The translations under genes and the position numbers were made by a program. This document shows, in pieces, positions 1-32,416 of a DNA stretch of 32,416 bases. Numbering within the stretch: position 1 is the first letter of the stretch; each line of letters opens with the position of its first letter. The stretch comes from Alphaproteobacteria bacterium (GTDB taxonomy: Bacteria; Pseudomonadota; Alphaproteobacteria; Reyranellales; Reyranellaceae). A model generated the notes under the pieces. It saw nothing but the letters and a program-made list of their open reading frames with translations. It did no database searches and was not told the origin of the DNA. The DNA is taken from the NCBI GenBank assembly GCA_019239835.1, contig JAFAZJ010000130.1:1-32416 (forward strand). Direction: 5' to 3'.

Positions 1-57
1 CACCTCCAGCATGCGCTTGCATGCGGAACACTCGCTTCCTCCCAACATCCCACCATC

Positions 58-134
<77 letters not shown>

Positions 135-150
135 TCTCCCGATCCCCGAA

Positions 151-187
151 TACAAAGCCCCGCTGTTGATCACAGCGGGGCTTTGTA
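151..187. terminator. Strong bidirectional hairpin terminator
   Basis: A perfect 16-bp stem (151-166 with 172-187) closes a 5-nt loop. The arms contain ACAAAGCCCCGC and GCGGGGCTTTGT, giving short A and T runs at the stem ends. It lies 16 nt after the tRNA and 18 nt after the stop of the leftward gene, so it can end transcription from both sides. Confidence 0.85.
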
Positions 188-205
188 CGTTCAGGGCTCG
201 CTCTC

Positions 206-649
206 TTAGCGATGGTACTCGTCGCGCTGCAGGACGCCGACGCCGTACCAGCCCCAGTAGATGATGTGGCGCTGGATCAGGCCTTCATCGTTGATCTCCA
301 TCGACTCGACGAAATCCATCTGCTCGCCTTTGCCCGCATCGCGCGGGTACTCCCAGATCAGGCGCTTGCCATCGGTGAGATAGCCGGTGCGCGCGTATTG
401 GCGGACCGGCGGCTTGCGCTCGGCCAGCATCGCGAACAGCGGCCGCAGCTCCTTGTGGCCGTGCAGATAGCCGTGCTTCTGCTTGAGCAGATGCGGCACC
501 AGCGGGCTCTCGAGCCAGGCATCTTCCGCGTAGAGACTGAGCAACGCGTCCGCATCGTTGCGCGAGAGCGCATCGTTCCACGCGAAATACATGCGCTCGA
601 CGGGCGTCGAGCCGGCGGATTCGAGATGACGCGGCAATGTCGTGTCCAT
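206..649 (-). CDS. SnoaL-like / NTF2-fold protein
   Basis: This 147-residue protein has the length and layout of the SnoaL-like NTF2 superfamily. An N-terminal helix (FAWNDALSRNDADALLSLYA) leads to 'EDAWLESPLVPHLL', and C-terminal strands end in 'IIYWGWYGVGVLQ'. Members form a conical fold with a polar pocket and include cyclases, isomerases and proteins without known activity. The sequence alone does not identify a substrate. A good Shine-Dalgarno (GGAGAG) precedes the ATG by about 5 nt. The gene diverges from the VOC gene across a 160-bp gap. No membrane segment or signal peptide is visible. Family placement is fairly secure, function is unknown. Confidence 0.85.
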   Translation of the reverse strand: MDTTLPRHLESAGSTPVERMYFAWNDALSRNDADALLSLYAEDAWLESPLVPHLLKQKHGYLHGHKELRPLFAMLAERKPPVRQYARTGYLTDGKRLIWEYPRDAGKGEQMDFVESMEINDEGLIQRHIIYWGWYGVGVLQRDEYHR

Positions 650-721
650 TCGATCTCTCCGTTTGGGGTTCGTCGGCTGAACGCCCGCCGGGAAAAATGG
701 TTACCGCCGCCAGGCTGGCTT

Positions 722-751
722 TTGCTTTTGGGCACCACCGGCCTGTACAAT
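722..751 (+). promoter_or_regulatory. Putative sigma70-type promoter for the VOC gene
   Basis: TTGCTT (722-727) and TACAAT (746-751) are separated by 18 bp. The -10 matches the consensus at 5 of 6 positions and the -35 at only 3 of 6. Transcription would start near 757, just before the leader hairpin at 761-793. Moderate to weak evidence. Confidence 0.35.
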
Positions 752-760
752 TCGCTTCAT

Positions 761-793
761 GCCGGCGTGCTCATCGAATCCTCGATCGCCGGC
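761..793 (+). other. Leader hairpin before the VOC gene
   Basis: GCCGGCG (761-767) pairs with CGCCGGC (787-793), and ATCGA (773-777) with TCGAT (782-786) around the loop ATCC, leaving a 5-nt bulge on the 5' side. The 12-bp hairpin ends 4 nt before the GGAGGAGGG Shine-Dalgarno of the VOC gene. It could stabilise the mRNA or affect initiation; this is inference. Confidence 0.45.
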
Positions 794-809
794 GACCGGA
801 GGAGGGACG

Positions 810-1184
810 ATGTTCTCACACGTTTTTGTCGGCGCCGACGACGTCGCCGCGTCGAAGAAGTTCTACGATGCGGTGCTCGGCGCCATTGGCATTCCGGAAG
901 GCAAGTCCGATCCGAAAGGCCGGGTGTTCTACCGCACTCCGGCCGGCATGTTCGGCCTCACCAAGCCGATCGACGGCAAGGACGCGACGCACGCCAATGG
1001 CGGCACGATCGGCTTTGCCTGCGACAGCCCCGAGAAGGTGAAGGCTTTCCACGATGCGGGTGTCGCCAACGGCGGCAAGAGCATCGAGGATCCGCCGGGC
1101 CTGCGTCCGGGTGGCAATCTCCACCTGGCTTATCTGCGCGATCCCTATGGCAACAAGATTTGCGCGCTGCATCGCGCCGGCTAA
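810..1184 (+). CDS. VOC family (glyoxalase/bleomycin-resistance fold) protein
   Basis: This 124-residue protein is a single-chain vicinal oxygen chelate fold made of two beta-alpha-beta-beta-beta halves. The first begins 'MFSHVFVGADDVAASKKFY' and the second ends 'LRDPYGNKICALHR'. The start at 810 was chosen over an in-frame ATG at 759 because GGAGGAGGG (798-806) lies just in front and the VOC fold begins exactly at MFSHVF. His4 is in the usual metal-ligand position, but the glutamate usually found near the end ('GNxIE') is Cys here, as in a subgroup of short bacterial VOC proteins. Metal use and substrate are therefore uncertain. A hairpin lies just upstream of the ribosome binding site and a strong terminator follows. 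Confidence 0.88.
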   Translation: MFSHVFVGADDVAASKKFYDAVLGAIGIPEGKSDPKGRVFYRTPAGMFGLTKPIDGKDATHANGGTIGFACDSPEKVKAFHDAGVANGGKSIEDPPGLRPGGNLHLAYLRDPYGNKICALHRAG

Positions 1185-1213
1185 GGCCGGATCGCAACCA
1201 TCTCCTGCCAACC

Positions 1214-1239
1214 AAAGCCCGCCGGTGACGGCGGGCTTT
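1214..1239. terminator. Bidirectional rho-independent terminator
   Basis: A perfect 11-bp stem (AAAGCCCGCCG 1214-1224, CGGCGGGCTTT 1229-1239) closes a GTGA tetraloop. It lies between the convergent VOC gene (stop 1184) and dehydrogenase gene (stop 1253). The 14-mer AAAGCCCGCCGGTG recurs in the terminator at 14839-14852. Confidence 0.85.
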
Positions 1240-1252
1240 GTGCTTGCAGGGT

Positions 1253-2260
1253 TTAGAACATATCAGGCGTGATGACGTTCTGCGGTCGCGGCCCGGCCAG
1301 CGCCGCCTGCATGGTTTCCGCTGCCAGCCGCCGCGTGTCGTCCCAGGCCTGGGGCGTGAAGAAGGCGGAGTGCGGCGTGATGATCAGCCGCCCCTCGCAC
1401 CACGGCTCGCGCGCGCGATAGGCGCGCAGGATCTCGGGGATCGGCTCGACTGGCGGCTCGACCGGCAGCACGTCGAGACCGACGCCAGCGAGATGGCCGC
1501 GCTTCAACAGGTCGGCCAACGCATCGACATCGACGATCGGTCCGCGCGCGGTGTTCACCACCACGCCGCCCTTGGGCATGCGCTCGAGCATGGCGCGCGA
1601 GATCATGCCGCGCGTCTCGGGCGTCAGTGGCGCATGGATCGACAGCGTGTCGGTCTGCTCCATCAGCGCCTCGAGCGAGCGCACGCGCTCGACGCCGACA
1701 CCGAGCTCGGTGCCGTTGGGCATGTACGGGTCGTAAGCGACGACGCGGAACTGGAAGGCCTTCGCCCGCAACGCCGCGGCCGTGCCGATGCGGCCCAGGC
1801 CGACGATGCCGAAGGTCTGCACGCCATTGCGCTTGAGCAGCGAGTCGCGCACGTAGCTCCACCGCGCCGGCTGCGGCCGGCGCTGCGCCTCGAGATGCAT
1901 GACGATGCCGCGGCGCAGCGCCAGGGCCAGCGCCAGCGCGTGATCGGCCACCTCGGTCGTGCCGTAGTCCGGCACGTTGCACACCATCACCTTGTGTGCT
2001 TCTGCCGCCTTGCGGTCGATCTTGTCGTAGCCGACGCCCATGCGCACGACGCAGGCAAGCTTGGGGAACTTGGCGAAGTGCTCGGCGGTCACCGCGTGGC
2101 GCATCACCAGCAGGCCGTCGACATCCGCGCAGTCGGCTGCGTCAAGCAGCGAGAGATTGTCGACGTTGCGCCACACCACGCGCACGTCTGGTCCGAAGAC
2201 GTCGCGCTCGACCTTGTCGTCGTCGTAGAGTTTCTCCGCGTACAGCACTGTCTTGACCAT
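1253..2260 (-). CDS. NAD-dependent D-2-hydroxyacid dehydrogenase family (CtBP-like)
   Basis: This 335-residue protein has the D-isomer-specific 2-hydroxyacid dehydrogenase layout: a split substrate domain around a Rossmann domain with GLGRIG at about 154-159, followed by 'VVAYDPY' whose Asp177 favours NAD. The catalytic triad is present: Arg239 in 'NTARGPIVD', Glu268 in 'PVEPP' and His297 in 'ITPHSAF'. Such enzymes reversibly reduce 2-ketoacids to D-2-hydroxyacids in the cytosol; the 'VRMGVGYD' loop is like C-terminal-binding-protein relatives, so the exact substrate is unknown. The start at 2260 gives 'MVKTVLYAEK' and has GGGAGA upstream; an in-frame ATG at 2350 adds a 30-residue arginine-rich extension with no family support. 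It may be read with the hydrolase gene 126 bp upstream. Confidence 0.92.
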   Translation of the reverse strand: MVKTVLYAEKLYDDDKVERDVFGPDVRVVWRNVDNLSLLDAADCADVDGLLVMRHAVTAEHFAKFPKLACVVRMGVGYDKIDRKAAEAHKVMVCNVPDYGTTEVADHALALALALRRGIVMHLEAQRRPQPARWSYVRDSLLKRNGVQTFGIVGLGRIGTAAALRAKAFQFRVVAYDPYMPNGTELGVGVERVRSLEALMEQTDTLSIHAPLTPETRGMISRAMLERMPKGGVVVNTARGPIVDVDALADLLKRGHLAGVGLDVLPVEPPVEPIPEILRAYRAREPWCEGRLIITPHSAFFTPQAWDDTRRLAAETMQAALAGPRPQNVITPDMF

Positions 2261-2337
2261 GGCTTGGCGTCTCTCCCGTGAGCAGGCGTTCGTGCCATTC
2301 AAGGACCTTCGGCGGGCGAGGACAACAACGCTGAACG

Positions 2338-2360
2338 GGACGCCTGCCATGCAGGCGCCC
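2338..2360 (-). other. Intergenic hairpin, possible weak terminator
   Basis: CGCCTGC (2341-2347) and GCAGGCG (2351-2357) pair around a CAT loop, with two further G-C pairs outside an A-C mismatch. It lies in the 126-bp gap between the epoxide hydrolase and dehydrogenase genes. No U-run follows, so it may only attenuate or stabilise the transcript. Confidence 0.35.
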
Positions 2361-2386
2361 GGTTCAATTTCGAAGTGCGAGTGAGG

Positions 2387-3463
2387 TCAGCTCGGCAGGC
2401 TGCGCAGGAACTCGATCAGGGCCGCGTTGACCTCGGCCGGGCGTTCCTGCTGGGTCCAGTGGCCACAGCCCGGCAGCATCACGGTTTGGCGCAGGCCCGG
2501 CACCGGGCCCTTGAGGTTGGCCAGCAGCTGATCCATGCCGGGGAAGTTCACCACCATGTCGCGATCGCCGGCGACGTAGAGCGCCGGCACCGTGATGCGC
2601 GCACCGGCGAAGGGTGCCATCAGCTGCCAGTTGCGGTCGACGTTGCGGTACCAGTTCAGCGCGCCACGGAAGCCGCTGCGCTGGAATTCTCCGGCGTAGA
2701 AGTCGACGTCGCGCTCGCTGAGCCAAGCCGGCAGGCTCGCCGGTGCCGACGCACCGCGCATGAAGCCGGCACCGCGCGGCACCATGGCGAGGTTGTCGCC
2801 GCCGCCACCGCTGCTGCCACCCCGCATCGCGTCGCCCGAGGCGCCATACAGCATGTTGCGGATCGCTGCGCGTGGATCGCGCTCGAACTCCGCCTCGGCA
2901 GGCCCGGGCTCCTGGAAATAGAGCTGGTAGAACTGGGCGTTCGCGGTGCGCGGCATCAGGCTGGTCGGTGGTGCCGGCCCGCGCTGCCGGAACGGCACAC
3001 TGAGCGCGGCGATGGCGCGGAAGCGGTCCGGACGCAGCAGGGCGGCGTTCCACGCGACGGTCGCGCCCCAGTCATGGCCGACGATCACCGCGCTCGGCGC
3101 CTGCAGCGCGTCGAGCAGACCCACGAGGTCGCCGACCAGATGGAAGATCGTGTACTGGTCGATCGCTTCCGGCCGGTCGCTCTTGCCATAGCCGCGCATA
3201 TCAGGAGCGACGGCGTGAAAGCCCGCCGAGGCCAGCGCGCCGAGCTGATGCCGCCACGAGTACCAGGACTCGGGAAAGCCGTGGCACAGCAACACCAGCG
3301 GGCCTTTGCCCTGCTCTGCGATGTTGAGCCGGATGCCGTTGGTCTCGACGATGCGCTGCACCGGTTCGCTCATGATGGGCTCTCCCTTTGCCTGGGCCAT
3401 CGCCTTCGTCCGCAGCATGAGCGGCACGAGTGGCGTCGTCATCAGCAGTTGTCGTCTCAACAT
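2387..3463 (-). CDS. Alpha/beta hydrolase, epoxide hydrolase type
   Basis: This 358-residue protein carries the epoxide hydrolase signature: oxyanion motif HGFP (61-64) within 'HGFPESWYSWRHQ', nucleophile Asp131 in 'VGHDWGATVAW', an acid in 'AGDRDMVV' (Asp302 most likely) and His335 in 'GCGHWTQQ'. Lid tyrosines that activate the epoxide are probably Tyr179 or Tyr182 and Tyr272. It would open epoxides to diols. The N-terminal 25 residues (MLRRQLLMTTPLVPL..., ending AMAQA) look like a short, poor signal sequence with an RR pair, so export is possible; an alternative start at Met31 would give a cytosolic enzyme. GGGAG lies upstream of the ATG at 3463. A Gly/Ser-rich insertion sits at 215-223. 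Its stop lies 126 bp before the dehydrogenase gene, and it follows the NmrA-like gene by 15 bp, so those two likely share a transcript. Confidence 0.92.
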   Translation of the reverse strand: MLRRQLLMTTPLVPLMLRTKAMAQAKGEPIMSEPVQRIVETNGIRLNIAEQGKGPLVLLCHGFPESWYSWRHQLGALASAGFHAVAPDMRGYGKSDRPEAIDQYTIFHLVGDLVGLLDALQAPSAVIVGHDWGATVAWNAALLRPDRFRAIAALSVPFRQRGPAPPTSLMPRTANAQFYQLYFQEPGPAEAEFERDPRAAIRNMLYGASGDAMRGGSSGGGGDNLAMVPRGAGFMRGASAPASLPAWLSERDVDFYAGEFQRSGFRGALNWYRNVDRNWQLMAPFAGARITVPALYVAGDRDMVVNFPGMDQLLANLKGPVPGLRQTVMLPGCGHWTQQERPAEVNAALIEFLRSLPS

Positions 3464-3478
3464 CGCACGCGCTCCCGC

Positions 3479-4405
3479 CTAGGCCGCGCTCTGGGCCGCT
3501 TCGGCCTTCAGCGTGTCCTGTTCCTCGCGGACGAAGGCTTCGAAGGTCTTGGGCTTGGCGCCGCCCAGCTTCTCGATCGTCTCGGTGACCGCGAAGGGCT
3601 GCGGATTGCGCGCGAAGCCGCGGAAGGTGCGCCAGAGGTTGGACAGGTGCTCGATCGCGTGTGGCGGCGTGCCGATCGCCTGTGCGTTGCGGCGCCACTC
3701 CTCGTCGGAGATCTCCTCGTAGCGCACGTCGCGGCGGAGCACGCGGCCGAAGGTGGCGATGATCTCGCGCAGGGAGATGACGCTGCCGATCAGCGGATAG
3801 GCCGAGTTCGCCGGCAGCGACGGGCTGGTCAACAGGCCGACCGCGACCCGCGCCACATCTTCGCCCGCGACCAGCGGGATCACCGTGTCGATGTGGCCCC
3901 ACGGCAGCCGGATCGTACCTTGCGACGCGAGACTGAGGCGCGAGAACGAGCGCAGGTTCTCGTAGAACACCGTCGCCCGGATATGTGCCGCGCCGATTCC
4001 CGCCCACTCGAAGACTTGCTCCGACAGGAAGTTCTGCCGCATGCGCGGGGTAGGCGCGTCGGGCGAGGAGACGAGCATCTCGACGTCGATCAGGCGCGAG
4101 ATGCCGGCCTCGCGCGCCGCCCACGCCATCGTCGCGGTCGCGTCGAGCAGGCCGTCCTGGACTGGGTAGGCGAAGTAGATCGAGGAGACGCCCTCGACCG
4201 CGCGCTGCACGGAGCGGATGTCGAGGAAGTCGCCTACCACCACGTCGGCGCCCATCTGGCGCAACCGTTCCGATCGCTCGTCGATGCTGCGCGCGAAGGC
4301 CCGGACGGGCACCCCGCGCGCCAGCAGCATTTCGGATACGTGCCGGCCGGTACGGCCCTGGCGGCCACCAGCGGCGCTGGTGACGAGAACGGGTCCCTGG
4401 GTCAT
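3479..4405 (-). CDS. NmrA-like NAD(P)-binding reductase
   Basis: This 308-residue atypical short-chain dehydrogenase has an N-terminal Rossmann motif (VTSAAGGRQGRTGRHV, residues 8-23), then 'GADVVVGDFLD' and 'SIYFAYPV', typical of the NmrA/HSCARG group. These bind NAD(P) and act either as redox sensors or as quinone/isoflavone-type reductases; no Tyr-x3-Lys pair typical of classical SDRs is evident. The ATG at 4405 is preceded by AAGGAG with 8 nt spacing, and is preferred over an upstream in-frame start at 4441, which would lie inside the operator. It is divergent from a TetR gene, with two palindromes in the gap, and probably regulated by it. The epoxide hydrolase gene follows 15 bp downstream. 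Confidence 0.9.
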   Translation of the reverse strand: MTQGPVLVTSAAGGRQGRTGRHVSEMLLARGVPVRAFARSIDERSERLRQMGADVVVGDFLDIRSVQRAVEGVSSIYFAYPVQDGLLDATATMAWAAREAGISRLIDVEMLVSSPDAPTPRMRQNFLSEQVFEWAGIGAAHIRATVFYENLRSFSRLSLASQGTIRLPWGHIDTVIPLVAGEDVARVAVGLLTSPSLPANSAYPLIGSVISLREIIATFGRVLRRDVRYEEISDEEWRRNAQAIGTPPHAIEHLSNLWRTFRGFARNPQPFAVTETIEKLGGAKPKTFEAFVREEQDTLKAEAAQSAA

Positions 4406-4433
4406 GGTCGAGCTCCTTCGAGATGCCGTATTG

Positions 4434-4449
4434 AGTACCAAGTGGTACT
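4434..4449. promoter_or_regulatory. Operator 1, probable TetR-family binding site
   Basis: AGTACCAAGTGGTACT is a perfect 7+2+7 palindrome in the 95-bp gap between divergent nmrA-like and tetR genes. It shares GTACC-x-A-x-TGGTAC with operator 2, centred 34 bp away. The paired copies strongly suggest a dimeric repressor site; which protein binds is inferred from position. Confidence 0.75.
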
Positions 4450-4467
4450 ATGATGTAGAGCAATCTG

Positions 4468-4483
4468 GGTACCGACTGGTACC
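4468..4483. promoter_or_regulatory. Operator 2, probable TetR-family binding site
   Basis: GGTACCGACTGGTACC has 6-bp inverted arms and lies 17 bp upstream of the tetR start. The consensus with operator 1 is RGTACCRASTGGTACY. Centre-to-centre spacing of 34 bp is about three helical turns, so both dimers would sit on nearly the same DNA face. Confidence 0.75.
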
Positions 4484-4500
4484 GAGTCAAGAGGCAGGTC

Positions 4501-5139
4501 GTGGCAAAATCGACATCGAGGACGATTCGCAAGACGGTCGACGACGATGAATCGGTGCGCCAGCGCATCCTGTCGGCGGCGTTCAGGGCCTTCACCGAGC
4601 ATGGCTATGCGGCGACCAGCACGCTGGAGATCGCCACCCGCGCGCAGGTGTCGAAGGCGACGCTCTATGCGTTGGTCGGCAACAAGCAGGCGATGCTCGT
4701 GGCCTGCGTCAGCGAGCAGGCCAAGCGGCTACAAGTGCCCGCCGGGCTGCCTGATCCGCGCGACCGCGAGACCCTTACACGGGTTCTGATGGGCTTTGGC
4801 ACCCAGCTGCTGCGCGAGCTCAGCGATCCGACCGTGATCGCCATCTTCCGCCTCGCCATCGCCGAGGCGCTGCACGCGCCCGAGGTCGCGCGGGCGGTCG
4901 ACTCGATCGGCGCCGAAACGATCCGCGTCGCCCTGCAGACCATCATGATGCGCGCCCGCTCGGCCGGGCTGCTGAATGGCGAGCCGCTGCAGATGGCCAA
5001 GCGGTTCATCGCCTTGCTGTGGGGCGATCTGCTACTGGGTCTATTGCTTGATGTTGCCGAGCGGCCCGGCCCGCAGGAGATCGCGCGGCGTGCCCGCGAG
5101 GCCACGGAGGCCCTCCTGCGATGCTACGGTGGCGCATGA
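4501..5139 (+). CDS. TetR/AcrR family transcriptional regulator
   Basis: This 212-residue regulator has an N-terminal TetR helix-turn-helix domain at about 18-65 ('QRILSAAFRAFTEHGYAATS', then 'IATRAQVSKATLYALVGNKQ') and an all-helical C-terminal ligand and dimer domain with 'FRLAIAEALHAPEVARAV', resembling the AefR/TetR_C group. Start is GTG with GAGG upstream. It is divergent from the NmrA-like gene, with two matched 16-bp palindromes between them, implying autoregulation and control of the leftward oxidoreductase/hydrolase operon. The ligand is unknown; a reactive or aromatic compound handled by that operon is a guess. An amidohydrolase gene follows 46 bp downstream in the same direction. 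Confidence 0.95.
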   Translation: MAKSTSRTIRKTVDDDESVRQRILSAAFRAFTEHGYAATSTLEIATRAQVSKATLYALVGNKQAMLVACVSEQAKRLQVPAGLPDPRDRETLTRVLMGFGTQLLRELSDPTVIAIFRLAIAEALHAPEVARAVDSIGAETIRVALQTIMMRARSAGLLNGEPLQMAKRFIALLWGDLLLGLLLDVAERPGPQEIARRAREATEALLRCYGGA

Positions 5140-5185
5140 CGGCAAAACCTGCATCATCGCCGAGCAACCCTGGACCGTGGACTCG

Positions 5186-6421
5186 ATGCGCACTCTTCTG
5201 ACGAACGCAACGCTGGTTGATTGCGTCCAACCCAGAGCGGTTGAGCGGGCATCGGTGCTGATCGAAGACGGTCGCATCCGCGAGATCCGCACCGACGGCA
5301 GCGTCCCCGAAGGCGGCGACGCCACCGTGGTCGACCTGCGTGGCGCCTACCTGATGCCCGGGCTGTGGGACGTCCATGTCCATCCGGACTATTACTCGGT
5401 CACCGACATGCCGATTGCCGACCAGGTCACGCTTTTCGGCCACCGCCTGATGTCGGCGCTGACCGAGTCGGGCATCGTCGGATTTCGCTGCGCGGGCTCA
5501 CATAGCTATATGGACGTGGCCTGGAAGCGTGCCTTCGACTCGGGCCAGTACATCGGGCCGCGCCTGTTCGCCGCCGGCCACTTCCTCACGACCACCGGTG
5601 GCCACTTCCTGACCTCCGGGCATGCGCTGGAGTGCGACGGACCCTATGGCTTCGTCAGGGCCATCCGCGAGGAGATCAAGAACGGCGTCGATCACATCAA
5701 GCTCAACCTGTCGGGCGGCATCCTGGGGCCGGCATGGGACCGTCACCAGAATTCGTTCCTGCTGCAGGACGAGCTGAAAGCGGCCTTCGACATCTGCCGC
5801 CTGCGCGAGTTCAAGGTCATGGCGCATGCGACGAACCCCGAGGCGGTGAAGAACGCGATCCGTCTGGGCGCACACAGCGTCGAGCACGGCTACATCATGG
5901 ACGATGAATGCATCGAGCTCTTCCTGAAGCACGACACCTGGTACGTGCCGACGCTCGCGATTAGCCACCTCACGCCCGGGCAAGCGACCAACGACTGGGA
6001 GCAGCGCTGGGTCAAGCAACGCAACATGGCTCACGATCTTTGTTGTCGCGCCGATGCAGCCTCTGATGTGCACCGGGTGGGGTTCGGGAAAGCACTCAAG
6101 GCCGGCGTGAAGATGGCCTTGGGCTCAGACATCCGGCCACTCAAGGAAGCCGCGCTGCTCGAGCTGGGACTTTGGGTGCGCGCTGGGGCGACGCCCTGGC
6201 AGGCGCTGGTCGCAGCGACTCGGCATGGCGCGGCGATCTGCGGCATGGGGGAGCAGCTGGGCACCATCGAGGTAGGCAAGCTGGCCGACCTGATCGTGGT
6301 CGGCGGCAATCCGCTCGAGGACATCAACAACGTGCGACGACTGCATCTCGTGCTGAAGGAAGGCGTGATCGTCTCCGATCGGCGCGATCAATGGGCCAAG
6401 CCGCTGGCGCCTGCGTTCTAA
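5186..6421 (+). CDS. Metal-dependent amidohydrolase (imidazolonepropionase/prolidase-like)
   Basis: This 411-residue amidohydrolase has all expected metal and catalytic residues: His64 and His66 in 'WDVHVHPD', probable carboxylated Lys172 in 'HIKLNLSGG', His214 in 'MAHATNPEA', His234 in 'SVEHGYI' and Asp315 in 'LGSDIRP'. The small N- and C-terminal beta-sandwich pieces ('TNATLVDCVQ', 'GKLADLIVVGGNPLEDI') frame the barrel. It hydrolyses an amide or cyclic amide, possibly a dipeptide or N-acyl compound; the substrate cannot be read from sequence. The start at 5186 (MRTLLTNATL) fits the family; a GTG at 5177 is an alternative, and the reading frame is open much further upstream only because it overlaps tetR. 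Its TAA overlaps the stop of the convergent regulator gene by 4 bp. Confidence 0.92.
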   Translation: MRTLLTNATLVDCVQPRAVERASVLIEDGRIREIRTDGSVPEGGDATVVDLRGAYLMPGLWDVHVHPDYYSVTDMPIADQVTLFGHRLMSALTESGIVGFRCAGSHSYMDVAWKRAFDSGQYIGPRLFAAGHFLTTTGGHFLTSGHALECDGPYGFVRAIREEIKNGVDHIKLNLSGGILGPAWDRHQNSFLLQDELKAAFDICRLREFKVMAHATNPEAVKNAIRLGAHSVEHGYIMDDECIELFLKHDTWYVPTLAISHLTPGQATNDWEQRWVKQRNMAHDLCCRADAASDVHRVGFGKALKAGVKMALGSDIRPLKEAALLELGLWVRAGATPWQALVAATRHGAAICGMGEQLGTIEVGKLADLIVVGGNPLEDINNVRRLHLVLKEGVIVSDRRDQWAKPLAPAF

Positions 6422-7233
6422 CGGCGACGTTTGCGTGGCGCTTCGGGGACCAGCATCACCAGCTTGAAGTCGGGTCGGTTGGCCAGCGCGAAGGCGATCT
6501 GCTGGTAGCGCAGCCGGCCCTCGCGCGGATGGTCGAAGCTGCGCTCGCCGCCCGTGCGGTCGACGACGGCATGCTCGGTCCAGCACTGGGCGAAGACCGC
6601 GCTTCTGCCGCGCAAATCCTCGACCAGTGTCTGAAGCGCGGCGTCATCGAGGTGGCGACTGGAATCGGCGCGGAACTCGGCCAGCACGCGGCGTGCCCGC
6701 GCCTGCCAGTCGGGGATGATCTTGCGCGCGACCGGACTGAGGAAGACGTAGCGCAGCAGGTTGCGATCGGCGGCACCATCGAGCCAGCCCAGGAACAGGC
6801 TCGCCGCTGGCCGGTTCCAGGCGCGCGCGTTCCACAGTGAGTCGAGCAGGTAGGCGGGGCCGTCGATCGCCGCGATGGCGCGGGCGAGGGCGGCCGGCAC
6901 GTCCATGCCGTTTTCGTCGACTCGATTCGGCAGGTTGGGGTCGCGCCGGTCGGCCAGCTCGAAGAGATAGGCGCGCTCGGCCGGCGTGAGCTGCAGGGCG
7001 CGTGCCAGGGCCGACAGGGCGGTCGGTGAGGCGGCAATGTCGCGGCCCTGTTCCAGCCAGGTGTACCAGGTCGGGCTCATGCCGCAGGCCTGCGCCACTT
7101 CCTCGCGCCGCAGGCCCGGCGTGCGGCGGCGGCCGATGGCGGGCAGGCCGAGGCTCGCCGGCGACAGGCGGGCGCGATGGGCGCGCAGGAAGTCGCCCAG
7201 TTCGTTGCGCTTCTTCAGAGGCAGGGCCGGCAT
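6418..7233 (-). CDS. XRE-type regulator with MmyB-like ligand domain
   Basis: This 271-residue protein has an N-terminal Cro/C1-type helix-turn-helix (about 12-90, including '[20 protein letters not shown]' and the following WLEQGRD), then an MmyB-like sensor domain (about 100-262) of PAS-like fold with '[13 protein letters not shown]' and '[20 protein letters not shown]'. The '[12 protein letters not shown]' signature is diagnostic of this family, whose members often regulate a neighbouring divergent gene; fatty acids have been proposed as ligands. It is divergent from leuC-leuD. A palindrome sits 7 bp upstream of its start, and there is no clear Shine-Dalgarno. It ends in four basic residues (RKRRR-like tail). 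Its TAG shares bases with the TAA of the convergent amidohydrolase. Confidence 0.93.
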
Positions 7234-7239
7234 GGCAAT

Positions 7240-7257
7240 ATTTATACCAGGATAAAT
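7240..7257. promoter_or_regulatory. AT-rich palindrome, probable operator
   Basis: ATTTAT-N6-ATAAAT is a perfect 6-bp inverted repeat in a strikingly AT-rich patch, 7 bp upstream of the MmyB-like regulator start and 67 bp upstream of leuC. A site here could repress the regulator and control the divergent leuCD promoter. Binding by the regulator is inferred from position. Confidence 0.55.
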
Positions 7258-7323
7258 GCCCTCCTGTTACCAGTCAAATCACCCAGGTACATCTCGCTCC
7301 CAGCAGCAAGTCGGAGACAGACA

Positions 7324-8733
7324 ATGAGCGGGCCGCGCACGCTGTACGACAAGATCTGGGACAGCCATCTCGTCGAGGAGAACGAGGACGGCACGGTGCT
7401 GCTCTACGTCGACTGCCATCTCGTCCTCGAGGTGACGAGCCCGCAGGCATTCGAAGGGTTGCGGGCGGCGCGCCGCAAAGTACGTCGGCCGCTCGCCACC
7501 ATCGCCGTCGCCGACCACAACGTGCCGACGACCGATCGCAGTGCTGGCATCGCCGATCCGCTGTCGCGCCATCAGGTTGAGACGCTGGAGCGCAACGTGC
7601 GCGAGTTCGGCGTCCCGTATTTCTCCATGGCGGACATTCGCCAGGGCATCGTGCACGTCATCGGCCCGGAGCAGGGATACACGCAGCCCGGCATGACCGT
7701 GGTGTGCGGCGACAGCCACACCGCCACGCATGGCGCCTTCGGCGCGCTTGCCTTTGGCATCGGCACCTCACAAGTCGAGCACGTGCTGGCGACGCAGACC
7801 CTGATCGCGCGGCGCTCGCAGAACATGCGCGTGACCGTCGATGGTGCCCTCTCGTTCGGTGTCACGGCCAAGGACCTGATCCTGGCGCTGATCGGCACCA
7901 TCGGCACAGCGGGCGGCACAGGCCATGTCATCGAGTATGCCGGTTCGGCGATCCGCGACCTCTCCATGGAAGGCCGCATGACCGTGTCCAACATGTCGAT
8001 CGAGGCGGGCGCGCGCGCCGGGCTGATTGCGCCGGATGACGTCACCTTCGACTACCTCAGAGGCCGGCCGCAGGCGCCGCCGGCTGAGGCCTGGGATCAG
8101 GCGGTCGCCGGCTGGAGGATGTTGCCGTCCGACCCGGGGGCTGCCTTCGACCACGAGGTCGCCCTGGACGCCGCTGCCATCGCGCCGCAGGTCACCTGGG
8201 GCACCAGCCCGCAGGACGTCGTCGCGATCGGCGCCACGGTGCCCGATCCGGCCGACGAAGCCGACGACACGCGACGGGCCGCCGTTGCCCGCAGCCTTGC
8301 CTATATGGGCCTTCAGCCGGGCATGAAGACGACCGACATCCGCATCGACAAGGCCTTCATCGGCTCATGCACCAACAGCCGCATCGAGGATCTCCGCGCT
8401 GCCGCTTCCATCGTGCGCGGCCGCCGCAAGGCCGCGCATGTCGAGGCGCTGATCGTTCCCGGCTCGGGCCTGATCAAGCGACAGGCGGAGCAGGAGGGGC
8501 TAGATCGCATCTTCCGCGACGCTGGTTTCGAATGGCGCGAAGCGGGCTGCTCGATGTGCCTTGCCATGAATGACGATCGCCTCAAGCCGGGCGAACGCTG
8601 CGCCTCGACCTCGAACCGCAACTTCGAGGGACGGCAGGGCTATGGCGGACGGACGCATCTGATGAGCCCGGCAATGGCTGCGGCCGCCGCCGTCAGCGGC
8701 CACCTCGTCGATGTCCGCGACTTGATGCGATAG
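7324..8733 (+). CDS. leuC: 3-isopropylmalate dehydratase large subunit
   Basis: This 469-residue protein matches the full length of LeuC, which with LeuD isomerises 2-isopropylmalate to 3-isopropylmalate in leucine synthesis. The [4Fe-4S] ligands are Cys349 ('[13 protein letters not shown]'), Cys409 and Cys412 ('[12 protein letters not shown]'). Other aconitase-family motifs are '[20 protein letters not shown]' (128-147) and '[12 protein letters not shown]' (428-439). The ATG at 7324 has GGAG 7 nt upstream and begins '[15 protein letters not shown]', the normal LeuC N-terminus; an upstream in-frame start at 7177 would run into the divergent regulator. leuD follows after 10 bp, and no leuB lies in the window. 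Divergence from an MmyB-type regulator is unusual for the main leucine operon and may mark a second, dedicated hydratase. Confidence 0.96.
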
Positions 8734-8743
8734 GAGCACGATC

Positions 8744-9373
8744 ATGGAAAAGTTCACGCGCCTGACCGGCGTCGCGGCGCCGCTGCCGATGGCCAATGTC
8801 GATACCGACATGGTCATTCCCAAGACCTATCTGAAGGGCACGGAGCGAACCGGGCTCGGCAAGCATCTCTTCGCCGAGATGCGCTTCAATCAGGACGGCA
8901 GCGAGCAGCCTGACTTCGTGCTCAATCGGCCGGCCTGGCGGCAGGCGCAGATCCTGATCGCCTTCGAGAATTTCGGCTGCGGATCGAGCCGCGAGCATGC
9001 GCCATGGGCGCTGCGCGACTTCGGTATCCGCTGCGTGATCGCGCCGTCCTTTGCCGACATCTTTTTCAACAATTGCTTCAAGAACGGCATCCTGCCGGTG
9101 GTGCTGCCCAAGGCGGTCTGCGCCCAGCTGATCGACGACGCCCAGCGCGGCGCCAATGCGACGCTCACGATCGATCTCGAGACGCAGGAGCTGACGCGGC
9201 CAGACGGCGAGCGCATCGCCTTCGAGGTCGAGCCGTCGCGTCGCGGCCGGCTGCTGGAGGGGCTCGACGAGATCGGGGCGACGGTCGCAAAGGCCGACAA
9301 GATCGACAGCTTCGAGGCAAGGCTCAGGCGCAATCAGCCGTGGCGGGCAACAGCGCTCGCCGCGCCGGCTTAG
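8744..9373 (+). CDS. leuD: 3-isopropylmalate dehydratase small subunit
   Basis: This 209-residue protein is the swivelling domain that completes the LeuCD enzyme. It has '[15 protein letters not shown]' at the N-terminus and the substrate-binding '[13 protein letters not shown]' at 78-90, followed by '[19 protein letters not shown]'. The Shine-Dalgarno AGGAG overlaps the leuC stop codon, so translation is probably coupled. Length is standard for LeuD. Its TAG overlaps the TAA of the convergent ABC permease gene by 4 bp (9370-9373). Confidence 0.96.
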
Positions 9374-10173
9374 CTGCCCGTCGAGGCGTAGCGCGCCATG
9401 CCGGCGCGCCAGGCGAGGAACGACAGGGTGAGGAAGGCGAAGCCGGCGAGCGGCGTGAACGGCAGCAGCCAGTCCGGCGCGCCCAGCGGATCCGGCCGGT
9501 TCAGGATCACGAGCACCGGATAATAGGCGACGCAGGCCAGCGGCACGCCGAAGGTCAGCAGGCGGCGGAACCAGGTGGCGTAGATATTGAGCGGATACTG
9601 CGCCGCCTGCACGCCGCCATAGGTCAGCACGTTGGCGACCTCCAGGCTCTCGACGGTCCAGAAGGCCATCGTCGCCTGCAGCACCAGGATGCCGCAGAAC
9701 ATCGCCACGCCGCCGGTGATGGCCCACAGCGCCATCGCGACGGTGGCGGCGTCCCAGTGGATCGGCGCCAACCTCGTGGCGATCACCAGCACCGCGACGG
9801 CCTGCATCATCCGCCCGAGGCGCGACAGGCGCACCTCGTAGCCGGCGAGCTGCAGGGCGGCGGCGCGCGGACGCAGCAGCACACGATCGAAGGCGCCGGT
9901 GCGCACGAAATCGGTGCCGAAGACCTCGAAGCCGCGGGTCAGCAGGTCGGCGAGCGAGAAGGTGATGTTGACCAGGGCGTAGAACAACGCCGCTTCACCG
10001 AATTTCCAGCCGCCGACAGAGCCGAAGCGGCTGAACAGCGCGTAGACGCCCAAAATTTCGATCGATGTCGCCGCGCACTGGCCGAGGATCAGCATCAGGG
10101 TTGCCGTCGGGTACTGCGCCTGGGCGCGCAGCGAGGCGACGACGTAGCGGCCGTAGAGGGCGAGCGCGTTCAT
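9370..10173 (-). CDS. ABC-2 type exporter permease (second subunit)
   Basis: This 267-residue integral membrane protein has about six hydrophobic segments ('[20 protein letters not shown]', '[20 protein letters not shown]', and a C-terminal '[15 protein letters not shown]'). The features match the ABC-2 permease family typified by COG3694, including '[16 protein letters not shown]', thought to contact the ATPase. It follows the first permease with a 1-bp gap, and the ATPase gene lies just beyond, so the three form one operon. Such NatA/YbhF-like systems export unknown lipids, drugs or ions; no substrate is evident here. Confidence 0.9.
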
Positions 10174-10174
10174 C

Positions 10175-11005
10175 TCAACCGCCCTGCATCTCGAGCCGGC
10201 GCATCATGCGCGCCATGGCCAGGCGGCCGATGGCGACCAGCACGAGCGTCCAGCCGGCCTGCAGCGCCAGGCCCTGCAGCGCCGCGCCGCCGTGAAGATC
10301 GGCGAAGTAGATGCGGAACGGAACGTCGACGATGCCGGCGAGCGGCTGCAGATGCAGCCACGACTGCCACGCCTTGGGATAGAAGTTCAGCGGCAACATG
10401 CTGCCGGAGAAGACGATCACCACTGGTGTCAGGATCGAGTTCACGCCGCGCTCATTGAGCGTTGCCGCCACGACGATGTTCGCCAGCATCAGCACGGCGG
10501 CAGCAAGTGCGGCCATCAGCACGAAGGCGGGGATGAACAGCAGCGCCGCCTCCAGGCTGGACGGTGGCCGCCACGCCCATTCGCCAAGGCCGACGAGCGG
10601 CAGGACGAAGCCCGCGAACAGCACCATCAGCACCGCGCGCGGCAGGGCACGCGCCAGCATCCATCCCAGGCTGCGCGCATACCAGAAGCCGTAGGCATCG
10701 AGCGGCCGCAGGCTGTCATAGCCGACGCCGCCTGTGCGCACCGCATGGCCGATCTCCGGGTCGGCGGACCAGGGCTGCAACGCCAGCAGCGCCTGGCCCA
10801 GCCAGACATAGGTGATCGCATCGGCGAGGCTGATCGGTGCGGCGGCGGCGTGCGCGCCATAGAAGGCGGCGAATACCATGATGCGGATGCCGCCCCACCA
10901 GAGCTGCGTGGCGAAGCCCGCCAGCGCCGCGACGCGATACTCCAGCAAGAGTTGGAAGCGCGCGCGGAAGGCCGCGAGGTAGGGGCGCAGCGGCGCCATC
11001 GTCAT
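10175..11005 (-). CDS. ABC-2 type exporter permease (first subunit)
   Basis: This 276-residue permease of the COG4587 type has about six membrane segments and the motif 'RTGGVGYDSLRPLDAYGFWY' just before the second half, the counterpart of the coupling segment in its partner. Its ATG overlaps the ATPase stop (ATGA, 11002-11005) and its own stop is 1 bp from the next permease start, so the three subunits are translationally coupled. It would heterodimerise with the other permease in the inner membrane. Confidence 0.9.
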   Translation of the reverse strand: MTMAPLRPYLAAFRARFQLLLEYRVAALAGFATQLWWGGIRIMVFAAFYGAHAAAAPISLADAITYVWLGQALLALQPWSADPEIGHAVRTGGVGYDSLRPLDAYGFWYARSLGWMLARALPRAVLMVLFAGFVLPLVGLGEWAWRPPSSLEAALLFIPAFVLMAALAAAVLMLANIVVAATLNERGVNSILTPVVIVFSGSMLPLNFYPKAWQSWLHLQPLAGIVDVPFRIYFADLHGGAALQGLALQAGWTLVLVAIGRLAMARMMRRLEMQGG

Positions 11006-11994
11006 GCCTCGCGCGCATCGTGCAGGTCGTAGAAGCGCGCGATCACCTCCTCGATGGCGACCTCATCGACATGGATGTCGTCGACGGCGTGCTGCGCGGT
11101 GATGGCAGCGATCAGCTGCGGCGCCGGGATGTCCGCCGGATTGAACGCCAGCTCGAGCGAGCCTTCGTCGCGCGATCGAACGGTGACCCCCGGCATCGTG
11201 ATCTCGGGCGCGGGGCCGGCGAAGTCGACATGCAGCCGCCGTTCGGCAAACACGCCAGAGCGCAGGCTGGCGAACGGGCTGTCGGTGAGCACGCGGCCAT
11301 GGCCGATGACGATGACGCGCTCGGCCAAGGCCTCGACGTCGTGCATGTCGTGCGTGGTCAGCAGAACCGTCACACCCTGTTCGCGATTGAGCCGGCGGAC
11401 GAACTCGCGCACCGCCAGTTTCGACGGCGCGTCGAGGCCGATCGTCGGCTCGTCGAGGAACAGGATCTGCGGATCGTGCAGCAGCGCGGCGGCAAACTCC
11501 GCGCGCATGCGCTGGCCCAGCGAGAGCTGCCGCACCGGCTGCGCCAACAGCGGTTCGAGGCGCAACATGCTCACCAGCTCGTCGCGCCGCTTTCGATAGC
11601 GCGCCGGCTCGACGCGATAGATGTCGGCCAGCAGGTCGAAGCCGTCGAGCACCGGCAGATCCCACCACAGCTGGCTGCGCTGGCCGAACACCACGCCGAT
11701 GCGCGCCACGTGGCGGATACGGTCTTCATAGGGCACGAGGCCGCCGACTTCGACTCGACCGCTCGTCGGCCTGAGGATGCCTGACAGGATCTTGACCGTC
11801 GTGGACTTGCCGGCGCCGTTGGGGCCGATGAAGGCCAGCAGTTCGCCCGCCTCGAGACTGAATGACACGCCGGCCAACGCGTGCACCTCGCGCCAGCGCC
11901 GGCGCACGAGGCCACTCAGTGCGCCGCTGAGACCCGGCGCGCGTTCGGCAACGCGATAGGTCTTGGCCAGCGCCTCGACGAGGATCTGGGACAT
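11002..11994 (-). CDS. ABC exporter ATP-binding protein
   Basis: This 330-residue ATPase has Walker A GPNGAGKST (57-65), a Q-loop Gln105 in 'VFGQRSQLWW', signature LSLGQ (157-161), Walker B ILFLDEP (177-183) and the switch His215 in 'LTTHDMHDV'. The 'SQLWWDLP' segment and a C-terminal extension of about 80 residues are typical of the COG4586 group, partner of COG4587 and COG3694 permeases, both of which follow. The start at 11994 gives the expected 'MSQILVEALAKTYRV'; GGCGGGA lies about 7 nt upstream. It powers export of an unidentified substrate. Confidence 0.94.
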   Translation of the reverse strand: MSQILVEALAKTYRVAERAPGLSGALSGLVRRRWREVHALAGVSFSLEAGELLAFIGPNGAGKSTTVKILSGILRPTSGRVEVGGLVPYEDRIRHVARIGVVFGQRSQLWWDLPVLDGFDLLADIYRVEPARYRKRRDELVSMLRLEPLLAQPVRQLSLGQRMRAEFAAALLHDPQILFLDEPTIGLDAPSKLAVREFVRRLNREQGVTVLLTTHDMHDVEALAERVIVIGHGRVLTDSPFASLRSGVFAERRLHVDFAGPAPEITMPGVTVRSRDEGSLELAFNPADIPAPQLIAAITAQHAVDDIHVDEVAIEEVIARFYDLHDAREA

Positions 11995-12055
11995 GGGCGG
12001 AATCCCGCCAACCGGTGGAAAAGGGCGCGGAACCTATGCGAGGTCTGTCGTCGAG

Positions 12056-12856
12056 TCAATCGCCTGTCGATGTATCCACGTCGATGCCGAGATGCCTGAG
12101 GATCTCGGCCTGCTCGCTCTCGCTGATCCTCAGCCCCGCGTAGTCGGCGAGCACCGCGAGGTTGAGGCCCGACAGGTTGGAGCCGCGCAGGTCCGCCTTG
12201 TGCAGCTTGGCCCGCTCCCACTCGACGCGATCGAGCGCGCAACGCAGCATGGTGGCATGGCTGAGGTCGGCGTCGATCAGCGAGACCTCCGACATCTTGC
12301 AAGACAGGAACTCGCAGCTCTGCAGGTGCAGGCCAGAGAGATCGGCGAAGCTGAAGTTGCACGTGTCGAATGAGGCTTTGGTCAGCATCGAGCGCTTGGA
12401 GATGGTCTTGGTGAACGTAGAGCGCGGGAAGCGCGCGCCTCTGAAGCTGCCATCTTTGGCGCTGACGCCATAGAGGTCGCAGCCTTCGAACACGCTGCTC
12501 GATAAATTGCTCCTGACGATCTCGGTGCCCTGCAGGTCGCAGAAGGCGAAAATGCAGCCGTTCTTCGAGCCAGCATCGAAGAAGCTGCAACCGACGAACC
12601 GGGTCTTGCGCATTTTGCAATTGGCAAAACGCGTCGGCTCGACTTTGCAATCGTTGAACTCGGCGTCCGAGAAGTCAGCGCTGCGGATCGTCGGGATTCG
12701 AAACAGGCAGCGCTCGAACCGGCACTCCGTCAGATCGAGCTGATCCAGGACGAGATCCGCCGACAGCAGCAGGCCTTCGAACCGTCGCTCGCCCGCGGCA
12801 ATTGCCAGGAACGCCTCCGGGGAGATCGCGCGATAGGTTGGCTCCGGGTTCGTCAT
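12056..12856 (-). CDS. Qnr-like pentapeptide repeat protein
   Basis: This 266-residue protein is almost wholly pentapeptide repeat, which folds as a right-handed quadrilateral beta-helix. Repeats run in one phase from about residue 35 to 92, then shift by one residue across 'FDAGSKNG' (93-100), and continue unbroken from 101 to about 233 (about 39 repeats in all). All 12 cysteines (45, 50, 70, 80, 90, 101, 106, 126, 166, 181, 186, 206) lie at the i-2 position. The single loop after 'GCSFFDAGSKNGC' resembles loop A of Qnr ('GCQFYDRESQKGC'), and the C-terminus 'EQAEILRHLGI' resembles Qnr's terminal helix. Qnr proteins mimic DNA and protect gyrase; that role is inference here. There is no second loop as in QnrB. 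The ATG at 12856 overlaps the upstream gene's TGA (ATGA); an in-frame start at 12988 would lie inside that gene. Confidence 0.9.
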   Translation of the reverse strand: MTNPEPTYRAISPEAFLAIAAGERRFEGLLLSADLVLDQLDLTECRFERCLFRIPTIRSADFSDAEFNDCKVEPTRFANCKMRKTRFVGCSFFDAGSKNGCIFAFCDLQGTEIVRSNLSSSVFEGCDLYGVSAKDGSFRGARFPRSTFTKTISKRSMLTKASFDTCNFSFADLSGLHLQSCEFLSCKMSEVSLIDADLSHATMLRCALDRVEWERAKLHKADLRGSNLSGLNLAVLADYAGLRISESEQAEILRHLGIDVDTSTGD

Positions 12857-13941
12857 CTCAAGCGAGCCGGATCGAGCGGACGCAGACGTCCGGGGGCGAA
12901 CGGCGACAGGTCGACGTGGCGTGCCGCGCCGTCGAGGATCAGCTCGGCCATCGCCTCGCCGGTCGCTGGCGCATTGAGCATGCCCCACACGCTGTGGCCG
13001 GTGGCAACATAGACGTCGTCCGCACCGGCCATCGCGCCGATCAACGGCAGGCCATCCTCAGTAACCGGTCGGAAGCACGCTTGCCGTGCCTTGATCGGCT
13101 TGGCCGCGAGGGTAGGAGCGATGTCGTTGAGCATCGCCTCGAGTCGCGCATGGGCGTCCAGGTCGGGTGTGACCTCGCCGGGATCGACCGGCAGCGGACC
13201 GGCGGAAGAGATCGCGCAAACCCAGGTCGTTCCGTCGGCGCGCACGAACAGCTCGGGTGTGAGTACTTCGCCGCTGGTTTCGCGATATTCGAGGAACAAC
13301 GCCTCGGGAGCGATGCTGTCGCCGGTCTCGAACACGAGGCTGTGGCCTTTGTAGCCGTACACCGCCGGCAGCTTCAGCCACAGCGACGCCAGGATCGACC
13401 ACGGCCCCATGGCGATGACGACTGCATCGCCTTCCACGACCTCGCCAGTGTCGAGCGTCACACCACCTCGGCCCAACCCGGCGACAGTGCCTTGCCGGAG
13501 CTCACCGCCGAGCGTTTCAGCCGCGCGCATCAGGCCGGTGGTGAAGGCGTGCGGCTCGACCACGGCCGTCGTCTGCGGTGAGCCGAGGCGGCCAGTGAGC
13601 GTCACGTTCGGCGAAAGCCACGGGTGCTCGCTGCCGCGGCGCGCGCTGACGCCGGCTTCGGCATAGCCGCCAAAAGTCTCGATGCGTTGATAGCTCCAGG
13701 GATTGTCGAGCGACTCGGCGAGATCGGCGTGAAGCTGGAAGCTGCGGCGGGCCAGCGGATCGAGCGCGCTGCCGCGGCACCAGTCGAGCGCCAGGAAGGC
13801 GCCCGACTTGCCGGAGGCCGAGCCGCCGACGGCATGGCGCTCGATCACGATGGGCCGCGCGCCGCCCTTCGCCGCGTAGTAGGCGATCGCGGCGCCGATG
13901 ACTCCGCCGCCGCAGATGACGATGCGCTTGGTCCGGCTCAT
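12853..13941 (-). CDS. FAD-dependent oxidoreductase (DAO family)
   Basis: This 362-residue protein starts with a dinucleotide-binding motif 'VICGGGVIGAAIAYYAAKGG' (8-27) and has the DAO fold of glycine/D-amino-acid oxidases, with 'SGKSGAFLALDW' and a C-terminal 'VATGHSVWGMLNAPATGEAM' that contacts FAD. That last segment recalls the TDA3-like subgroup. It would oxidise an amine or amino acid in the cytosol using FAD; the substrate is unknown. Its stop overlaps the start of the pentapeptide-repeat gene (ATGA, 12853-12856), so the two are translationally coupled, which is an unexplained pairing. Confidence 0.92.
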   Translation of the reverse strand: MSRTKRIVICGGGVIGAAIAYYAAKGGARPIVIERHAVGGSASGKSGAFLALDWCRGSALDPLARRSFQLHADLAESLDNPWSYQRIETFGGYAEAGVSARRGSEHPWLSPNVTLTGRLGSPQTTAVVEPHAFTTGLMRAAETLGGELRQGTVAGLGRGGVTLDTGEVVEGDAVVIAMGPWSILASLWLKLPAVYGYKGHSLVFETGDSIAPEALFLEYRETSGEVLTPELFVRADGTTWVCAISSAGPLPVDPGEVTPDLDAHARLEAMLNDIAPTLAAKPIKARQACFRPVTEDGLPLIGAMAGADDVYVATGHSVWGMLNAPATGEAMAELILDGAARHVDLSPFAPGRLRPLDPARLR

Positions 13942-13984
13942 GCCGGAACTGTGTCAGGCCAGGCGGTCCGGTGCCAGACCGGCG

Positions 13985-14767
13985 TCAGGGCGCGGGCGTC
14001 TCGTTGCTCAGCCCATGCCGCTTCAGTTCGGCGCTGGACAGCGAGCGCTTGGCCGCCGCGTAGCGCCGATCGCGATGCGCGTGGTTGTAGGCACGCCAGG
14101 ATCGCGCGTCGTCGACAGGCGGACCAAGCTGGATTTCCTTGTAGCGCACGACATCGAGGACCGGCGCGCTGCACAGCCGGCGGATCTCGACGCCGTCGCT
14201 GACAACCGGCCGATATTGAGGATCAGGCAGCTTCTTCATCGACACCTCGTACCAGAGGCCGTCGATCCGCTGCAGGACGCGCTCGTCGCTGAGGCGCAGC
14301 ATCGTCGCCGGCGGCGCCGGCTTCTCTTTCTCCACACGCCGGGCGCGCCGGACCTCGAGCAGCCGGTCGGTGCGCTTCAGCAGGCCGTCATCGGGGTCGA
14401 CGTAGAGCGGCTGGCGCCAAGGCTGGCCAGGGCGTCGCCAACGCTCGACGACGTCTCGGCGCGGATTCACGGCGACGAAATCATCGAGATGCTGGCGCAC
14501 ATGCTGCTGCACCGTGCTGTCAACGCGCACATGGCGGGCGATGTCGGAGAACACCTTGTTCCACGGCCGACCAACCTGGCTCTCCAGATAGCGGCGCAGC
14601 GGCGCGAGGTTCTCGTTGAGTCCTTTGACGGGCCCGATCTCGGCGTGGTAGCGACGCAGGCCGACCTTCGTCGGCAGGTTCTCGAGCGCCACCGCTCGGC
14701 CCTTGCGTCCGAAATTGCCGCCCTTGCGCGGGCGCTCGACAATGAGGCGCGACATGTCCTCGCGCAT
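13985..14767 (-). CDS. Conserved-looking protein of unknown function
   Basis: This 260-residue protein is not assigned to a named family here. It begins 'MREDMSRLIVERPRKGGNFG' followed by RKGR, is very rich in Arg, and contains 'GLNENLAPLRRYLESQVGRP', then 'WNKVFSDIARHVRVDSTVQQ', followed by 'HVRQHLDDFV'. A second segment has 'GLWYEVSMKKLP' and the end reads 'AKRSLSSAELKRHGLSNE'. No signal peptide or membrane segment is seen. From memory, proteins of this style (N-terminal 'REDM...VIVERPR', C-terminal 'KRxLxxAELxRHGL') occur in several distant bacteria without known function. Start 14767 has AGGAGC about 9 nt upstream; in-frame starts reaching to 14866 would cross the ilvE terminator. The coding pattern is clear, the function is not. 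Confidence 0.8.
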   Translation of the reverse strand: MREDMSRLIVERPRKGGNFGRKGRAVALENLPTKVGLRRYHAEIGPVKGLNENLAPLRRYLESQVGRPWNKVFSDIARHVRVDSTVQQHVRQHLDDFVAVNPRRDVVERWRRPGQPWRQPLYVDPDDGLLKRTDRLLEVRRARRVEKEKPAPPATMLRLSDERVLQRIDGLWYEVSMKKLPDPQYRPVVSDGVEIRRLCSAPVLDVVRYKEIQLGPPVDDARSWRAYNHAHRDRRYAAAKRSLSSAELKRHGLSNETPAP

Positions 14768-14839
14768 GGAACTCGCTCCTGAAAATCGGGCGCGCCTTTT
14801 GTCGCAGACCGGTTCTGCTGTCAATGCCTCCAATGCAAA

Positions 14840-14862
14840 AAGCCCGCCGGTGTGGCGGGCTT
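14840..14862 (-). terminator. Rho-independent terminator of ilvE
   Basis: A perfect 9-bp stem (AAGCCCGCC 14840-14848, GGCGGGCTT 14854-14862) closes a 5-nt loop. In the leftward direction the stem is followed by TTT, giving a five-T run (TTTTT) at its end. It lies 23 bp after the ilvE stop. Confidence 0.88.
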
Positions 14863-14884
14863 GCAACGCTTGGTGAGGCAGATC

Positions 14885-15976
14885 CTAGAAGACCTTGTGC
14901 ACCCAGCCATGCGTATCGGCGGCGCGGCAGCGCTGGATGTCGATCAGCGCGGTCTTCAGCTTCTCGGTCTGCGCCGCCGCCTGGCCGTTGCCGATGACGA
15001 ACTCGCCGTCCTTCGACTTCACGGTGCCGATCGGCGTCAGAACGGCGGCGGTGCCGCAGGCGAAGGACTCTTTGACCCGGCCGGTGCCGGCGTCCTTACG
15101 CCACTGGTCGAGCGAGTAGGGTTCTTCGCGAGTCTTGATGCCCATGTCCTTGGCGACGGTGATGATCGAGGCGCGGGTGATGCCTTCGAGGATCGTGCCG
15201 CTGGTCGGCGGGGTGAGCAGGGAACCGTCGTCCATGATGAAGAAGACGTTCATGCCGCCCAGCTCTTCGATCCACTTCTTCTCGACGGCGTCGAGGAACA
15301 CGACCTGCTCGCAGCCGTGCTTGTAGGCTTCCATCTGCGCCGTGAGGCTGGCGGCGTAGTTGCCGCCGCACTTGGCGGCGCCCGTGCCGCCTGGTGCTGC
15401 GCGCGTGTAGTCCTGCGAGACCCAGACCGAGACGGCGCTGTCCTTGGACTTGAAGTACGAGCCCACCGGCGAGGCGATCACCATGTAGAGGTATTCCGAC
15501 GACGGCTTGACGCCGAGGAACACCTCGTTGGCGAACATGAAGGGCCTGAGGTAGAGGCTACCGTCGCCGTCGGGAATCCAGTCGCGGTCGATGTTGACCA
15601 GCTGGTTCAGCGACTCGACGAAGACGTCCTCGGGCAACTTGGGCATCGCCAGCCGCTCGGCCGACCGCTGGAAGCGCCGCGCGTTCTCGCCCGGCCGGAA
15701 CATCACCGCGCCGCCTTCCTTGGTGCGGTAGGCCTTCAGGCCTTCGAAGATCTCCTGGCTGTAGTGCAGCACGGCCGACGCCGGGTCCATCTGCAGGGGC
15801 CCGCGCGGGCCGATCGTGGCGCTGTGCCAGCCTTTGCCCTCGGTGTAGCGGATGGTGACCATGTGGTCGCTGAAGACCCGGCCGAAGCCCGGGTCCTTCA
15901 GGATCTCGGTCCGCTTGGTTGCCGAGGTCGGCGAGGGGTGGGGCAGACGCTGGAATTCAAGGGTGGTCTTGGACAT
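14885..15976 (-). CDS. ilvE: Branched-chain amino acid aminotransferase (class II)
   Basis: This 363-residue PLP enzyme converts the 2-ketoacids of leucine, isoleucine and valine to the amino acids with glutamate as donor, and acts in both directions. The Schiff-base lysine is in 'GAAKCGGNYAASL', and 'EQVVFLDAVEKKWIEELGGM' continuing into NVFFI is the class II BCAT signature; 'SGTILEGITRASI' binds the phosphate. The length fits the class II (eukaryote-like) group rather than the roughly 310-residue E. coli IlvE. The start at 15976 has GGGGAAA upstream. The 90-bp leader has interlocked inverted repeats and a TTGACG element. It is a possible functional partner of leuCD elsewhere in the window. 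Confidence 0.95.
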   Translation of the reverse strand: MSKTTLEFQRLPHPSPTSATKRTEILKDPGFGRVFSDHMVTIRYTEGKGWHSATIGPRGPLQMDPASAVLHYSQEIFEGLKAYRTKEGGAVMFRPGENARRFQRSAERLAMPKLPEDVFVESLNQLVNIDRDWIPDGDGSLYLRPFMFANEVFLGVKPSSEYLYMVIASPVGSYFKSKDSAVSVWVSQDYTRAAPGGTGAAKCGGNYAASLTAQMEAYKHGCEQVVFLDAVEKKWIEELGGMNVFFIMDDGSLLTPPTSGTILEGITRASIITVAKDMGIKTREEPYSLDQWRKDAGTGRVKESFACGTAAVLTPIGTVKSKDGEFVIGNGQAAAQTEKLKTALIDIQRCRAADTHGWVHKVF

Positions 15977-15991
15977 GGGTTTCCCCGGCTT

Positions 15992-16034
15992 CTTGTCCCG
16001 TCTTGATGGACAAGGCCCGCGATTACGTCAAGAC
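15992..16034 (-). promoter_or_regulatory. Interlocked inverted repeats in the ilvE leader/promoter
   Basis: Two 7-bp inverted repeats interlock: GTCTTGA (16000-16006) with TCAAGAC (16028-16034), and CTTGTCC (15992-15998) with GGACAAG (16008-16014), given on the + strand. Read leftward they give two mutually exclusive RNA hairpins. The region also contains TTGACG (16026-16031) with a weak CATCAA 17 bp on (16003-16008), so the repeats could instead be operators around a promoter. Both readings are inference. Confidence 0.45.
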
Positions 16035-16066
16035 CGCTGACGTTCTTTCCGTTGCGGCAAGGCGTT

Positions 16067-17383
16067 TCAGAACGCGAGCAAATTGTCCCGGAATTGCTTG
16101 TGCTCGTAAGCCTTGCGCACGAGGCCGCGATCCTGCAGGGCAGGGACCAGCCCGTCCTCGATCTCCGCCAGGGTGCGCCGATGCACGTTCGGCATGGCGA
16201 ACAGATAGCCGTCGCCGCCCACTTCTGCCATCACCTCACCCATGCGCGCGGCCACCGAATCGGGCGTGCCGGTGAGCTCGATCGAGTAGTCGACGGCATT
16301 GAAGCTCGCCATGGTCTCGCGAATCGAGCGGCCGTTGGCGATCTTGCGGTAGTTCTCGAGGTTCTGCTGATGACCGTTGGTCGTGACGTGGTCGGGCAGC
16401 GGCTTGTCGAGATCGAACTGGCCGAAATCGATGTTGGTGACCTTGCCGAAGTGCGCCAGGCGCTCCTCGATGCGCTCCAGCGCCAACGCTTGGCGACGCT
16501 TGCGGCGCTCTTTCGCCTCGTCCTCGGTCTCGCCAATGATCGGGTTGATCAGGAAGAGGATCTTGCAGTCCGACGGCTTGCGGCCCTGTTCGATCATGTA
16601 TTTGTGCACGTCCTCCCGATAAGCCTTCATCGCCTCGACGCCCTTGGCGTGCACGACGATAGTGTCGGCGTGGGTCGCGGCGAATCTACGGCCGCGTGAG
16701 GAGCCGCCGGCCTGGGCGATCACCGGTTGGCCCTGCGGCGGCGGGCCCGAGTTCAGCGGCCCGCGCGTGCTGTAAAAGCGGCCGCTGTGGTTCACGGCAC
16801 GCACCTTGGTGTGATCGACCAGAATGCCCTTCTTGCGATCGGCGACGATTGCATCGGGTTCCCACGAGCCCCACAGGCCGCGGCAGACCTCCATGTACTC
16901 GTCGGCCATGTCGTAGCGCAGATCGTGCTCGGGCATGCCCTGCATACCGAAATTCATCGCCGCAAAGTCGGAGCTGCCGGTGACCGCGTTCCAACCGATG
17001 CGCCCGCCCGAGACCTGATCGAGCGTCGCCACAAGGCGGGCCAGCAGATAGGGGTGATAGGCGTAGGTGCCGAAGGTCGGCACGATGCCGATGCGCGAGG
17101 TCACCTGCGTCATCAGCGCAGCGATCACCGACGGGTCCTGGCGCGGCACCGACAGGCCGTTCTTCAGGTAGATCTCGGTCGAGCCGTTGAAGCTCTCGCC
17201 GACGTAGGAGGAGTCCTCGAGCAGGACATAGTCGAAGCAGGCGCGCTCCAGCGACCGCGCCAGGTTCAGGAACAGCTCCGGCTCCATCCAGGTCTGCCCG
17301 ATATGGCCGGTCCACGCCTCGCCCCAGGCCTGCGCGCTGGAGCCCTGGAGGAACCATGCGAGATGGAAGGGTTTGGTGCTCAT
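16067..17383 (-). CDS. LLM class flavin-dependent monooxygenase (NtaA/SnaA/DmoA type)
   Basis: This 438-residue protein belongs to the nitrilotriacetate monooxygenase component A group of bacterial luciferase-like enzymes, FMN-dependent oxygenases with a TIM barrel. Characteristic pieces are the N-terminal 'KPFHLAWFLQGSS', 'TFGTYAYHPYLLARLVATLD', 'SGGRIGWNAVTGSSDFAAMN' and 'PVIAQAGGSSRGRRFAATHA'. They need FMNH2 from a separate reductase, which is not in this window. Substrates range from aminocarboxylates to sulfides and cannot be assigned. Length is typical (430-460). The gene lies between ilvE and a Bug-type binding protein gene, all leftward, so it may take part in breakdown of an organic acid brought in by that protein. 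Confidence 0.93.
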   Translation of the reverse strand: MSTKPFHLAWFLQGSSAQAWGEAWTGHIGQTWMEPELFLNLARSLERACFDYVLLEDSSYVGESFNGSTEIYLKNGLSVPRQDPSVIAALMTQVTSRIGIVPTFGTYAYHPYLLARLVATLDQVSGGRIGWNAVTGSSDFAAMNFGMQGMPEHDLRYDMADEYMEVCRGLWGSWEPDAIVADRKKGILVDHTKVRAVNHSGRFYSTRGPLNSGPPPQGQPVIAQAGGSSRGRRFAATHADTIVVHAKGVEAMKAYREDVHKYMIEQGRKPSDCKILFLINPIIGETEDEAKERRKRRQALALERIEERLAHFGKVTNIDFGQFDLDKPLPDHVTTNGHQQNLENYRKIANGRSIRETMASFNAVDYSIELTGTPDSVAARMGEVMAEVGGDGYLFAMPNVHRRTLAEIEDGLVPALQDRGLVRKAYEHKQFRDNLLAF

Positions 17384-17406
17384 CCCGGCAGCTTAGCCGG
17401 AAGCCC

Positions 17407-18399
17407 TCATTTGGTCAGCCGTTCGCCCAGCTCGTCCTTGTAGCCGCGATACCGCTCCACCTCTTGCTTCAGGTATGCGCCGGTGCCCGCCGGGTCGGCC
17501 GGCGTATAGGTCTCGATGCCGGCCTTCAGGAGCCTGTCGCGCACGTCGGGTTCCTTGATCGCCTCGTTGATGGCAGCGTTCAGCTTGGCGGTGATCTCCG
17601 CCGGCATGCCATGTGGGCCGATCATGATCACCCACGACGTCATGGTGGCGCCCTTCACGCCCAGCTGCTCCAGCTGCGGCACCTTGGCGACGACCGGCGT
17701 GGCGCTGGGCGACGCCAGCGCCAGCGCGCGCACCGAGCCAGCGCTGATCTGCGGCACGGCGGAGGCCAGCACGGCGACACCGAAATCGGTCTCGCCCTTG
17801 GTCAGCGCCTCCATCATCGGTGCGCCGCCGCGATAGGGTACGTGCAGTGCTGTCAGGCTGCCTGCGCGCTTGAGATAGACTTCGGCGCCGAACTGCGTGA
17901 TGCCTGCGGGCCCCGAGGAGGCGTAGCTCGCGGTAGCGGCATTCGCCTTCAGGTGGGCGTTGAGCGCCTCGATCGTCTGGAACGGCTTGCTGGCTGGCAC
18001 GACCAGTACCAGTGGTGACTGGCCCACCAGCGCGATCGGTGTGAAGTCGGCCACCGGATCGTACCGCGCGTTCTGCGGCAGCATGATGGGGTTGATCGCG
18101 AAGGCGCCGGGATCCGACAGCATGATGCGATAGCCGTCGGGCGTCGCGGTGGCCGTAGCTGCGGCCGCGATCGAGCCGCCAGCGCCGGGCTTGTTGTCGA
18201 CGACGACGGCGACTTTAAGCGAGTGGGTCAGGCGTTCTGCGAGGATGCGCGCGGCGACATCGCTGGTGCCACCGGGCGCGAAGCCGACGGTAATGGTGAT
18301 CGGCCGATCGGGATACTCCGCCCGCGCAAGTGTTGTCGCCGCGAGGACTAACGCCAACGCGCTGGCGCACGCAGCCAGCACCCTGTTCATCGCCTTCAT
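17407..18399 (-). CDS. Bug-family (TctC-like) periplasmic binding protein
   Basis: This 330-residue solute-binding protein of the tripartite tricarboxylate transporter type has a signal peptide (MKAMNRVLAACASALALVLA, ending ARA before EYPDRP) and the family pattern 'YPDRPITITVGFAPGGTSDV' followed by 'VVDNKPGAGGSIAA'. It is exported to the periplasm and binds a small carboxylate or amide for uptake, or senses it. No membrane subunits (TctA/TctB) are in the window, which is common for the many orphan Bug proteins of alpha- and betaproteobacteria. The ATG at 18399 has GGGGG just upstream; a TTG at 18411 is less likely. It lies 24 bp before the pxpA stop, so both are likely co-transcribed. Confidence 0.93.
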   Translation of the reverse strand: MKAMNRVLAACASALALVLAATTLARAEYPDRPITITVGFAPGGTSDVAARILAERLTHSLKVAVVVDNKPGAGGSIAAAATATATPDGYRIMLSDPGAFAINPIMLPQNARYDPVADFTPIALVGQSPLVLVVPASKPFQTIEALNAHLKANAATASYASSGPAGITQFGAEVYLKRAGSLTALHVPYRGGAPMMEALTKGETDFGVAVLASAVPQISAGSVRALALASPSATPVVAKVPQLEQLGVKGATMTSWVIMIGPHGMPAEITAKLNAAINEAIKEPDVRDRLLKAGIETYTPADPAGTGAYLKQEVERYRGYKDELGERLTK

Positions 18400-18423
18400 T
18401 GCATCCCCCAACTGGTACTGCCG

Positions 18424-19191
18424 TCAGCTCAGCATCTCAGGGATCGTGACGATCTGACAACCCGCCGCTTCGAGACCTTGACGCACATGGCGGGCCACCG
18501 TCACGGCCGTCGGCTCGTCGCCATGGACGCAGAGCGTCTCGACCGCGACCGGTACGCGGTTACCCTGCCGCGAGATCAGGTAGCCGTCCTTCACCATGCT
18601 CAGCGATTGCGCCAGCGCCTTTTCCGGGTCCTTGAAGACCGTGCCCGGGATGGAGCGCGGCGAGAGGTTGCCGTCATCCTCGTAGTGCCGATCGGCGAAG
18701 CCCTCACGTGCCAGCCGCAGGCCCAAGGTGCGCGCCGCCTTCTCCATCTGCGAGCCGTAGAGCGCGACATAGATGATGTCGGGATCGACGGTCTGGATGG
18801 CGCGGCCGATCGCCAGCGCGTAGTCCTCGCGCTCCGCCGCCATGTTGTTGAGCGCGCCGTGCGGCTTCAGGTGCGTCACCGGCAACCCGACATAGCGCGC
18901 CATCGCCTGCAGGGCGCCGATCTGGTAGGCGACCATCAGCTCGAGATCCTTCGGCTTCATCTCGATGCGCCGGCGGCCGAAGCCCCAGAGATCGTTGAAG
19001 CCAGGGTGCACGCCCAGGCTGACGTCGCACTTCTTCGCCAGCGTCCCCAGCCGATGCATGGTGTTGGCGTCACCGGCATGGAAGCCGCAGGCGACGCTGG
19101 CCGAGCGGATCACGGTCATCAGGTCGGCGTCGTTGCCGATGTCGTAGGCGCCGAAGCCTTCGCCGATATCCGCGTTCAGGTTGATCTTCAT
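18424..19191 (-). CDS. pxpA: 5-oxoprolinase subunit A (LamB/YcsF family)
   Basis: This 255-residue protein matches PxpA in length and motifs: 'INLNADIGEGFGAYD' at 3-17, 'SVACGFHAGDANTMHR', 'LGVHPGFNDLWGFGRR', 'HLKPHGALNNM' and 'CVHGDEPTAVTVARHVRQ'. PxpA with PxpB and PxpC converts 5-oxoproline to glutamate using ATP in the cytosol. PxpB and PxpC are absent from the window, so the partners are elsewhere or the protein works alone on a related lactam. The downstream Bug-family binding protein suggests a role in uptake and use of a small organic acid. A hairpin stands directly in front of the start codon and covers the poor ribosome binding site. Confidence 0.93.
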   Translation of the reverse strand: MKINLNADIGEGFGAYDIGNDADLMTVIRSASVACGFHAGDANTMHRLGTLAKKCDVSLGVHPGFNDLWGFGRRRIEMKPKDLELMVAYQIGALQAMARYVGLPVTHLKPHGALNNMAAEREDYALAIGRAIQTVDPDIIYVALYGSQMEKAARTLGLRLAREGFADRHYEDDGNLSPRSIPGTVFKDPEKALAQSLSMVKDGYLISRQGNRVPVAVETLCVHGDEPTAVTVARHVRQGLEAAGCQIVTIPEMLS

Positions 19192-19194
19192 CTC

Positions 19195-19228
19195 AGGGCG
19201 CCTCGCACGATCCGTACCGAAGCGCCCT
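19195..19228 (-). other. Hairpin abutting the pxpA start codon
   Basis: AGGGCGC (19195-19201) pairs with GCGCCCT (19222-19228), enclosing a second 5-bp stem (GTACG/CGTGC on the leftward strand, one G-T wobble). It ends 3 nt before the pxpA ATG and lies between the anti-sigma and pxpA genes. It could stop transcription from the sigma operon weakly or hide the pxpA ribosome binding site; no U-run follows. Confidence 0.45.
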
Positions 19229-19242
19229 TTATAGCGTGCGCC

Positions 19243-19980
19243 TCAGCGCGTGCGCAGCAATGCGGCGAAGTTCGTCAGCTCATCGCGATTGAGATCAGAG
19301 ACAGCCTCGTAGCGCAGGCCGTCGGCCTGCCAGCTCTCGACATTGTAGCCCTGGAGCTGGCCGTTGACGGCCGCAGCCGTCGATCCGGCAGGCGCAATGA
19401 AGACGGTGATACGATGCTGGCGTCGGCCATAGATCAGCGCCGCCGCCGGCTTGCCGGCGACGTAGTCGACTCGACCGCTCAGCAACGGAAAGCCGTCATC
19501 GGCGAGGTCCGAGACGCGCGGGGAAAAGGCAAGCTTGCCGGCGAACCAAGGCTTGATCGCGTGCGGATTGCCCGAGCGCACGGAGCCGAAATCCTCCAGC
19601 GCCAGGCCCCGCACATGGGCGGTCACCAGATCGTTCATCGGCGCTGGATCGCGCAACGTCGCGCTCGCCACCAGCGCGACGGCGCCGGCGCCGAGAAGAG
19701 CCGCCGCCAGATGCGACGCGGCCATGCGCGCCCATGGCCGCTGGTTCGTCGGCACGGGCGCGCTCTGGGCCACGAGGCTGGTGATCCGCGTGGCCAGCCC
19801 ATCGGGTACCGGCTGCCGTCCGAGACCGCGCACGCGATCCGAAAGGGCGCGCAGGCTGGCGAGTTCGCGCGCACACGCGGCGCAGCCCTGCAGATGCGCC
19901 TCGACACGGGCGCAGTCCTCGGCGCCAAGCTCGCCGTCGTGATAGGCCTCCAGGAGGTCGCGGGCGTCGTCGCAGGTCAT
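19243..19980 (-). CDS. ZAS-type anti-sigma factor
   Basis: This 245-residue membrane anti-sigma has the zinc-binding motif Cys3-x25-His29-x3-Cys33-x2-Cys36 ('HLQGCAAC'), then one hydrophobic segment at about 86-108 ('MAASHLAAALLGAGAVALVA' continuing SATL) and a C-terminal periplasmic domain of about 135 residues with 'AALIYGRRQHRITVFI'. It would hold the adjacent ECF sigma factor at the inner membrane until a signal reaches the outer domain. Its ATG overlaps the sigma stop (ATGA, 19977-19980), the usual arrangement for sigma/anti-sigma stoichiometry. Confidence 0.94.
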   Translation of the reverse strand: MTCDDARDLLEAYHDGELGAEDCARVEAHLQGCAACARELASLRALSDRVRGLGRQPVPDGLATRITSLVAQSAPVPTNQRPWARMAASHLAAALLGAGAVALVASATLRDPAPMNDLVTAHVRGLALEDFGSVRSGNPHAIKPWFAGKLAFSPRVSDLADDGFPLLSGRVDYVAGKPAAALIYGRRQHRITVFIAPAGSTAAAVNGQLQGYNVESWQADGLRYEAVSDLNRDELTNFAALLRTR

Positions 19981-20510
19981 CGCTCGGCCTCGCGTGTCGG
20001 GGCCGCATTCTCGTCGAGCGCCTCGCGCAGCCGGGCGCGTGCCCGAGACAGGCGTGACATCACGGTGCCGATCGGCACCTCGGTGACGGTGGCGATCTCG
20101 GTGTAGCTCAGCTCCTCGATCTCGCGCAGAATCAGCGTCTCGCGTAAGCCATCGGGCAGGCGCTCGATGGCGGCATGGATGCGCGGGGCGTCGAGGCGGC
20201 TATCGGGCGGCGGGGAATTGTCGGCTTCGCTGGCGGCGGCCGGGCCGCGGAAGGCGAGATCGAGCGGGATGACGTTGCGCCAGCGCTCGCCGCGGCGGAA
20301 CGCGGTGCGGCAGGCGTTGCGCACGATCATCAGCAGCCACGGCTTGGGATCATCGCCGTGGAAGCCGTCGAAAGCGCGGAAGGCGCGCAGCAAGGCATCC
20401 TGGACCGCGTCTTCGGCGTCCTGGGGGTGTCGGGTGATCCAGCGCGCAAGATTGTAGGCCGCCGGCAGCAACGGCAGCACCTTGCGCTCGAACTCCTCGC
20501 GTCGGCCCAT
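19977..20510 (-). CDS. ECF-family RNA polymerase sigma factor
   Basis: This 177-residue sigma factor has region 2 ('AYNLARWITRHPQDAEDAVQ', 'DALLRAFRAFDGFHGDDPKPW' beyond) and region 4 ('LREIEELSYTEIATVTEVPI' followed by GTVMSRLSRARARLREAL). It redirects RNA polymerase to its own regulon and is probably controlled by the overlapping anti-sigma. Start at 20510 (MGRREEFERK) gives the normal ECF length; a TTG at 20564 would add 18 poor residues. No Shine-Dalgarno precedes 20510, and the predicted transcript start from the upstream GGGAATA element falls almost on the ATG, so translation may be leaderless. Confidence 0.94.
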   Translation of the reverse strand: MGRREEFERKVLPLLPAAYNLARWITRHPQDAEDAVQDALLRAFRAFDGFHGDDPKPWLLMIVRNACRTAFRRGERWRNVIPLDLAFRGPAAASEADNSPPPDSRLDAPRIHAAIERLPDGLRETLILREIEELSYTEIATVTEVPIGTVMSRLSRARARLREALDENAAPTREAER

Positions 20511-20519
20511 AGGTTCCAA

Positions 20520-20546
20520 GACTCTTCGATGACGCCTGATATTCCC
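20520..20546 (-). promoter_or_regulatory. Putative ECF promoter driving the sigma/anti-sigma operon
   Basis: Leftward GGGAATA (20546-20540), then 16 bp, then AGTC (20523-20520). GGAA-rich -35 and GTC-type -10 elements with about 16 bp spacing are normal for ECF promoters. The start site would be near 20510-20514, at the sigma ATG. The -35 shares the palindrome 20540-20553 with the rightward promoter. Confidence 0.6.
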
Positions 20547-20573
20547 GGGAATAGTGTGGGACAAGACCGAGTC
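20547..20573 (+). promoter_or_regulatory. Putative ECF promoter driving the cupredoxin-like gene
   Basis: Rightward GGGAATA (20547-20553), 16 bp, then AGTC (20570-20573) within AGTCGTC. The element and spacing are identical to the leftward one, and the two -35 boxes form the perfect palindrome TATTCCCGGGAATA (20540-20553). The start site would be near 20580-20584, about 25 nt before the cupredoxin ATG. Confidence 0.6.
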
Positions 20574-20607
20574 GTCCCTGCGCCATCATCGGATCAGGGA
20601 GATCGAT

Positions 20608-21087
20608 ATGCGAGCGAAATGGCTGAAGGCGGGTCTGGCGGGCGCCGTGGCGCTGGCCCTGGCGGCGACCGCGCGCGCCGAAACCCGCGAATTCTACATC
20701 GTCACCGTGCACCTCGACGCCAAGACCAACCCCGTGGCGGACGCCATGCATCCCGCCGAACCCTTCCCGTCCAGCCCGTTCCCCTCGACCAGCGGCATGT
20801 GGGTCAAGGGCCCGGCGGACAACGGCGACTGGTTCGTGCGCGCCTTCGTCTTCAATCCGTCGCAGGTCGTCGTCATGCAGGGCGACGACGTGGTGCTGCA
20901 TTTCGTCGGCGTGCAGGGCGCCGCGCACACCATCGCCGTCCAGGGCGTGGCCGAGCCGGTGAAGTTCACCCGCGGCACCACCGCCACGGTCAAGTTCAAG
21001 GCCGAGAAGCCGGGCATCGTCGATTTCGCCTCGACCGTGCTGACGCCCAGCATGCGCGGCCAGGTGATCGTCCTGCCAAAGAACTGA
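20608..21087 (+). CDS. Secreted cupredoxin-like protein lacking copper ligands
   Basis: This 159-residue protein has a signal peptide (MRAKWLKAGLAGAVALALAA, cleavage likely after TARA) and a cupredoxin domain: 'AFVFNPSQVVVMQGDDVVLH', 'GVQGAAHTIAV' and 'EKPGIVDFASTVLTPSMRG'. In copper-binding relatives the last segment reads F-x-C-x2-H-x2-M. Here Cys is Ser142, the second His is Leu145, and only His107 and Met149 remain; there is no cysteine anywhere in the protein. Copper binding of type 1 or CuA kind therefore looks lost. The ATG at 20608 has GGGAGA 5-6 nt upstream. It diverges from the ECF sigma gene across a shared promoter palindrome, so it is a likely regulon member and possibly linked to the envelope or redox signal sensed by the anti-sigma. 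Confidence 0.85.
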   Translation: MRAKWLKAGLAGAVALALAATARAETREFYIVTVHLDAKTNPVADAMHPAEPFPSSPFPSTSGMWVKGPADNGDWFVRAFVFNPSQVVVMQGDDVVLHFVGVQGAAHTIAVQGVAEPVKFTRGTTATVKFKAEKPGIVDFASTVLTPSMRGQVIVLPKN

Positions 21088-21091
21088 CTCT

Positions 21092-21107
21092 GCTGGCCAC
21101 GGCCAGC
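21092..21107 (+). other. Short hairpin after the cupredoxin-like gene
   Basis: GCTGGCC (21092-21098) pairs with GGCCAGC (21101-21107), which in RNA gives a 6-bp stem with a CACG tetraloop, 4 nt after the stop codon. No T-run follows, so it is a weak terminator candidate or transcript stabiliser. Confidence 0.35.
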
Positions 21108-21129
21108 GGGCCGGGGCACGAAAAGGTCA

Positions 21130-21192
21130 CTTCCCGCGCAGCGATCCACGGGCAAAAGCTGCCACTGCCCCTGGACCGATTCGCGCGGGAAG
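21130..21192 (+). promoter_or_regulatory. Leader hairpin that hides the fkbM ribosome binding site
   Basis: CTTCCCGCGC (21130-21139) pairs perfectly with GCGCGGGAAG (21183-21192). Inside, TCCA (21145-21148) pairs with TGGA (21172-21175) and GGGCA (21150-21154) with TGCCC (21166-21170) around an 11-nt loop. The 3' arm contains GGGAAG, the Shine-Dalgarno 5 nt before the fkbM ATG (21198). The architecture fits a translational switch such as a thermometer or protein-responsive leader; function is inferred. Confidence 0.6.
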
Positions 21193-21197
21193 CAACC

Positions 21198-21977
21198 ATG
21201 CTGAAAATCGTCAAGGATTCCGTCCTCAAGGTCAGCCGCTCCTTCGGCTACGACATCGTGCCGTTGCGCGAAATGAAGGAGCGCGACTTCGCGCTGCACC
21301 TGCGCGAGCTATTGGCCAGCCGCAAGATCGACTGCGTGATCGATGTCGGCGCCAATGTCGGCCAGTACCGCGACTTCCTGCGCGACAGGGTGCTGTACGA
21401 GGGGCCGATCGTGTCGTTCGAGCCGGTCGGCCGCCACATCGAGATCCTGCGCAACCGCGCCAAGGGCGACCGCGACTGGCATGTCGAGGGCTACGCGCTG
21501 GGCAGCAAGAGCGGCGCCATGCCGATCAACGTCATGGCCTCGGACCAGTTCAGCTCGTTCCTCGAGCCTGACCACAGCAGGGTGTCGGACTTCGGCACGC
21601 TCAACGTGCCATGCAGCACCGAGCTGGTGGCGGTGCGCACGCTCGACCAGATCCTGCCGACCTTGCGCCAGCAGCTCGGCTTCTTCCGGCCCTACCTGAA
21701 GATCGACACCCAGGGCTACGACATCGAGGTGCTGCACGGCGCCGAGGAGAGCCTGCCCGCGATCAGCGCGCTGCAGACCGAGGCCTCGGTGATCGGCATC
21801 TACAAAAGCATGCCGAGCTACATGGACACGATCCGCTATCTCAACGAGCGCGGCTTCGAGATCACCGGCCTCTACCCGATCAGCCGCGACCGCAGTCTGC
21901 GGCTGGTCGAGTTCGACTGTGTGATGATCAACGCTGCGATGGACGTGCCGGCGCAGTCGCGATCGCATCTGTCCTGA
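21198..21977 (+). CDS. FkbM family methyltransferase
   Basis: This 259-residue SAM-dependent methyltransferase has motif I 'CVIDVGANVGQYRDF' (46-60), 'GPIVSFEPVGRHIEIL' (motif II acidic Glu75) and 'YLKIDTQGYDIEVLHGAEES', diagnostic of the FkbM group. Such enzymes O-methylate sugars in polysaccharides or glycolipids, which fits the glycosyltransferase and fucose genes that follow. Start at 21198 begins the family's normal N-terminus; GGGAAG lies 5 nt upstream but inside the 3' arm of a 10-bp hairpin. It ends by overlapping the 3' end of the convergent glycosyltransferase gene by 50 bp, which is long for two real genes. Confidence 0.92.
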   Translation: MLKIVKDSVLKVSRSFGYDIVPLREMKERDFALHLRELLASRKIDCVIDVGANVGQYRDFLRDRVLYEGPIVSFEPVGRHIEILRNRAKGDRDWHVEGYALGSKSGAMPINVMASDQFSSFLEPDHSRVSDFGTLNVPCSTELVAVRTLDQILPTLRQQLGFFRPYLKIDTQGYDIEVLHGAEESLPAISALQTEASVIGIYKSMPSYMDTIRYLNERGFEITGLYPISRDRSLRLVEFDCVMINAAMDVPAQSRSHLS

Positions 21978-23187
21978 GTGGCGGCCGCGCGCTATCGCCG
22001 ATGACGGGGCCGGCCGCCGCCAGCCGTTCAAGCGCGGCCGACAGCGCGGCCACATCCTCGTCGGCGACGAAGGTGCTCTGCGCCTGGGCCAGCAGTCGCC
22101 CGCGCACTTCGCGATAGGCGTCGGGCGTGAGCGTCTGGAAGAAGCGCGTCAGCTGCTCCTCGAGCGGCCGGCCGAAGGTCCAGCCGATGCGATGCTCCTC
22201 GACCAACGCGCCGAACTCGAAGCCGTGCACCGCGAGGCACGGCACGCCGAAATGGCCGGCCTCGTAGAAGCGGCAGGGCAGCAGCCAGCGCGAATTGTGG
22301 TCGGTGTTCTCGAGATCGAGCGCCCAGGCGAAGTCGACGTCGCTGTAGAGAGACGGCAGGTCGTCGTGCGGCCGATAGGGGCCGCCATAGATCATGTTGG
22401 GATGCTTCGCGAGCGCGGCACGGAAGCGCGTCTCGTCCACCGTGGTCAGGATGCCGCGGAACTTGAAGACCACCTGGCCTTCGAGCTTCGCCGCCAGCCG
22501 AGTCATCAGCTCGAACGTCTCCTGTCCGCGGATCAGGCCGAAATAGCCGACGACCCAGGGCCGGCGACCGTCATGCTCGAACGGCTTGGCGCGGCTCGCC
22601 GCAGCGGCCGCGATCGGCGTATGCAGCTTGTTCTCCATCAGGAACCAGTCGCCACGGTATTTCTGGATCATCGAGAAGTAGCTTCGATGAAAGCCCGGCG
22701 AGGACAGCACCAACAGGCGCACATGACGCAGGCAGAGCCGCTCGATGAAGCGCAGCAGCATCGCGCCGGGTCCACGGCCCATCAGCGCGGGCTGGATGTC
22801 CAGCACCTCGTAGGCGACCGGCGCCTTGTTGCCCGACATCCAGCGCGCCAGCACGGTGAGCACCAGCTGATCGACATTGCGGGCGTAGAACACCGCGGCG
22901 CGTCGCAGCCATTTGCGATGGGCGAATATGGCGGGCAGGGCGCCGAGCAAGGCGCGCAGGCGCTGCCAGTAGCGGGCATCAGCGGTCATGCCGAGCTCGA
23001 CATGCGGCCAGGGCGGCGCATAGCCGCTGTTGTAGCGCTCGCGACGGAAGCCGAAGACGATGACGCGAAGGCCGTGCTCGATGAATTGCTGCGCGCGCTT
23101 CACCGTCGTTGCGTCGGTGATGTCGGGGCAGAAAAAGAACAGATGCGTGCCTTCCGCACCGGCCGATTTCGTCGCGTTTTCGTCCAC
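21928..23187 (-). CDS. Glycosyltransferase (GT-B type)
   Basis: This 419-residue protein has a two-domain GT-B layout: N-terminal 'THLFFFCPDITDATTVKRAQ' and a nucleotide-sugar domain with 'VGYFGLIRGQETFELMTRLA', 'GGPYRPHDDLPSLYSDVDFA' and 'PCRFYEAGHFGVPCLAVHGF'. The substrate sugar is unknown. The start codon is GTG with GGGAG about 9 nt upstream. No signal peptide is seen; it is likely a peripheral cytoplasmic enzyme of the polysaccharide locus. Its 3' end overlaps fkbM by 50 bp, and its promoter region is shared with the divergent GT4 gene and holds a 52-bp dyad. Confidence 0.9.
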   Translation of the reverse strand: MDENATKSAGAEGTHLFFFCPDITDATTVKRAQQFIEHGLRVIVFGFRRERYNSGYAPPWPHVELGMTADARYWQRLRALLGALPAIFAHRKWLRRAAVFYARNVDQLVLTVLARWMSGNKAPVAYEVLDIQPALMGRGPGAMLLRFIERLCLRHVRLLVLSSPGFHRSYFSMIQKYRGDWFLMENKLHTPIAAAAASRAKPFEHDGRRPWVVGYFGLIRGQETFELMTRLAAKLEGQVVFKFRGILTTVDETRFRAALAKHPNMIYGGPYRPHDDLPSLYSDVDFAWALDLENTDHNSRWLLPCRFYEAGHFGVPCLAVHGFEFGALVEEHRIGWTFGRPLEEQLTRFFQTLTPDAYREVRGRLLAQAQSTFVADEDVAALSAALERLAAAGPVIGDSARPPLRTDAIATAPARPSQR

Positions 23188-23249
23188 GTTGCTACGCTCC
23201 CAAGCCTACCCCGCAGGCAGAGTATGGGGCGGCCGGACAAGGGTTCAGT

Positions 23250-23301
23250 GTGATCAAACTGTGGTGCTCCAACCGCGTTTGGTGGGTCACAGGTTGATCA
23301 C
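23250..23301. repeat. 52-bp imperfect palindrome between divergent glycosyltransferase genes
   Basis: The stretch reads as one long dyad centred on CGCG (23274-23277). Arms begin GTGATCAA (23250-23257) and end TTGATCAC (23294-23301); inner pairs CTGTG/CACAG and CCAA/TTGG also match. Of 26 positions, 20 are Watson-Crick, 2 are G-T and 4 mismatch. It fills the middle of the 141-bp gap between starts at 23187 and 23329. It could be a regulator site or an RNA hairpin. Confidence 0.65.
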
Positions 23302-23328
23302 TGGAGCCTCCGAAGCCCTCGATGCTTG

Positions 23329-24489
23329 ATGCTTGCAATGACCGTCGCGTCCCCTCTGCGCGCGCCTCGCACTCTGCGGTTCGATCGTATTGCCATGACC
23401 TCGGTCTTCGGCGATCCGCGCAATCGCCGTTCGTGGTCCGGCGCCCCCGCCAATCTCGCTGACGCACTCGAGCGGCTGGGCGTCGCCGTGGTCGGCATCC
23501 ATCCGCATCTGGGCCTGATGGGCAAGCTGGGCGTCGCCGCGCGCGACACGCTCACCGGCTATGGCAGGCCGGTCAACGGCGAGCATCTGCTGCGCAGCGC
23601 GCGCTCGCGGCGCAAGCTCGCACGTCAGGTCTCGGTAGAGGCTGCGCGCCTGGGTGTCGAGCACGTGCTGCACACCGGCAGCATGGATCTGCCGGCGCTC
23701 GATCTGGGGCGCGGCGTGAAGCACTACCTCTATTGCGACCACAGCTGGGCGCTGGCCAGGCCGCATCGCATCGACATCGACCGCTTTACCTCACGCGCGC
23801 TCGCGTCCTTCGAGCACAGCGAGCAGGAATCGCTCGGCGGCCTGACCCACGTTTTCACCTTCGGCGCCTATGTGCGCGACAACCTGATCAAGCACTATGG
23901 CCTGCCGCCGGATCGCGTCACCGCCGTCGGCTCCGGCATGGGCGCCATCGAGCCGAACGACGCGCGCAAGGATTTCACCAAGGCCTCGCTGCTCTTCGTC
24001 GCCAAGCACCTGTTCCGCGAGAAGGGCGGCTTCCTGTTGCTCGATGCGTTCCGCCTGGCCCATCACCGGCGCCCCGACCTGACGCTGACCATCGTCGGCG
24101 ACGAGCGCAGCCGCGCCTTCGTGCCCGATCATCCGGCGATCACCTTCCACGGCCATCTGCCATGGGCCGACCTGCAGCAGCTCTTCCGCGACGCCACGCT
24201 GCTGGTACAGCCGATGCTCAACGATCCGTGGGGTCAGGTCTATCTCGAGGCGCTGGTATCGCGCACGCCGGTCATGGGCCTGAACCGCAATGGGCTGCCC
24301 GAGATCGTCGATGGCGGCCGCTTTGGTTTCCTGGTCAAGCACGCCGATCCCGAGGCGCTGTCGCACGCCATCCTCGACGCCGTCGCCGATCCGGCGCGGC
24401 TCGAGCGCATGGCGCTCAGCGGCCAGCGTCATGTGCTTGGCAACTATTCCTGGGATCGCGTCGCCGAACGCATTGGCTTTGTCGAGTAG
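23329..24489 (+). CDS. Glycosyltransferase family 4 (GT-B)
   Basis: This 386-residue protein has 'FVAKHLFREKGGFLLLDAFR', then 'LTIVGDERSRAFVPDHPAIT' and the retaining-GT motif region 'DPWGQVYLEALVSRTPVMGL' followed by 'NGLPEIVDGG', as in GT4 enzymes using nucleotide sugars. Start is ambiguous among ATG 23329, ATG 23338 and TTG 23326; none has a clear Shine-Dalgarno. A 52-bp dyad ends 27 bp before 23329. gmd starts 12 bp after its stop, and the product may add mannose or fucose to the repeat unit, but the donor is not evident from sequence. Confidence 0.9.
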   Translation: MLAMTVASPLRAPRTLRFDRIAMTSVFGDPRNRRSWSGAPANLADALERLGVAVVGIHPHLGLMGKLGVAARDTLTGYGRPVNGEHLLRSARSRRKLARQVSVEAARLGVEHVLHTGSMDLPALDLGRGVKHYLYCDHSWALARPHRIDIDRFTSRALASFEHSEQESLGGLTHVFTFGAYVRDNLIKHYGLPPDRVTAVGSGMGAIEPNDARKDFTKASLLFVAKHLFREKGGFLLLDAFRLAHHRRPDLTLTIVGDERSRAFVPDHPAITFHGHLPWADLQQLFRDATLLVQPMLNDPWGQVYLEALVSRTPVMGLNRNGLPEIVDGGRFGFLVKHADPEALSHAILDAVADPARLERMALSGQRHVLGNYSWDRVAERIGFVE

Positions 24490-24501
24490 GAAAGGTTCCC
24501 C

Positions 24502-25584
24502 ATGGCCGACAAGATCGCCCTGATCACCGGTATCACCGGACAGGATGGCGCCTATCTCGCCGACCTTCTGTTGGCGCGCGGTTACACCGTGCACGGCATC
24601 AAGCGGCGCTCTTCGGCGCTGAACACCGATCGCATCGACTACCTCTATCGCGATCGCCACGAAGCCGACGTGCGGCTGTTCCTGCACTACGGCGACATGA
24701 CCGACTCGACCAACCTGCTGCGGCTGATCAACGAGCATCGGCCGACCGAGATCTACAATCTCGCCGCGCAGAGCCACGTGCAGGTCAGTTTCGAGACGCC
24801 GGAATACACCGCCAATACCGACGCCATGGGCACGCTGCGCCTGCTCGAGGCCGTTCGCATCCTGAAGATGGAGGACCGGGTCCGCTTCTATCAGGCCTCG
24901 ACGTCGGAGCTCTTCGGCAAGGTGCAGGAGACGCCGCAACGCGAAGTCACGCCGTTCTATCCGCGCAGCCCATACGCGGTGGCCAAGCTCTATGCCTACT
25001 GGATCACGGTGAACTACCGCGAGGCCTATGGCATGCATGCTTCGAACGGCATCCTGTTCAACCACGAATCGCCGATCCGCGGCGAAACCTTCGTCACCCG
25101 CAAGATCACCCGCGCGGTGGCGGCGATCGAGCGCGGCCTGCAGGCGAAGCTCTTCCTCGGCAATCTCGACGCACGGCGCGACTGGGGTCATGCGCGCGAC
25201 TATGTCGAGGGCATGTGGCGCATCCTGCAGCAGGACAAGCCGGACGACTACGTGCTGGCGACCGGCGAGACCCACACCGTGCGCGAGTTCGTCGAGCTTG
25301 CCTTCGAGCAGATCGGCCGTCCGATCGTCTGGCGCGGTAATGACGCCCAGGAGACCGGCTGCTGCCGGCGCAGTGGCGACGTGCTGGTGGCGCTCGATCC
25401 GGCCTACCGTCGGCCGACCGAGGTCGACCTGCTGCTCGGCGATCCGTCCAAGGCGCAGGCCCGGCTGGGCTGGCGCCATCGGACGAGCTTCCGCGAGCTC
25501 GTCGCCGAGATGGTCGAGTCCGACCGCACGCTCCTTCGCGAAGCCGGAGACAACCATGCCCGCCTCCTACACGCTGCGCAGTAA
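24502..25584 (+). CDS. gmd: GDP-mannose 4,6-dehydratase
   Basis: This 360-residue short-chain dehydrogenase makes GDP-4-keto-6-deoxymannose, the first committed step to GDP-L-fucose. It has '[17 protein letters not shown]' (NADP site), '[14 protein letters not shown]' with Thr134 and Glu136, and Tyr158-x3-Lys162 in '[13 protein letters not shown]'. Later motifs '[20 protein letters not shown]' and '[12 protein letters not shown]' are specific to GMD. The ATG has GGAAAGG upstream. The fcl start lies within its last 29 bp, so the two enzymes are translationally coupled. Confidence 0.97.
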
Positions 25585-26521
25585 GCGGGTCTGGGTCGCG
25601 GGCCACCGCGGCCTGGTCGGCAGCGCGCTGGTACGTCGTCTTCAGGCGGAGCAGTGCGAGGTTCTCACCGCGACGCGCGCGCAGGTCGATTTGCGCGCGC
25701 CCGACCAGCTCGATCGCTGGATGCGCGAGAGCAAGCCGCAAGCGGTCTTCATGGCGGCGGCCAGGGTCGGCGGCATCTATGCCAACGACACGCGGCCGGC
25801 CGACTTCATGTACGACAACCTGATGATCGCCACCAACGTGGTCGAGGCGGCGGGGCGTCATGGTGTCGAGAAGCTGATGATGCTGGGCTCGTCGTGCATC
25901 TATCCCCGCATGGCGCCGCAGCCGTTGCAGGAGGATTCGCTGCTCACCGGGCCGCTGGAGCCCACCAACCAGTGGTACGCGCTGGCCAAGATCGCGGCCA
26001 TCAAGCTGTGCGCAGCCTACCGGCGCCAGCACGGCTGCGACTTCATCTCGGCGATGCCCACCAACCTCTACGGCCCGGGCGACAATTTCGACCTGATGAG
26101 CAGCCACGTCGTGCCGGCGCTGATCGCCAAGGCGCATGACGCCAAGCTGCGTCACGCGCCGGCGCTGGAGGTCTGGGGTACGGGCCGGGCATTGCGCGAA
26201 TTCATGTTCGTCGACGATCTCGCCGATGGGTTGATCTTCCTGATGCAGCGCTACTCCGACGAGCCGCTGATCAACATCGGCACCGGCACCGACCTGCCGA
26301 TCGCCGATCTGGCGGCGCTGATCAGCGACGTGGTCGGCTTCCGCGGCATGTTGCGCTTCGACATCAATCGCCCCGACGGCACGCCGCGCAAGGTGATGGA
26401 TATCTCGCGCTTGACTGCGCTGGGCTGGAAGGCACGCACGTCGTTGCGCGACGGCCTCGAGCAAACCTATCGGTGGTACGTTGACAACATCGCCCGCGAG
26501 CAGCGGCCGGCCGTCGCCTGA
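25556..26521 (+). CDS. fcl: GDP-L-fucose synthase
   Basis: This 321-residue enzyme epimerises and reduces the Gmd product to GDP-L-fucose. It has '[18 protein letters not shown]' (NADP site, G16/G19/G22), catalytic Ser112 and Cys114 in 'LGSSCIYP', and Tyr141-x3-Lys145 in '[15 protein letters not shown]'. '[20 protein letters not shown]' and '[20 protein letters not shown]' are GFS signatures. The ATG at 25556 has GGAGA upstream and overlaps gmd by 29 bp; open frame further upstream lies inside gmd. Together with gmd it supplies fucose for the locus. Confidence 0.97.
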
Positions 26522-28022
26522 GGGCGAACTCGGGACCGATCATCTCGTTCCCGATATCGGCAAACGCTCGCGCCGCGGCGGCGCCATGATGATGGCGGGG
26601 CAGGCGCTGCGGGTGATGCTGCAGGCCGGCGCCATCATCATCCTGGCGCGTCTGTTGCCGCCCTCCGCCTTCGGCGTGCTGGCGATGGTCGCGGCGCTGG
26701 GCGTGGTCCTCGACTTCGCCAAGGACCTCGGCCTGTCGGCGGCGACGATCCAGAAGGACGACCTTACCGAGGCGCAGATTTCCGCGCTGTTCTGGATCAA
26801 CGCCGGCGCCGGCTGCGTGCTGGCGCTGGCGCTGTTCCTCGGCGCGCCTGTTCTGGCGCATTTCTACGGCCAGCACGTGGTCGAGCCGGTGACGAAATGG
26901 ATGGCGCTCGCTTTCATCATGAGCGGGCTCACCGTGCAGCATTGGGCGTTGCTGCGCCGCCAGATGCGCTTCGGCGCCATCGCCGTCATGGAGGTCGCCG
27001 CCGACCTGGCGGGTTTCGCCACGGCGATCGCGCTGGCCTATGCCGGGGCAGGGCTGTGGGCGCTGGTGGCGCAACGCCTGGTGACGCCTGGCGTGCTGAT
27101 GGTTGGCGCCTGGCTGGCCTGCCGCTGGCGGCCCGGCAGGCCGCGGCGTGCCGACGGGCTGGGCGGATTGCTGCGCTTTGGCGTGCAGGTCACCGCCGGC
27201 GGGCTGGTCACCGCGCTCACCCGCAGCGTCGACCAGGTGATGATCGGCTGGCTCTGGGGTCCCACGGTGCTGGGCCTGTACGAGCGCACCACACGCCTGC
27301 TGCTGCTGCCGATCAACAGCATCAACGCGCCGGTCTACGCCGTCGGCATGCCGGCGCTCAGCCGGCTGGCGGCCCATCCCGAGCCCTATCGTCGCGCCTG
27401 CCGCCAGCTGCTGCAGAAGGTGGCGCTGCTGACCATGCCCGTCTTTGCCGTGGTCTGCGTCACCGCCGACTGGGTGGTGCAGATCCTGTTCGGATCGGCC
27501 TGGACCCAGGCGGTGCCGCTGGTGCAGTGGTTCGCCATCTCGGCGACCTATCTGCCCATCGTGATGGCCGTCGGCCTGCTGTATTTCACCCAGGACCGCA
27601 CCGGCGAATACCTGCACGCCACCGTGATCGACGCGATGCTGTGCATCGCCTCGATCCTGCTGGGCCTGGCGTCCGGTGCCGTCGGTGTGGCCGCGGCGAT
27701 CGCCGTGGTCGGGGTCGTGGTGCGTACACCAATGGCGTTCTGGCTGTCGACGCGGCATGGCCCGATGCGGCAACGCGATGTCTACAGCGCCGTGTTGCCG
27801 GCGATCGTCGCGGCGGTGCTGTCGGGGGCGGCCGTCTGGGCCGTGCGCCGCTTCTACCTGCAGGACGCCACGCTCAGCGTCGGTCACCTGGCCGTGGTGG
27901 CGCTGACCGCGCTGGTGATGATGGGATTGACCCTGGTGGCCTTCGCCGAGCTGCGGCGGGAGCTCGCGATGCTCCTCAGGTACCCACTGGCGTTGCGTCT
28001 TCGTCGCTCGGCGGCGCGCTGA
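26481..28022 (+). CDS. Wzx-type lipopolysaccharide/oligosaccharide flippase
   Basis: This protein of up to 513 residues has about 12 hydrophobic helices and the MOP/Wzx pattern 'GQALRVMLQAGAIIILARLL' at the N-terminus and repeated 'GLYERTTRLLLLPINSINAP'. It would flip undecaprenyl-linked repeat units across the inner membrane. The start is uncertain: ATGs at 26586-26592 would cut off the conserved 'KRSRRGGA' segment that homologues normally have, so a TTG at 26481 is preferred, overlapping fcl by 41 bp. No other ATG or GTG is available between them. It ends 6 bp before the stop of the convergent glycosyltransferase gene. Confidence 0.9.
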   Translation: MTTSPASSGRPSPEGELGTDHLVPDIGKRSRRGGAMMMAGQALRVMLQAGAIIILARLLPPSAFGVLAMVAALGVVLDFAKDLGLSAATIQKDDLTEAQISALFWINAGAGCVLALALFLGAPVLAHFYGQHVVEPVTKWMALAFIMSGLTVQHWALLRRQMRFGAIAVMEVAADLAGFATAIALAYAGAGLWALVAQRLVTPGVLMVGAWLACRWRPGRPRRADGLGGLLRFGVQVTAGGLVTALTRSVDQVMIGWLWGPTVLGLYERTTRLLLLPINSINAPVYAVGMPALSRLAAHPEPYRRACRQLLQKVALLTMPVFAVVCVTADWVVQILFGSAWTQAVPLVQWFAISATYLPIVMAVGLLYFTQDRTGEYLHATVIDAMLCIASILLGLASGAVGVAAAIAVVGVVVRTPMAFWLSTRHGPMRQRDVYSAVLPAIVAAVLSGAAVWAVRRFYLQDATLSVGHLAVVALTALVMMGLTLVAFAELRRELAMLLRYPLALRLRRSAAR

Positions 28023-28028
28023 CTTCGT

Positions 28029-29240
28029 TCAGCCGATCGCCGCCAGGATCTGACGGCCGCGCGTCGACCATTCGAAGCGGTCGCGGCAGACCTCGTAGGC
28101 GCGTTCCTGCAGGCGGTTCAGCAGGTCGACGTTGTCGATCATCTCGAGCACGCCGCGCGCCAGCGAGGCGTGGTCGGGGTACATCATGGCGCTCTCGCCA
28201 TGGCGCAGCGGCACGCCGGCGAAAGCCTCCGCCAGGCCGAAGACCGGCAGGCGATTGAAGACATACTCGAGCAGCTTGAGCTTGAAGCCGCCACCGTTGC
28301 GCTCCGGCACGATGGCGACGCGCGCATCGTTCATGAAGCCGCTGACGTCGTCGACCGTGCCGGTGAAGGAGCTGGCCTTCACCGTGCGGCGCAGCTTGTC
28401 GAGGAAGGACTCCTCGGCGCTGCCGATCGCCTGCAGCTCGACGCCGCTGGCGGCGAAAAGCGGGTCGGCGACGCTGACGAACTCCTCGAGGTTCATGCGC
28501 TTGGCCACCCAGTCGAAGCTGCCGACGATCACGGCGCGGTGCGGCACCTGCGGCGTGATGAGACGCGATGCCACGCGCCGCCCGCGATAACCGGGCGTCA
28601 GCACGTCCATCGGCTTCTCGCTGTCGCGCTCGCGGTACAGCAGGAGATCCTCTGGCGTGATCGCGGTCACGACGTCGGCGGCATCGACCAGGGTGCGTTC
28701 GAGGCGCGAGACCTTGTAGGCGTCGAGCTTGCCGGCCAGGCGCTTGAGGAAATGCCCCTGGATCTCGGCCACCCGGCTGCGCAGGCTCTCCTCGTGATTG
28801 TGCGAGATGTAGACCAGCGTCGGCCGCTCGCTGCGCCCGTCATGGCTCGCGAGGATGCGCGGCAGCGCCCAGGCGCCCGAGATGCTGTCGAAGACGATAC
28901 CGTCCCAGCCGCCGCGGGCCAGCAGGTCGTCGAGGATGCGCCGCGTGCTGGCGGTGCAGCAGCGGTGCGCCATGTGCGGTAGCGGCGACAGCAGGCTCGC
29001 CCAGCGGGCCCTGGGCGCGTCTGCCGGCAGCCACCAGACGACGTGCGGCTCGCGCCAGCCGTTGCAGCGCGCCGACTCGGGTCGCGCCAGGCCGAGCACC
29101 TCGACCTCGGCGCCGGCCTCGATCACCGAATCGATCAGGCCGCCGGAATAGACGTACTGGCCGTTGTGACGCGGCTCCGGATCGGAGAGCGTCAGCCACA
29201 GGCAGCGCGGCTTGCGTCCGTTTTGTCGCTCAGAAAGCAT
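28029..29240 (-). CDS. Glycosyltransferase (GT-B, family 4-like)
   Basis: This 403-residue protein starts '[20 protein letters not shown]' and has a GT-B fold with 'VYISHNHEESLRSRVAEIQG' in the acceptor half and 'AVIVGSFDWVAKRMNLEEFV', 'SSFTGTVDDVSGFMNDARVA' and 'GGGFKLKLLEYVFNRLPVFG' in the donor half, typical of glycan-assembly GT4 proteins. The donor is unknown. The start at 29240 overlaps the 3' end of the upstream phosphoglycosyltransferase gene by 11 bp, so both are co-translated. An in-frame start at 29369 would lie inside that gene. Confidence 0.9.
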   Translation of the reverse strand: MLSERQNGRKPRCLWLTLSDPEPRHNGQYVYSGGLIDSVIEAGAEVEVLGLARPESARCNGWREPHVVWWLPADAPRARWASLLSPLPHMAHRCCTASTRRILDDLLARGGWDGIVFDSISGAWALPRILASHDGRSERPTLVYISHNHEESLRSRVAEIQGHFLKRLAGKLDAYKVSRLERTLVDAADVVTAITPEDLLLYRERDSEKPMDVLTPGYRGRRVASRLITPQVPHRAVIVGSFDWVAKRMNLEEFVSVADPLFAASGVELQAIGSAEESFLDKLRRTVKASSFTGTVDDVSGFMNDARVAIVPERNGGGFKLKLLEYVFNRLPVFGLAEAFAGVPLRHGESAMMYPDHASLARGVLEMIDNVDLLNRLQERAYEVCRDRFEWSTRGRQILAAIG

Positions 29241-30717
29241 GGTGCCCCGTGAAGCCGCCCAGCACGGTGCGGGCGATGATCTTGAGGTCGAGACGGATCG
29301 ACCAGTTGTCGATGTAGTGCAGGTCGTGCTCGACGCGCCGGCGGATCTGCTCGATCGTGTCGGTCTCACCGCGCCAGCCGTTGACCTGCGCCCAGCCGGT
29401 GATGCCGGGCTTCACGCGGTGGCGTGCATCGTAATAGCGCACGGCGTCCTGGTAGAGCAGGGTGCCGGCCTTGGCCCTGAGCGCATGCGGGCGCGGGCCG
29501 ACGACCGACATCTCGCCGCGCAGCACATTGATGAACTGCGGCAGCTCGTCGATGCTCGTACGGCGCAGGAAAGCGCCGATGCGCGTGATGCGCGGATCAT
29601 TGCGCCGGGTGAGCTGCTCGGCGTTCACGTCCTGCGCGGCGTGATGCATGGAGCGGAACTTCCAGACCTCGATGAGCTGGTTGTTGAAACCGTAGCGCTT
29701 TTGCCGGAAGAACACTGGCCCCGGGCTGTCGAGCTTGATCAGCAGCGCGACCGCCAGCAGCAGCGGGGAGATCATGGTGATGATGGCCGCAGCCAGCACG
29801 CGGTCCTCGATCTCCTTGGCGATCCACCCCCAGTCGCGTAGTGGCCGGTTCAGCACGTTGAGGAAGGTCAATCCGCCGAAATGGCTGACCTCGACCTTGC
29901 CCAGTCCCAGGCCGAAGACGTCGGGGCACAGCCGCACGTCGACCGGCAACAAGGCGAGCTTGTTCATCGTGTCCGTGATCGCGCGATCGACCGATAGCGG
30001 CATGGCGACGATCACCGTATCGATGCCCATGCCGCGCGCGTCGCGCACCAGATCGTCGACCGTGCCGCGGATCGGCAGGCCCATGCAGCGTGGCGGCAGG
30101 GACGCGGCGTTGTCATCGTAGACGCCGACGATGCGCAGGTTCGGGCCGGCCGAGGCGTGAAGCTGGCGCAGCAGCCTCTGGGCGATCGGACCGGCGCCGA
30201 CGATGGCGACGAGCTCGCCCAGTCGACCCTCGCGCCGCCATTTGCGCACGAGGTGGAACAGCACCAGGCGGATCGGCAACAGCAGGCTCAGCCCGCCCGT
30301 GAGCCACAGCATCAGCCAGGCGCCGCCCGATCTCCCGATCGGTGTTGCGACATAGGCGACGACGGCGAGCGCGCCCAACGCCAGCAGCCAGGACAACAGG
30401 ACACGCGATACGCCATCGTCCAGACGCGCGAAGCGGTCGAAGCCGTAGCTGCCGAACAGATGAAGGAAATTGACCGCAAGCAGGGTGCCGAGCGGCACCG
30501 CCAGCGCGAGCATGCGCCAGTCGAGTCCATCGGAGGCCCAGTGCGTCGCCACGGCACCGGCGATGAAGATGGAGACGCCGTCGAGAACGCCGACAATGCG
30601 CCTGACGATCGGCTCCGACACCACCTTGCGGCGGGCGACGGTCTTCTCGACTCGCTCCGCGGCGTGGTCGACGAATCGCTCGGCGACCTGCGCGCGATGC
30701 GCGACGCTATTCCTCAT
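29230..30717 (-). CDS. WcaJ-type undecaprenyl-phosphate sugar phosphotransferase
   Basis: This 495-residue polytopic enzyme starts polysaccharide assembly by moving a hexose-1-phosphate, usually glucose or galactose, onto undecaprenyl phosphate. N-terminal membrane helices are followed by a CoA-binding-like domain ('[20 protein letters not shown]') and the C-terminal bacterial sugar transferase core: '[20 protein letters not shown]', '[20 protein letters not shown]', '[11 protein letters not shown]', and '[18 protein letters not shown]'. The start at 30717 is chosen because GAGGAG lies about 9 nt upstream; an ATG at 30777 adds 20 residues and has no better signal. Its stop overlaps the start of the glycosyltransferase gene downstream. 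Confidence 0.94.
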
Positions 30718-30801
30718 GATGCTGTGCTCCTCGTCTGCGTCCGGGGGTAGAACGCTGCGACACGGCAGATTCTCCATGCCGCGACCGCGAGGGTCTTGTG
30801 A

Positions 30802-32034
30802 TCAAGTTGAGGCGATCGGCTCGCCGCCCATCACCATCGCTGCAAACTGTGCGGGTGTGCGCGCTGCGATGAATCGTTGAGCGCCAGCAGGATCGAACAG
30901 CGCCTGCGCGCCGCCTTCGACGATGCGTTCGATGGCGAAAGCAAGGCAACCGGGATCCGACGAGTCCGTGGCAAGACCAAGGCCGTAGTCGCGCGTGAGG
31001 CGTCCGAGCAGGCCGAAATCCTGAGTCAGCACGGGACGACCCGCACGCGCCGCCCACAGCAGCACGCCGCTCGAGCCGACAAAGCGCTGATAGGGCGCCA
31101 GCACGACGCTGCTCCTGTCGATCAGTGAATCGATCTCGGCGCTGTCGAGGCGACGATCGGCGATCTGGAGCCACAGCTCGGGCCGGGTTTGCGCGAGCAG
31201 GTGGCGACGCGTTTGCAGCTCGGCGCGGATCTCGGGATCGACGCGGCCGGCGAGCATCACGGCGACGCGAGCGGCCGTCTGCGGGCGCAGCCTGCGCAGC
31301 GCCTCGAGCAACTCGACCGGGCCCTTGCGTCGCGTGAGATAGCCGAACAGCAGCAGGCCAACCCGTCCCCCGGTCGCATAGCCGGCGAAGCGATCGACCG
31401 TGCCGGCGGGGTCACTGACCGCGTGTACCGGATCGGGCAGGACCCGTACCTTCTCGCCGCGACCGTAGTGCGACATGGCATAGCCGGGAAAATACGGATC
31501 GAGCGACAGCACCTGATGCAGCGCCGGGTTGCGCAGCATCAGCCGGTAAAGCAGCGCCTTGCGCAGGTCACGCAGCCACTCGCCACGGGTGGGATTGTAC
31601 GATCCCAGCACGCCGTAATGGACGGACGGGCGGAACAGGATGCCCGACATCCGCGCGCGGCCCACGCCCAGGCCGAAAGCCAAGGGCAGCGACAGATGAT
31701 CGATCGACAGGAAGAAGCCGGTGTGCGCGCCACTGCGCTTCAGATAGCGGCGCATGACCCACCAGCGCGCGAAGCCGGAGACGGCGAGCTTGCGATGCGT
31801 GCACATCCGGTGCTCGGCGGGAGAAAGCGGCGACAGCACGATCCGGCGGTGTGCGCCGTTGACCAGAGCGGGCCGCAGCGCATCGCAGAGCGCCGTCGGT
31901 CCGACGATCTCCATGCGATGGCGGTCGCCGGCCGACACGAAGTCGATCAGATAGCGCAGCCACTCCTGGGCGTGCCCCTCGGCATCGGGCTCCAGGACGA
32001 GGATCTTCTCCTCATGCGCCAGCTGCGAGAGCAT
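30802..32034 (-). CDS. Glycosyltransferase (GT-B, group 1)
   Basis: This 410-residue protein begins with 'MLSQLAHEEKILVLEPDAEG' and has a donor domain with 'GRVGLLLFGYLTRRKGPVEL', 'VVLAPYQRFVGSSGVLLWAA' and 'RAGRPVLTQDFGLLGRLTRD', as in GT4 proteins that add sugars to a lipid-linked chain. The sugar is unknown. It follows the kinase gene by 56 bp, with a hairpin in that gap, and the phosphoglycosyltransferase gene lies 84 bp downstream when that gene's start is taken at 30717. No clear Shine-Dalgarno precedes the ATG at 32034, so the start is not certain. Confidence 0.88.
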   Translation of the reverse strand: MLSQLAHEEKILVLEPDAEGHAQEWLRYLIDFVSAGDRHRMEIVGPTALCDALRPALVNGAHRRIVLSPLSPAEHRMCTHRKLAVSGFARWWVMRRYLKRSGAHTGFFLSIDHLSLPLAFGLGVGRARMSGILFRPSVHYGVLGSYNPTRGEWLRDLRKALLYRLMLRNPALHQVLSLDPYFPGYAMSHYGRGEKVRVLPDPVHAVSDPAGTVDRFAGYATGGRVGLLLFGYLTRRKGPVELLEALRRLRPQTAARVAVMLAGRVDPEIRAELQTRRHLLAQTRPELWLQIADRRLDSAEIDSLIDRSSVVLAPYQRFVGSSGVLLWAARAGRPVLTQDFGLLGRLTRDYGLGLATDSSDPGCLAFAIERIVEGGAQALFDPAGAQRFIAARTPAQFAAMVMGGEPIAST

Positions 32035-32042
32035 CGAGGCAA

Positions 32043-32077
32043 CTCACGAAACGACGGTGCCGGTCGTGACGCGTGAG
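32043..32077 (-). other. Hairpin between the BY-kinase and glycosyltransferase genes
   Basis: CTCACG (32043-32048) pairs with CGTGAG (32072-32077), and ACGAC (32051-32055) with GTCGT (32063-32067), an 11-bp hairpin with an internal loop. It lies in the 56-bp gap and ends 9 nt before the glycosyltransferase ATG. It might attenuate read-through from the kinase gene; no U-run is present. Confidence 0.4.
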
Positions 32078-32090
32078 ACCACGCTGGCCC

Positions 32091-32416
32091 TCACGCGATC
32101 CTCGCCATGGTGGTCGTCCGCGGATAGTCGTAGATCGGCGTGCCGTAGGCGTATTGGCTGTACTGCTTGGCGACCACCCGCGACAGCACGACGCCGGCGA
32201 TATCGCCCTGTGCTTCGAGGATCTGCTTGATCGCCTCGAGCACCGCCTCGCGCCGCGTATGACCCCAGCGCACGACGAACACCACCTTGCTCACCAGCCG
32301 TGACAGCGCCAACACCTCGGCCCCGACGAGGACCGGCGGCGTGTCGAGGATGATCGAGTCGTATTCAGGCTCGAGCGCGGCCAGCAGATGGCGCATGCGC
32401 TCGGAGGTGATCAGAT
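32091..32416 (-). CDS. Tyrosine autokinase (BY-kinase), C-terminal end, partial
   Basis: Only the last 108 or so residues lie in the window; the reading frame stays open to the window edge ('LITSERMRHLLAALEPEYDS' and on). The segment has the Walker B motif of BY-kinases, 'YDSIILDTPPVL', and 'VVFVVRWGHTRREAV', ending in a tyrosine cluster 'KQYSQYAYGTPIYDY' with five tyrosines, the autophosphorylation tail. Such kinases, usually fused to a Wzz-like chain-length domain or paired with it, control polymer length and export. The ATG at 32396 is internal, not a start. Position at the head of the leftward gene group fits a control role for this polysaccharide locus. Confidence 0.9.
   Translation of the reverse strand, partial: LITSERMRHLLAALEPEYDSIILDTPPVLVGAEVLALSRLVSKVVFVVRWGHTRREAVLEAIKQILEAQGDIAGVVLSRVVAKQYSQYAYGTPIYDYPRTTTMARIA

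Follow-up and report, generated by a model that had tools for sequence, protein, structure and literature searches.

A compact divergent promoter pair with abutting -35 boxes, probably read in both directions by the neighboring ECF26-like sigma factor

Introduction

The locus described here raises the question of how one intergenic gap could serve two genes that point away from each other, one for an ECF sigma factor and one for a secreted cupredoxin-like protein, and whether transcription in one direction would affect the other. It lies in a 32,416-nucleotide stretch of alphaproteobacterial DNA, analyzed as a whole and called the window below. A sequence-only reading of the window had proposed that the gap holds back-to-back ECF promoters sharing one palindrome, that the sigma factor controls both its own operon and the divergent gene, that its message is near-leaderless, and that the fused -35 boxes may force polymerases to compete.

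Parts of this arrangement have precedent. According to the excerpts of the literature drawn on here, S. meliloti has four ECF26 members, among them RpoE6, its ECF26 sigma factors recognize a -35 GGAATA / -10 GT promoter, and autoregulation together with a divergent target is already known for the group (PMC6180224). The promoters of Sinorhizobium RpoE1 have been mapped as GAAT-N18-GTCT (PMC3616915). Searches of an open-licence library gave no description of abutting ECF -35 boxes, of the gap classes reported below, or of the phosphoesterase/cupredoxin target set.

Methods

Scanned across the phylum, the paired pattern matched 3 of 398 genomes and its reversed control 6; the pattern alone is thus unspecific, and loci found by protein were used instead. 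Sigma loci were gathered by protein or profile search: 14 loci came from genome contigs, of which L015 and L016, the most distant two, were set aside, and additional draws gave 28/61 for Reyranellaceae, 32/65 for the sister genus g3, 15/385 for alphaproteobacteria, 25/250 and 31/399 (overlapping draws) for the order of a Collimonas-like genome, and 26/43 for another order. After removal of duplicates (L003, L018, L020, L022) and of two loci with less than 200 bp upstream, 116 loci were kept, among which some near-copy genomes may remain.

A strict divergent pair was defined as GGAATA, 15-17 bp and xGT on both sides with a gap of at most 60 bp, the gap being measured between the GGAATA cores (2 bp in the window), and loci lacking such a pair were scored as misses. 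In the count of changes between short and long gaps, L032 (gap 28) was excluded and L098 (gap 3, with a degenerate leftward -10) was classed as short by eye. For mapped promoters the transcript start was taken as the last printed base, from the lower-case marks and footnote of the source excerpt; a second, out-of-register match in two of the eight promoters (bases 7 and 14) was set aside.

Results and Discussion

The promoter pair in the window

The perfect palindrome TATTCCCGGGAATA sits between the two divergent genes, and from it GGGAATA-N16-AGTC runs outward both ways (Table 1). Direct reading and a pattern search agree on this, and the positions given in the sequence-only reading for the palindrome (20540-20553), the sigma ATG (20510) and the predicted rightward start (about 20582) are correct. 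The two exact matches, 20520-20546 (-) and 20547-20573 (+), are the only ones in the window, where 100 dinucleotide shuffles give an expectation of 0.00. Degenerate matches (up to 2 mismatches, -10 RGTC) are not in excess, at 7 against 5.68 expected, so it is the exact pair alone that stands out. A search of the genome for the pattern upstream of other genes, which the earlier reading had suggested, returned no exact copy beyond the window pair in the 3.53 Mb of its own assembly (67% complete; reversed-pattern control 0), and the regulon therefore looks local. We also searched the gap for a sigma-70 promoter, a terminator, extra repeats and Rfam RNAs and found none.

Table 1. Positions of the genes and promoter elements of the divergent locus within the window
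Feature	Position	Strand	Basis
Anti-sigma gene, 245 aa, zf-HC2; overlaps sigma stop by ATGA	19243..19980	-	domain match
ECF sigma factor gene, 177 aa, ECF26-like	19977..20510	-	domain and sequence comparison
Predicted start of sigma mRNA, bases 8-10 after GTC, at most 2 nt from sigma ATG	20510..20512	-	inferred from mapped Sinorhizobium ECF26-type starts
Leftward -10 element AGTC, 16 bp from -35 element	20520..20523	-	pattern search and mapped consensus
Leftward -35 element GGGAATA, sigma/anti-sigma operon	20540..20546	-	ECF26-type consensus; recurs in homologues
Perfect 14-bp palindrome TATTCCCGGGAATA, two abutting -35 elements	20540..20553	.	sequence; 14/14 identical in same-genus relative G001
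Rightward -35 element GGGAATA	20547..20553	+	pattern search
Rightward -10 element AGTC, 16 bp from -35 element	20570..20573	+	pattern search
Predicted start of rightward mRNA, leader about 25-27 nt	20581..20583	+	inferred from mapped Sinorhizobium ECF26-type starts
Shine-Dalgarno-like AGGGAG ahead of rightward gene	20596..20601	+	sequence
Secreted cupredoxin-like protein gene, 159 aa, predicted direct target	20608..21087	+	Cupredoxin_1 25 bits, just below 27-bit cut-off

An ECF26-like sigma factor

A domain search finds only sigma regions 2 and 4 in the window sigma factor, which is the ECF architecture, and a zf-HC2 domain in the adjoining anti-sigma protein. Within a 20-kb ORF set the sigma factor shares 34.5% identity over 165 aa (E 2e-17) with S. 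meliloti RpoE6, an ECF26 member. The window boxes carry the ECF26 promoter signature, -35 GGAATA and -10 GT, and can be read as GAAT-N18-GTCT on the leftward side and GAAT-N18-GTCG on the rightward side. We therefore call the sigma factor ECF26-like, an assignment that draws on promoter, anti-sigma domain and RpoE6 similarity and not on the published group models.

Recurrence of the pair beside homologous sigma genes

In the genus of the window the sigma system is present in two of four genomes. The relative that has it, G001, retains the palindrome at 14/14 positions and both AGTC boxes unchanged, while spacer and leader bases differ; its sigma factor is 94% and its cupredoxin-like protein 86% identical to those of the window. 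The prediction that close relatives with the gene pair would keep the pattern therefore holds in this one relative.

Comparison of homologous gaps, also suggested by the sequence-only reading, shows the pair again ahead of homologous sigma genes, in alphaproteobacteria as well as in betaproteobacteria. A strict divergent pair was present in 65 of the 116 loci (shuffled mean 0.0, reversed control 0), namely 31/37 in Reyranellaceae, 10/36 in other alphaproteobacteria and 24/43 in betaproteobacteria. It was absent from the remaining 51 (6/37, 26/36 and 19/43, respectively), several of which have variant boxes (e.g. CGAATAA, GATC) and some a promoter on the sigma side only. With boxes that match the mapped ECF26-type consensus, are kept in G001 and recur in homologues, divergent ECF promoters and self-regulation are well supported by comparison.

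We consider it likely that the gap is a compact bidirectional promoter read both ways by the neighboring ECF26-like sigma factor. In this model the anti-sigma factor presumably restrains the sigma factor until an envelope signal arrives, whereupon the freed sigma would drive its own operon and the neighbor gene. Leftward transcription, predicted to begin no more than 2 nt from the sigma ATG, would yield both the sigma factor, which would amplify itself, and its zf-HC2 anti-sigma, which would act as the brake. The rightward transcript, with an ordinary leader that includes a Shine-Dalgarno sequence, would encode the secreted cupredoxin-like protein. One holoenzyme bound to the abutting -35 boxes should cover the other -35; because two polymerases would hardly fit together there, transcription in one direction probably shuts out the other when sigma is abundant. 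Competition between polymerases through the fused palindrome, as the sequence-only reading had it, is plausible on these geometric grounds.

Spacing between the two promoters

Abutment of the boxes is not general. Several lineages have compact forms of this kind, with gaps of 4 bp or less in the genus of the window, in g3, in another alphaproteobacterial family (L063, L064) and in betaproteobacterial loci (L084, L087), and in most relatives the boxes stand 9-57 bp apart. Across the 65 strict pairs the gap ranges from 1 to 57 bp, with peaks at 4, 14-15 and 21-24 and no case at 5-8, 10-11 or 17.

The clearest pattern is seen in g3, where the sequence within the gap is variable and its length falls into classes: 3-4 bp in 14 of 32 loci, 13-15 bp in 17 and 28 bp in one, with gaps of 5-12 bp in none. 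In a tree built from the sigma, phosphoesterase and anti-sigma proteins (35 rows) the short and long classes require six changes, as they do on 200 bootstrap trees, and well-supported branches alone force three. These recurrent jumps of about 10-11 bp, never stopping at 5-12, suggest that the boxes are held on one face of the DNA by a constraint of one helical turn. Across lineages the gaps cluster modestly by phase when a period of 10.5 bp is assumed (R = 0.356, p about 0.016, for 33 thinned values of up to 30 bp), periods of 10-11 fit equally, and the betaproteobacterial gaps of 18-22 bp fit helical phasing poorly.

The strongest alternative accepts both as ECF promoters and treats them as independent, abutment being a by-product of compaction and the gap preferences a mark of shared ancestry and not of exclusion or contact. 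We regard this as a serious possibility, if somewhat short of an even one. It would accommodate both the wide range of gaps and the modest outcome of the lineage-thinned phase test, and it agrees with the excerpted report on five E. coli bidirectional promoters, whose basal activity is too low for competition (PMC12825309). It sits less easily with g3, where 31 of the 32 gaps measure 3-4 or 13-15 bp despite free gap sequence and none of the six switches on the tree lands at 5-12 bp.

Taken further, the compact bidirectional promoter could be one member of a family of ECF sigma factors whose divergent promoters lie in helical register, with -35 boxes fused or about one to two turns apart, such that polymerases with that sigma would have to exclude or contact one another, and whose sigma message is near-leaderless. 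This broader proposal is tentative and we think it rather unlikely as a whole; were it true, each activation would go either to amplifying the sigma factor or to making the target, and the promoter itself would apportion activity between feedback and output. Independently of its fate, the relatives offer these two promoters in naturally occurring versions with gaps from 1 to 57 bp, including at least six switches of about one helical turn within one genus, in which the effect of proximity on self-amplification versus output is testable.

Many gaps of 21-35 bp have a central A/T tract. Such mid-gap tracts occur in gaps of 21-25 bp, often within GC-rich DNA, in L053, L054, L058-L060, L062, L078, L079, L120, L123 and L128, and, judged by eye, could possibly serve as a shared UP element.

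Start of the sigma message

Counted from the GTC of its -10 box, the sigma ATG begins at base 10. Eight mapped ECF26-type promoters, in their natural reading, start at base 8-10 after GTC, five of them at base 9, which predicts a sigma leader of 0-2 nt and with it a near-leaderless mRNA. The ATG at 20510 is the likely translation start, given that an in-frame TTG upstream is followed by a stop in G001 and that F7 is invariant among 14 aligned sigma factors. Leaderless initiation exists in the class, as 171 leaderless mRNAs have been mapped in S. meliloti according to the excerpted account (PMC3616915).

The claim of a near-leaderless message thus finds support within the family, where an in-frame ATG lies 8-11 nt past the four-base -10 box in 30 of 31 Reyranellaceae strict-pair loci, compared with only 3 of 34 such loci outside it; it does not extend to betaproteobacteria in general. 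The companion claim, that the sigma gene has no Shine-Dalgarno sequence, stands insofar as the predicted transcript leaves no room for one, but in the window a GGAA does precede the ATG by 5-8 nt; G001 lacks it. If the prediction is correct, the sigma message is a further point of interest of the locus.

An internal GTG start (codon 11), or transcription mainly from an upstream promoter, would mean that the sigma mRNA is not leaderless. We judge this improbable: the GTG is in frame, 39 nt past the -10 box, and has GAGGAG 12 nt ahead of it, but the residues that precede it align with relatives, F7 among the 14 sequences does not vary, and no sigma-70-type promoter was found at 20400-20800.

Two variations on the leader deserve mention. 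In g3 a second in-frame ATG lies 9 nt on from the first; the tabulated loci (L029-L051) have two ATGs spaced by exactly 9 nt after the sigma promoter, and the intervening codons vary. The first ATG of L028 is not in frame. In L005, L006 and L022/L065 (Collimonas) the predicted transcript start coincides with an ATG from which a six-codon frame runs to a TGA directly before the sigma ATG, possibly a leaderless leader peptide; L009 and L010 have TGG in place of that TGA and the frame continues into sigma.

Comparison with known systems

The least credible explanation, and in our view a very improbable one, takes the palindrome as an operator bound by a dimeric regulator and the -10-like AGTC motifs as incidental, for while perfect symmetry and gap classes about one helical turn apart would also suit a dimer, the half-sites stand 1-57 bp apart in relatives, each with its own downstream xGT at N15-17, the half-site is the mapped ECF26 -35 box, and no regulator gene except sigma and anti-sigma was seen beside the window gap.

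As a putatively self-controlled ECF module, the locus most resembles the ECF26 systems of S. meliloti. RpoE1, RpoE4 and RpoE6, with their EcfR anti-sigmas, use the same -35 GGAATA / -10 GT promoter, RpoE1 and RpoE4 activate themselves, and ECF26 factors there have an adjacent membrane anti-sigma. In the excerpts available, RpoE6 is divergent to a target, as the window sigma is, and RpoE4 also drives a pseudoazurin operon, reminiscent of the cupredoxin-like target; the mapped promoter of rpoE6 itself, unlike the one predicted for the window sigma gene, is given as not ECF-type. The window differs further in that its target is cupredoxin-like (in relatives, a phosphoesterase and a cupredoxin), its -35 boxes abut and its sigma mRNA is predicted to be near-leaderless.

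The bidirectional promoters described in E. coli (Warman et al. 2026, PMC12825309) are, in the excerpted description, similar in that one pseudo-symmetrical sequence serves both directions and occupancy in one orientation would block the other. They show competition only under strong activation. Their -35 hexamers flank a central -10, whereas the order in the window is inverted, the -35 boxes meeting and the -10 boxes lying outside, so that this promoter pair does not belong to the E. coli type; it also differs in that its sigma factor is an ECF factor predicted to control itself. The EcfG general stress response, with nepR-ecfG divergent from phyR, likewise has both units driven by the local sigma factor, as we propose here, but it works by partner-switching and from another promoter, and no shared -35 palindrome appears in the excerpted description (PMC8103513).

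Predicted target genes

The identity of the gene facing the sigma operon goes with the promoter pair. In the 65 strict-pair loci it encodes a metallophosphoesterase in 58, a window-type cupredoxin in two and neither in five; one or the other thus faces 60/65 sigma genes with the strict pair, compared with 22/51 without it (a phosphoesterase in all 22), which indicates that promoter pair and gene pair travel together. A cupredoxin gene comes after the phosphoesterase in 47 of the 58 loci. The facing phosphoesterase has a Metallophos domain and, by eye, a Tat-like RRxFL at the start of the protein. In the genus of the window the phosphoesterase is not at this locus and the cupredoxin-like gene is the direct neighbor. 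ECF26-like sigma factors would have a metallophosphoesterase and a cupredoxin as conserved targets.

The rightward protein of the window matches cupredoxin and COX2 structures weakly at the sequence level; its single-sequence fold was poor (pLDDT 49.5) and nothing was drawn from the model. The cupredoxin-like proteins of the window genus (20608-21087 and L018) read FAST(V/A)LTPSM where L019 has CDTHQPSM, so that they lack the copper-ligand Cys and one His but keep an earlier His and the Met, and they may not bind copper in the classical manner. In L022 the second gene of the divergent operon (156-524, -) encodes a COX2-like cupredoxin with a CxxxCxxxHxxM motif, in which Met stands in place of what we take to be the first expected CuA His.
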